Position numbers and translations under genes: made by a program. A DNA stretch of 64,000 nt, taken from NCBI GenBank assembly GCA_030272585.1, contig BSYQ01000004.1, positions 5,332,001-5,396,000 on the forward strand, written 5' to 3'. This document shows, in pieces, positions 1-64,000 of this stretch (the stretch's first letter is position 1; each line of letters begins with the position of its first letter). The notes beneath the pieces are model-generated. The model made no database searches and was not told the DNA's origin. It was given only the letters and a program-made list of their open reading frames with translations. The stretch comes from Bryopsis sp. KO-2023 (Eukaryota; Chlorophyta; Ulvophyceae; Bryopsidales; Bryopsidaceae).

Positions 1-3000
1 TCCATCCCGTGTGCGCACCCACAAGAGCTAGCTTGCTTACGGGGAGGGATTTCTTGCGAACAGGAGTGTGGGGTGTTCATGGCGGCCGAGATTTCATAAA
101 CTTGGATGAAGAAACGTTCGGGGATGCACTCGGGGGGCACTATGGGAAATCGCGGTCTGTGCGGGGTGTTTTGCAGACCCCGCACAGAACCTTGACCACC
201 CATGCACAGGGCAAACAACACCCCGCACGGCTCTGTGCCCCGGTTTGGCCCCGTTTTTTGCGGGGTCCCGAATTAACCCCGCACAGACTGGTACCCCGCA
301 CACAGAACCTGACGTCTTTCCCGTTGTGGGACCCCGTACAGATGAAACATAGCCCCGTACAGTGTGCGGGGCAGCCTATTCTCTGTACGGGGGTGCCGTG
401 CGGGGTGGATATGAAAGACGTCAGGTTCTGTGTGCGGGGTACCAGTCTGTGCGGGGTTAATTCGGGACCCCGCAAAAAACGGGGCCAAACCGGGGCACAG
501 AGCCGTGCGGGGTGTTGTTTGCCCTGTGCATGGGTGGTCAAGGTTCTGTGCGAATCATGGACCACCCCGCACAAGGGGGCCAGGACCTCGCACAGTTGTG
601 CGGGGTCTCTGTGCGGGGTGAGTGTAAATAGCGTGTGCGGGCCCCTTCGATGTGTGTGCGGGGTGATTGTAAAAGGTTTGTGCCGGTGTTTTTGGGTCCT
701 GTGCGGGGTGAGGGAAAATAGCGTGTGCGGGCTCCTTTGATGTGTGTGCGGGGTGATTGTAGAAACACATGTGTGCAGGTTGAAGTCGACAATGTGGTGT
801 TACAATGAAACAATAATGACAAACCCCCTTTGAATTGTAGACCTCATTTTATGATCGAAGACTTCCCATTCCCACTTATTCCAAAAAAGAAATAGAAACC
901 AAAAAAATAGCCCAAAACCATGAACTCTGATCCTGCCATTCCGACCTTGTCTTTCAGTAATATAGAGCTCGTTGAACATAGAAATACTCAGCATCTGACC
1001 CACTTCCAACCGTCTTTCAATGTTTTTTTGAGCAAAGCAGAATAAGGCACATGAGGTGCAATTGTTCAAATGTTCATAATAACTGCAACATATGTTGTCA
1101 CATGCATATGAATCCGGGTTCACTGAGGTTGCGAAAGTCTTAATAAAGTCTGTTTCCTGAATCAAAACCAAATACAAAAAACGTTTTTTAAGAAAACAAT
1201 GTGCACGTCCGATACCAGAAACAAAACAAGCATGTTGCACCATAGTCGAAAAAAGGGGGGGCGGAAATCACCCTATCCAGCTGCCCTTTGCAATTGTTGT
1301 TACCTTTTTTTCATGGGGTGGGCAGGCTGCCCATTCTAACACACCTCCATCTTCCTTTCTCTGCTGGGATTAGTCTTTTTGATCCTCCGACCGAGCGGGC
1401 TGGCATTCTCGAATAATCTTCACTGTACCTCATCTTTACGGACAAAAGAATACATCCCCCCTCCCATAGACCCATGAGCTGATTAGCCCAGCCATCGAAT
1501 CCCTCACTGCCTGGCAGACAAAACCAGTTGTCAACCCCCCCCCCCAACCCAAAGGAAAGGCCTGCCCAATCAACAAGAACTAGGATCTGGTGTGTACTGT
1601 ATCATGCGAATTTTGTACATTTCCTGCGTCCAAGGGTTGGAATAAATCAATTATTTCAAGATAACTAAAAGCGACCTCAACATTTTTTCTTTTCTGCCTA
1701 TTTCCATTACTGCAAAAAAGGTTCCTGCTACATGAAATGCATCTTGCTGATGCACCCACAGCATAAATCCCTGTAACACATCAGGGCATTTTTTTTTGTT
1801 TTTCAACACACTTGATATTGTTTCCGGGACTGTCCATGTCGGCCCCATGGCAGAGATGTTGCTCATTCAATTTCCCACCTCCGACTTCCTCCTGAATATC
1901 GTTTCTCCACAGATTATACCTGGTCCACAATTTGGTGTTTTGCACTGGAAAAATCTCTGTCGTCCTCCTTCCTAAGCCTGCGAGAAAAATTACCAAAAAT
2001 TCATGATGCACAAAGAATAGATATTCCTAGCCATCTCCCCAAGGTCGAAACTCCATTCGAACCGATTGATTAAACCTCAGTGCACAACTCACCGCCACGA
2101 ACGGCATGATAAACTGAACAGAACCCGTTTCGCTCCAAACAGATATTCAATCTTCGCATGTCCTAGTTCAATCCATCGCCACCATCTGCATCGATTTCTT
2201 CATAAATTTCGGTGCCACAGTCACTTCCATCGTCGCTGGAGCTGGATGGCTGGGTGTATCTAGGGACATGCTGCTTGTGTCTGACTGCGTTCACCCCGAA
2301 CGGGCGACTAAATTGTGACTGAATCGAGGCCTTCGATAAATCTTTCCAAAAAAGTAAACAAAACAGTTCACGATACAGGATTTCAGATCCGACCATTATG
2401 TACCATTGGGTCCTCAAACCACCATTGTTTCGAAGGTTACTCTTTTGGGGGAAGGGGGAAATTGCCGGGTATCACGAGTGTGTGCATGGATACACTGGGG
2501 GTTCGTTTTGTTTTCTTTCAAACACCGATGCCTAGATTTGTTTGGTCGAAAGATTTGGGATGGAATACCTTCTAGAACCTTCACTTCACTAAAAAGACTA
2601 AGAAAAAAATCTGAGCCCCTGGCATCACTCCCACCTCTTTTCCTCGTTCTTCTTGTTTTATGAAGGAACTTCATAAGACAAATATGTTTTCCAGCCTCCG
2701 TTGAGACAGCTCCAGCAAGTACCTGGGCATCGGCCACAACCCCAGGCGTCAAAACGCTCCGAGATTCCAGGGGGTGTGCAGCCATGTTTTGAGAAGGTGC
2801 AACCTGTGAAGACTAATCAAACCAGAGTTGCTGAGAACTTATCAGTGACTTCATAAACAGCGAACAAAGTACAGCACACTAAATCAGCAGGATCAAACAA
2901 CCCAAGTTACTCTGCTTTCCCCGTTTCCCCCGACCAACGCTCCAGTCACTGCTTGGCCCCGATGTTTCTGTGCAAGTGCAACATGAAATCGACCTGCATG

Positions 3001-6000
3001 TAAAATTGAAACAAGAAAAGTTTTCCTGAAGTGCTGGTTCTTGATTTACCACCTCATTTACCTGCGACCCTTGCTGGTAAATGGCTGCACAGATTCCCAA
3101 GGGTTTAAAATAATAAAAAAAAGTTACGTGAAAAAGGTTATGACTGCATGCCCCAGGAATTCACGTTTGAAATTGGTGTGTCAGAAACCACCTTTTATTT
3201 TTTGTTCTGTGGCTGATTTTTTTCATTTCTGAGAGATATCTGTTAATACATTTCAAAAGGTTCACACAATGCAAAAAAAATCCAGTGCAGTCCTACCCAC
3301 TCCGGCCGGCCTTGCGTTGGTGAGGGCAGCGTTCCTGGTGGTGTTGCGATAATGGCAGCAGCTTCTTCAGGAGGTTCGATTTCATCTGTGATTGCAACGA
3401 GCACCACCCAGTCCGGCTCCGAGCCCTCTTCCTCTTAAAGTTTGGGATTGTCTTCTTCTTCTGAAGGGGATTCTGTCAATGGTGGCGATTGCCTGGATGT
3501 TGCCTTCTTTGTTGAGGGTTTATTTTTTCCCTTCCTTGGCTTCCTGGTTCCGGGAGTAACTTGCAGCAAAGCGCGTTCAGATAAGCTGCACAGGTCAGAA
3601 TTTGAAGCGCAAAGAGCCCTCTGGAATTCTCCAGCCCCTGGAAACATAACCAAGAAAAGCTGGGGGGGTTCTCTGTGGAGTCATGGGAAGCCATCCATTT
3701 CTGAAGTCAATCCTTTGATTCGTTGTCCATCCATCAATCCAGCGAATTGATTTTACCTTTGCAAGAATCTATTTGGACAGCAAATCAACATGATTGGAGA
3801 AAGCAAGAATTCGATGGATCAGCATCCTGTTCTGGTTTTTTTTTTTCACTTTTTCAAGAAAGTATACAATGCACAGGTTCGAACGTCAAACACAGACTTG
3901 TTTTATTTTCCTTTCCCTTTTTCTTTTTCTTTTTTTTTTTGGGGGGGGGGGATCGAAACAAAGCATCCCCACTGTTCCACTGTGATTCCAACCCCTTTCT
4001 TGGATGCTTGTTGAACAAGCTCCAAAATCTGGTAGGAGCCATAAAGAAAGGGTTTTTCAGAAAGGTCCATTGAGAGAAGCAACCAAAACAATGGTGGGCT
4101 GTGCTCACCTGTATTTTCTCATCTGATGAGAACATATGTCGGACTTGGCTTGCATTCGATATGCTGTTGATGTCCTCCATGAAAGCGTCATCCCTGACTT
4201 GTGTTTTTGAGAACAAGAACACTGTGGATTGCATATCTCTGTCAGCTTTCTTCAAGATACTTTTCGAGTCTTCCTCCCATTCTGATTTTCTGTAGCTCTT
4301 TGCTACATCCGCCTGCAAGATAGGAGCTAGGATTTCCAACCTTCAACAAGCAGGGGCAGAATCAACAAGATTGCAACAAGATTGCAAGCAGGTGACACGG
4401 AAATGCGTTATAGGCTGGCTCAGAAATTCAACTAACATTCATAAGGTGGCAATATCTTGAAGCCTCCTTTTTGTCCAATTTTTGCTAAAGTTAAAAAAAA
4501 AAAAAAAAAAAAATGGGGCGTGGTCCTTCAGCAAGGTAAAGTGCCGATGTAAAATACACGCAGGACACAGCAGTTGAAAAAAAAAACCCTTTGGCTCCCC
4601 TTGAACTGGTGGGAAAACCCAGGGGAGCTGCGTTGCGCGACGCGTCGCTCGTGTAAGAATCTCGCGGCGCTGCTCGAAGCAGGGCCCGAGGCCGTGCTTG
4701 GAGATGCGTCGAAAGCGTGGCTCACTGGAGGATTGCCGAGTACGCAGACGTCGTCCCTGACCCCTTTTCACCAACCGACCTCCAAAGATCTCGTTCCGAC
4801 GCTTGGACCACGCATGGCAGCGATCCTCCGTCGACCGCATGGCTCTCAGCCTATGGGAGGTCCGCCAGGTACTCGCGAGGGACTCGCTGCCTCCCCTGAC
4901 CATTTTCGTTCGACTCCAGCACACGATAGAGATCTGCGAACTGGCATTCCAAACGAGTGTGACAGATCACACCTCCCCCGCATTTCGCGATTCGATGACG
5001 TCAACCCTACCCCGCACAGGACAGTAACCTCGCACACGACTCTTTGCGGGGTTACTGTCCTGTGCGGGGTTGACTGTGCGGGGTTGATTTCCGCGGTTTC
5101 ATCCACCGCTGACGACTTCGCCAGCGACTCCGTTTTTCCGCCCCAGATCGTGACGGGAATGCCTGGGAGTCGAACCCAGATGTTTCCTACCATTCCCTCT
5201 CTCTGTCGCGTCGGTTTTCGCGACTTCAGTTTTTGGCGGAAATCGACGGTGATTTTACTACCCCGCACAGAGCGGGTTTTCCCATAGTGGGGCATGGATA
5301 CTCGACGGGCCTCTTCGGCAAATGGTGGGTGGTGTCGACATCTGTGGAGCAAATGGTTCGTCGCGCGTCTATCTTCCAGATATTTTCTTTCGACTGTTCA
5401 GAAGCGTTTGTGATATCCGCATTAAAAAATATGGCTGTGTGGACTGAATTCGAACGAGTTCTTAAATTCTTGGAAGGACGAACATAGCCGTGGTTTTCCT
5501 GCAGGCACAATGGCAGAACGGACGGCTACTTACCATATGATCGCGGATTCGATGAAGTCTACACGACGGATTTGTACTACTACAAAAACAACCGCGCAAG
5601 CCACAATGGGGTCCCTATCCAAACAACGGGATGGGCAACCGAAAATATCGCGAACTGGACGATTAATTTTATGAGCGAGAACAGGGACCGTCCTTTCCTG
5701 GCCTACATACCATTCATGGCGCCTCACCTGGGAAAGGAATACGGTGCCCAGAGTGAAAACTGGCACGCCCCTGATGCTTTTGTGTTAAAGTACCAAAGAA
5801 AAGGACTCGATGCGGCGCTGTCCAGGCTCTATGGGATGATTGATTTCATGGATTTTCAGGTAAATATTTTGCGAACTCAGGCGTGCCCAGCTCACCCCCT
5901 TCGTCTCAATGGTAACTGTCTTAACCCAGCGCACCGCAATCACGAAATGATCATACCTCGTTGTCTGCGTGGCAGGTTGGCAGGATGCTGGCGGCCGTGG

Positions 6001-7070
6001 ATCGACTGGGGCTGGGTGAGAATACGGTCGTTGCTTTCTTTTCCGACAACGGCCCGATAGATGGGGGCCGGCTCAGCACGATCGAGCGGGATGGACGCAA
6101 CCTCTACAACCTGAACGGAAACAAAGGGGAGATATTCGATAACGGTATCCGAGTTCCGCTTTTTGTGCGGTGGCAAGGGCACTTCCCGCCGTCTGTCGTC
6201 GAGGATGCCCTCGTTTCGATCACAGACATATTTCCAACTATGATGGATCTATCTGGTGCAAGGAATCGAACATATGGCAAGCCAATAGATGGGTGGAGCC
6301 TATCCAAACTTCTGTACAACCCCAAAGTCGTCAGCGAATCCTGGAAGCAGCGAGTTCTGTTCCACACATCCGGGGCCCCCGAATGGACAAGGCGTGGTGG
6401 AGTATACGTGCCTTTGCCTGATTTGGGGAGGAACAAAGCCGATCTCGTGCTCGGTCGCGATGGCCGATGGGCAGTGAGGGAGGGGCGGTACAAGCTGGTC
6501 CACTTTTTTGGAAGAGAAGAAGTTTTCGACATGATTCAGGACCCCCAAGAGTCGTCGCCTTTGGACAACCCAATCCTGCATCAACACCTGAGAAACAAAC
6601 TGGGGGAATGGTGGCTGAAGATGTTGGTGGACCCTGGCTCTTTCACAACGCCAGTCTTCCATATCGGATGGCCTGGACGCTCCACGAGCAAAGTACTAGC
6701 TATGGCGGCGGTCCAGACCTCGCCGCGTGTGTTCCTACACTCACATGACGCGTCTGGTTGGGTTGAGGAGGGTACTTTTGCTGTATACCAGGTCAATATA
6801 TTGACAACGGGCAGCTACATTGTGAGAGTGAGGGTGCAATCCACGCACCCGATCGGCGGCGTTGTCAGGGTATCATGTGACGATGGCAGGAAATCCAGTG
6901 TGGCTGGATGGATAATGGCCAATGGGTACCTCGGGGTCATATCGTTGCAGAGAGGAGGTGGGCAGTGCTACATGGAGTTCAAAATTGCAACCAGCACTGG
7001 GGGTGCAGGATTGTATGGAGGTCGAGCAAGAATGGAATCTATCGATTTCGATCTTTTGCAGGAGAATTAG
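1..7070 (+). CDS. Arylsulfatase-type sulfatase (5' end outside window; frame interrupted by a transposon)
   Basis: Hydrolyses sulfate esters, probably in the secretory path or outside the cell; substrate unknown. Visible coding blocks: 1-137, 5290-5324, 5505-5859 and 5976-7070 (about 538 residues, stop TAG). Introns 5325-5504 and 5860-5975 are ordinary GT-AG. The first block carries the sulfatase signature VCAPTRASLLTGR; its Cys (codon 12-14) is the residue converted to formylglycine. Later come LFGKWHNG (split by the intron at 5325), AYIPFMAPH, the metal-site stretch FSDNG and the C-terminal VREGRYKLVHFF. The last ~120 residues look like a beta-rich carbohydrate-binding-type appendix. Between codons ending at 137 and starting at 5293 the frame holds a 5152-bp insertion. 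Removing it with one GGG gives the family-typical spacing ETFGDALGGHGYSTGLFGKW. Whether this allele is still expressed is unknown. Confidence 0.88.
181..552. repeat. Perfect 140-bp inverted repeat near the left end of the CACTA element
   Basis: Bases 181-320 and 413-552 are exact reverse complements over 140 bp by hand reading, separated by a 92-bp spacer (321-412) that itself contains smaller GTACGGGG/CCCCGTAC palindromes. Each arm contains several GTGCGGGG units. As RNA this would fold into a very long hairpin; as DNA it could form a cruciform. Perfect arm identity argues for recent origin or ongoing gene conversion. Confidence 0.9.
611..770 (+). repeat. Tandem repeat, about 90-bp period, subterminal in the CACTA element
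   Basis: A unit starting GTGCGGGGTGAG at 611 recurs at 701 with a few substitutions (second copy partial, to about 770). Each unit contains three GTGCGGG motifs. Together with the inverted repeat at 181-552 it forms the left subterminal block. Confidence 0.8.
2163..2803 (-). other. Two candidate minus-strand exons of unknown gene inside the CACTA element
   Basis: 2723-2803 is open for 27 codons between an acceptor-like CACAG and a donor CAG|GTACTT. 2163-2318 is open for 51 codons after GATTCAG and ends with TAG; it has an acidic Ser/Asp/Glu-rich tail (QPSSSSDDGSDCGTEIYEE). Both are phase 0 and lie downstream, on the minus strand, of the dynein-like exon at 4109-4312, so they could be exons of one captured gene fragment. 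No family is recognised, and intervening exons could not be assembled. They may be chance reading frames. Confidence 0.22.
4109..4312 (-). pseudogene. Dynein heavy chain AAA4-like exon fragment
   Basis: Read on the minus strand, a 68-codon block lies between acceptor TTGCAG and donor CAG|GTGAGC. It contains SYRKSEWEEDSKSIL, TVFLFSKTQ and DDAFMEDINSI, matching the dynein motor stretch usually read as (N/E)WREDLK, TVFL..(D/N)TQI and ESFLEDINN(I/L)L in the fourth AAA module. The usually conserved LNSGEVPNLF part is degraded to SNASQVRHMF, and neither the preceding Walker A region nor the following stalk-side exons are found nearby. A real dynein heavy chain spans about 4500 residues, so this is a stray exon, most simply captured by the transposon. 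It could instead be a very divergent nested gene. Confidence 0.55.
4388..4428 (+). repeat. Dispersed ~45-bp repeat, partial copy in the CACTA element
   Basis: ACACGGAAATGCGTTATAGG then CTGGCTCAGAAA shares the 3' half of the family; the CTGACTCAGAAA tail is shared with the copy at 35102. Confidence 0.6.
5007..5090. repeat. Right subterminal inverted repeat of the CACTA element
   Basis: ACCCCGCACAGGACAGTAACC at about 5010 is the reverse complement of GGTTACTGTCCTGTGCGGGGT at about 5050, with a short loop holding CGCACACGACTCTTTGCG. Two further TGTGCGGGGTTGA units follow. These mirror the GTGCGGGG units at the left end and support the mobile-element call. Confidence 0.8.
5155..5197 (-). other. 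tRNA acceptor/T-arm minihelix-like structure
   Basis: On the minus strand GGGAATG pairs with CATTCCC over 7 bp, enclosing an 11-nt linker and a perfect T-arm (CTGGG, loop TTCGACT, CCCAG). The B-box GGTTCGACTCC is intact. D and anticodon arms are missing, so it is not a functional tRNA. It lies inside the CACTA element, near its right end. It may be a truncated tRNA relic or a Pol III B-box. Confidence 0.45.
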
Positions 7071-7377
7071 TTGGATTTAGAATTGGCAGCTTGTAGTGAT
7101 AATGCAGCATCTTCCAGAGACCTGATCAGACCAATTCATAGCTTTTTTTCTCAGCTGTTGCTGGTACCACAGGACATTGTTGTTTTTGGAATTATATACA
7201 AGAGGTTGTGGCTTTCTATTTTCATTGCTCAACAAACTTCAGGCAGCCATGGATACCCTATGTTTCTCTATAATGGAAAGCAAAACTTACAAACCCCTTG
7301 GCACGGCAGAAAACTCGCAAACACTCGATTTCCAAAACTGAAAAAAAGAGTCAAAATTGTGGCGCACAATTTGCATC

Positions 7378-7425
<48 letters not shown>

Positions 7426-7509
7426 CTCAAAATCAAAACAAAGGGAAAATTCACTTCCCCCAAACCACGACACTAATAATGCTCCACCATAAAGGGCAAA
7501 AATAAAGAA
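7071..7509. other. Spacer between the sulfatase and cyclophilin stop codons
   Basis: The two genes converge here. The stretch holds the presumed 3' untranslated regions and a long CT microsatellite at about 7380-7421. No other gene is seen. Confidence 0.6.
7380..7421 (+). repeat. (CT)n microsatellite
   Basis: About 20 CT units in a row within the convergent spacer; it creates a spurious Ser-Leu reading frame. Confidence 0.95.
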
Positions 7510-10241
7510 TCAAACGTTACCGCCTTTGGAAACTATGACTTTATTGAAGGGTTTTCCAAATCCTCTCTCAGCCACATCCGCCCTTTTATCACCGAAAGTC
7601 TTTGCAGCCATGAAAAAAGGGGAGGAGTTGTTTTCCTTGACCGTCGGCAACCCTTGGAGCTCTTTAACCGTTTCTAAACCCTCCACGACTCTTCCTACGA
7701 CGAGGTGGGTTGAATTGAGTTGGGGGCATGGAGACGTCGTGATTGCGAAAGCAGTGCCATTGGGAGCCTCTCCCAATTGGTCCTGAAATCAAGAAACCAT
7801 ATCATGTGCGAAGACCAAAAACAGAGAAAGAAAATGAGCGAATTTGGGAGAAATTAAGATAAAGAAAGAGAAAAAAAATTCAAATTCAGGAGATTACGAA
7901 GTGTAATGTCGATGTGCTGGGTGGATTTTTTTTTTTGTCGTTCGACTCAACGAATGGCAACGAGTTGTGAAACCCGCTCATCCCTCTACACACCCCTCCC
8001 AAAAAAAAAAAAAGGCTTCAAAGAGTGGATACTGAGACTTCCAATGAACAGGTCATTCTTGGTGGTCGAAGTTAACCATTGAAACATACATGCAAAAAAA
8101 ACTTAAATTAACTGTAAATAATTAAATATATAAAGTCAGCATTTAAATCTTCCTCAAAAATTGCCCTACCAGGCTAGAAACATGTGCTGTCTAACTGGAA
8201 CAGGTGACCCACCAAAAAAATAAAAATAAATAAATAAATAATATTATTAAACAGGAATGCATACACACATGTGCAATCTCTCTCTACAAGGAAAAAGAGG
8301 GTCAGAACACCAGTTTTTGTTCGAGTTTTCCCCCACACCCCCCTTCTGGCATCGTTTACCTCGACGGTGACAAGCTTCCCTTGAATTGCAACCATTCGTG
8401 ATTTGGTTTGGGGCTCAGCCAGAGTTTTCACCAAAAGGGAAACCACTCCACCCGAGTCGTGGGAGTGACGGCCGGCAGCGAACTCACCCTTGGTAAAACA
8501 AAGGCACAGAAAACAATAAAAAAAAAATGGTGAAGTCCCTACCTCATGTATTGATGATTTGTATGTCATACAGGAAAGTATATGTATATATATATATAGA
8601 TATGTGGACCACTGCTCCAATACTAGAAGAAGCTGGATTTAACATTCAAGCCGCACTGTTGGTTGTGAAACCCCACATCCAACTGGAAAAAAAGGTTCCT
8701 GATATGACTAATTCCACAAGGTCTTTCTTTTCCCCGTAACCTTCATCGTTTTTTCACGTCAGAAAATCAGCAGAAACTCCTTTCCATCGATATTTTGTCA
8801 TAGTGTCCTTTTCCTTCAATTAATATTTTTTTGTTATTATTATTATTTTTTTGTCATTTGTTGTGTGGCAAAAATATATCCCGTCAGGCACCGGAATGAG
8901 CCGCCCATCGAAGAAATACACATTAAACTAATAAAAATACAAATCGATAAATCGATTGGAAGGAAATAAAATGCAAAAACAACATATGCTGCCGAAAGCC
9001 TCACCAGGAGATCTTGAAGAGAATCGCCGCCTGCAATGGGAGACTCGTACGTGTCGCTGTATGACAGTCGTTTAACCCCCTCATTCGTGACATATGTCTG
9101 CTCGGCACCACACACATAAACACACAAATTTTTCTGTGAAAACCTCTCCTCCTGCCAATAATTTTCCTTCTTTCTTTCTTTTTTTTTTCTTGACATCAAA
9201 CATGATCTATTGTGAAATTCTCGAGATATTAGGCTAAGAAACAAACGCAGCCCATGTGTTTTCTGGCATTCTGTGAAATCCCAATCCATCAGCTTATTGT
9301 ATGTATGGTAGATGGAATATTGATGCCCCTGGTGTTCAAGCAGTGCGATTGGTTTAGGAAAATAAAATTATCTGCTGGAGTTTATCCCATGCCAGCCCTT
9401 ACGATGTACAAAATATGAAAATATGAATGTAGTTGAAAGATCTGTTCAGTTTCTGGAAATCCTGGTCTGACTACTCTTTCAGCGGGAATCGTCTCCACAC
9501 AAATATCCAAAAATGTTGACTCGCGACGCCAAAATTTAACGACTGTTCGGAGCCGTCCAGATTCTCGACGGCAGACCTGGCCCGAATAGCAGTTGTATGC
9601 AGCTGCGTTTCACACTCTGTGCCTGGACTGATGCGTGCAGTTGATGATTTCGGGAAATAAAGAAAACTCACAGAGACGTCAGGCCCTCAAGCCCGATCGC
9701 TCCGCAATCTCTGGCCAGTCCACCTGTCTCAAGGAATCGAACTTCGATAGCCGATACGCCACCCCTTCTTTGCCGACGGCGAGGTCCGCGAAACGCTGCG
9801 AGCCCACCGGCACGTCGTCGAAGAGCTCGATCACGATGCGACCGGCAGGTTTGCGGTCGACGGAGACGTCCAGAAACACCTTCACGGCGCGAGACAAAAA
9901 TGCAGCCATTCAACTTCTGATCGAACGCACTAACCAGAAAACTTCAATTGGTTTGTACGCCGAGTGCTCACGGTTTTCGACTCGCTGGGGATGCTGGATG
10001 GGGGAGTGACATCGTCCTCACTGCGCGCCTGCAGGGTCGACGCCGCCAAGTCGACGGCACCGATAGACCCCACCAGTTTCAGGAACGCGCTTCTCGGCAT
10101 GCACGGTCGCGCAGGCTCCACAGAAACGCTTCGTTGGCCGTCGACACGACGCGACGCTTTCAGTCGGGAACACCGATCGCATTTCCGTGACACCCCGATT
10201 GCTGGGCGAGCCGCGGTCGGAAGAGATGTCTGCGAACGCAT
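7510..10241 (-). CDS. Divergent cyclophilin-fold protein, possibly plastid-targeted
   Basis: Exons on the minus strand: 9724-9909, 9005-9097, 8360-8488 and 7510-7782, all phase 0, giving 226 residues from ATG at 9909. Motifs: VFLDVSVDRKPAGRIVIELF (start of the cyclophilin barrel), PNGTAFAITT, LVVGRVVEGLETVKEL and GDKRADVAERGF. The last is typical of a plant and algal subfamily of atypical cyclophilins. The catalytic Arg of FHR and the GSQFFI stretch are replaced, so prolyl isomerase activity is doubtful. An upstream 90-codon exon (9972-10241) could splice from ACC|GTGAGC to GTGAAG|GTGTTT in the same phase. It would add a Ser/Arg-rich leader and a hydrophobic AFLKLVGSIGAVDLAAS stretch resembling a plastid/lumen targeting signal. 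Which start is used is unresolved. Confidence 0.8.
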
Positions 10242-10683
10242 ATTTTCGTTTCCTAATCGAACTAAGCCCAACAACAAACCCAAACAGGACGGGAAAAAAA
10301 AACCCAACCTGACACAAAGATCGGACGAAAATTCGCTGCCGTACACATCCCGGTTATTTTTCTTGCGGTAATTGTTTTTGGCTTCATAAAAATTCATACC
10401 AAATTTAAGCCTCATGCGATGCGCTTCCCGCCGACTCTGTCAGCGCTTCCACACTTTGAAGCGTGTTGTCACGGCTTTACTGGGCCGTCTGGCATCCCAC
10501 AAATCGCGGCGATCTTTGACAGTAACTACGATGGTGGTGCGGCACTTCCTACTCACCGGTTACGCCCGCATCAGACAAAAGTCGGACCTCTCCTCACAAT
10601 TCCAAAGAAACCGTTCCCAGACTTTCGCAATTCGCCGGGCTGCTGTGCCAAGCTAAGAAAGAGGAAACCAGAAACGTGTCTTT

Positions 10684-12490
10684 ATGTGCTGTACGAATGA
10701 CTTCGATCAAAAGGCCTTGCTGAGGGGCTCCGCATGCACTCCTGCGATGGAGTTGCACCCCTCTAGGTCAATCAGGGGCGAGGACCCCATCTGCGCTTCC
10801 GAGGAGTTCATGATGTATTGTTTCAAGGTAGCGCTCGACACGGCCGTTTTCGGCTCTGATCGTTGTCGGAATATTGATGCTTTAGTTTGCTTGGGTTGAA
10901 GTTCCACGGAGTGAACCGCTGGTAGTGGCCGAGGTAGGACTTGACTTGTTCTGCACAACTCATCAGGTTGCGCCATGTTGCAAACAATATTGTCACGACT
11001 GGTGGGCGTGCCCGTTTGCACACGAAGGAGAGAAAGCCAGGCGGAGGGATCCCCGCACGTTCAAATACGCCTCGGTAGCGTGTCCCAGCGTCAAGCAGGT
11101 AAAAAACCAACGCGGCTTGCTGCGAAACGTTGCTAAACACCGCGTCACGTGTTCACTCTTCCAACTCGACTTGGAACAGTTCCTGATCTGTTGCGGAAAC
11201 GAACGCGCTCTATCGGAAAACGCTCGCTGCAGCCTTCCAGGCGGTTCATCTGGAAAGTCGGTCGTTTGTGGTGGGTTTGTAGGCAACGTCGAAACTGTGG
11301 TCCGGCCATGTGTGTGGTAACGGTTCACTTTGAAGTTCGGACGCGACGACAGCGGTTGGTTGCGAGCGACTCTTTCGCTTCATAGAGGATTTATGTAACC
11401 CTGATTTCTGGCGCGGTCCCTGGGCACCATGGAATTAATGGTGGCGACGCTCGACAGACGCTCAGTAAGGATGTTCGAATCTTGCAGGGAAAGCATTGCA
11501 ATCGAGGAGAGCTCTGCCCAGGGACGCACAATGTGTTCGAGTACTGGCTGCACCCTTCCAGGTGGGGAGTCCCTCTGTCTGGGTGCATTCATTGTCCAAG
11601 TTTCCCCTTGTTGATGCACGAATCTGCATAGAGTCAGCACATCATTCACTTGCCCCACAAGCTCCTCCTCAACAAAACATGGCCACCGACTGACTCGGTG
11701 AAAGAATTTGCCAACAGATTCCGCACGCAGTTCTGTGGCAGGGGAATTCATTGTTCCCAGCCCTTTTGCTTCTTCGCACACTCCATGGCTGAGCTGAGAC
11801 ACCCGTCGGGTGAAACTGGGGACTCCCCAACCCATGCAGGCAGCAAAGCTCCAACTGCAAGCGGACATCAACTTGGTGAACTGGACACCTTGAAATCAAG
11901 GTCAGAAGAAGTCTGGAATGCACACCATGGTGCCCTCTCCTGAGCTGATCACATTTCAATCGACACACAAGCCGCCCAACAAGATTTTTCATTGGGGGGG
12001 GGGGCGTCTATGGGGGTTTCCTGCCCATTTAGAATCTTTTTGTACTGGTTTTCGCTTGCTGTGATTGGAAACAAGTGGAGATTATGGCATCTCGTTTTAC
12101 CGTTGTGCGTGTTTGCTTCTCAGATCGCCACTCCTGAAAATGGGCATGGGAAAAGATGTTTCACCGATTGAGATTCTTTCCATTCCTTCCGTGATGCCCC
12201 ACAACGCAAAGCATCACAGAGTGCGCTCTGCAGCAGAAATCCAGCCGTTCACACAGCTCCTTCGAACGCCGCCTCGACCGAACACGAAGTCCCTCTCGGT
12301 GGATTGGACCTCCAAGCCTTTCCTCCAAGACCTGGACAGACAGATGGATTTGAACAGCCGGATTTTGACGCACAGTCTGACCGACGGCGGATGCTTTGGG
12401 AACGAAGGCGGTGGGGATGCTTATCAATCGATGGCTGCCACCGCAGAGAGGCTCCTCAGGATGCTGGACGAAAGCGGAGCGTCGACCTGA
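10684..12490 (+). CDS. Triple CCCH zinc-finger protein, plant TZF-like
   Basis: Likely RNA-binding regulator of mRNA turnover, as in the plant arginine-rich tandem CCCH family. Exons 10684-10827, 10967-11098, 11488-11561, 11718-11900 and 12124-12490 join in phase to 299 residues. The first finger holds CHDWWACPFAH followed by the diagnostic EGEKARRRDPR. The second is CPSVKQGKHCNRGELCPGTH, followed by NVFEYWLHPSRFRTQFC. The third is CGRGIHCSQPFCFFAH, then SMAELR. Order and spacing match the plant RR-TZF block. The N-terminus lacks ankyrin repeats. The C-terminal ~120 residues are of unknown fold and end in a possible helix (ATAERLLRML). Start codon is uncertain: ATG at 10684 or 10748, or an upstream exon. 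Confidence 0.83.
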
Positions 12491-14619
12491 GGAAAAAAAA
12501 AGAAAAATTACGAATTTTCTGGTGAATTCCTGAAGGGATGAACAAGATTTTCTCCCTCAGGGGATGAAAAAAACACAAAAAAAAACAAGTAGCCCTAAGA
12601 AGAAAAGAAAAATGAGAGAGAGAGAGAGAGAAAAAAAAAAGTGGGCTGGGGATTGTTGGGTTTTATATTAGTGTTTAAGGATCGCAGTTGTTTCGCCTAG
12701 AGGATGAACAAGATGATATTATTACCAAAAGGGTTCGAACAGGCACACATGCATGAGGTGCCCTCATTCCTTTTTTTTTTTTTTTTTTTTTTTGAAGTTC
12801 TGATAAATTGAATCGAGTACTACTAGTGATATAATCCATTCAGCCATTTTCCTATCGTACAGGGAGATGGAAAAAAGTTTATAACGGAAAAAAAAAATAG
12901 TGTGGCTTTTGGGGGCAAGTTGCATTTTGAGAGTAAAATGTTTTTTTTTTTGTTTTTTTTTTCTTCCTGAATTTTCTTTTTTTTTTCTTTCCCTTTTTTT
13001 TTTCTTTTTTTTTGTTTTACACTTTTTTTTTTTAATTTCCTTTTTTTCTTTTGAGATGCTGGCTTTTTTTTATTTCTTTTCTTTTATTTCGTTTTTTTTT
13101 TTTTATATATAATATGAAAGTTAGTAGCAACCCTCCTTTTTCAGCAAGAACTTTGGGATGCTTTGAAAGGATCACAGTGTTGGGGTCAAGTGTTTGAGGA
13201 ACCGATTCATTTACCGGGGGAAAGGGGTTGACTTTGACAGAAAAAAAACCAAAAAAAAAACAATTATTTGTACAGAGGCAGAGAAGAAATCAGCAAAGAA
13301 AAGAAAAGCCTTTATATAGCAGTTGGTTGGGTTAGAATGTTGTATAGAGACTTTCAAAAATGATAAAAGGGGAAAAAAGAGAGAAAACAAAAGACCGAGA
13401 AAAGGAAAAAAAAAAGAACAATGGAGGAGGCGGTCAACGATGGAGGTTGAAGCCGGTGTCGGAGGGATTTTATTTGTTCAAGTAGAAATCGTGTCAACAT
13501 TTTTAGGTATGGATTTCTTTGTTTTTTTTATTTTCTTTTTTATTTTCATTTTCTTTCTTTGTTTTTTTTGTTTACGTTTTTTTTTTTATTTTTAATTACA
13601 CAAGTTTGGAGGCAGGATTGTTGGTGGTGACGCTTTTTTTGGTGTTTGGGGTTGGTGTTTTTGCGGAGTTGAATCGTTCTTGAAAAGGGGAGAAAAAAAA
13701 AACTGAGGTGATTAGTTTTTTTTTCTTTTCTTTTTTCTTTCTCTGTGGGTGTGTGTGTCGGTGTGGGTTTTTTGGCGTCGTCAGAAAACAGGAGGGATCA
13801 AGAACGTAAGTGTAAAATCAGTGCAACGCAAAATCCTGCCTGTGTCCGTATGTCCGTCTCGACCAAGTCGACGTCACATCACGCTCCAAGAAAAGACCTT
13901 TTGCTGCCGTGGAATTGAGGATTGAGACCGATTTGATTTTTTTGATCGCAAAATTCAGAATTCACACGATTTCACTGACAACACCACCACAAAAAAAAGG
14001 GGAAAAAAAAATGCACGAGGCATCGCAGATTTGATTGTCTACAGATTTACAGGCCGTGTTCCCATATACACCACATGTCCTCGCATGGTTGTTCCGGTCA
14101 ATATTCCGTCAGCGGTTCGTACGATCTGCCCTGCCAACTTACACCTCTCTTACAAACCCAGCTGCGGAAAACCATCGTTCTCGATTTATCAACCCCCCAA
14201 AACCCGACACCATCGGCAAAAAAAGTAGTCCCAATCTGCCCAGCTCCCTGTCCCCCTCCCCCTTCCTCCCCCCCCCTCCCAACACATCCAAACAACGGAA
14301 AATTTTGTGCTATTTCTTAGTTTCTGGCAATCGACGCTGCGAGACCAGAGGGGACGTGGGAGGACCGACTCCGCCCCGGAAGTCGCTCCACCCAACCCTA
14401 AATATATCTAATCCTTTTGCATATGCTCCCAACCCCTCCCCATCCACCTAACAGTGCCGCACCCAAACAGGACACTGCTTTCTTTTCTTCAAGCCCACTT
14501 TTTTTTTTTTTTGGTTGGTCCCCCCCCCAAAAAAACAAATGCCCCAAAAGCTAAGAAGGGAAAAAAAAGAAAATAACAGAAGAAAAAAGAGTCATTTCTT
14601 TTCCACCCCCGGAACTTAT
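12491..14619. other. Convergent spacer, homopolymer-rich, no gene seen
   Basis: The stretch between the CCCH gene and histone H1 stop codons is dominated by poly-T tracts (12770-13110, 13510-13600), GA repeats (about 12613) and poly-A. Open frames here encode Phe-rich low-complexity strings and are not credible. Confidence 0.6.
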
Positions 14620-15141
14620 TCATTTCTTGGCTTTCTTCGTTGTCTTTTTCTTGCTAACGGGCTTCTTGACTCCACCTGAAGCTGCTTTCGCGGTTCTCGG
14701 AGATGTTTTAGCTTTCGTCGTCGACCTGGTGGTTTTGGTCTTCGGAGCAGCAGGGGCCTTTTTCGTCGCAGGTGCGGCCTTTTTGGTCGCGGCCTTAGGT
14801 TTCTTAACCTCCTTCTTAGCTTTAGCAGCCGGCTTGGCGGTCTTCTTTTTCACGGTCTTTTCAACGACAGCCTTTTTCGGCTTGCTGGGCGCCTTTTTCA
14901 AAGCCTCCCCCAGTTTCCACGACCCCTTAACCTTGGTGAGTTTGCCCTCCCCCGTCATCTTCTTAACGTACATGCTCAGCTTCTTTTCCCACCCGGTGGG
15001 CAGCTTATATTTTTGCCCGACAAACTTCTTCATTGCAGCCAAGCTGGAGCCACTCCGTTCCTTGAGGGTGACGATAGCCTCTTTGATCATCTCGGCGTAA
15101 GGCGGGTGCGTCGCAGAAGCTGCGGCTGTCTTTTTCGCCAT
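14620..15141 (-). CDS. Linker histone H1
   Basis: Single-exon gene of 173 residues. After MAKKTAAASA comes the winged-helix H1/H5 domain (about residues 11-78), with HPPYAEMIKEAIVTLKER, GSSLAAMKKFV and GKLTKVKGSWKLG. The rest is a Lys/Ala/Pro-rich tail with repeated KKAAPA and AKTS-like units and possible S/TP sites. It binds linker DNA at the nucleosome exit. Domain wording is plant-like. The neighbour RPL26 is divergent 1.8 kb away. A TATA-like TATAAAT lies about 140 bp upstream of the ATG. Confidence 0.95.
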   Translation of the reverse strand: MAKKTAAASATHPPYAEMIKEAIVTLKERSGSSLAAMKKFVGQKYKLPTGWEKKLSMYVKKMTGEGKLTKVKGSWKLGEALKKAPSKPKKAVVEKTVKKKTAKPAAKAKKEVKKPKAATKKAAPATKKAPAAPKTKTTRSTTKAKTSPRTAKAASGGVKKPVSKKKTTKKAKK

Positions 15142-15275
15142 TGTCGCTGAAGTCTCGCAAAAAGTTAACTCGATCGAAGTCGTAGCTCTCTCTCTCTCTC
15201 TACGTGCGCGCCTGGCAGTCCAAACTGTTTCGGCAGGAAGCGGCAATCGCAAATGACAGAAAGCTGGCGTTACCA

Positions 15276-15285
15276 AATTTATACC
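15276..15285 (-). promoter_or_regulatory. TATA-box-like element upstream of histone H1
   Basis: GGTATAAATTTGG on the minus strand, about 135-145 bp upstream of the H1 ATG. A good TATA consensus in a suitable place, though the transcription start is not known. A short CT run lies between it and the ATG. Confidence 0.4.
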
Positions 15286-15289
15286 TCCT

Positions 15290-16966
15290 GATCAGGACAC
15301 CGGACCGACACTGTGGCGCGCAATCCAAAAGAATTTTTGGCCAATGGGGTGCCTAGAAATGGCGGGAAGAGGCTGACGTGGCAAATCCATCCACCGCCGC
15401 CCACCCCAGTTTCTGGTGGTTTTGAGAAAGGGGGGGTTGGTGCTTCTCCCACGCCCACCTCGACGGTGTCCAGACCACTGGTCGTCTTGCGGAAATACAC
15501 GAGGGCGAAAACATAATAGTTGGTTGGAGGTTGCGCGTTATAACGAGGAGAGGAATTCTTTTTGAAAGATCGGCCTGACGTCTGAGTCTGGCTCAGCCTG
15601 GCGCAGCCTTAGGAGCTGAGTGTCAAGCGGATACCAAAATAAGAGAAGCCTTGGTTGATAATTTGACGTCTTGGCCCACTTTAAAAGCATATCGACGATC
15701 AAAGCGTCTCGTGAGAAGATTCGTCTGCGCGAACCGAGAAAAAATGTGTCGACAAACTCGCCGCCAGTGGCTTTGCTGCTCGTATTTGACTCGCAAGCAT
15801 AAGACGCTGCTGTTGGCAAAGAGAAAGAACACTCCCCGCCTGACGGCACCCCTAATTCAGCTCAACAAACCCGGGAGGCCATACGAAACGAAAACCGCGC
15901 GTCGAAACAGGCGCTCCAGCGCGCAACGAACGCTATCTGGAACGCTGCAGGTGGTCCGGTCAGAGCATTCCAGTTTGACTCAAATCGAGGGGCTGGGAAG
16001 GGTGAATGCCCAGCCACCAGCAGCACCCCAACGCATGGAGGGGACAATGCGCTCCACCCGATGGATGCCCCAGTCACAATGGATTCGGCGAACCACAATA
16101 ATTGAGATGGGTGCAGCAGCGGAGCAGCTTGACCACTCCACAGTCACAATGCAGCCTAGGAACAGTAAAACGGAAAGACAGGCCTGTGGCCACACGAGAA
16201 AACCAGACGAAAGAATTGGCCGCCCACAAGGTTAAAGACGGTGTCGACCTCTTTTCCACAAGAGGACAAAGTTTGACCTGATGAAAACGAAGTTATCGCT
16301 GGTTTGACAAAATCTTCGAATCAGAGTCTGGGGGGAAATTTGGTCACGAGGTTGCGTTTGTGGACTGGGCGTTCGCTCGCGGGTTGAGGCGTGGTTGAAA
16401 GCTCTCGTGGCGTTCGGTTTCGCCAGAGGCTGAGCAAAATCGAAATACGCCCATATCCCCGATACTGAGGCAAATTGGGCCCATTCGCAAGGACCATGAA
16501 GACAAATTGTAGTTCTCAACACGCAACGCTGCCGAAAATGCGATTTGTCTTGCGAGAAGGTCTAAATATCACCCCCCCCTCCCAAACTCCTCCCATCCAT
16601 GGAGCAAAGCCACCAGACGAGTCCATATTCTCAAACATAAATCAACAAACACAGTTCTGTCGTTCTTTTCAACTCCTGGAGTACTATCCTCGCAGCCTTG
16701 TCTCGTGAAAACTCGTCCCAGAGCAGCAGTTGTCCCCCAAAGCCGCCTTCTACTCCTCGCGCAACAACGATTTCGTTTTTTTCTCGCTCAATTTGATAAA
16801 TGAGATCAGTCGGAGCTCTGCGAACATGATTTGCGTAATGAACTCCTAATGTCAATTTGCCGAAGGCACCGTTTTTTGTTGAGAGAGCAGCACTTCCGCA
16901 ATCGCTGCGACGTGAGGAAGGGAGGGACAGGCTCCGGGAGGCCGTTCGAGGTTGAAGACCGTCAAG
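15290..16966. other. Divergent spacer between H1 and RPL26
   Basis: Roughly balanced base composition. Several open frames of 70-195 codons exist on both strands (for example 15651-16235 plus), but none has a recognisable domain, a good start or splice logic. It presumably holds two promoters. Confidence 0.5.
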
Positions 16967-19495
16967 ATGTTCATCGCGAAATGGAACAGAAACAAGAGCT
17001 CCAAGAGGAGGAAGCAGAGGAAGGTGAGTGGCATGCCACCTGCAGGGGTGGCTGGGAATCAGGTCGTCGACGGCTTGGTGTGGGATTTTTTGGCTCCTTC
17101 CATCCATGGCGGCTTGGGAGGGACTGCCTGCGAGAACGGATGTCTTCTGTCGATGGCGTCGTTTTGCTTTTTGCGGCGACTCCTGATGCCGTTCTCGGGA
17201 GTCAGGAACTTCCAGAATTGATGTCCAGAGAGTGATAAATCAGTGGATTAACTCTTGGAAGCTTGCTGGGCGATAGCGACCTTCATTTAGTTTCTGGGGA
17301 CGGGCGCCTTCTGTTCGAGCGATAGCGTGATTATTTTGGACGCCAAGTGATTTTCTTTTTGGAATTTTGAAAAAATTTTGGTTTTAACTCGCAGGAGCGC
17401 TTCCAAGCTCCCTCGCACATCCGGCGTGTGTTGATGAGTGCACCCCTCTCACCTGAGTTGAGAAACAAGCACGGGGTGAGTGTCTTTACCTAACCACCTT
17501 ATTTAATTTTGCCCTCTTTCACTTTTTTGTTATATTTATCTCTCTCTCTTTCTCAGCTATTCCTTCCCATCTTGGATTTTGTTTTGAGTTTGTGCTGAGA
17601 ATTTTTTAAGTGTTTGCAAAGTGGTTTGAAAAAGTAAATTGGTTTTTTGGGAGTAGAAATTTGGATGCTGGAAGAGGGGCTGCCCCTCAACACAGACGGA
17701 AGAGAATAAGAATCGGTGTTTGAAAAGTTTTTTAATTCGATATATCACCAATGTTGTTTATCGAGGGAGTTTTGTTCAATCAGGTTCGAGCGGTGCCAAT
17801 CAGGAAAGACGATGAGGTTCATATTTCCAGGGGAACTTTCAAGGTTTGTACTGTTTGAGAAAAAAAAATTTAGAAACGGATAGCAAAAAAGAAAACAAAA
17901 AGGGGGTAGATCACATGGGGAGAAGCCAGGATGCCGGGCGACCTCCCTGTCAAAAAAATACATTTGTTGCTGCACAGGAGAGTGTGGCAAAAAAAATGCC
18001 AGGCAAACATCATGGGTTTATTTTTTTGTTCGTTGAGATTTTGGTTTCATTCATATTTCCAACAAAACCTGGATGTCAGACATTGTGTGCTTGGAGAGGA
18101 GTGGAGAGGGCTCAGTGGGGTGCTATTTGTTGTTGTTTTTTAACGGCCGTCACAAATGCTTTGCATACCGGTTGTTCAAAGGGTTACGGTCCAGCATTTT
18201 CTTCTTTTTCGAAAGCATTTTTTGTGTGGTGGATTGGGTAGTGACAATCAATGTTATGTGCTGTGGGTCATATCTTTTTGAACCTCTCTTCCGAAGGTGC
18301 CAGTCCCTCCTGATCGTGATTCTGTGGTGTGGCGTGTTCCGTTTTTTTCGTTTCAGGGTCGTGAGGGGAAGGTGGTCCAGGTTTACAGGAAGAAGTGGGT
18401 GATTCATGTCGAGCGCATCACTCGGGAGAAGGTTAACGGTAAGTTCTGGACATATAAAGAGAAAAGTATAAATATATGTGAAGAAATAGGTAAATAGGTT
18501 TACTCCCCACGATACGCCCCCCCTTCCCCCCACAGCCCTGAAATTTTTTTGAGACTTTTGGAGGTGTTTTCAAAATTTTGGCACAGCTTGTTATGAGGGG
18601 ATGGTGGAAGTGAAGGCAGTGATTAGCAAAACAGTGTTTTTTTTCTTGGGGGGAAATTTTGAGCGGAAAGTTTTTGTTGGGTGTTTCGGAATGCAATGCT
18701 TGATCTGTGTTATATCCACACATATACTAGGTTGTGAATTCTCACAACGGGGGGGGGGGGGGTTGCGGGGCAATTACATATTAAAAAATAAACTGATGGA
18801 CTAGGTTATAATGGCAAAGAGTGTTGCATTTTCTTTGGAAACAACAGAAGTATTTGAGCGTGTTGGGTTATCGCTTTAAGATGACACGATATTGTCTTTT
18901 CGTGTTTTTTTTTCGTTTTTTTACAAATGTTTCTCATGCATCCGTGGTGCTCCCCCTGATAACAGTTTGATCTGACAACCCCAAAGGCTCTTCTCCAACC
19001 ATTTTCTTTTTCTGTTTTTTTTGGGGTGATGGAGGGTTATCCAATCAGACAGTTTGCCAGTATTTTTATTCATCCCTCATGTAGTTTTGACAATCCCTTC
19101 CCTTTCATGCCGCTTTTCGAGTTCATTTCTCGCATCTGTGTTGGTATAATTTCCCCCACAGTGTTCAAGAATTTTTTTGGTGTTTTGTGCATGGGATGAA
19201 AGGCAGCTAACTCCTGAGTGAAAATTCTCAAGGAATTCCATAGACTTGATAACGGCGTTTTTCATGTGAAAAACGCTTTCTCCAAGCTCCAATCATTAGG
19301 CCTTATCTTTCATTTTTTTTGGTTTGCTGTAAAGGTGCTACCGTGAATGTGGGTGTGCGGCCAGACAAGGTGGTCATCACCAAGTTGAAAATCGACAAGG
19401 ATAGGCGAGCCCTTCTGGAAAGGCGTGGTGCCAAGGATAAGGGCAAGAACAAATTCAACGAGTCCGATGTTCGAGCCATGCAAGACGTCGATTAA
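16967..19495 (+). CDS. RPL26: 60S ribosomal protein L26 (uL24)
   Basis: Five exons: 16967-17023, 17395-17475, 17784-17843, 18357-18438 and 19335-19495, giving 146 residues (family about 145). Motifs in order: [43 protein letters not shown], the KOW element [28 protein letters not shown] and [12 protein letters not shown]. The C-terminus [14 protein letters not shown] is close to the plant form. It binds 25S/5.8S rRNA near the exit tunnel. The N-terminal [12 protein letters not shown] differs from the usual MK(F/Y)NPRVSSS, but the basic stretch aligns. The longest introns (18439-19334 and 17844-18356) are T-rich. Confidence 0.96.
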
Positions 19496-20357
19496 ATTCG
19501 CACCTGGAAAAAAGAGAGAAAAATGGAAAAAAAAAGAATGAAGTGCAGCGGAGAAGAAGGGCAATCAACCCCTCTCTGATGCTTTCTCGTTCTTGTTTTT
19601 CTTTTCTGTTTTTTTTCTGATACCTTTTTTTTCGTCCTTGGGAAGAGTTTGGATATCGGTGGTTTTATGTATAGAGTGATCGGCTCGCCTCGCATGGGCA
19701 TGTGATGGATTTTGGACACTGGATATTGGTGGCAGCGGGATTGTTGCTGACTCTGTAATTCATGGTTATGCAACTACCCTCTTTTCTTTCTTTTTCACAG
19801 TCCTCGACTGGTCGTTCGCTCGATTCAGGGCTCCTTTCTTTTTATATATGTTTTATTTTCTGTTGACTTGGAAGTACAGGTGAGGAAATGTCTGGAGGGG
19901 GTTACAGATCGTTGCTATTTCTGGCTCCAGGTCACCCCAGAAAATGCAAGCCTCCCAGAAAATGAAATCCTCCACACTCATGTGTGGGGGGGGGGTCACT
20001 CAATTTGTATTGCCCCTGAGAATTCAATGTCACCTTAGAGTGTGGTTTTTTGCCAAAAGATGTGGTGAAAAATATCGAATGGTTGAGAAGTGATCGGGGA
20101 TGACCCCTTATGAAAACTTTAAAAAAATAATAATATTCAAGGGGTATGTGGGGTACACCACATGTGGTGTACATTTCTTCCATGGATATGGCTAAGAATA
20201 CCCTTCCCCAAGTCTACCAACCGATCAAAACTACTTCCCCACCAACCTCTTTCCCCCCAGCCCCTCCCCCCTTCATAAATTTTGAGATATTCTTGAGTTT
20301 TGGGTGGGTCTCGTTCTGTTCGAGCCGTTGCTCGAACAAAAAACGATGCTTCCCTTA
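19496..20357. other. Convergent spacer between RPL26 and the PKA-like kinase
   Basis: Presumed 3' untranslated regions. Low-complexity and a short C/A-rich stretch; no gene seen. Confidence 0.5.
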
Positions 20358-22586
20358 TCAAAATTCCTGGAACAACATTTGTTCCGTGGAGGATAGCTTT
20401 TGGTCGTGCACCATGGGGGGCAGGGATGAGTAATCCTCAAAATTCGACGTGTCCTGGGTGGACAACACTAAGGGAACGATGGGAGGTCGGGTTTTCTTTT
20501 CGGCCACCGCCTTGAAGTCGATATCCTTGAACCAGGGGTGGTTTTTAATGTCCTTCACCCCTCCTGCCAGATTTCCAAGCCGACGGGTGAGGTCACCCTA
20601 TAACAACACTCCCACAATTTAGCAAATTTTCGCATTGGTCCAACTGTTGCACCCCGCTGATCAGCAAGGAATTCTGCCTGTGAAACTCTTTTCTGACGAC
20701 ACGCAATCCAAGATAGAACAGAACTGTTTTGTCCCAGAATTAACCCACAAAGCAAAACTACTCCTCCTCAGAACTCCTGCATTTTTACGATGTAATCTAT
20801 TATAGACAAACACTATAATAACACTGGTCAAGGGCCTCACCTGCAGGAGTTTTTTGATCAGATCGCGGGCTGTGGCTGAGAAATGAGTGGGGAACTCTAG
20901 TCTTCCCGCCAGAATTCTCTTGTAAGTTGTCATGGGATCGTCATCATAGAAAGGGGGGTAACCAGCCAACATTTCGTACAGAAGCACTCCAAACGCCCAC
21001 CAATCAACCGCCAAACCATGTCCCTATCACACAAAACGCACAAGTCAATCAGATTTCAATCAGATTATAGATTGATTGATTAACAATTCGATCAGATTTC
21101 AAAGTTTGAGGGTCAAACCCAAACAACACATTCCTTTTCAACACATGTTCTCAGAGTGCAGACGAAGATACACACCCTGTTAAGAATGATTTCTGGCGCC
21201 AGATAGTCAGGGGTGCCACACAGCGTAAAAGTCCTCCGCTTGATGATCTTGGCAAACCCGAAATCCGTGACTTTCACGTGTCCCTCCACGTCCAGAAGCA
21301 TGTTTTCTGGCTGTTTTTACATCCAATAGACTCAGTTGGCGACGGCTCGAATATTTGGTGGATTGATCTCAAAAAACAATTGCTTAAAGTGACCTGGGGG
21401 GAGAGGGGGGGGGGGGGCAGGTCTGTGCAGGAGATTATTTCCCCCCCCCCCCTGCCCAACAATAGAACCGCCCTTTTGACCTCAAGGATATATTCTTCTG
21501 GCAGTTAACACACCTTGAGATCGCGGTAAACGATATTGAGACTGTGCAAGTGCTCGAAAGCTGTGAGAACCTCGGCACCATAGAATTTAGCGGTTGCTTC
21601 ACTGAACCTGCAAAACAACCAACTTCGAGATTGGATTTTCGCGAGGACAAAGCAAGAGTGTTCCTGATATATGTTATATCTACGCGCGACAATCAATCCA
21701 AGCAATCGTCCAAGCTGGTGCGTTTCTTGTCTCTGCAGTGCCAACAGTTCATTGTGCTAATGTTCGACTCTTGTCGATCACCTGCCCGCTGTCCTCAGAT
21801 GTGTGAAAAATTCTCCTCCAGGAACGAATTCCAAAACAAGGTACACGCAGTTGGGATCTTGAAAGGAGCCGAGCAATTTCACCAGAAACTCATTGTTCAG
21901 AGTTGCAGATATGTTCCGCTCTTCTTTCAAGTGTTGTAGCTGGCGTAAACATACAGGAAATCCTCAACATTCTGTTCAAGCATTTTTCCATAAGGAATCC
22001 TAAGGTTCAACACTATTTTTTTTGTTGCTCTTCGTCCAGGTCCAGCAAAGATATATTGGGTGTGCTTTAGACTTAGCAAATCCTCACCTGTCCATTCTTA
22101 AATATCTGTGCCTTAGAGAGAGCTTTCACGGCGCACGTCAGGCCAGATGGCTTGTGTTTTGCGATAAAAACTCTACCAAAACTGCCAGTTCCCAACACTT
22201 TTCCCACATCGAAGTCTTTGAGCTTGCATGTTCCCAAAGGCAGCTGCAGAGTCGTGCCAAAAGTGAGCTAACGTCCAAGCTATTCTGTAACTCTACTAAT
22301 CACCGAACTGTTTTGATGCATGGTTGTTTGGAAAACACACTGCAAGCAATCGTGCGTCTTAGCAGTGTATTGATATCTCACCTTGCTGGAAGCTACCACT
22401 GTAACTTCTTCCTTGTCGGAACTGACCTGTGGGGAAAGGAACCTCTACGTAAAGCTCTGAGCCATTGCGCCGATCGAAAGTCAACAGGACATAAAATGCT
22501 GCCAGAAATCCCAAGGATTGAAATTTCAGGGGAACATTATCACTTTGTTTCGTTTCCTTCGAGCCCACCCTATCGGTTGGCGCCAT
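20358..22586 (-). CDS. PKA-type AGC protein kinase catalytic subunit
   Basis: Eight minus-strand exons: 22569-22586, 22382-22426, 22088-22243, 21782-21939, 21514-21607, 21176-21310, 20841-21023 and 20358-20597, joining in phase to 342 residues. Motifs: Gly-loop [10 protein letters not shown], catalytic Lys in CAVKAL, hinge [10 protein letters not shown], catalytic loop YRDLKPEN, Mg site DFGFAK, and activation loop [15 protein letters not shown] with the phosphorylatable Thr. Also present are [20 protein letters not shown] and DLTRRLGN. The protein ends in the hydrophobic motif FQEF, like the FxxF end of the cAMP-dependent kinase catalytic subunit. PKG-type regulatory domains are absent. The first exon encodes only MAPTDR and is the weakest part of the model. 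Confidence 0.93.
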
Positions 22587-23665
22587 TGTCGCCTCGGCCA
22601 GCGTTTGCGGAAAAAATCAAGCCGTCAGACGCGCGCTTGTTGTTATCATAGACGCGTGTGTACCCTCATCATACAATGATTGACTGGTCAATAGCGATGT
22701 AAAGAAAAGAAGAAACTGTAAAAAAACAACTCATGGTGTTTGATGTCGGTGCCGCTATTGTCTGTGGAAAAGATATTTGTGAGGGATGGCTTTCCGGAAG
22801 GGACCTAGCCGCTGGGCATTCGATCATTGGCTACAGACATGAACGAGCTTTTTTTGTGAAGTCAAACCCAAGCTCAAATAGTCTGAGTTGAGAGCTTCGA
22901 TACTCTGCATGGTCGCATTGAGAAATCGAACAAAAGAAAACTGAATAGAATAGAACAGAGTAGAATCCAAAGCATACAGTAGTGGGACTGCGCAGAAGTT
23001 CTCAAGAATAAACAGTTGAGTTTGGTTGTGTCCAAAAATCTCAATGGGGCACTTCGGCAGCATGGCCTCCACTGCCGTGGAAGTGTATGCTCTCAACGTT
23101 GGGAGAACTCGACACCGCCTTGTGCAAATATAATCCCGACTGTTGCAACTTCACACCAGCGAATGTTTCAAGAAAGGTCGTCGAAAAGTCGACGGCATTC
23201 ATTCTCCATCACCATGGACCGCTTTGGCCACTACTAAACCACACAATCAATCAGACATCTGAACTTCACCACCTCTACAAATTGAACTCCAAGCTTAGCC
23301 TCAACACCAGCTCTACCTTGGTGCCCCGCAACTGTATGGACAACAGTGTGTTTTCTCAATGAATAAAAGCAATCCTATAAATTATGTAGAATCCGTCTGC
23401 TTGAGGGCATCGTCTTGCTGCCAAAGGGGTAGCCCAAAGAGACGTTCTGTGCAACAACCCAGCCTCCCCTCCCCTCCTCTCAGTTACGGCCCCCGTAGAA
23501 ACTCTGGAACAAGCAACAAACGAGCATGTCAAAGCATGTCTATCTGTCCGTCTGTCAGGCCGCTTACCTGTCTGTCAGGAGGTTCAACATATCAAACGCT
23601 GGCGTCAAACGGGTTGATATCGTTTCTGGAGACTCTTTCGTTGCTGGCCGTAGCAATTGACCAGA
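22587..23665. other. Divergent spacer between the kinase and PLAC8 genes
   Basis: About 1.1 kb. Small open frames on both strands show no known domain. Expected to contain both promoters. Confidence 0.5.
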
Positions 23666-25296
23666 ATGGCACAGTATGCGCCTGTTGGAACGGGCGCCGC
23701 CACAGGCACCTGGAAGGGTGAAGGAGGGCTGCTTGGCTGCTGCAACGATGTCGGTGGCTGTAAGTGGCCTCTGTCTTGTCGTCTCCTGTTCGCGCTTGCC
23801 TGAACTAAACCTCGTTTTCTGTCGCACCGGCACTTGCCACTGGAGAGGGTGAACCGGTAGCGAATTGATCGTTGAGTCAAGTTACCCCAACTCGACGACC
23901 CCAAGAACGCGTCCCCGTCGTTCTTCGGATTGTTGTTGAACTGGAGCTTGAATATCACTCATAACTTTTTTCTATATAAAAAAAGTTATTTTTGGAATGT
24001 TTTGCAGGCTTCAAGACGATGTGTCTGCCATGCATCACCTTTGGTGAAACCAGAGAAGGTACAATCGCCCAGCCAGTAATTCCATGGCTGATCTAAAAAA
24101 AATCTGGCATTCAGTTCTGCTTCCATTAAGGGAGGGGAGGGGAGGGGGGTTGCTGAGACAAGAAACCCCTCCTCAAATTTTCTCCAGTAGTGTGTGAAAT
24201 TTGTAGAAGTGTCCTTGTGTAAGAAACCTTCGTCGTTTTCATAAACTAAAGAAAAGAAGAATATTTCCAGAAACTGAACATGAAACTGGAAGGATACTGT
24301 GTACAGCTTCACTCATTATGTAATCTGTTTAGTCGCACCCCTCCTCCTTTTCCCATTCGATGCAAAAATCTGATAAAAACTGGAAAGTTATTATAATATT
24401 AAGATAATACTGGACTTGTTAAATTAAGTTTTTACTTTTTTTGAATAATTGCAGCTCTCCATGGAGGAAAAACACCGGAGTCATGCCTAGGCCCGTCTTG
24501 TTCGTTTTTCCTTTGTTGCGTGTTGAGCGGCGGCCTTTGCACCTTCGTTTACTCCATGCGTGCAAGAAGAGATATCAGAGAAAAATACAATTTGCCTGCA
24601 CGTCCTTGCCCCGATTGTTGCGTTCATTTCTGGTAAGGGCCACTATTATTTGTTTTTTTTTCCTAAACGATGTTGAATAATAGAAATGATGTGCATGATG
24701 GAGGGAATCAGCTGACAGTGGCATTTTGTTCGCTCACAATTGAAGTTCGCAAATTAAATTTCTTTTATGGAGCTCTGCCGGCACGCATATCTAAAAAAAA
24801 AAGAAAAAAGAAATGTATTTACATATATAGAAATTATTTGGAACTGTGTGCGTGCTGAGGATATTATGATTCTATTTTTTCCTACCAAAAACCAACAAAC
24901 TACTTGCTTCAAACAGTTTTTTTTTTATGCGGGGCAGACTTTTTTTGTAAGGAATGAATGAATGTTTAGTTTACATTAGGCTTAAACTTTCCCAACATAG
25001 GCCGTCCACAACGAGGTGATTCAACCCATGCTACTGTGGAAAAAAAATCCAGCTCAATAGTTGGTTCTAGATACATACATAGCTTTTCTACCAACATATC
25101 TATCCGGTGGGTGCAGATATCAACATCCTTTTTGAATTTCTGTTTTTCGATTGAATTTTCGATGCTCTCGATCAGGTGTCTGCCATGCGCACTCTGCCAA
25201 GAAAGGCGTGAAGTCAAAGCAAGGCCCCTCACCGAATGGCCGATCGCTGAGGTCAAAGAATCGACCGCCAGCTATGAACCTCCTCCTGAAATGTGA
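23666..25296 (+). CDS. PLAC8-family cysteine-rich protein
   Basis: Four exons, 23666-23759, 24008-24058, 24455-24632 and 25176-25296, join in phase to 147 residues. The assembled order is the PLAC8 pattern: TWKGEGGLLGCCNDVGGCFK, then CLPCITFGETRE. A hydrophobic Cys-rich segment CSFFLCCVLSGGLCTFVYSM follows, then RRDIREKYNLP, CPDCCVHFWCLPCALCQERR and an acidic/Pro tail. Plant relatives (FW2.2/PCR type) sit in the plasma membrane and affect cell size, calcium or metal transport; which role applies here is unknown. Several exons lack in-frame ATGs and only make sense after splicing. Confidence 0.92.
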
Positions 25297-25913
25297 AAAA
25301 GGAAAAAGGCACCGAAACGTTTTTCTTTTTTCCTTCAAAATCTGACAAATTCAAGGTGTGGGTCATGGCGACTGTGGGAGGTTGCGCCGTTAAGAAGACT
25401 TGCCTCGACTCGTTCATCTCTGTTGCGATTGTTGTTTGTTTTGTTTTGGGTGTGCAAGAATAATAATTGGCAAGAAAGTAGCTTGGATGGGTTGATGGGG
25501 GTGTTTTTTCGTTATTTTGTTTGCTGATCTGACCAGTTGACGGTATTTTCTTTTCGTTGTATGTTTGGGTTGCGCCACTTTTTGTCATTATTCTATCGAC
25601 TCTTTTTCTTTTTTTCTTTTTTTGTTTTTTCTCGGGAATGCTTTTTTCAGCCACACATTGCTCGCACTTTTTTATGGGGCTTGCACTTTTGTTCGTTGGC
25701 CTACCAAATCGTTCGTTGTTGTTTGGCTGGTTTCTTTTTTGATGTTCAGATTCACTAAACTTTGCAGAGATGGTTGGAATCTTTTTACACTTGAGTAGGT
25801 TGCTATGACTGTGCACCTGGGCCCTGTTTCAAGTCTCATTCAATGAGTTGTTCATGCTTGCCTCCATCCTCACACTTTCCGCATCATTTGCTGCTCTCTA
25901 ATCGTACAGATGT

Positions 25914-26033
25914 CACTGTAGAAAAACTGCAGGTATCAACAGGTACTGACCAGGCGTCTCCCAGGTATCTAGTTTTAATACCTGTCCAGGTATTACATAG
26001 GCATAAACTAGATTTTACCCATTTCCCGTAGTG
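25914..26033. repeat. Possible 120-bp CACTA-type MITE with CAGGTAT subterminal motifs
   Basis: Begins CACTGTAGAAAA and ends TTTCCCGTAGTG, an imperfect inverted pair starting with CACT. Inside are five to six CAGGTAT/ATACCTG words in both orientations. No matching 3-bp target duplication was found (TGT versus ATA), so the call is weak. Confidence 0.3.
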
Positions 26034-26417
26034 ATAGATGGACCTACAAACTACAAATTAACTGTTATCTGTAAATACAGACTTTCCAAACAGGAAACAA
26101 CACAAGTTTGTCGCCGAAGTAACAACGCTTAAAGAAAACAATCGACAGTCAATCCTATTCATTGCGTCCACAAATACCCAACTACTCCGTACTTCTTTCC
26201 AAAATACCCGTTCTCAAACGAAGTAACAGACGATCACAAAAAATGCATTCCACAAATCGTTGATTGACAAACCAGGGCTCGCCCCTGCCAACATCTGAAA
26301 CAAATCAACAACTTCAAAACGAAAACTTCAACTTCGTCTGTTCTTTCCAAAAAAATGTGCCTCCCCATATTTTTTCCAACGAAAGTGTTCAACATCCTTC
26401 TACTTCTCTTCGTGGAT

Positions 26418-27548
26418 TTATGCTTTGCACGACTTAGGCTCATGCCCGCATGCACGCTCCGCTATCCGCTTGCCAGCTTTTTTCAGCCTCGCCCTTTTTC
26501 CATCTTCGTGCGGAACGTCCACGTACTTGCTCTCAAAGGTAACGCCTGACTTCGCGGAAATTGCATATTTGGCCCCAGTCTCGCATGAAACTCCAACAGG
26601 TTTGAAATATGTGGAGTAGACGGTGGCTGGACCAATTCTTGACACCGCCTGCTTCATTATGACCATTTGGTAAGGCCCGACTTCTGTGCCCACGGTGATG
26701 GTCTGTGCCTCCTCGAACACCTCGCTCTCTTCGGATCCCCAGTCATAGCCAATGGATGTACTCATCTCCCCTGTAACTATTCCCTCGATACCACCACCCA
26801 CCGATATTGTCATATCAGTACTCGTCGTCCAGGATGATGTCTCTGATATTTCTGTCCCGATAGTCTGTGAGTAAGTGAGAGTGCCTTCGTTGGGGTTGTC
26901 GCAATTGTCCAGAGTAGCAATGACAGCATACTCGTCGTATGGTTCCCAAGAGTCCTCGTCTCCCGCTCTCCATCCAATAAGCGTGCCCGCAGGGTCCCAA
27001 GAGCCATAATATGTTGATGCACCATTGCAGCTGAAGTAGGGAGAACTTGCATCATTCGAGTAAAGCGTCCCACCGCCTCTGTCGTTTTTCAACCAGATGT
27101 GAGTATCATCCTCGTCGGTGTAGACATAAAAGCCTTCACCTGACTTGCAACAGGTATGCCAATCCCTCACGTAGTTGTCAGGACTGCAATCCACGTATGT
27201 CCTACCGTCATACATCAACAAGTACGCCTTGTCTCCGTGCCATTCAATCTGGTATCTCTCCTCTGCCTGGCAATTTGACGAACCAGATACCATGTCCTTG
27301 TTGCCGTCTGGCCTGATAAACTTTTGGAAGTGTCCCCCAACGAAACACATGTACTCATCGCCTATGGTAAGGCCGGATCCGGACTGAGGCGCCGGCCCAG
27401 TCTGGAACCTCCAAAGGTAGTTGTTTGGATCGCCGCTGCGAACCTGCCACCAATCTATTCCATCCTTGTTGATATCTGGTGACGTGGTTTTCGCTCCTTG
27501 GGCGACGGCACACAGAGAAAGCACGATCGCAAACAAGACGCCGGTCAT
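26418..27548 (-). CDS. Secreted protein with aerolysin-like (ETX/MTX2-type) domain
   Basis: Single exon, 376 residues from ATG 27548. The start was chosen because it begins a clear signal peptide (MTGVLFAIVLSLCAVAQG). Residues about 25-215 form a Trp/Tyr/Cys-rich region of unknown fold, perhaps a carbohydrate- or lipid-binding head. Residues about 235-350 are rich in Ser/Thr with alternating polar and hydrophobic residues and a Gly-rich turn. This is the pattern of the elongated beta domain and insertion hairpin of aerolysin-like pore formers such as natterin and epsilon-toxin relatives. It ends in a basic tail. Membrane activity is inferred from pattern only; such domains also occur in non-toxic defence or transport proteins. 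Confidence 0.6.
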   Translation of the reverse strand: MTGVLFAIVLSLCAVAQGAKTTSPDINKDGIDWWQVRSGDPNNYLWRFQTGPAPQSGSGLTIGDEYMCFVGGHFQKFIRPDGNKDMVSGSSNCQAEERYQIEWHGDKAYLLMYDGRTYVDCSPDNYVRDWHTCCKSGEGFYVYTDEDDTHIWLKNDRGGGTLYSNDASSPYFSCNGASTYYGSWDPAGTLIGWRAGDEDSWEPYDEYAVIATLDNCDNPNEGTLTYSQTIGTEISETSSWTTSTDMTISVGGGIEGIVTGEMSTSIGYDWGSEESEVFEEAQTITVGTEVGPYQMVIMKQAVSRIGPATVYSTYFKPVGVSCETGAKYAISAKSGVTFESKYVDVPHEDGKRARLKKAGKRIAERACGHEPKSCKA

Positions 27549-28164
27549 TGTGTGAAGCAGCTGGTGAGGGCTACACGCGCAGCAATAAGTATCCCTCACT
27601 GATACACATTGATACATATCAGTAATGCACGTCACTGCATGCAAACTGTCCACACATCCCCCACAGTCAACGTTTCCTGTCCAGCCAAAAGTGGCGGATA
27701 TGGAGGCCAGGAGTTGGCCAGTGCCAAGAAAACAGTCACGAAAACGAAGATCAGACGGAATCCCCAGTATGCATTGCAGGGCAAGGAAGAAGGGCACGGC
27801 TCGCGCGCGGCTTAGATAGTCATCCACGGTTCGGCTCCTCCGGCCCAGACGATCTATTCCACGGTTCTAATTCCAGAATTCTTCGAACTTCGAAGTTCGT
27901 ATGGACCATTCTCCTTCCGAGTTGTGACCCGCGGCCACTAGCTAGTGTTAACTCAGTTCGTGCAAAAGCAGTACGGATAGAACTAACGGACGAGAATAGG
28001 GGTAACGTTAGAATCGTGGTTGTGGTAAGCCAAGAAGTTCTGTGGCTGAGGGAGCGTTACACAGGACCACGATTGTGATCCAGACTGAATACTTAAGTGC
28101 GAGCTTGTGAAGCACACAGCACCTGTAAAAAAAGTCGTTTGGGTTATTGGGCTATCTTTTGTTT

Positions 28165-28262
28165 ACACTAGTGAACCTTTGCTTCCTCGCGCGCGGGGGG
28201 CGACCCCTCGGTTTCCAAAATGCGCCCATGTCACACTGGGCGGCCGCCCGACCAGCAGACAT
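28165..28262 (+). repeat. Dispersed repeat, module order A-B
   Basis: Module A (ACCTTTGCTTCCTCGCGCGC through CGGTTTCCAAAATGC) is followed directly by module B (GCCCATGTCACACTGGGC then GGCCG and CCGACCA). B contains its own palindrome GCCCA...TGGGC. Partial or rearranged copies lie near 29757 and 31262. Confidence 0.75.
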
Positions 28263-28448
28263 TGAATGTAATTTAAGTGTTGTTGAAACCACAGTTCTTA
28301 CAATTGTCTCAAATCTCGTCTACAGACAAAAGTTGTCCTCTTTTCCCCACGACCAGTTGTACAACTCTCGTGACCAAAATCGCTTGATTTCGGACACGCA
28401 AAATCAATGTTTCAATCATTGCATCAAAAGAGGACTTGAATCGATGTC

Positions 28449-29402
28449 TTTCGATTTGAAAATTTGGCAGAAGCTGATTCAAGTGTTTTCCCACACATCT
28501 CCAAAGTTTTGTGAGTTTTGGGTTATTTGGTGTGTGTTTGTTAGGGGCCTAGATTTGTCCCCTCTTTTGCAGTGGGGGGGACAAATCTAGCCTCATCTTT
28601 CATCCACTTCCTCAATTAAATTGCACTCAAAAACATGCCCACGGGGTCGTGGTTCTCTCAAATCAGCTAGCGCACTTGAAAAATAACCAAAAAAATACCC
28701 AGCACGGCGACAACAGGCACGAATTTTTGGCGAAAAATTGTTATTTTTTTCCTGTAATTCGTGTCTGGATTAGGTCACAATTCGTCGATTACTCATCATC
28801 CACGCAGCCAATAGAAACAAAAATTTGTGGGCGGCTATACAATATTCTTGCTGCACTACGGTTAAAATTTCGTTTCATTCGAGAGAGTGGTTCGCGTGTT
28901 TGTGACGACTATTCAAGGAGGTGACACCGTTTTGGACTTCGTCGATCGACGTATTTCGATTTGAAAATTTGTCAGAAGCTGATTAAAGTGTTTTCCCACA
29001 CGTCTTCAAAGTTTTGTGATTTTTGGGTTATTTTGTGTGTGTTTGTGTTTGTGTTTGTTAGGGGCCTAGATTTGTCCCCTCTTTTGCTGTGGGGGGGACA
29101 AATCTAGCCTCATCTTTCATCCACTTCCTAAAATAAATTGCACTCAAAAACATGCCCGCGGGGTCGTCGTTCTCTCAAATCAGCTAGCGCACTTGAAAAA
29201 AAACAAAAAAAATACCCAGCACGGCGGCAACAGGCATGAATTTTTGGCGAAAAATCGTCTGAATTAAGTCACGATTCGTCGATTACTCACACTTTACGCA
29301 GGCAATCGAAACGAAAATTTGATGGTGGGTGTGCAATGTTATCACCATACTACAGTTAAAATTTCGTGGCGTTTGAGAAAGTGGTTCGTGTACTTGGGGA
29401 AA
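28449..29402 (+). repeat. Tandem duplication, about 505-bp unit, two copies
   Basis: Copy 1 (about 28449-28915) and copy 2 (about 28954-29402) share long identical stretches such as GGGGCCTAGATTTGTCCCCT, ACAAATCTAGCCTCATCTTT and GCTAGCGCACTTGAAAAA, with scattered changes and small indels. Each copy contains a hairpin formed by CTAGATTTGTCCCC and GGGGACAAATCTAG. No coding potential is seen. Confidence 0.85.
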
Positions 29403-29756
29403 ATTTAGGGAAAAAAATGCTCTCTTAATAAGCTTATTGGCCACTTTTTGGTCACGAGAGTTGTACAACTGGTCCCACTCACTTCCTAAATACACAAACT
29501 CGAACTCGACTAACATCCCTCAGCCAGGCGGCGCTTTGACTTGCGCGATCCTCATGTCTCACTAAACGCGATAAACCGCCCCATTCAATCCCAATGGGTT
29601 TTACTGTCAGAATTGATGGGAAGGTAGCTCGTGATTGATTAGAAGGAGTCATTTCATAGAATTAGAACATGGGATAGATCGAACATGGTTGTGGTTAAAA
29701 GAACGGAGGTACCTTGATTCGATGTAAGCAGCTGTTTACTTCACGTTCTTGATATT

Positions 29757-29850
29757 ACAGTGTGAACCCATGTCACACTGGGCAGCTGTCCGACCACGAG
29801 ACCTTTGCTTCCTGGCGCGCCGGGGGCGAGCCCTCGGTTTGCAAAAGGCA
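29757..29850 (+). repeat. Dispersed repeat, module order B-A (permuted copy)
   Basis: Module B (CCCATGTCACACTGGGCAGC) precedes module A (ACCTTTGCTTCCTGGCGCGC through CGGTTTGCAAAAGGC), the reverse of the order at 28165. Confidence 0.75.
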
Positions 29851-29944
29851 AAATAATCAAAAATCTGATACGGACGCTTTTCACTTAAAGTTTTACAACT
29901 TAAACCAAGGATACAATACCCCAAACTTCTCTACTTAAATAGTC

Positions 29945-30030
29945 TACGCTCCTAGTAAGACTCGAACCTCCACCATCCATTCCCAAGTGACTTACTCTAC
30001 AACTAGCACTCTAACCAACCACGACCTCCC
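29945..30030 (-). repeat. tRNA-like (SINE-head-like) sequence
   Basis: On the minus strand GTGGTTGGTTAGAGTGCTAG resembles a tRNA D-arm/A-box, and GGTTCGAGTC, about 50 nt downstream, resembles a B-box. The acceptor and T stems do not pair, so this is not a functional tRNA. It may be a tRNA-derived SINE promoter. Confidence 0.3.
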
Positions 30031-30204
30031 ACCAACCACTCACGACCACGTAGTACAGCGTCGCGTCATCTCACCACAGCCCCTCATCGTCACGTGATCG
30101 ACTGATGGGTCTGAGAGTGATGGACGCGTGACCGTAGGGTCGAGTCAGTGGTGGAGAGCGCTGTTGGTGGTTGAGGTGACTGACGGTCACCACAGTTGTA
30201 CGTA

Positions 30205-31255
30205 TCAAAATCACTATTTTGTCGCCTTTCATCATTATTTTCCGAGCTGTCGCCCTGGTCGGTCAGGACAGCGTCACAGTCCGACTCCCGTCACTCCGAC
30301 GCTGTATGTCTGACAAACAAAAAAAGGGGGGTTGGGTTTAGGGTTTAGGGTTTAGGGTTAGCGCGACCGGCTGTAGTTGTTTGCTGGTGTAGAGGGTCAC
30401 GTTGTTTATGAGAGGGAGTCAAGTCGTGTGGGAGGAGTGGTCGGAGTCACAAGCTCTATCGAGCGTCAATGTCTTACACAGGTCAAAACACGGTCCTCGA
30501 TACAATCCCAATAACGCCCTTTATCCTAACTCCATGTCGGACACCGAGAAAGTAAACCTAGTGGCTCTAATTAACCCGATAATCAGTAACCCGACTACAG
30601 CTGGTGATCATCATCGTAAATGAGAGTGTCGGGAGTTGGAGAGGAAAGAGGTTGTGGTTGGGGAGTTTAGCAGAGGAGGAGAACCGAAAACGAACTCGAG
30701 TCGACGCTACGAACTCGAGACGTGGGTGCTTTGATAGGACGCACACAGTTTCCACACAAACTCTGTTAAACAAACCCGTTCGACTAACACAAACAATGAT
30801 CCCGACTAATATACCCCAGCCTGGGTATTCGAAACGTCAGCCTCCGCAGAAAAAACACCCCTCACGAACGCAAGCCCACGACTCATCCACCTGTCATCCC
30901 CAAACGCCAGAAAACGCCTTTGCGTAGACACTAGAGTCCACACGCCGCCAGACGCCAGAAACAGGGACTCCGCCAAACTCGCGCTTTCCACGATGACTAA
31001 AAGGTGTTCCCACTGACCGACGCAAACGACCCCACTGTTTCAGTTTACACTAATAGATCAGACAGATTGGCTGAAGCTGCCCCTTCAAACTACACCGGCG
31101 CGCGCCAAGCGAGTGGGCTAAACAAGCGCGGGGTAGACCGGCGCGACCGGCGCGCGTCGAGCGACCGCGAGGTAGACCGGCGCGTGCCGACTGGCGGACT
31201 GTGACGCTATCCTGACTAAAATAGTGATGAAAGGCGACAAAATAGTGATTTTTGA
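30205..31255. mobile_element. Unclassified element with about 37-bp terminal inverted repeats
   Basis: ATCAAAATCACTATTTTGTC (30204 on) continuing to ATCATTATTTTC is matched by its reverse complement ending at about 31255 (AAAATAGTGATGAAAGGCG then ACAAAATAGTGATTTTTGA). The ends include CACTATTTTG, but the pairing extends beyond CACTA and no clear target duplication was found. The ~1-kb interior holds a TTTAGGG block and GC-rich GGCGCG words; no transposase is seen. Confidence 0.5.
30334..30360 (+). repeat. Interstitial telomere-type repeat (TTTAGGG)
   Basis: About 3.5 copies of the plant-type telomere heptamer, inside the 30.2-31.25 kb repeat element and far from a chromosome end in this window. 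Confidence 0.9.
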
Positions 31256-31261
31256 ATATTC

Positions 31262-31330
31262 AGCCTTTGCAAAATGCGCCCATGTCACACTGGGCGGCCG
31301 TCCGACCAGCATTGAACCCATGTCACACTT
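31262..31330 (+). repeat. Dispersed repeat, end of module A plus module B and partial B
   Basis: TTTGCAAAATGCGCCCATGT continuing to CCGACCAGCA is followed by a second partial GAACCCATGTCACACT, another permuted fragment of the family at 28165 and 29757. Confidence 0.7.
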
Positions 31331-32257
31331 TTTCCGCTGAATTCAGTCGTTTTTCCGTGGAACCAATCACCACCGTCCACTGTTTCCGCCGCGGACGCCT
31401 GGCGATCTTTGCCCGTCGTCCCGCTGCTGCCTTCCTCTACCCTGTGCTTGTCCTCCTCGCCTCTTGCCCGTCATCCTCTTGTCCACCTCGCTCCCCGCTG
31501 CCACCTTCCTCCACCTCCCTCCTTTGCACCTTTCGCCACCCCACTTGGATTCGATGCCACGACCTGTCCACCCCAATGTTCGTACGACCAACCCATCCTT
31601 CCACCATCCATCGGTTGCCATTCTCTGCTAGTCCATCTGTAGGTGTTGTCCCCTGTCGGCGATGCAGCCAGATGCAGGAAGATGCGTATTCATATCATAT
31701 AATCATATAATGACCCGCCGAGATTGAGAAAGATGCGCGTCCATGAACGATTAGATGCGCAGACCCCTCCGGACCCCAACCGACCCCTCGCGCCCAATTT
31801 CCATCGAGGATAAAGTCGCGAAAAAACACAAGCATGTAGAAGGTAGAGACGGTCGAGCTGGGACGAATACGTAGAATACGCCGTATTCTAGCGTATTCAC
31901 AGCGTATTCATTTACACTGGCAGCTGGGCAGCCCAGCCTGGGCTAATCCTCGGAAACATCCAACCGCAGAAAACTGGTTAGGCTTCTTATGTCTTGCAAG
32001 AAAACGGCTGGTGCAGTTATCAATGAGTTTGAAAAATTTGGAGGGTTAACTTCGCCATTCTTTTTTTTGGGGGGGGGACACAGGTTCGTGCCCCTTTCTT
32101 GCCCTCCTTCGATTTCACACCGCCGAGGTGTGACCCTGTCGATTTAAAGCAATCTGGACCAGCCTCCAGTCACATTCTCTGCATGTGCAAATAAAACCAA
32201 CCTCTGGAAGACAGTTAGCGTCGACACCCAAAAACCAACAACTGCTCATATCGAGAA
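31331..32257. other. Spacer upstream of the copine/RGLG-like gene
   Basis: A pyrimidine-rich stretch (31380-31560), a small perfect palindrome AGAATACGCCGTATTCT near 31870 and a T-run/G-run block near 32060. No gene is recognised; the last part presumably holds the promoter of the gene at 32258. Confidence 0.5.
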
Positions 32258-33184
32258 ATGGGGCTGTGCAGCAGCACTCGAGCGAAAGCGGACAGGAGCG
32301 GTCGTCCATACAAGTTCAAGAAAATCGCGGATGGCTTCGAAACCATAGCCGAGGTGCAACAGCAGCTCGTGAAAGAGGGACTGGAAGGCTCGCAGCTGAT
32401 CTTGGGCGTGGACTTCACGAAATCGAACGAATGGACGGGGGCAAAGACGTTCCGAGGCTTGCCGTTGCACTCTCTGGAGCTGGGGACGAACCAGTACTTA
32501 GACGTTATATCCGTAGTGGCGCGCACCCTCGCCAGTTTCGACGACGACAAGCTCATCCCTTGTTACGGGTTCGGTGACGTAACGTCGGGAGGGCAGCGAG
32601 TGTTTTCGTTCTTGCCGCGCGACCAACCGCTGCACCATTTGGATGGGGTGGTGGCGAGGTATCGGCAAATCGCGCCGCTGGTGGATATGTCGGGGCCGAC
32701 GTCTTTCGCGCCAGTGATTCTGCAAGCCATTCGCACCGTCGTCAACAGTGGAATGGGGTACCACGTGTTGGTGATCGTGGCGGACGGGCAGGTTTCCCCC
32801 GCTTGCGAGAACGAGACGATTCGCGCGATCGAGATGGCCAGCCATTACCCGCTGTCGATCGTTTTGGTGGGCGTGGGGGATGGCCCCTGGGAGAAAATGA
32901 TGCGGTTCGACGACAAGCTGCCGCGGAGGAAGTTCGACAATTTTCAGTTCGTCGAGTTCTACAAGGTCATGTCGATGTCGGCGGGGGGCAACCAGGAGAA
33001 GCAGATCGCGCAATTCGCGTTGCACGCCATGATGGAGTTGCCCGAACAATACAAGGCTATAACCAAATTGGGGCTGCTGGCCAAGCGAGCCACGGTACCC
33101 CCAGAAGCGGAGGGTTTAATTCTCGACCCGCCGCCGAAGGTGGTGATGGCAGACGCAAATCAGGGGGTGCCAACAGGAATTTGA
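32258..33184 (+). CDS. Copine-like vWA protein, RGLG type without RING
   Basis: Single exon, 308 residues. MGLCSS gives Gly2 for N-myristoylation and Cys4 for palmitoylation, predicting plasma-membrane attachment. The copine/RGLG A-domain covers residues about 25-275. The metal site appears as DFTKSNEW (a D-x-T-x-S MIDAS variant), then GPTSFAPVI and VIVADGQ; other conserved words are IPCYGFGD, YPLSIVLVGVGDGPW and FDNFQFVEF. Plant RGLG proteins are ubiquitin ligases with a C-terminal RING. Here the protein ends in a short non-Cys tail with no RING, so it is more likely a signalling adaptor than a ligase. EXOC5 converges 358 bp downstream. Confidence 0.92.
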   Translation: MGLCSSTRAKADRSGRPYKFKKIADGFETIAEVQQQLVKEGLEGSQLILGVDFTKSNEWTGAKTFRGLPLHSLELGTNQYLDVISVVARTLASFDDDKLIPCYGFGDVTSGGQRVFSFLPRDQPLHHLDGVVARYRQIAPLVDMSGPTSFAPVILQAIRTVVNSGMGYHVLVIVADGQVSPACENETIRAIEMASHYPLSIVLVGVGDGPWEKMMRFDDKLPRRKFDNFQFVEFYKVMSMSAGGNQEKQIAQFALHAMMELPEQYKAITKLGLLAKRATVPPEAEGLILDPPPKVVMADANQGVPTGI

Positions 33185-33213
33185 ATCCAATGCATGTACC
33201 AACACACGCAGGC

Positions 33214-33238
33214 TTCCAGAGTGAAATTCACTCTGGAA
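33214..33238. terminator. Perfect hairpin in the short convergent spacer
   Basis: TTCCAGAGTG and CACTCTGGAA form a 10-bp perfect stem around AAATT, 30 bp after the copine-like stop and in the 358-bp gap before the EXOC5 stop. It may influence 3' end formation of one or both genes; this is inference only. Confidence 0.35.
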
Positions 33239-33542
33239 ATGGGCTGGGTTCAGTTTTTCGAATGACTACAAATTCATATCAACGATACGAGGCATGTCTG
33301 ATATGTTTCCCTTCCTATATTTTTGACATTGATGGCGATCGGGTTGAAATTTCCAATGTTTACACTGTTTTTTTTTATAGTGTTTTCCTTGTAAAAACAA
33401 ATGGTGGGCATGCTTTGCCAAAATCTTGCTCCCTAGTGTTACATCCCCAACCAATATCAAGAAAACTGAATTTTCCCCCTTCCAACTTGGTTTTTTGGCG
33501 AACAAAAACCCACATATATATCCTATCATTAACGATCAATAA

Positions 33543-36500
33543 TCAATCGAATCCTTTGATGTCCGAAGTGAACAGCTGGGCGAGCGTTCTGCCCTCCACC
33601 CTGGCTGTTTTGAAATCCTCCCTTTGCTGCACATATCGCATGGCATCCTTGTGACTGATTCTCAGGGTTCCATCCACCAATCCAAGCAAGCTTTCGGGGG
33701 CCACTATGAAAACATTGACCAGCTGCTGCAGGGACTCGAACAATTGGTTGACCGTCACGGAGCTGAACCTCCGGGTGGTATCCACAAACTCCGCCATGTC
33801 TCGTTTCAGTTTCAAAGCCCCGGAGGGGGAAAACGAAAATCGAGTGAGGTGGTTGGCTAGGCACTCGTGAGCCTGGCATCCCACCTGTGCATGCAAACGA
33901 GCAACAAACAGAATTCTCACGACTTCAGCCAGACATGCGTAGGGGTTGGAAGTCAAATCCTCCACTTGACTTGAAAAAGTCTTCCTTGTCTTTGCCCCTG
34001 ATTCATTCTTTATTTTCATTTTCATTTTCCTTTTTGGAGGGGGGAGGGGTGCCGGGCCTGAAAATGATTGGGAGAAAAAGTCTTCCTTTTTTTTTGTTTC
34101 GAATTGATTTTTGATTCTTGGAGGGAACCCCCCCCCCCCCCCTGTTCAAGAAAAGTGAACTTTTCCTGCTCCCGCCCCTTCCCCCACCTCATCCAGGAAG
34201 GACGAAAGATTGGTTCCATCCAGGTTGCTCTGGGCAGCTCTTCTCAAGCTGTCCAGCATGGCACATATGATTCTGCATGCGGTGGTGGGTTGATCTATCG
34301 CAAATGCAATTCCCCCCGAAGGCCGAAATTCGTTCTTCTTTTGCTCGACAACCAAAACTTTCGCAACCTGGAAACACACATGGCCGCCTCAACATCCACA
34401 CAGATTTGATTCTGTACCCTCCATTCATAGCCAATCGGTTTTTCTTTTGCCACCATTTTTTCACTTTCCCTAACTATTCAAGCGGGCTCGACAAGATCGG
34501 AGGGAAAACCCTCATCAAATGGGAAGAAATCGCACTTGGCAAAGCATCCACACCCACTTGCGATCGTTTCTGGAAGGAAATATAGACCTCTAGGTCAAAT
34601 GTAAAACCCCACCAGAATTCCAAAAAAAAAAAGTTCAAAGTCCAGCTTCGATATATCTACACTCACATATACATTCTCAAAGGTAACGTTAGAAGCAAAC
34701 TTGTATTTTGCAATGAATTTTCTTTGGGAAAAAAAAAAGCCCGACCGACCTGATTGAAGAACATCTTCAGAGCGTGGTTCAGGTTTTCCAAAACTCGAGT
34801 TTCGACGGCTAAGACGAGTGCGGACAGCCCGGAATCGCAGGCGGCAGACTCAGCCACAGAAGTGGATACCAAAGGCATGACTACCCCTTTGGTGTATCTT
34901 TCTAAATCATGAACGATTTGGGAGCTGATGGAGACCGACTTCAATACATGACCGATCTGCATTGCCACACCTGCAGCAATCAGCCACATTAAAGAAAAGG
35001 AGCAAAAAGAAAGTGAGAGGGATGCTGGTATGGTATATTTAAGAAATTAAAAAAAAAATAAAAAAAATGGTATATTTAAGAAATAAAAAAATAATAAAAA
35101 AAAGGCCAAGTGCAGCCTGTTTACGGAAATGTGTTGTAGGCTGACTCAGAAAGACACCCTCGTATCATCGCAATGTCAATATCTAAATATCTATATATAT
35201 ATACCTGTTCTTTTCGTCTTTTTTTCTTCTCATTTAGGGGAATGAACGCAGCCCCCTAAATGTTCCAATACCGAAAAAAGAGACCAAAACAAATATACTG
35301 GGGGGGGGGGAAGGGAAGAAACCAACACTGCACAGAGCTGAAAAATGTCATCTTTTTCGCAAAAAGATCTTGACATGGATTAAAAATAGATCCATAGATC
35401 GAAAATGACGCACCCCATGTGAAATCAAATTGTCCGAGGCTGAAGCTATGGATTTTGCAGAAAGGTCCCCCAAACTGGCAGAAGTGATGCCGAATGTCGA
35501 ACCAAGTTCAGATAAATCTCTTGCCGTTTCCAAACCCCTCATCGTGTGCCTAAAATAAACTTTCCAAAATCACATTCAGAACCAAGAAGCAAATCCAAAA
35601 CAACGCTGGAAAAACAGAAAACAATGAGAGAAAAAACAGCAGCAGGAAGAAAAAAACGACCCCAGATTTTTCTTTTTCAGCAAAAAAAAAAACAAAAACA
35701 AATTCCACAAATCCCTCCAAAATTATTTATTCTCAAAAGATGGACTTCTCAAACGAATGACTATGAAACACCTGGGTTTCTGAGGTGGAAAAAAAACACA
35801 CATTGGTTCGAAAGCAAATTGGTAGATAGATGCCAGAAATGGAAAATTTCTCAAAAAAACCCCAAAAAAACGGACCTGGCGATTTGTTCGAGAAGGCATC
35901 CCAGATTGGCGTGGTAAAATGTGCTGGAATGGAAAAGCTGCCTCTGGCGATGTGCAAGCTGATCGTGGGGGGTGAGAGTTTTGCATCGACCTATGGCTTC
36001 TTTGTTCCATTCCGTAAGCACCGAAACGATGTCCAAATTCAAACCCCCCTCGTCATCATTAGATTCCTTAATTAAAAAAAAGGAAAAAGCCCGTCAGAAC
36101 AAGAAATGTATGTGCCAAATGAAACACACACATTCACAGCAAAATCTGATTGAACAAAAGCAAAACAAGTACGTATTTTTTCGCATTGCTTGTCTTAATA
36201 TTTTGGAAATACTCAATAAATAGAGAGGGGTTCGGTCGATCACCTGTCTCTCATACATCCCTGACATCCATTCCAATTCGATTTCTGGATAATCAGCAAG
36301 ATAGTCTGTGAAAAGACTGTCAGCCAAATCCAACAGATCCAATTGATCCTTGGTCACTCTTTCCAAGTTGACCGCCAAAGTGTGAGTCTTCTCGTAAACC
36401 TCGGCCACCAGCCTGGATTACAAATATGCAAAAAAAAATCAATCCTCCCCCCCCCCCAAAAAAAATACATACATATATAATAAAATAAAAACAAAGTATT

Positions 36501-36635
36501 ATAAGCCCTGTAAATAGATAAGGAAGAAACCACTGTTCCTAAACATACCCACATGGTTGCAGATTCGTATCGAATGAGAGAATTTAACTGGGGGGGGGCA
36601 GACATTTTTCCGGCAGCTCTTGTTTCAATTCATTG

Positions 36636-36666
<31 letters not shown>

Positions 36667-39600
36667 GTGCATTGGGGGGCACGCTAGCCAGTGACTGCAT
36701 GTCAAATTTTTCAATTTGCAAGCTTTTTCTGTTTTGTTTTTTCAATAAATAAACCTGATGTAACTTCTGAGCTCCGCTGGATCGGCGCTCTGGCCTTTCG
36801 GCGAAACCAAGATTCGATCCAATGCGGATCTAACCCTTTGTTCCATCACCCTTTGCAAAAAAATTTGCATGGCTCGATACGAAGAAGGGAAAACGACCTC
36901 TATGATCTAAACATGAAAAACAGTCTTTCACATTTTCTGTTTGGATCATGAAACCACTCCTCCCCCCCCCCCAAAAAAAAAAATAAATTAAAATTAAAAC
37001 AAACAAATAAACTAAAATAATCTGGAACATATCTCCTGCAAATATTGGGCACAATTTAAGAAACAACAGAATTTGATTCATGCACTCGATTCATGATTCG
37101 TTTTGCCAATCAGAATCATATTAATCAAATGAAAATGACATGATTTGATTTTTTGCCATTTTATTTTCATTGTGAAATACAATAGTAGCAAGGATGTATC
37201 AAAACCTGGGAAGCACAAAAGCGGAAATATGCAGCAATTTCATGAGTTAAAATACCTGAGCCTCGTGCTTGACAATTGCCAATATTTCTCTGTACAAAGC
37301 CTGTAAATCCCTGGTCGCCACCATGCTCGATTGCCAAGGGGTGGTTTCCCCCAATCGAATCTCTTTTGCATCCAAAAACATCGGTCGGGTAGATATATAT
37401 CTCTTAAAAAAACCCATGCAAAAGAAAATGAATATGGTTGTATTATAAAATAAAATAAAAATCACATATATTTGCATCGTTTCGGCCAGGAAAAAACATG
37501 CATTTCGGAAAAGAAATATCTAAAAATTGATAATACCTTGAATCATATTCTTAAGATTTCCACTTTTTTTTGTTAGTATACCAATAGTTCAATGCAAAAG
37601 AGAAAGAAACAAGACGGAAAAAAAAAACAAAAACGATCATTCCAAAACTCACATGCACACTAAAAAGGGTTACCGACAGATCGCATCAGAATTTTCTGTT
37701 ATCTATTTCACTTCTTAATACCTGAGCAAGAGTCATTTCTCTATTGAGCTCCGCCATGATGTGTGCACATTCACCCATGGCTGTTGTATCCCCGATCGAG
37801 GCAGCCCCATCGAATCTCATAACCACTCTGTTTTCTAAATCGTTCGCGTATTCCTCCAGCCTGGCCACCGCATAATCGATGGAACCCAACGTCAAAGCCC
37901 CTCCTCCATCAATCCCCACCCTCTGTTTAGCCGTCCGCAAATCCGAACTCACCAACAAAAGACGCTGAGAAACCGCCTGAGAAACGATGTGAAAAAAAAA
38001 GAATTTCAATACAGGAAAAAAAGCAAGAAAGAAAAGCCATGTATACATGGAGGCCGCCTATAACACATTTGCGTGAACGGGCAGCGCTCGGCCTTATGAC
38101 CAAGTGCAAAATACTTTCAATTTAATGCATTAAGTTGTGTGAATGTCTTAAAAAAACACGGGCTTCTTGGATTTCCAACCAAGGCGAAAGGGAATTTTCT
38201 TTCAAATTTTTTGAATTGCTTACGGCAGCTTCTGGAAGTCGATGTGGATTCAGGAAGATATCGGGGAGCGTGTCGAAATTCCCGGAGCCCTGGGCGAAGC
38301 TGAACGCTTGCATGTATTCGATCAACTCCAGTGCATCTCTTGCTCGCTCTTGACGATCACTGGAGCGCTGGATTGGTCAGCAGAATTAAGAAAATGTAAA
38401 ATATAAAAGTGTCAGGGATGATCAGAACAAAAAAACACAGGAGGGGCAGGGGAAGCCGGGTCTGGCTCTACGAAACAGGATATAAAAATATCTTCTTTAA
38501 CTTTTTTGAGGAAGTGTTGATATATTTCCAACACCACTTGCATCGCACTATTTTTTCTTTTGCTTTTTGACGTGTATCTTTGGCTACACTTGTTCGCGAG
38601 TGCACGACACTGTCGTGCCGTACCCTAGCGCACAAAAACCCTAAACAAAAAAAAAATACGAGCGCTCGCGAGTGCACACTTTTTTCTGGGGAGGAGGGGG
38701 AATAGAGGATAACGTAAATGCTGACCTTAAGCCTTTCCCCAACACGAGCGTTCGTCCGGCCAAAATTTCCCATCTTCTTGTCGAGATTTTTGAATTGTTC
38801 TCTCAGCCTTTCCATTTCTTGCTCCACCACACCCACAACTCCCTTGTTCAATTCCATGACCAAAAAAAAAGGTAATCAGGAAAGCAAAAACAAACATTAT
38901 CGAATCGGTTGAACCTCTTTAAATGAAATCAACAGGAGCAGCTGCCCAGTTCAATGTAACACAAAACAAGATGGATCCATGAAAGAAAGGGAAAAAAAAT
39001 TTGCATCTCCAAAACATTTTACGGAGTCACTTCACACGATTTGGATGAACATTTTCAATCTACAATCGAATGACAAGGTATAAGGGAGCTGAATGATTTC
39101 GTTGATATTTTCGACCACAGATTTCTCTGATGTTCTGATATTGATGGAACCTTTCATGCATAAGGAGGCGTTCCTTAAAAAAATATTGTGCAACTTAAAA
39201 AATTATTGGAAGGAAAATAAGTTTATTTAATATAGGTGGTTTATAATCACCTTGAATTCTTCCTGTTCGGACTCCTTGCTGGCTCTGGCAGTTTCCAATT
39301 GAGATGTCACAGTTTCATGCATGGATCGCATTTGAAATTCACATCTGCACAAAAAAAAACATGCAGGTTTTTCTCTTCTGTAATTCTATCTTGATCAGAA
39401 AAACGATCCTTTCCTGCAGGAGATCTCATAAATCTGATCAAAATCAATCCAGGCGACGAAATTATCTTGTCAAAAAAGCTCCACTTCCATCGTCTTGATG
39501 AGCATTTTCTTTCACCTTTTGAAGTGATCCAGCAGCTTTCGGACTTTGTCCAACGCTTCTTTCGATCGGACAGTGGGGCTCGGACCTCGAACCCGAGTGG

Positions 39601-39727
39601 CGACGTTTTCGTCGACCTCCGATTCGCTGAGCACCTCCCGATACAGACAGTCGATGAAATTCTCGAGATTAAAGCCGGAGCGGAAGGTTTCCAGAGACAG
39701 AGCTTGCAATCGCGAATAGGACGCCAT
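33543..39727 (-). CDS. SEC10: Exocyst complex component SEC10 (EXOC5)
   Basis: Thirteen minus-strand exons join in phase to 781 residues (family 700-830): 39516-39727, 39251-39344, 38726-38842, 38224-38367, 37722-37976, 37256-37402, 36755-36906, 36244-36412, 35876-36066, 35414-35549, 34750-34956, 34188-34367 and 33543-33884. Recognisable blocks: LKRSSDRQERARDALELIEY; YANDLENRVVMRFDGA; TRPMFLD and LQALYREILAIVKHEA; FPSSYRAMQIFLQRVMEQR; VAEVYEKTHTLA; EQKKNEF; and the C-terminal SPSGALKLKRDMAEFV, NVFIVAPESL and YVQQREDF, close to plant SEC10. The protein is part of the eight-subunit vesicle tether at the plasma membrane. The edges between exons 10 and 11 are chosen by phase. The start is 252 bp from the divergent methyltransferase start. 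Confidence 0.94.
35102..35151 (+). repeat. Dispersed ~45-bp repeat, copy in an EXOC5 intron
   Basis: AGGCCAAGTGCAGCCTG then ACGGAAATGTGTTGTAGGCTG. One of five copies (also 4388, 38051, 51110, 56183) of a consensus reading roughly GGCCGAGTGCAGCCCG, TTCACGGAAATG, TGTTATAGGCTG. Confidence 0.75.
38051..38100 (-). repeat. Dispersed ~45-bp repeat, inverted copy in an EXOC5 intron
   Basis: On the minus strand: AAGGCCGAGCGCTGCCCG then TTCACGCAAATG and TGTTATAGGCGG, matching the family at 35102, 51110 and 56183. Confidence 0.75.
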
Positions 39728-39979
39728 CGAAAAAAAAAAACAAGAATGAATCGATCCCCTTTTTATGGGATATGTGCAGAACAAATCGCCCCACGAAAAT
39801 CTGAATTGAATCGTCACCACCACCACTAGCGGAGATATCACATGCGAATGATTAGTCATGTGATTTGTGAGTGTTACAAACACAGACCACCTCACATAAT
39901 TCAATTGTATCGCCGCCAATACATACCAACCGAAATCGTTGGACTTGCCAGTTCGTTGCACCTCAAAAACTAGGGAAGC
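39728..39979. promoter_or_regulatory. Bidirectional promoter between EXOC5 and the methyltransferase gene
   Basis: Only 252 bp separates the two divergent ATGs. It contains an inverted pair TCACATG...CATGTGA (about 39838-39863, 12-nt spacer), which could bind a dimeric factor, and a CCAAT word near 39936. No TATA box is obvious. Shared regulation is inferred from geometry. Confidence 0.5.
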
Positions 39980-41216
39980 ATGGTGCTGGAGACGGAAAGT
40001 CACGAGCAATTGTCCCAACGGATGGCGGCGTACATTTCCGGAGGATTGACTTGCAATATGGTTTGCCTCGGGGACGACTTGGGTATCTATGCCGGCATGA
40101 AAGCACTGGGCAAAGCGACTTCCCAAAAGCTCGCGGATCGGCTGAACCTCAGCGAACGCTGGGTTCGCGAGTGGCTGTATCAACAGGTAGGCCCCTGTGT
40201 TTGTTTGTGTGTGTTTATACATTATGTATGCACTTTCAGCATGCTTTTTTTTCCCCGGCCAAATCCAAGCTTGTTGCTGATTGCCGGTGGCGCCAATTTC
40301 GTGGAGTGAGATGTGTAGGTTTCGTTCCGATCGTTGTGTTTCGCTTGCGATTTGCGATCTGGTGCGACGATTGTACTGGATTGGTTGGGGCTGGTGATCT
40401 TGCAGGCGGCAGCACGTTTGATTACTACGGATGCCGATGCACATGAGTTTTGGATGACGAAGGTCCAGGAAGACATTTTGGTGAACGAAAACGGGCCCGA
40501 TGGGTCCGCATACTTCATGACGGGTGGGTGATTTATTTATTTAATTAATTAATTAATTAACTTATTTATTTTTTAAAAAATCTTTTTTTTGGTGGGGGGG
40601 AGCATTTTTTCCAAATAACGCACAATTTTCAGGCAATGAGAAAAGACTGATTGATTGAGTCTTTCCATCTGTCATTGTACAGATGGTGCATGACTAATCT
40701 GCTGGCAATCGATTTTTACTCATGTGTTGGGAAAACAGGTGCAGCCCAATCGGTGCCCCCCTCCATTAGGGCAAACGATGCCAGGATGGAAGCCTTCAAA
40801 ACAGGAAAAGGTTTGACTTATGACAACTACGGACCTGAAATGGCGCACGCAGTTTGCCGAGATCTGGTGGGTGGGTGCACTAATTTTCCTTTTGATTTCT
40901 CAGTTTCAGAAACGAAGATTTTTCCTACAGCAAGCCTTCATTCTTGAAAATTCCAAGGAAGCTAGATATTGGCTTGCGCCTTCTTTTTTGCCCCTCAGCA
41001 ATGATACAGATACTCCTGTTCAAAAAAATATGTCGGATGTTGTGTTGCTAAGATTTGCAGCTTCAAAAATTATTTTGACTAAAAAATTGAAATCTTTGAC
41101 ACACTTCCATTGCATGCAGGATCGTAGCATTCTTCTTTTTTCATTTTCAAATATAAAGTTTTCCCCTATCAATGTGCTACTTTTTTTTTTTTACTTTTTT
41201 TTTCCACCCTATCCGA

Positions 41217-41249
<33 letters not shown>

Positions 41250-43000
41250 AACGAAAGAGATGCATTGATTGCCCGTGTGTTAATTTTCTTAGACTGTGTG
41301 GATTCGGCATTCTCTGGTTGAAATGCTGTGCACTGTGCCTGGATTGAAAGATGCTCTTGAAAAAGGAATTCATGTTGCTGACATTGGCTGTGGGTACGAT
41401 TTGTTCTTCCAATTTCCATTTTTATTTTTATTTTCTAGGAGCAGTAATAAATACAGCAATGGCCAGGGGGTTCTTTTTCACGATTGCATATTCTGAACAG
41501 GGACGTCTTTTCATTACCAAGAACAAGAATCTTGGTAACATACAATATTTTTTTTCTTCATTTATGCACAATTTTTCCGTTTACTAGATAACCTCAATTT
41601 TTTTTTTCTTCTCCCAAAGAGCGTGTCCTTGGGAGGGGAGGTTTGATTTTTCAGTTTGGATTTCGATGCCACGCCAGTCGATGTTAAGAAAAGAAGGAAA
41701 AAAAAAGAAAGATTTATCTCTCTTTCATCCATATTCTTGTGTCAAAATCCCTTGACTACCACACATCAAGTTGAAAAAGAAAAAGCAACCATCAACCCTT
41801 TTCCTTTTTTTTTGGGGGGGGGGGGGGGAAACGAGGCCATCGGCCTCTCTCTCTCTCTGTTATTTCAGTGGAGGATTTTTGTAGTCTTTTAATAAATTTT
41901 CGTTTCCATATGTGTTAATATTTTTTTTTTGTGAGGTTAGATGTGGGGAGGCACTGATGATCGTGGCAAAGACGTTCCCGGCCTCCACTTTCCATGGATA
42001 TGACATTTCGACTCACGCACTGGACGTCGCCAACAAACACAAAGGGAAAAATAAAGAATACAGCAACACAGCATTTTTCAACCCAAGCCAAGGCCAGGTA
42101 AGAATCCTTCGATTGCACTTTCCTTCGTTTTGACCCCCTTTGTTTTTCAGCTCTGTACGTACATCTGGGATGAAATTTGAACGTCTCGCCAAGGGGATTG
42201 GTTTTTTTTGTTTTTTTTTCCATGGATGGGGAGCAGCCAATGCCATCCACCCCGACCTACGATTTCATGTATACCATGGATGCCATCCATGACATGTCAC
42301 ACCCACACAAGGTTCTGTTGCAAGCACGGATGGCATTGAAGGAGCAGAGCTTCGGGTATCTAATCTGCGACGTGGATGGGAAAGAAACTCCGGCCGAAAA
42401 CATTCATGGCGATCCGGACACCGCCCGGTTGTTCTATGGCTATTCCCTCAGTCTTTGCATGCCCAGCGGGCTGTCTGAGCCGAATGGGATGGGGTTGGGA
42501 ACTCTAGGCTTCACCAAGGTGAGGAGCAATGTATGGGGTGATATTTGGTGCTGGTGGTTTTTTTGCAGTCGTATTGTACAGCAATACCCCCCCCCCCTTC
42601 TGCACTCCCTCTCTCTCACCCCCGCATTCCTGTGAATGGGATTCCATTGTGGGTTTAGCAAGATCTGTGTGCTGCACTTGGGCTATTCACTTCTTTTGTG
42701 TGGGAAAACAGCGTGATCAGGTGTCCCTCCTGTCAAATAACAGACTGAGTTTCTGACTGAAAACACGGCATAGTTCCGCATAATACTCTTGACCAGTAGT
42801 CGAGCGATGGATCTATGAATTCTGCGCCTGAAATTGAATATCAATAAAATGTCCTCTCTGGATGATTTCCTGAACAGCATTTGTGCTGCCAATGCTTTTA
42901 GAGGGTGGCCAAGGAGCTCACATCACAGGCTGGATTCTCCGACTATGTTGAGTTGGATTTCGAGCGACCGATGATGAAATTCATTTTGGTGAAGCACTGA
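39980..43000 (+). CDS. Winged-helix plus class I SAM-dependent methyltransferase
   Basis: Seven exons join in phase to 364 residues: 39980-40186, 40406-40523, 40739-40866, 41293-41393, 41941-42097, 42234-42518 and 42902-43000. The N-terminal part is a winged-helix dimerisation domain (LADRLNLSERWVREWLYQQ). Then TGKGLTYDNYGPEM precedes the Rossmann domain with SAM motif I VADIGCGCGEAL, FHGYDIS, and the acidic motif YTMDAIHDMSHPHKVL. This order is that of the bacterial and protist Rv2258c-like methyltransferase family; the substrate is unknown. Exon 6 has a NAGNAG acceptor (GAGCAG, 42231-42236), which would give isoforms differing by one Gln. The intron before exon 4 contains a CA microsatellite. 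Confidence 0.9.
41218..41247 (+). repeat. (CA)n microsatellite
   Basis: About 14 CA units in an intron of the methyltransferase gene, shortly upstream of the acceptor of exon 4. Confidence 0.95.
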
Positions 43001-45117
43001 GAACAAAATTGAATTAAGTTTTTTTTTTGGGGGGGGGGGGGTTAATCGAGCACTGCCGACCTCTCTCAATTGAAGGTTGGTTGGTTTTGATCCGCTGTCC
43101 GAAATGCTCGTGTCATTTAGGGAAGGGAGGGGGACTGGGGGGTGGCCCATTGTAATAGAACTCCAAATTTTGTTCTTGTAAAAGTATTTTCTCATCATCT
43201 GCATAGAACTCAGATTCAGTCTTATCCAATTGTTTTCACATTTCTTTTCCTCTGGCATAGCACCCATGTTGAGGGGGAGTGTTCGGTCGATTACCCCCGA
43301 CCTCGCTTGTTCGGAGGTTGGTGAGGATCCACTTTAACAATTTCCTGGTTTCAAGAGGGAAGGGCTGCTGGGCTAGAAAAGCATTTTTGCAGGGGGAAGC
43401 ATCTGATAAAAAAAGAAGAAATCATGCAAGTAGGAAATGAGACATTAATGCCTGTCAACGCAGCTTTGCTTATAAAAACAGAACACATCTCTGGTTTCTC
43501 CCGATCCAGCTGCACCCCTTCATTGATTTCCACCCCTTCAGAAAACAATCCTTTTTTCCATACAGCAATAAAACAAATAAAGACACTTTCACTTCTCACT
43601 TTTGTTTCATTTTTCACTTTTTTTTCATTCGGATTTCATTGCAATATAATATTCGATTCCTATCATTGATTTCATGCATTTGTTTGCCAATCTGGACAAA
43701 CTAGACATCCATCATTCCATTTATCATGATAAATTTCTGCACCGTAAATAAATTTCCACCAGAAAATCAGCCTGTGGAAAGCAATCCACATTTGATGTTA
43801 CATTCTTCATGTAGGTTCGACCAATTGACAACCTACGATAATAGTATTTTTTTTGTGTCTGCCAGGTTTGCCACTAAATTTAAATTAAGAAAAAAAAAAC
43901 GCTCAAAGCAAAAGCTATGGCCCCTGCAGATCTCCATTCCATTTTTTCCACAAAAAAAAACGAAATGAAAAAATTATGTACAAAATTAAAAACAACCCCC
44001 CATCTTCTCTAGATTATGTGAATAGATTCATGAGCAGCATTTGAATGCCATCAACATTCTTTCGACTAAGAAGAAAGCTTCGTTGATACCCTTTCGGCAA
44101 TTCTAAGCGATAATATTAAAGGATATTCTACATGCTATGACAGCACAACCCCAATCAAACAATCTTCCCGAGTGCTGGCATCCAACAACCCAATTTCAAA
44201 ATTAAACATTCGATAAGCCCACGATCATAAGGAACCTGAATAATGCAAAAAAACCCGAAAAAAACGAAACGGAAAAAAAAAAACCCAGAAGAAAACCCAA
44301 GGGCCCCCCCCCCAAAAAAAAAGAAAAAAAAAAACGAGAAAAACAGAAACATCCCTACACTTTATACTTTTTGTCATTCTCAAGGACTCCCTATCCACCA
44401 CTTCTTTCTATCAGGGGTTCCCCAAGCAAACTTATCTTCCTCTTTTTTGTGTGTTATTTTCTCTCCCCCTGTAACAGATATTCACAACAAAAGGTTTTGA
44501 ATTCTCCATCCACTATTGTCCGTATATTCTTGGGTGGATCCCTATCAAAAAAATGAAAACACCCTTTTTCCAATAAAAGATATATATTGTTTCCCTCTCA
44601 ACTTTTACTTTTTTTTTTCTTTTTCAACCTCTTCCTCGACATGATTTGGAGAATTCAAATTTTTTTTCAAGACAAAAAAAAACACACGCCAATAAACGCT
44701 CTATCCCTTCACTGCACTCTAAAAAAAATCACCACAGATCGTCTCCTGAACAAAAAAAAAAACCCAAAATTGTAGTCCCCCATGTCAGACCATTTTGGGG
44801 ATTCTTTTTTCTTTTTCCAACTTTCTCTTTCTGAGGAATCATTTATGGAATTCTCAATTTCCCTCGCCCCATCTTTGGTGGAATTCAAAATCACCTTTAA
44901 CCACCCTAATCCCATTCCCCACCAAAAAACAGAATCGACAAGAGGAAACCGCGTTCTATGCTATTACTCTTTTCTGTGTAATCCGCTTGCACCTATCCGC
45001 TAAAAAACACGCATCTTCACTGAAACCTCTTTCATTCATTTATTCTCAAACTTTTCCCCTTGAAAACCCCCGAAAGCCCTCCTGGGGCGGATCTCCCACG
45101 TGGGCTTATGCATTCGA
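43001..45117. other. AT-rich convergent spacer, no gene seen
   Basis: Poly-A/poly-T rich, with T-run/G-run blocks at 43020 and 44310. Short open frames are low-complexity. Contains the 3' flanks of the methyltransferase and of the gene at 45118. Confidence 0.55.
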
Positions 45118-46338
45118 TCACTGTTTCTCCGTCTCGATCACCGACTGGGAATCCAACAGGGTGCAGTCGCTCATCGACAAAGGATGGCACTGCAAACTTC
45201 GCCTACTAGGCCTCAGATCCTCGAACTCCCCGTCCAACACGACCACCCGGGCCCTCGGCGTCCCAAAAGATCTCTCCTCCGCATCACCCTCCGCCTCCTC
45301 AATAATTTCCCTCGACGCCCCCAGCGAGTTCAACGGAAGCGAGGCCAACAGTTGGTCGTCGTCGAAGGAGTACATCAAGAACCGCGGCTGAGCGGAATTG
45401 ACCTCCACCGCGCTGCTTCCGGTGGTTGGCATGTCCACCGTATCCATCTCCGAGCTTTCATAGAACCGTTCCTCCACCTCGCCGCGATCCTCCACCGCGT
45501 CCAGCGTAACGCTTTCCCCGTCGTCCTCGAACACGACCCCCTCAGATCCCCGACTCTCCAACTCCACAGAAAGCAGCCTCGCGCGACCCTTGCCATTCGA
45601 GATCGGCTTCGTCGCGTCCTCGCTGCTGTTCGACTCCTGGTGGGAGCATGCCGTTATTTCATTCGTGACGTCTCGAACCGTTCGGACCGATAGCTCCGCA
45701 GCGAAGACATTCTTCGAGGGCCTTGGGGTCGCCCGAACCGACGCCGTCCCGCCTCCCTCGACATTCTCATCCTCCGAACAATCCCGCAAACTACGAGTCT
45801 CCAGCTCGCTGTCCTTCCTCACATGCGACTCCACTATCTGCGCGTCCAAGCAGTCTGGAAGCATCGCAGAGTCACCCACGACGCGTTTCTTTCGGACCAG
45901 CTGCAGCTTCTCCGGCTTGCACACTTCCTCCCCCTCCGCCGAATCCACGCCCTCCTCTTCCATATCTTGCGTTTGCGTGCTGCTGTCCGTCATGCGCGGA
46001 CTCTCGGATCCTTCTCTGTCCACTTTGCCCAATCTTTTCCCTGAGACGTCTCCCTCTTCGATCGACTTCGCGCTACCTTTTCCCGATTCCCTGCAAGCTT
46101 CCGTGTCCTCCAGGTTCTCTACCACCTTCGGCGGTCGACACTCCCCTATGGTTTGGTTTTCCCCACTTCTAGAATCACTAGTGCATACTTCGGATCTGGC
46201 AACGTAGGGTCTAGTCCTCTGTATCGTCTTCGAAGCCGTCCCTGCATTCCTGCTCCGGGGGATCCCCCGGTGCCCCCCTTTCTCAGCAGCATACCTGGGG
46301 CTATCCTCGGGTGCGAAACAACACACTGCGTTACCCAT
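45118..46338 (-). CDS. Orphan acidic protein with lipidation-type N-terminus
   Basis: Single exon, 406 codons without a gap, and more GC-rich than the surroundings, which supports real coding. It starts MGNAVCCFAPEDSP: Gly2 for myristoylation and Cys6/Cys7 for palmitoylation, as in plasma-membrane-anchored signalling proteins. The rest is Ser/Glu/Asp-rich, probably disordered, with a short basic patch (QLVRKKRVV) and a more hydrophobic stretch near residues 310-345 (RFLMYSFDDDQLLASLPLNS). No domain is recognised. It shares the acylated N-terminus logic with the copine-like protein at 32258, but no homology. Confidence 0.7.
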   Translation of the reverse strand: MGNAVCCFAPEDSPRYAAEKGGHRGIPRSRNAGTASKTIQRTRPYVARSEVCTSDSRSGENQTIGECRPPKVVENLEDTEACRESGKGSAKSIEEGDVSGKRLGKVDREGSESPRMTDSSTQTQDMEEEGVDSAEGEEVCKPEKLQLVRKKRVVGDSAMLPDCLDAQIVESHVRKDSELETRSLRDCSEDENVEGGGTASVRATPRPSKNVFAAELSVRTVRDVTNEITACSHQESNSSEDATKPISNGKGRARLLSVELESRGSEGVVFEDDGESVTLDAVEDRGEVEERFYESSEMDTVDMPTTGSSAVEVNSAQPRFLMYSFDDDQLLASLPLNSLGASREIIEEAEGDAEERSFGTPRARVVVLDGEFEDLRPSRRSLQCHPLSMSDCTLLDSQSVIETEKQ

Positions 46339-48465
46339 GGTTCGATCGCTAAACGAAACCGACCCTAAAACCCTTCTCCTTGGCGCAATACTGTGGTCGA
46401 AATCTGTGGGGGCGACCTATAAACGTCACGGTTGATGCCCCCGTCCCCCAGTCGGACGTCACGATCCATCGCATCATTTGACAGGAACTGCCCCTTTCTT
46501 TTTCCTGGAACTGGGTGCGCTCCGTGCCGCCTTTGCCACCCTGTGTGACGCTCCGAAAACGCATTCGGCGCAACTACTAAAAAGTGTTACGACGAAATTA
46601 CCCCAGTTCACGACTAAGGTAAACAAGTCGGACTGTGCCGACTTAAGACGGTCGCATCAAAAACTCGGTATAGAAACACTCGCGCTCTGAAACTATCGTC
46701 ACCCAAGAAGTCGGCTAAGACCAGTCGCACTAACGAACACTGCAATCCGAGAGTCACAGTCTCGAACCCCTCTAATAACGAAAGGCCTAAGACCAGGCAC
46801 TTGAAAGTAAGACGAGTCGAAGTTAAAGGAGACACCCGCTAAGAGGGACTTGCTCCTGCGACTAAGACAGAAAGTGGAGTTCCCCAGAGGGTGGTCGCTA
46901 AGAGACCATGGCCTAGGGAGACTCTGAAAACAGAACTGGAGAAGGGAAAAACACAACACCACACAAGGAGACACTCAGAGGAGAGGGCAGCTCCTCTGAG
47001 TGGGAAAAACTCCTAAGGGAAGGACAGCACCTTTCCTCTCTATTTTCACTATCACACAGAGCCCCTTCTCCTGACTCTATAAAATTATTTCACTTCCAGA
47101 AACCTTCTATTTTGCATAAGGACACTCAGAGGCACACAAATAATAGCAAGAGAATATTTTTACAGAAAGAGAAGGGATGGTGTATCCCATTTCAAAAGCG
47201 TACTTCAGAAAACCTTGGATGATGCTATCTTTGGCCAGAAGTACCTCGTCCGATCGGGATTCCCGTTTAAGGTAAGTCGCGAAGCTTTCCTTAAGTCCGT
47301 CTCGATAAGAGAGTCCTCCTATAGATAGATGTCCGAAGTAAGAAGTAAACGAGGTATTCACCGAGTTCTGTCTGTTCTTAACCAGAATTCTGTGGGATAT
47401 TTATACTCGCGGCTGGTTCTAGCGCTAGCGCATGTGTGCTGGCCGCGAGTTCGGCGTCACGACAGGGGTCGACTAGCGACCCGACTGCCAGTCGTGCGTA
47501 TCGCCTAAGAGATCGTTTTTCGTAGGGAGTTGTATCCGTTTCGCTGGAATCCATAGTGTTTTCGCTGGCTCCTTGTGTTCCCAGCCGCACGTTTCGTAGA
47601 AGTCATACCTCGGATGTCATAAAACGACAGTGCCGGCAGTAAGACTCCTAGTACTCTGCGCTAGCCATGGGTTGGCGTGCCAGCTATTCGATATCTTCCA
47701 GCGTATCAGTATACAACTTTTCCTACGTCATCGACCTCGTCAGGAATTGAACCCGACGTACGAACCACCAGGTCTCACATAGAGCAGCGTAAAATACGAC
47801 TGTTTATCAGTGTGAGTTGGCAATTCCATTCTTCCGAATTATCATCGGAATAATCATTACATCTGGTGGCAGTACATCTGCCATGTTCTTTCTAGCTCCG
47901 TCACACCCTGCACTACACCATCCGAGTTTTCTTGATTGGTGACCTCCAGCTCCAATTTGAACGCCTGCGGCTGCTGCGCTGCTGAATCCAAAAACTCGTT
48001 CGGGAATACTCCAGTGCCCATTCCCCCCCAAAGAAAGAGAAAGAGCCAATTTGCAACGTTCCCTAGAACAATGCCAAACCGAGAAGAATATCGTGTTCCG
48101 TGTCAGTGCATTAAAATTTGAAACACCATGAAGTCAGTGCATTAAAATTTAAGACATCATCAATCTAACAGCGATACTGACAATTATGTTGCCGTCATAC
48201 CACGGTGAAAACATGTGATCCCTTCCGACCTCATCAATTAAGCACGGTTGGGGCCGATTAGTACCGGGATCAGCGATGTCCCAGGAAACCCGGCAGCGGC
48301 AACTTTCGCCGAACTTTCTCTCATCCAGTACAATGTCTGTGTGAGACACAAGAGGTCGAAAAGCGCTCCACGCAGACGGATTAGTCATGAGAGAATGTTC
48401 ATCTTCAGGAACTGCACTCTATATTTTCGTCGTTCCAGGGGTGGAGTGCTCAACTTCGCACAGAC
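46339..48465. other. Divergent spacer of unusual composition, perhaps transposon-derived
   Basis: From about 46.5 to 47.8 kb the sequence lacks the long homopolymers seen elsewhere and is rich in short words such as GACTAAG and AGTCGG. A small inverted pair around CTCAGAGGAG/CTCCTCTGAG lies near 46975. An 84-codon minus frame at 47107-47361 has no known domain. The direct duplicate GTCAGTGCATTAAAATTT lies near 48101 and 48132. Identity unknown. Confidence 0.4.
47733..47774 (-). other. Second tRNA minihelix-like structure
   Basis: On the minus strand GACCT pairs with AGGTC, enclosing a linker and a T-arm CGTCGGG, loop TTCAATT, CCTGACG (7 bp with one G-T). The B-box GGTTCAATTCC is present. D and anticodon arms are absent, like the structure at 5155-5197. 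Confidence 0.35.
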
Positions 48466-50023
48466 ATGTCACGCTTTTTCACCTTTTGTTTGCTTTTTAT
48501 ATCGGGGTGCCTCGCCGACGAAGGTTTTCAGGGACTGAATGGATTCGTGAAGGCAAGCACCTCGCCACACCAAACAGCTCTTCTCTCGTCTTTTATTTTG
48601 CTTCCTTTTTCTGTTTTTTGCCTTTGCTTGTGTGGAATCGAATCGCTCTCGTGGGGTTTTCGTTTTGGATATATTTATTTTGCCAATACTTTCAGGCAAT
48701 AAGAAAAACATGTTTTTCTGTAAGCAACCAGTATGACTCTTTTTAGATGGTGGTTTGCATGATTTCTGTTTTGAGAAGGAAATTTAGTTTTCTCGATTGA
48801 AAATACAGGAAAGCTCCGAGCTTGGGAAGTTCAAAAAGAATGGAGGGGAAGGGGTCGATCTGTCACAAGCCAAAGTGGAATTGTACACACCGGCAGGGAT
48901 TCGAAAATACGAAACCGAATGCACTCCGAATGGCTACTATTTTATTGCAGTGTATGATACGGGTGAGCTGCTGCATTACTCATGAATCCAAATTAAAAAA
49001 ATATAAAATAAAAAAATAAAATAGATAAACGAATTAACAAAAAATATATAAAAAATCATGCACAGTTTTGAAAGATGATACTGTATTGTAGTCTGGGAAT
49101 AGTGTGATAAGACAGAAATTGACCGTAGCTCCCCCCCCCCCCAAAAAAAAAAAAAAAAGAAAGAAAGAAAGAAAATAGATAAACAAATTAACAAAAAATC
49201 ATGAAAAATCATGGAATGAAAAGCTTTTCTGATCCTCCGTTCTATTTGCTCATCACATTTATTCATTCATTTTTTTATTTAATAACTTATTTGTTTACTT
49301 ATTTATTTTTTTTCCGGCAACAATCCCATAGAAAATTAAAAAAACCCAGCCCTCCAATGTGTTTCTAAACTTTTTTTTCTTCTCAGATATATTTTGGTAT
49401 ATCTTTCAATGCTGTTATACATACCCTATTTCTGAAATTTTTTTCAGAAGCTCCTTTTCCCATTACAGAACTTGTCAAATAACAATGCCACTGTGACTGG
49501 TTTTCCCTCCAGGATCATTTGTGGCCAAAGTGAAAGGGCCGGGGGGCTGGTCTGTCACCCCAGCAAAGGTTGCTGTGGAATGCACAGCAGCGGGCTGTGC
49601 CGATGGGGAGGACGTGAATTTCGACATAAATGGATTTTCGGTGAAAGGGAAAATTGAAGGGGCTGCGGTGGAAGGATGCACAGACACTCTGTCGAAACTG
49701 AACTCAGTGACAGTGACATTAAAATCGGCAGGTGCTGTGGTGTTGCAATTTTTTTTTTTAAAGAATTGGAAGAGTTTTTTTTTTCGTCTGTGTAAAAGTT
49801 GTTTTTTTGTATATTCAAATGGATCGTTCCGTATGAAGACAATGACTTCAAAAAAATATAATAATCGTTTAAAAAAAAATAAAAAATAGAATCACTGAAC
49901 GAAATAGTCTTCTGCTGTCAAGGCACATATGAAAGGGTGCTGATTTCCAACATTCTTGTTCTTTCTTTCTTTTTCTGTTTTAATTAATTGTGAAGTGTTT
50001 TGGAATGCTCTGCAAATTTTGTT

Positions 50024-50103
<80 letters not shown>

Positions 50104-53100
50104 ATTCTTATTTTTTGGCTTTGTAGGTGGAAAAGGCAGTCCAGCGACAGTGAAAGCTGCTGCAGATGGCACGTATGTTTTCAACAAAGTGGTTCCTGGG
50201 GATTACGTAATCACGGCCACTCACCCGACCTGGACTCTTGGGGGATCCAAGAAAGGCATTCCAGTCAGCGTCAAATGGGAAGGGGTTCATGTCCAAGAGG
50301 CCTTCACCATCAAAGGTGTGATTTCTCTTCCGGACAAATTTCTATTATGCTACCTGTGTTGGGGGAAAAAAAAATGTACTATTGCATATTCTCAGGTGCT
50401 ATTTTGTTGAAAATATATATATATATATTTTATTTTTATTTTTTTTGCGGGGGGGGGGAGAGGGATGATAATGGAAAAAAAAATCAAAGCTAGTTCACAG
50501 AATGTCTTTCCAAATATTTTTCTTTCATTGACTACTTTAACCCAATGATGTTGATCGAAATCAGAATGATATTCCTATTTTTTCACCCTTTTTTTCCAAA
50601 AAAGTCTGTTTGGGAGGGGGGGAGGTCAGTGGGGAAAAAGGGAAAAGTCCCTATCACGTGCTGCATACCTCATGCCACCCTTTCTTTTGTCCTATTTTTA
50701 GGTTATCAACTCAGCGGAAAAGTGGAATGGAAAAACCAACCCGTCGCAGATGTGGAGGTCACCCTGTTTTCAGACTCCCCAGTGAAAATCGATTGCTCAA
50801 AGCCACCGCAAAGTTCCGCAGACTCGAAAAAGTTGGGGCACCCAGCCTGTTTATCAAAAACCAATTCTCAAGGGGAGTTTGCTTTCGGAGCGGTGCCCTG
50901 TGGAAAATACACTTTAGTCCCCAGGTGAGTTGTCTCAGGGTTGGCTGTCAGGTTCAGTCTGTCTGCATAAAAGCATGAATCAAAAACAGGGACCTACCCA
51001 CCCAGAATTAGTTTTTTCACCCAGCGACGCTGAGGATTTCCTGTTGAAAAAGACACCCCCACTTTAAGACTATTTTTTTTCAAATTCAAATTATTTTACA
51101 CAAAACGCCAAAAGGCCGAGTGTAGCGCGTTCATGGAAATATATTACAGGCTGGGTATGACATGGAGTGAATCGTCTGCAGGTACTCCACTCCTTCGACC
51201 GAATTCCAAGTGTCCCCACCCTCGCTTCCGGTGTCTGTCGGTCATGGGAACGCCCAGCTGGGGCCAGCATTCAAGGTTACCGGGTTTTCTATCGGAGGCA
51301 GGGTGGTTCATCCAGCAACAGGGGCTGGAGTCGAAGGGGCCACCATAAAGCTGAACGGGAAAACAGTGGGGTCATCGAACGCGCAAGGGGTTTATTCTCT
51401 TGGGCAAATGGAGGATGGGGTGTACTCCATCGAAGCTTCCAAAAATCACCACAAGTTTCAGCGTTTGGACAATATTGAGGTACACCTTATTCATCCATAT
51501 CATATTTATTTTAAATCCATAAACAGCAAAAAAAAAATTTAAAAAACACAAAGAGAAAATGTATTGCACCTCGCCGAACAGTGATTTTTTTGGTCCATAT
51601 TGGTATTTTGTTTTTCCTTTTTCTTCCGTCATCCTTCTCAGCCTTTGTCAAGTCTTTTTTTTTTTTAATTTCACCCCCCACCCGAGTGCTCCTTTTTCAA
51701 AAAAAGGAAAAAAAAATACTAATAATAATTGAGATCTAAAAAATAAAATAAAAAATAGATCTCGATTATTCTCACAATTCAGCAATCATAATTCCTCATG
51801 ATACGTAGAGGGGGGGGGGGACATCACGCACAAAAAAAGGAAATTGAAAAAGAGCAGTAAACCAGCACCGAATGAAAACAAGACTGCATTTCACACACAG
51901 TCTGACATTCACCTCTCTTGTTCATGTGAAAAAAATTAAAAAAAGTTTAAGAATTTTTTTTCTCCTATCTTGTTCATGTAGAAAAAAATAAAAAAAAATA
52001 AAGAAAATTTTCTCTCCTATCTTGTTCATGTAGAAAAAAAACTGAATTTTGATACCAAATAATGTGTTCAAAGACCAGGGGTCTGACTCCTTGACCTAGA
52101 ACAGAAAAGACAGAAATAATAATTACTGCAGACAAGGGCGATCAATTAGCTTATTGGAAAAACTGTAAGTTGGAACTGTGTGGTGGTGCAGGTCATCCCC
52201 AGCATGGGGCAACTCCCAGACATAATGGTTTTGCAATACGCTGTGTGTGGCAGCCTTTCCTTAGATTCCAGCCAATTCTCCATGCAGCAATCTGTCGGCC
52301 TTACTTCAGAAAAGGATGGCGCTCGCTTGTCAGTAACGGCCGATGCCTCCGGAAAATTCTGTTTCTGGGCTGGACCTGGAAAGCACACCATGCAAGTGCA
52401 GATCTCCGAAAAAGACAGAGGAAAAGGCCTGGTGTTAGGACCACGCAAGCGTGAAATCTTGGTGAAAAATGTCCCCGTTTTTGACGCGATCTTTGTGGAA
52501 AAGAGGGTGTCGCTGAAGGTGGTGGTGAGGAAGCTGGATGCCGAGGGGGATTGGGGGAAAGTGGGGGTGAAGTTGTCTGGCCAAGATTTCGCCCCGATGG
52601 AGGCGGTGTTTGGCAAGACGAACGGGGATGTGGAATTGGTGGTAAGAAATGATAAGGAGCTGGTTGCGGTTTTCAAGGAACTCGTGCCTTCGGCGTACAC
52701 ATTGAAGGTGGGTTGCTCTCTAGTCTGACATGCAGAATCTCTAGTCTGACATGCAGAATATCGCCTCCATTTGAAGTGAAATTCCTTCAGGTGGTGGTTT
52801 GGGGAAGCTGGGGAAGGGTTTGTGTATTGATATGGCACTGTGATGTCGAAAATTGTATGGGGATGGATGGACGAAAATATTGGAAAAGAGAGGTCGATTT
52901 CATTTCATTTTTTTTTTTTGTGTCCTGAATTTCTCAAATTTCCAGAATGAAAATGCCAAGGTTTTTTTTTTTCAAATGCGATTGGCACAATTTAATTTGA
53001 AAGGAAGTTTTATGATGTTCTTTTCTCGTGTTTTTTTAAATCTTTTTTCATGCTTTTTTTAATCTTTTTTCGTGTTTTTTTTAAATAGATTTCTCGGAAG

Positions 53101-56100
53101 GGGTGGTGTTGGAACGAGGAGTCCGTCAGTGTATCTCTGGACGACCAGGACAAGGAGGCAAAACCCTTTGTTCAAAAAGGCTATCTTTCACAAGTAATCG
53201 GAAAAAAAAAAAAAAAAAAAAAATACACATGTTTTTTACTCTTGAAAAAAATATGTGTGCGAGTGTAAAGCAGCAAAATTAACCATGCAGGTTGCTGATG
53301 TTCAATTGACAGACGAGGTATCTCAACCATTTCTGTGGCCAGAAAATACCTAAAAAAAAAAAGAACTGAAAAAAAGTTTCCTTTATATTCGCTCTTGCAA
53401 TCCTGTCCTCAGCATATTTCTGGTGTGACAGAAACGATTTTTTTTCTTTTCTTTTCTTTTTTGGTAAGTTTGGGTGTGTTTTATTTTTCTTTTTGTTTAA
53501 TATGTTGGAGTGTCTTCCTTTTTATAAGAACAGAAATAAGTTGGGGTGTCTTTTCTGCAGGTGTATCTTTCGCACGCAGCAACGTTGAAAATTTCTGGAC
53601 CTGGAGCTGAGGATTCCATGTCCAAAGAATACGCCGGTGGGGTTTCGCACTCCATTTGTTTGAAAGACATCGGAGATCACAGTATTGAGCCGTCCGGATG
53701 TCTGACTTTCGAAAAGGTACGCTTAAAAATAAAAATAAATAAAAATAAAACGAAAGCATTGAATTCGGGAATTCCGATCGGTGCTGCTTTTTGATGGACC
53801 TCAGTGATTTGTTTTCCAAAACCACGTGATGCATTCTTATGAAAAGATATATTTGAGTGTTACAAATGTCAATTTTTTAATTTTCGATACTGAAACAGCA
53901 ATGGCCAATCCAGAAACCGATTTCGTCTTTGGTTCCTTAAAAACACACAAATATATTATTTGTTAACATATGTGTATATATTTTTCAAGAAAGCAGCAGC
54001 CAAAGAAAAATGAATAAATAAATTAAATAAATAGCTGGGGCCCATGTCAATCATGGACCACCTCAGTCTCCAAATCTAACCCATTTGAGAAAAACAGAAA
54101 AAAACAGAAAAGAAAAAAACACCATCACTGCATCGATGAGCGATTGGCTTTGCTGCAGGGCATCTATTCTTTCGACCCCTCCAAACCCGGGGTGTTGAAA
54201 ATCACCGCCACTCATTTCCATACCACCGGATCCATCCGGGTGAACGCCCCCAAGCTCCCCGAAACCCCCGTCTCCGTCAAAATCGAATGTCCGAAATCCG
54301 GGACCTCAAAAAAAGTCCGAGCCGTAGAAAGCGGAAAGGGCACATTGTCTTTCCCGGTGGAGGGGGCCCTGAAAGACGTTCTAAAAGTGACGCCAATGCA
54401 CTCCACTCTGTTATTTTACCCCCCCTCCATGGAGCTGGTGAATTCTGGAAAAGGATGTCAGCCGGAGATGAAATCGTTCGCTGCGAAAAGAGGGCTGTTT
54501 GTTAAGGCCTCCACAGAGCCGCCGGTGGCAGGTTAGAAAAAAAATAAAAAAATAAAAATTGATTTTAATTTTATTAATTTAATGCACTTCGTGGAGTGTC
54601 GCCCATTTTTTTTTTTGGATATCGAAATGTATTGCACAAGTCCAGAACCAATCGTGCAATTTGATATTTGTGTGGCATATGCTTTTTTTTTAAATATATT
54701 CTTATTGTTATTGTTACGTTTTTTCCCCCGAAATTCAAATTGTTGAAAGAATATCCAGATATTTTTTTTTTCTGGTTTCATAATAAATTCCAAAGAGAAC
54801 TTTTGAGGAAAATCAAAAATATTTTTTTTTTTTTTCATTTATTACTTTGGGAATCTTTACCGAAAAACCAATAATTAATCTATTTTGTTGATAAAACAGG
54901 GGTTCAAGTCGTTTTGACTGGGGCTGGAGGAAAAGTTTTTGGAAAATCCGAAACGGACGCCTCTGGATCGGTTTCATTCGGTCCTTTGCATGACAATCAA
55001 AAATACTCCGTTCAAAAGATGGAAAAAACTGGATATGAATTCGAGAACAAGGGCTCCTCCGAAGATTTGACCTCCTTCGTGTTTCGAGCAAAACAGCTCG
55101 CCAAGGTTAGTAGTACTTTAAATATATATATAGAGAGAGAGAGTGAGAGAGAGTTTTTTTTTCATAGATTTCTAAAAAGAAGTTTTTTAGTGCCAGCTTA
55201 TTCTTTTTTTTGTTTCAGATTTTACAACCCAAGCTGAAATAAAAAACACACAGTAACTCAGGAATGTATGTATGTATATAATAATAATTTAAAACATATA
55301 TTTACACATATATGTACAATCTGTTGCATGGAGGCTTTCATAGACCCATCCACTGTGCAAGTGAGCGTTATATTCGCCCACCTCCAGAAAGAAATAAAAT
55401 AATAATAAACTACAATAAAAATCCCAGAAATTGATGAGTGTTTTAGTTTAAAAAAGGAAAAAAAAGAAGAAAAGGATTTAAATAAATAAAAAATCAGCCA
55501 GAAAACTGATTCGAAACTGATTTGTTTTTTCATCATCGGTTACGAAACCTGATATTTCTGCATTTCAGGTGGAGGTCCAAATCAACATCCCTGGGGAAGA
55601 CAAGCAAGGTGTGCTGGTGGTTTTGACGGGAGGAGATCGTTACAGAAGCAACGGAAAAACCGACAAAAATGGGGTGGTCAGCTTCTGGAATTTGCCCCCT
55701 TCGGCATATTACATCAAACCCGTTTTGAAAGAATACGAATTCACGCCCGGAGTGAAGGATGTTACGGTGGAGGATGGAAAAGATGAGCTGGTGTCGTTTG
55801 AAGCTGAAAGAACCGCGTTCAGTGTGTCCGGAAGCATCAAAGGATTCACCGACAAGGTGAGTGTCGATTTGATCAGATTTGATTTGAATTTTGGTTTATT
55901 GACTGGTCCAAATGATTGTTTTCTTGAAAAAAAAGGGTGTATTCTGTATGACAGACGGAAGCTGGTGGTGATGATCTCCAATCAATATACGACTCGTTTC
56001 ATATTGTAAACTAAAATAAATAAAAATAATTAAATAATTAAAATAGAATAATTATTAATTTCCATCCATGTGTACAATGTCAAGGATTCCCTGTCTGCAT

Positions 56101-57673
56101 GCAATGTATATTGAGCATTGAATGATGGACATGTGTATAGATATATGTGGAATCGAAATTGAAAGTATCTTACACAAGACCAAACGGCCGAGTGCAGCCC
56201 ATTCACACAAATGTGTTATAGGCTGATATGCATACATAAATGAGGTTTTCTTCTCTCAAAATTTTCACGTGCCATATATATGTGTGTGTGTGTATATATT
56301 CATATGGATGTCGAATTCTGAGAAGATTTCCTGTTGCGTTTTTTTTTTTCTCTTTTTGTTTTTTTGCCCTAAGGTGCTCGGTGGGGTGACCATCGAAGCG
56401 GTCGGTCCAGATGACCTCTACGAAAGCACAGTTTCTGCCGACGATGGCTTTTATCGAATCCGAGGCCTGAAATCGGACGTGCAATACAATGTGAGGGTGG
56501 TTTCTGTGGATGGAGTGGAGCGGGGCTGGCCGGAATCTCGCTCAGTAACCTTGCAAAAGAAGCCTGAAAGTGGATTGGACTTCACCGTCTTTTTGACGCC
56601 GGAAGTGCGGAGGGTCACTGGGGTGATCGACATGGATCCAGACTTGTGCAACAGAACCTCTGTGGAGATTTTGCAGGTAATCGATGTACAGGCGGGGGCT
56701 CATTCCTGCTTCGCTGTGCAGGAAGCATTGCAATGAAATCACTGCACTGCGATATGAACTTTTTTCTGATTTCCTATGGGAGAGAAACAAATATACTATC
56801 TAATCCATATGTATGTGGATAAGCGATAAGAGATTCCTTCTGCAAATTCTGGTCAGCTCTTTTTCTGTTTTTCCTGGAGGTTCTCGAATCAGTTTCCTTC
56901 TTAGTATACCTTTAGGGCAGAGATCTAGATATGGACATATCGATGATTTACGGTGTTTTTTTTCCCCTTCAGACAGTCTATGAAGCATTCTGTGAACAGG
57001 CTCTGCATACCTTTTGGCCGTGTGGAAAAACTTCAATTTAATATATATATATGAATGAATGTTTAATTTACATTAGGCAATATATATATGGATGTTGTTT
57101 TTTTTTTTGAATGGTGCTTTTTAGATTCCCAAAGATGGTGGGAAGCCGAAGCTTGTGGAAGAGGCCACTTTGGATATCACCAGGTGGTTTGATTTCGGGG
57201 TGTATCCTGGGAAATACTTGATAAGATCCGTCAGCAATTCTCTCCAATCGAAGTACGAGTGCAAGCATGCTGAGAAGACCCTTATCGTAGGAAAAGAAGG
57301 CCCAGGGGAGGTAAGCACCTTTTTTTTTAAATGCACCGTTCATTTTTTTGTGTGTGTGTTGGGTCGGCGTCGAGATGCTATGCAGCACATCCACGTAAAC
57401 GAAAAAATTGCTTTTCAATTTCAATTTTGCTTTTTCTTTTTTTGGAGAGTCTGACTGGGGTTGTTTTTGACGTAAGTCCTCCAAACCTGTAAAAATATCC
57501 CGTTTGTCTGACTGGGGAGTTTGGGTTGGAAGCAGATTCATGCCGGGGAAATTTCAATGGAGTGCGCGGAGCGACACCATGTTGGTGAATCTGGGAATGG
57601 CAATCGATGGCCGGTGGTGCTAGCCATAGTTGCGGTGGTCGTGATGCAATGGAGGAAAAAAATACAGGTATGA
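48466..57673 (+). CDS. NOMO: Nodal modulator (NOMO), ER membrane protein
   Basis: Fifteen exons join in phase to 1146 residues (human about 1220): 48466-48552, 48809-48962, 49513-49731, 50127-50315, 50702-50924, 51182-51479, 52192-52707, 53089-53193, 53561-53716, 54159-54531, 54900-55105, 55569-55856, 56374-56676, 57125-57310 and 57536-57673. A signal peptide (MSRFFTFCLLFISGCLA) is followed by about a dozen Ig-like beta-sandwich repeats. NOMO-typical wording includes GFVK, NFDINGFSVKGKI, PGDYVITATHPTWTL, FKVTGFSIGGRVV, YSIEASKNHHKF and PPSAYYIKPVLKEYEF. One C-terminal membrane helix (WPVVLAIVAVVVMQW) and a short basic tail end it. NOMO works with nicalin/TMEM147 in the ER multipass translocon. 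Intron 1 appears to use a GC donor (AAG|GCAAGC). The last exon could splice on at CAG|GTATGA instead of stopping. Confidence 0.94.
50022..50102 (+). repeat. (TTTC)n microsatellite
   Basis: About 20 TTTC units forming the pyrimidine tract in front of the NOMO exon 4 acceptor. Length variation could affect splicing of that exon. Confidence 0.95.
51110..51156 (+). repeat. Dispersed ~45-bp repeat, copy in a NOMO intron
   Basis: AAAGGCCGAGTGTAGCGCG, TTCATGGAAATA, TATTACAGGCTG: diverged copy of the same family, just upstream of NOMO exon 6. Confidence 0.7.
56183..56228 (+). repeat. Dispersed ~45-bp repeat, copy in a NOMO intron
   Basis: CGGCCGAGTGCAGCCCATTC then ACACAAATGTGTTATAGGCT; close to the inferred family consensus. 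Confidence 0.75.
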
Positions 57674-58661
57674 CATAGACCCCCCCCCCCCTCCCTTTAA
57701 ACCTTGTTAAAGATCCCTAAAAATTGAGGCTTAAAAGAAAAATCGAAAAAAACTGCGGAACTGCAAAAACTAGAAATAAAGACGGCCAAGAAGGATGCAT
57801 AGTACAAAAATGATCGAGAATTTTGCTCACACAATTGTGGCGATGAATACTGTGCATGATTTTGTTGTAATTTTTCTCCTTGATTTTTTTTTTTTTGGGA
57901 GTCTTGAGCCTGCGCTTTGATCAATATGCCTTTTCAAAAAAATGATAAAGAGCCTACCTGCTTTTAATTGTGAAGCGAGCAGTGCTTGGAGGATTGTGAA
58001 ACCTGAACTGTTGCTATTGCATGTTGTGTTTGTGTGTTTTCAGGGAGTTTTAATGGGTGCTTGACTTCACACGCACGCACCTGTCGTTTCATTTATATCA
58101 TGTCTGTCTTTTTTTTATTCTCCTTTTCTATTTTTAAACATTGTGCATTTGTCATATACTTCTTCTGGACCTCCCCCAAATGATCCATAGAATAGGATAA
58201 CTCGGAAAGCGATCATACTGAGTGTTTTTACTATGGAATCAATATTTGCCATGATGCATTTGAATTAGCGATGTCCGCTGACATGCAGGAAGCAGACCAG
58301 CAAAACGAAAAGATACAGAATCTCTGGCTTGCTGGTGCCCTGCTTTCTATTTCGAAATTATCATAATGATTCGCTTTTATTGTGCAACCAAGATTTGCCA
58401 TGCTGAAAATTGTGAAAACTGGAATCGGAAATCTCAGCCGACCAGCAAATCGAAACAATACATAACAAACAATACATAACAATACATAATCACAGGCTCG
58501 AAACAGGTGCCCTGTTCTCTATTTCCAACTATATGTCTTAACAGCGATATTCCCACCACATCCATCATCGACAGTAACCACCGAACCCACCCCTTCCATA
58601 TCAATTCTGATTGCTTCTGACAAAATTTCCCATCTGCTCAGAGAGCCCCTTTGGTACCTCT
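57674..58661. other. Convergent spacer between NOMO and the P-loop kinase gene
   Basis: No gene seen. Contains a short direct repeat AACAATACATAAC near 58455-58490 and low-complexity sequence. Confidence 0.5.
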
Positions 58662-60958
58662 TTATTTCAATGGTAAATCCATGTCGATTACAATATCAGC
58701 GAAGCATCTCGTCTTATCCACCAGTTCGGCATTTGGGCCATCATTCCCTTGGATGCGCTCTCTAGCTTCTTTCTCGGGCTTTCCAGTTTCCAGGTGCCTT
58801 CGATAGACTCTTTCAGCCGCCACCTCCAGGGGGCAAGAAGCAAACCATTTCTCATCCAGTTTGTCAGGCACTTTGGTCCACGGGTCGATATCTGTAAATA
58901 CCAATGAAAATCTGACAAAAAATTCTGGACCTGGGGGAAAAAAAAGTGAAGCAAACCAAACCACGATTTTTCTGACAATAGAGTTCTCTGCAAATGCATC
59001 ATTGCTGAAGGCCGAAATCAGTGCTCAGGAACCAACTTCAATTTCATGTTGGTAATCAATCCAGCATGGATATATTTCTACACAAACTTGCTTTTGAGAG
59101 AAGACCTCAAAACTAGCTTTCCACATCCAATTATCCGATCATATCACCAGAATCCCCCACAAACCACATTCAACAAAGACCCCTCTCAGGAACTCTGTTA
59201 AGTCGCAGGTTACCTAAAAACAAATAATTGCCCTCCACCAGCACCACTTGGGTTGACTTTGAAACGCAGATATCGTTCTCTATGGGGTCCCCCACCCCAT
59301 GATCAAAAGATGGCAAGAATACGTCCATTTTGGTGCCTGCCGTTCGAATCCTCTCGAGAGCATCCACGAAACCGCTTCCATCGAAGGTCCAATGAGCGCC
59401 TCGCTTTGCCCTAGCCAGTGCTGGGTCTGACATGGCATCCAGTTGCGCTTTCGTGTAGTGGAAACCTGGGGAGGTGTTAGCTTTCATGTCTGACACTCAG
59501 GCTTTTCTTTAACAGTGGAATCTCTTCAGCACAAACGACTCCAGACCAAAAGGAACTAACTGGTGACAGAAAAACGCAGCAAAAAAACCCAAAAGCATGT
59601 TAGTGGGAATATGAGAAAAGGTTCATTTGGGATGGCTGAGCGTCCCCAGGGAGAAAATGCTTTAGTATATAGATGACTAATTGTGGGAGGTCGTATCGAT
59701 CATCTCACCATCCATAGGGACCACTGCTGCGAAGGATGAATCTGTTGTTTCTTCATTATGCACCTCATTGACCCTGTGATCAACACCACACACACAGAAA
59801 AAAATCAAAAATTAAGATTCCCTTACGCTTCTCTGACATTGGCACCCACTATCCTCCCCCCCCCAAAAAATAAAAATAAAAAAATCACAAACAGACTTTA
59901 TAATAATGAATAAATAAATGGTCGCAAAAGTTTTTTTTTTGTCCGAATCAGGAGGGAACCGAAAACGAGAATCGAGTGTGCGCATATCTTTCACAGAATT
60001 GCTCCTGCCACAAAAAACGATTTTCAAATTTACATATTTATATTTCAATGTCCATTTACATCAGTCGCGAACGACTCTTTTCAAAAAAAAAAAAAAGACT
60101 CTTTTCACCTTTCACATACAGCATTTGCTAGAAGAGTTTTTCCTCCCCCTGGTGGCCCAGCAATGCCGATTATCCATCTGGGCATGAAACCATGAAATCT
60201 AAGAAATTAACTCTTTTGTTTTTTTTTTTGAGAATATCTTATCAAAGAAAATCCTTCGCAGGTGAATTACGCACTAGACAATCTGAAACTCTTCTGGGAA
60301 AAAAAAAGCCACCGCTTACTTATTTCCATTTTGAATGCTGGAGCATCTTTTTATGATCCTATCCGTCAGATCATCCACTACATGTGAAATTGAGGGACCA
60401 GTCACCAGCTCTTCCGATGGCAACCCTGCCTGGAAAAAATAAAACCCTGAATTACATTTCCCTCAATCACAAAAACAAGAAGAAGAAAAAAGACTCATTC
60501 GAAAAATTTAATACTTCTTTCCGCAAAAAAATTCGGAATAAATTGCTCCCTCCCCTCCAACAAAAGAAAAACGAAAAAGCAGAAAAAAAGTCATATCAGT
60601 TTTAGACAATTTGGTTCAGCTGGTACAGTCCAGTCATTGTTTGTAAAGCAAAACGATGAAATGCGTCTGAATGGTGGGGGGGGGGGGACTCCCCCCCCCC
60701 AAATTTTTCCAGATCATCAGAATTCTTACGTCATTTAGATGCTAAAATCCTGAAGCGTCGTGCCTGACGTACATCGGCGTCATTGGCGGCGCGAAGAACT
60801 CCTCCAATCAGCCACCTGCCACCTCTGCTTCTGCCTGGACCCCGGTGGGTTCTGCTGAATCCAGACAAACGACTTGGGTACGTCGGAAGCTTCCCCCGCC
60901 TGGCTCCAGTTCCTCCGATTCTGTGCACCGATCCCGAATACAAACTCAAGCTAACCAT
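58662..60958 (-). CDS. P-loop kinase of the uridine kinase/phosphoribulokinase-like family
   Basis: Six minus-strand exons join in phase to 303 residues: 60773-60958, 60320-60429, 60109-60177, 59709-59773, 59214-59465 and 58662-58891. Walker A is GIAGPPGGGKT. Then come VVPMDGFHYTKAQLDAM, GAHWTFDGSGFVDAL, the phosphate-acceptor region PSFDHGVGDP, VVLVEGNYLFLD (Walker B side) and the lid-end NDGPNAELV. This pattern matches the fungal YFH7 and plant P-loop kinase group related to uridine and pantothenate kinases; the true substrate is not known. The first exon is Arg/Gly/Ser-rich, perhaps an organelle-targeting sequence, and is the least secure. The start is 201 bp from the mTERF start. Confidence 0.88.
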
Positions 60959-61159
60959 CCTCCTCTTCCTCTACCTATTGCAAGATAGCCAGCGTCTGGA
61001 GGCAGGTAGATTTGGGGAAGCTTTTCGTGGTGGTGGAGGGCGCGTCTATAATTATGCAATCGCTTTTTTCGTACATCGCGTCACCAAAAGTTTCTGTGTG
61101 GCGTTTTTCCCCAGTCATTTTTCTGAACTGTGGAGCAGGACGGGTCTACACAAGCGACG
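60959..61159. promoter_or_regulatory. Bidirectional promoter between the P-loop kinase and mTERF genes
   Basis: 201 bp between two divergent ATGs. No TATA box or repeat is obvious. Both genes may be organelle-related, so co-regulation is plausible but unproven. Confidence 0.35.
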
Positions 61160-61942
61160 ATGTTTTCCTTCTCGACTTTAGGGAACAGTGCCCAGCTTCG
61201 CGGCATTCCGCCGTCTGAACGCCCGACGTTGACTCGTCAGGTTTCGAAGGACCTCTTGCCAGGGACGTCTGCGTTTCGACGTCCAGTCAACCGTCCAGTT
61301 CAGAAAAGGGGTTCGGGATCCGAAAAATCCGTCGCCAGAGGAGAACAGCTGAGAGCCATTGCGTCTTCAAGCCTGTCGGCGGACTGCGGCGATGGCGAGT
61401 CCATTCGGTACCTCTCCTCGTTCGGATTTTCGGACGACGACATATGCAAAATCGTCACCACGGCGCCCGAGATTCTGGCGTTGTCTCGGTCCCGGGTGCA
61501 GGGCGTCCTGGAGTTTCTGCTGGGACTGGTCGCCTCCACCGACAAGATTCGGTCCATAGTGTTGCGGCATCCCGACGCTTTGCTCTCCCCACTGGACACG
61601 AAGGCGAAACCCGCCGTGGAATTCCTGTACGACCTCGGGTTGGATAGAGAGAGCGTGTCCAGCATCTTGGTCAGATATCCCCACGTCTTGGGGCATGGGG
61701 TGAAGAGCGATTTGACGCCGCAGGTTCACTATTTGGTCAGCTTGGGGGTGAGCAGGGAAGCGATCCCGGCGCTGGTGAAGGAACGACCGCAAGTCCTGGG
61801 GGAGTGCATCGAGCCCGTGATTCGATATTTGAAAATGTTGGGTTTGAAGAGGAGGGATATCGGTAAGATGCTTGCTTCCTTTCCCATCGACTATTCGATC
61901 CCGGTGCAGTGCCCCAAGAAAACGGAATCCCACCAAGAGTAG
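61160..61942 (+). CDS. mTERF-family organellar nucleic-acid-binding protein
   Basis: Single exon, 260 residues from ATG 61160. The N-terminus (about 60 residues, Arg/Ser/Pro-rich, few acids) looks like an organelle transit peptide. From about residue 70 there are at least four mTERF helical repeats, each with the pattern LGxxxxxIxxIxxxxPxxL. Examples: GFSDDDICKIVTTAPEIL, STDKIRSIVLRHPDALL, LDRESVSSILVRYPHVLG and VSREAIPALVKERPQVLG. Such proteins bind organelle DNA or RNA and affect transcription, splicing or ribosome assembly. The protein is shorter than many plant mTERFs (fewer repeats). Confidence 0.93.
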   Translation: MFSFSTLGNSAQLRGIPPSERPTLTRQVSKDLLPGTSAFRRPVNRPVQKRGSGSEKSVARGEQLRAIASSSLSADCGDGESIRYLSSFGFSDDDICKIVTTAPEILALSRSRVQGVLEFLLGLVASTDKIRSIVLRHPDALLSPLDTKAKPAVEFLYDLGLDRESVSSILVRYPHVLGHGVKSDLTPQVHYLVSLGVSREAIPALVKERPQVLGECIEPVIRYLKMLGLKRRDIGKMLASFPIDYSIPVQCPKKTESHQE

Positions 61943-63275
61943 TAGGGAGGAGTGAATTTTCTTGAAAACAAAAAGTTGGGAGGGTAAAAGGTAAACAAGA
62001 GACAAGCAAGTTTTGGGGTTCAATATGGTGAAAAAAAGAAAAATACCCCCCCCCCCCCCTCAGCAATTCCTCCTCCAAAAACAAATTAAGGAGGGCAGGC
62101 TGTCTGATGGCTGGATGTGTGGTGCTGGGGATTTGACTGGATGACTGACTGTCAAAAAAAAAAAAATGAGACCAAAAAGAAACTGAAAGGGTAAGGTGTC
62201 AGAAGCAAAGCGTTTTGAAAAAGATTGGGGGAAAGAATGCTGAAATTAATTTCTGGAGGATAGGGACTGGGGTCTGGTGCTGTCAAATAGGGAATTAGGG
62301 AATTCCCCCCCCCAAAAGAAAAGAAGGGAAAAAAAAAACAACGAAATGAGGGGGCTAAAGAATGGTTTTGTATGTATTATAGCGAGGTTGGACAGTGTGT
62401 GTTGGAAAGAGAGAGAGAGAGAGAGAGAGGTGCAGATAAGAAAATGAAAAAATACAAAAAAAAATTAATATTGGAGTGTCGTAAGAAAACGAGTGACCTT
62501 TGTGTGGAACTGATTTTTGATAGAATGTACGATTAGCTGTATGATATTCATTCGCTGAAAATGGGGGCCCAAGGGGATGGGAATTTATTCTTATAGGCTT
62601 TTATTTTTTGGGGGGGACGCTGGAGTTGCTGTATGTGAGTGAGAGATTCCTTTGTAGATTGATATATTTTTTGACTTGTGGTGTGCATTGAGAAGCAAAG
62701 AATATCACTGGCTGTATTGGTCGATAAGGGCACCGGTGCTGGGTTGTGGAGTTCTAAGAATATTCTGGTTATCGGACGCCCGGCCGATCGGCTCATCAAC
62801 AACACCTAATGTGATATATATTTCTGTTTGGCGATATTATTATTCTCCAGGTGTTGCACGTTACAGTACTTTTCAAGGGCTGGTAATTTTGTCAGAAAAG
62901 AAACAACTGAATTCCACTGTCAATGTAACAAAAGAATGAAAAAGAATATCGAACAAGTAGAAAGGAAACATCTCAGTAGGTTGATAGCTTCAAAGAAACA
63001 CAATTTACTATTATTTTTATTTATTTATTTTGTGGACCTGCCTGTAATTTATGTTCCTTTTTTTTACAGAAGTAAAAGTGCATCTGTTGAACATTTGGGT
63101 GTCGCCATGTCTGACAGTGCTGGGAGACACCATCAACATCATCCTCAGCTTTCCTTTTTTTCCTGTCATGTCCCTTTCCGCGTTGCGCACTGGAAAGGGC
63201 AAGAAGGGAGTTTTCTCTTCTCTGTGCAAACTAGCTTTGCTGATCAGGAACGCCGCCACAACCAGCAGCGTCGCC
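61943..63275. other. Spacer between mTERF and FPPS, no gene seen
   Basis: Homopolymers and a GA microsatellite near 62411-62431. The last ~220 bp may include a 5' extension of the FPPS reading frame (ATG at 63168). Confidence 0.5.
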
Positions 63276-64000
63276 ATGGCAGACCCCAACGGTTTCGCGT
63301 CTGGTGGATCCGAAAAAGCTGATGGATATGTGCACTCCCGCGAGGTCCGTTTCCATTCACTGAAAACGATATGAAAAAAAAAAAAAACCGAACGCCCTCG
63401 GTCGTTTCTCCTCTAGATCTACTAAATAATTCCCCCCAGAAAACTAGCTTCATTGTAGAAATTGTTGAATTTCTGACATTTCCCTTGGAACATTTTTTAT
63501 TAATATTCTTTCTTAAGTTTATTGAGTAAATTGGAATAGGTCTTGAGATCTATTCTATACTAGATGACATTTTTCCTGTGAAGCTTTTTTTTTTTTTCAC
63601 TTCCAATCCTGGTGGATTGACCCAGCATTTGAAAGGCTGTGATCGAGACAAACTTGAAATTTCCTTGCAAGCATTGTCGACATTTTTTACAAAAAAAAAA
63701 CAAAAATAAAAAGCAAGCAAGAAAATCACTGATTGTTTACATGTTTGTTCATTTCTTTATTTTTGCATTAGTCATTCCTGGAGGTCTACCCAGTCCTTCG
63801 AGATCTCGTATTGAATGATGAAATATACAAAGGGACGGCACCTTTTGCTACGGAATGGCTCCAAGAGGTCAGTTCACATCAAACTTTTCGTTTTCTGTTT
63901 TCTTTTCTTTGCATAAATAATTTTTGATTTCGCCAACCAATCAACCAATCAGACGTAATGTTGTGTGTCGAAAGACTGCAGCACCATTTCTTCAATTTGG
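63276..64000 (+). CDS. FPS: Farnesyl diphosphate synthase, 5' part (cut by window end)
   Basis: Exon 1 from ATG 63276 to 63344 (MADPNGFASGGSEKADGYVH, then SRE), intron 63345-63771, exon 2 63772-63867, then an intron running out of the window. Exon 2 contains SFLEVYPVLRDLVLND and EWLQE, the N-terminal helix of farnesyl diphosphate synthase (usual form FLxVYPVLKxELL). The catalytic DDxxD motifs lie beyond the window. The enzyme condenses IPP with DMAPP/GPP to FPP. The frame is open upstream to an ATG at 63168 (MSLSALRTGKGKKGVFS), which could add a mitochondrial presequence, as in some plant FPS genes. Confidence 0.8.

Follow-up and report, generated by a model that had tools for sequence, protein, structure and literature searches.

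A probably recent CACTA-type transposon insertion carrying a dynein gene fragment splits a sulfatase exon in the green alga Bryopsis sp. KO-2023

The stretch of DNA analysed here (the window) comprises 64,000 nt from Bryopsis sp. KO-2023 (assembly GCA_030272585.1, contig BSYQ01000004.1, positions 5,332,001-5,396,000, forward strand). The host is a siphonous, giant single-celled green alga. Exon 1 of a sulfatase gene at the left edge of the window is interrupted by an element with CACTA ends. The features of the locus, in window positions, are given below.

1-137, plus strand: sulfatase exon 1, portion preceding the element
135-137, unstranded: GGG target-site duplication on the left side, within a G run
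138-5289, plus strand: the entire CACTA-type element (non-autonomous, 5,152 bp), recognised by its ends, copies and 3-bp duplication
138-167, plus strand: left terminal inverted repeat, 30 bp
158-753, unstranded: TGTGCGGGG motifs arrayed next to the left end, in either orientation, 13 of them exact
181-320, plus strand: left arm of a perfect 140-bp foldback (DNA fold z = -32.8)
413-552, minus strand: right arm of the same foldback (DNA fold z = -32.8)
574-579, unstranded: deletion junction relative to the 21.9-kb C6 copy; 16.7 kb missing here, 6-bp overlap
3952-4317, minus strand: 366-bp piece captured from the host, matching motor region D4 (AAA_8) of a dynein heavy chain
5009-5070, unstranded: small right-end hairpin with 26-bp arms (5009-5034 and 5045-5070, 96%)
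5010-5269, unstranded: right subterminal TGTGCGGGG motifs, 4 exact
5260-5289, minus strand: right terminal inverted repeat, 30 bp
5290-5292, unstranded: GGG target-site duplication on the right side
5293-5324, plus strand: sulfatase exon 1, portion following the element
5505-5859, plus strand: sulfatase exon 2, bordered by introns 5325-5504 and 5860-5975
5976-7070, plus strand: sulfatase exon 3, including the stop

The start of exon 1 was placed at an ATG picked by eye, 217 bp left of the window. The portion of this exon preceding the element bears CAPTRASLLTGR, which we take to be the C-x-P-T-R active-site motif of sulfatases. Removal of the element together with one GGG gives an open sulfatase reading of 611 aa, in agreement with the initial annotation, which held that such an excision restores the usual length of a sulfatase catalytic domain. 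This reading is aligned without a gap at the insertion junction with all seven homologues that cover the junction; an eighth row of the alignment, the public model of the same gene, stops short of it. The spliced reading without the element matches PF00884 in Pfam (E 1.3e-52). The NCBI model, BSKO_05368 (412 aa), begins at sulfatase residue 200, downstream of the element. Because read-through from the sulfatase into the element stops at 738-740, after 118 sulfatase and 200 element residues, this allele most likely yields no working enzyme until the element departs.

The inverted CACTA termini, the flanking GGG and the inverted subterminal arrays described initially were all recovered. The only two exact matches to the terminal 12-mer in the window are CACTATGGGAAA (138-149) and TTTCCCATAGTG (5278-5289), and the 30-bp ends are 90% complementary. 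With two mismatches allowed, the 12-mer is no rarer than chance (8 observed, 6.7 expected in the window). The window match CACTACGGGAAA at 26022-26033 was unremarkable on reading. GGG adjoins both ends within a G run of six bases before the element and four after it, counting its last base, so the position of the duplicated triplet is ambiguous to the base. All 17 window copies of TGTGCGGGG are confined to the element and lie no further than about 615 bp from its left end or about 280 bp from its right end. The window contains 21 copies of GTGCGGGG (1.25 expected), 20 of them inside the element. The arms of the 140-bp hairpin tend to change together between subfamilies.

When the genome was searched with the 30-bp end pattern (up to 2 mismatches), at least 214 matches were found, compared with none in a reversed control; the possibility that no further copies share these ends is thereby excluded. 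Among the 158 distinct ends listed, at least 57 adjacent inward-facing pairs are seen, 3.1-32 kb apart. An exact 3-bp duplication flanks 16 of the 17 elements read, the exception being the copy at C14:598080-604028. Four other copies are 2-4 substitutions away from the window element; any two of the five near-identical copies differ, gaps excluded, by 1-5 substitutions in about 5,152 bp. The closeness of these sisters, which reside elsewhere, indicates that the window insertion is very young. The many copies, the 3-bp duplications and the near-identical sisters bear out the earlier proposal of a recent CACTA-type insertion. Spanning frames were read at 17 insertion sites; since the window site alone is clearly coding, no targeting of exons is claimed. 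A Pfam search of the spanning frames of five sites showed an alpha-kinase beside one and no domain across the junction.

The origin of the element could be traced by comparison with a larger relative (C6:669443-691374), which is collinear with it at 97.5-99% and is without the dynein piece. The 366-bp piece has eight matches in the genome: six element copies, a donor locus (98%) and a paralogue (80%). The donor (C1:1244187-1244547) is on a different contig, with dynein domains on either side; the order at this locus is AAA_lid, AAA_8, MT stalk. Judged by eye, the captured fragment retains intron-like sequence. The window element is thus a Pack-CACTA-type deletion derivative bearing a host dynein fragment, newly described here. 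It resembles the Pack-CACTA and Pack-TYPE elements in being non-autonomous and in enclosing part of a coding gene whose donor is found at another genomic site (PMC8903248). PMC13317346 describes a fused-neighbour route of capture for Arabidopsis Pack elements; the Bryopsis fragment, unlike those, is inside an element collinear on both sides with a longer relative. Because of this collinearity, and because a T/G run adjoins the fragment, repair of an internal break is favoured over the fused-neighbour route.

A multi-exon candidate transposase is encoded by the longer relatives. Exon 3 of this conserved candidate is found inside 10 of the end pairs listed, and among 17 elements the candidate matches only the 12.9-kb copy in tblastn, the window element giving no match. 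The relatives found for it are Bryopsis proteins only. In Pfam, its single exons gave nothing above cut-off (best below it, Zn_ribbon_TFIIB, E 0.03) and six aligned exon-3 proteins gave sub-cut-off matches only; of two exon-joined readings, the first gave none and the second one chance match (E 9.6), and three annotated candidate proteins gave a single match, below cut-off. A tnp2/Transposase_21 match above the Pfam cut-off is absent from the candidate. No match was obtained in NCBIfam or among the sequences of solved structures, and an exon 3 protein search, of a kind that leaves out full-length relatives of short queries, returned no relatives. The AlphaFold prediction for P0121 with P0122 had a pLDDT of 30, too low to be of use. 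The motif order PGPKEP ... CPDC ... GLVKDFL ... ER was noted by eye, and we presume it to be compatible with a CACTA transposase.

A canonical CACTA transposase is present in the same alga. The sole match to PF02992 across the genome is at C12:548569-549374, and its protein matches Transposase_21 and DUF4218, domains that together with DUF4216 make up the plant CACTA set (PMC8978399); the candidate of the window family is without those domain matches. Comparison of the candidate with this Transposase_21 protein by hhalign was weak, both with six short sequences (probability 15, E 0.0018) and with a longer pair (probability 0.3 and 2.5). The CACTANGGG end was found in one (L049) of 10 candidate or canonical transposase loci, which are short (1.5-7.5 kb). 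The weak hhalign result and the lack of Pfam and NCBIfam matches would suit an element of another superfamily that merely shares CACTA ends and 3-bp duplications; this is nevertheless unlikely, as the ends, the duplication length and the subterminal repeats agree with CACTA. PMC2613891 describes CACTA/En-Spm elements (maize En/Spm, soybean Tgmt*) as having CACTA ends, a 3-bp duplication and asymmetric subterminal repeats that can form stem-loops; common to them and the Bryopsis family are the ends, the duplication, the subterminal repeats, deletion derivatives and members of about 20 kb. The Bryopsis elements differ in coming from a green alga, in a candidate transposase without a tnp2 match, and in carrying one perfect 140-bp foldback at one end, whereas many small stem-loops are reported there for CACTA/En-Spm. 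In a further reading, less probable than not, the elements with these ends would be driven by a transposase lineage that sequence comparison assigns neither to tnp2 CACTA nor to any described family. Its target would be the long DNA hairpin at one end, whose arms would stay identical through gene conversion or through a switch of template in the course of replication or transposition.

Splicing of the element as an intron, wholly or partly, would leave the sulfatase functional. A crude generic donor matrix gave 164 in-frame open GT-AG combinations in the element, the best donor (618, score 4.5) falling between the two real donors of the gene (3.2 and 5.4), and CACTA ends at times mimic splice sites (PMC4219821). 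Use of donor 618 would, however, leave about 181 or more extra residues within the catalytic core, while on the same crude matrix the five in-frame GT-AG choices adding 30 residues or fewer have donors scoring -1.1 at most, against 3.2 and 5.4. The start of the public gene model downstream of the element also speaks against splicing, which is accordingly improbable. Introners likewise place a transposon within a coding exon (PMC9860276), but the Bryopsis element, unlike them, shows on this crude matrix no good-scoring in-frame splice sites near its ends. An old insertion held at the site by selection, in whose favour the intact flanking reading frame was counted, is most improbable against sister copies only 2-4 substitutions apart in 5,152 bp at other sites; with these sisters, the weak short-addition donors and the downstream start of BSKO_05368, the domesticated intron suggested initially is unsupported.

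The best explanation overall, and a highly probable one, is the recent insertion of a non-autonomous CACTA element, a Pack-CACTA deletion derivative mobilised in trans, which breaks the sulfatase gene. A longer Bryopsis CACTA-type element would have given rise to a non-autonomous derivative by internal deletion, and a break in its interior may have been repaired with a 366-bp copy from the host dynein heavy-chain gene. The resulting Pack-CACTA would then have reached at least six places, and a very recent cut-and-paste move would have brought it into sulfatase exon 1, duplicating GGG. Mobilisation is probably in trans, by the protein of longer relatives having the same ends. This protein is proposed to bind the repeated TGTGCGGGG motifs, which are arranged partly as the 140-bp hairpin.

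In the titles and abstract openings searched on Bryopsis transposable elements, CACTA in Bryopsidales and in green algae, CACTA gene capture, and CACTA hairpins or gene conversion, this family is not described. New here are the dynein capture with its donor, the 140-bp hairpin with arms that tend to change jointly and the candidate transposase outside Pfam. The insertion is recent, probably gene-breaking, and due to a transposon of a known kind with an unplaced transposase. In this giant single-celled alga, a sulfatase gene is split by a very young transposon; the public model of that gene lacks the catalytic exon. The family has CACTA ends and a candidate transposase not recognised by the databases searched. 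The capture can be traced from the longer relative without the piece, through the donor, to the element with it; six capture-bearing copies make the pick-up of host DNA by Pack elements testable, and the matched hairpin arms do the same for the upkeep of perfect long subterminal hairpins.

The termini of the element at window positions 138-5289 (window, G000:C4:5332001-5396000; genome size, 91 Mb) are CACTATGGGAAA and TTTCCCATAGTG, with GGG on either side. The outermost 30 bp at both ends are 90% complementary. Occurrences of TGTGCGGGG and its complement in the 64-kb window number 17, all within the element (13 at 158-753 and 4 at 5010-5269). The CACTA-type termini, flanking GGG and subterminal arrays described in the initial annotation were thus borne out. 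Removal of the element with one GGG, also proposed there, restores a sulfatase reading of 611 residues with a single terminal stop, composed of exon 1 (from a point 217 bp outside the left edge of the window up to 137), 5293-5324, 5505-5859 and 5976-7070, the start codon being picked by eye. Residues 30-341 match PF00884 (E 1.3e-52), and seven homologues, of which three come from a contig as long as C4, align without a gap across the junction DALGG|HGYSTGLFGKW. When exon 1 is left unspliced, translation continues across the element boundary until a stop at 738-740. Among the hits of a protein search with the sulfatase was its own database entry, BSKO_05368 of Bryopsis sp. KO-2023. This public model (window 5515-7070; 412 aa) begins at sulfatase residue 200 and lacks the active-site motif and catalytic exon, a truncation presumably caused by the element interrupting exon 1. 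As a DNA query, the 3′ part of the gene matched only the window locus in the assembly. At least four more sulfatase paralogues, 45-49% identical to the window sulfatase (BSKO_05120, 05173, 05244 and 05610), were attributed to contig C4. Elsewhere in the window, G+C falls markedly, to 0.30-0.37, across 12500-13750, where the GC skew is positive.

Further copies with the same termini are present in the genome. The 30-bp end pattern, with up to 2 mismatches, gave at least 214 matches (105 forward, 109 reverse) and the reversed control none. The 158 distinct ends among the matches listed combine into at least 57 neighbouring pairs that face inward and span 3.1 to 32 kb. An exact 3-bp duplication was found in 16 of the 17 elements with both ends read, one unpaired left end (L021) being excluded. 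The exception, the rearranged copy C14:598080-604028 (L013), carries additional DNA and 3-bp flanks that do not match, and is possibly a recombinant between copies. The window, C8, C10 and two C13 copies differ by 1-5 substitutions per pair over about 5,152 bp; two single-base gaps also occur in this comparison, and one C13 copy has about 90 additional bases. The C14 copy differs from these five by 20-22 substitutions and more than 820 gap columns. Only one substitution, at 5044, is private to the window copy. The low divergence and 3-bp duplications uphold the proposed recent insertion, 'very young' being a relative term used without a clock. The C8 sister copy (L009, around 1500) seems to lie within, or close to the end of, a frame that by eye is leucine-rich-repeat-like but has no Pfam match.

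The other proposal, a transposon domesticated as an intron, was not sustained. GT-AG choices that are in-frame and open across the element number 164. On a generic matrix used without a random control, the best donor, with a score of 4.5, would lengthen the protein by about 181 residues or more. Five choices would lengthen it by 30 residues or fewer, but their donors scored no higher than -1.1, whereas those of the gene's two real introns scored 3.2 and 5.4. These weak donors, together with the young age, argue against domestication as read from sequence. In a soybean report, a transcript was cleanly spliced despite a large CACTA element, there within an intron, and CACTA ends are stated sometimes to mimic splice sites (PMC4219821). 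Splicing of the window element, if found, would thus not be new in kind.

The window element is collinear with the 21.9-kb copy C6:669443-691374 at 97.5-99%, with three differences:
16.7 kb absent from the window element, 6-bp overlap
0.46 kb absent from the window element, 12-bp overlap
3952-4317, extra piece in the window element

The longer copy (L014-L016) also holds a nested Ty3-type retroelement-like sequence with an integrase-like frame, assigned by eye. The extra piece matches AAA_8, the dynein motor region D4, and has eight genome matches: six element copies, C1:1244187-1244547 (98%) and C13:1399359-1399725 (80%). The C1 locus has, one after another on one strand, domains of the dynein lid, AAA_8 and the microtubule stalk, which makes it the host gene and the likely donor. 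The captured piece and this donor are separated by 3 substitutions and 5 bp. It immediately follows a T/G run, and at most a few bases of parent sequence are missing there. An internal break may have been mended with host dynein DNA as filler, and the capture would have preceded the spread of the element.

Longer copies encode a candidate transposase:
L032:4900-9450, multi-exon candidate transposase; exon 3 at 33 further genome places

Its exons lie in the 12,897-bp copy C4:6555016-6567912, which has the duplication ATT. Exon 3 gave 34 genome matches, 9 at 100%, and at least 11 of the 34 fall inside end pairs, within 10 of the pairs listed. In a second subfamily (L048), ten segments show 35-59% conservation, and most of them are also kept in the more distant L049. 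A CACTATGGGAGA end lies near L049; none was present in the stretch of L048 covered. The joined segments of the 12,897-bp copy (780 aa) had no Pfam match even at E 10. In a profile search against 5.8 billion proteins, which scored only the 7,991 candidates that shared the most words and were of similar length, three proteins reached E 0.001 or better, and each belongs to Bryopsis sp. KO-2023. By eye, the motif order resembles that of tnp2 transposases, but the match to a true Transposase_21 protein encoded in this genome was weak. The protein is kept as a candidate transposase with no lineage assigned. Distinct from it, a canonical CACTA transposase at G000:C12:548569-549374 (L036, L037) matches both Transposase_21 and DUF4218 and has one stretch with internal stops.

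At the left end, arms 181-320 and 413-552 form a perfectly complementary foldback, which as single-stranded DNA folds far better than shuffles (z = -32.8). Other subfamilies carry a foldback of different sequence at the same position; in most of them 109-140 bp pair perfectly, against only 29-60 bp in L023, L028, C4 and C2:3229427. The arms of the window element were compared over 107-140 columns with those of C2:2066468, L022, L027, C4, C2:3229427 and L028. In that order, differences shared by both arms numbered 1, 14, 14, 22, 16 and 6, and other site patterns 2, 2, 2, 12, 23 and 18; side-specific sites, where left arms agree, right arms agree and left differs from right, were 0 in all six. 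Less clean cases among the 21 pairs were L022 with L027 (0 joint, 2 side-specific), C4 with C2:3229427 (0 and 7), C4 with L028 (6 and 2), and L022 and L027 each with L028 (3 and 1). Taken together, the joint changes and less clean pairs suggest that homogenisation of the two arms occurs now and then, though not always. Template switching is reported to create and keep hairpin stems (PMC8794818); gene conversion is an alternative.

The window element is thus a CACTA-type Pack element whose insertion is real and very recent and has most likely broken the sulfatase gene. This kind of element is already known; what is distinctive here is the host lineage, the perfect foldback at a single end and the unplaced candidate transposase, which make the window element a variant worth following.
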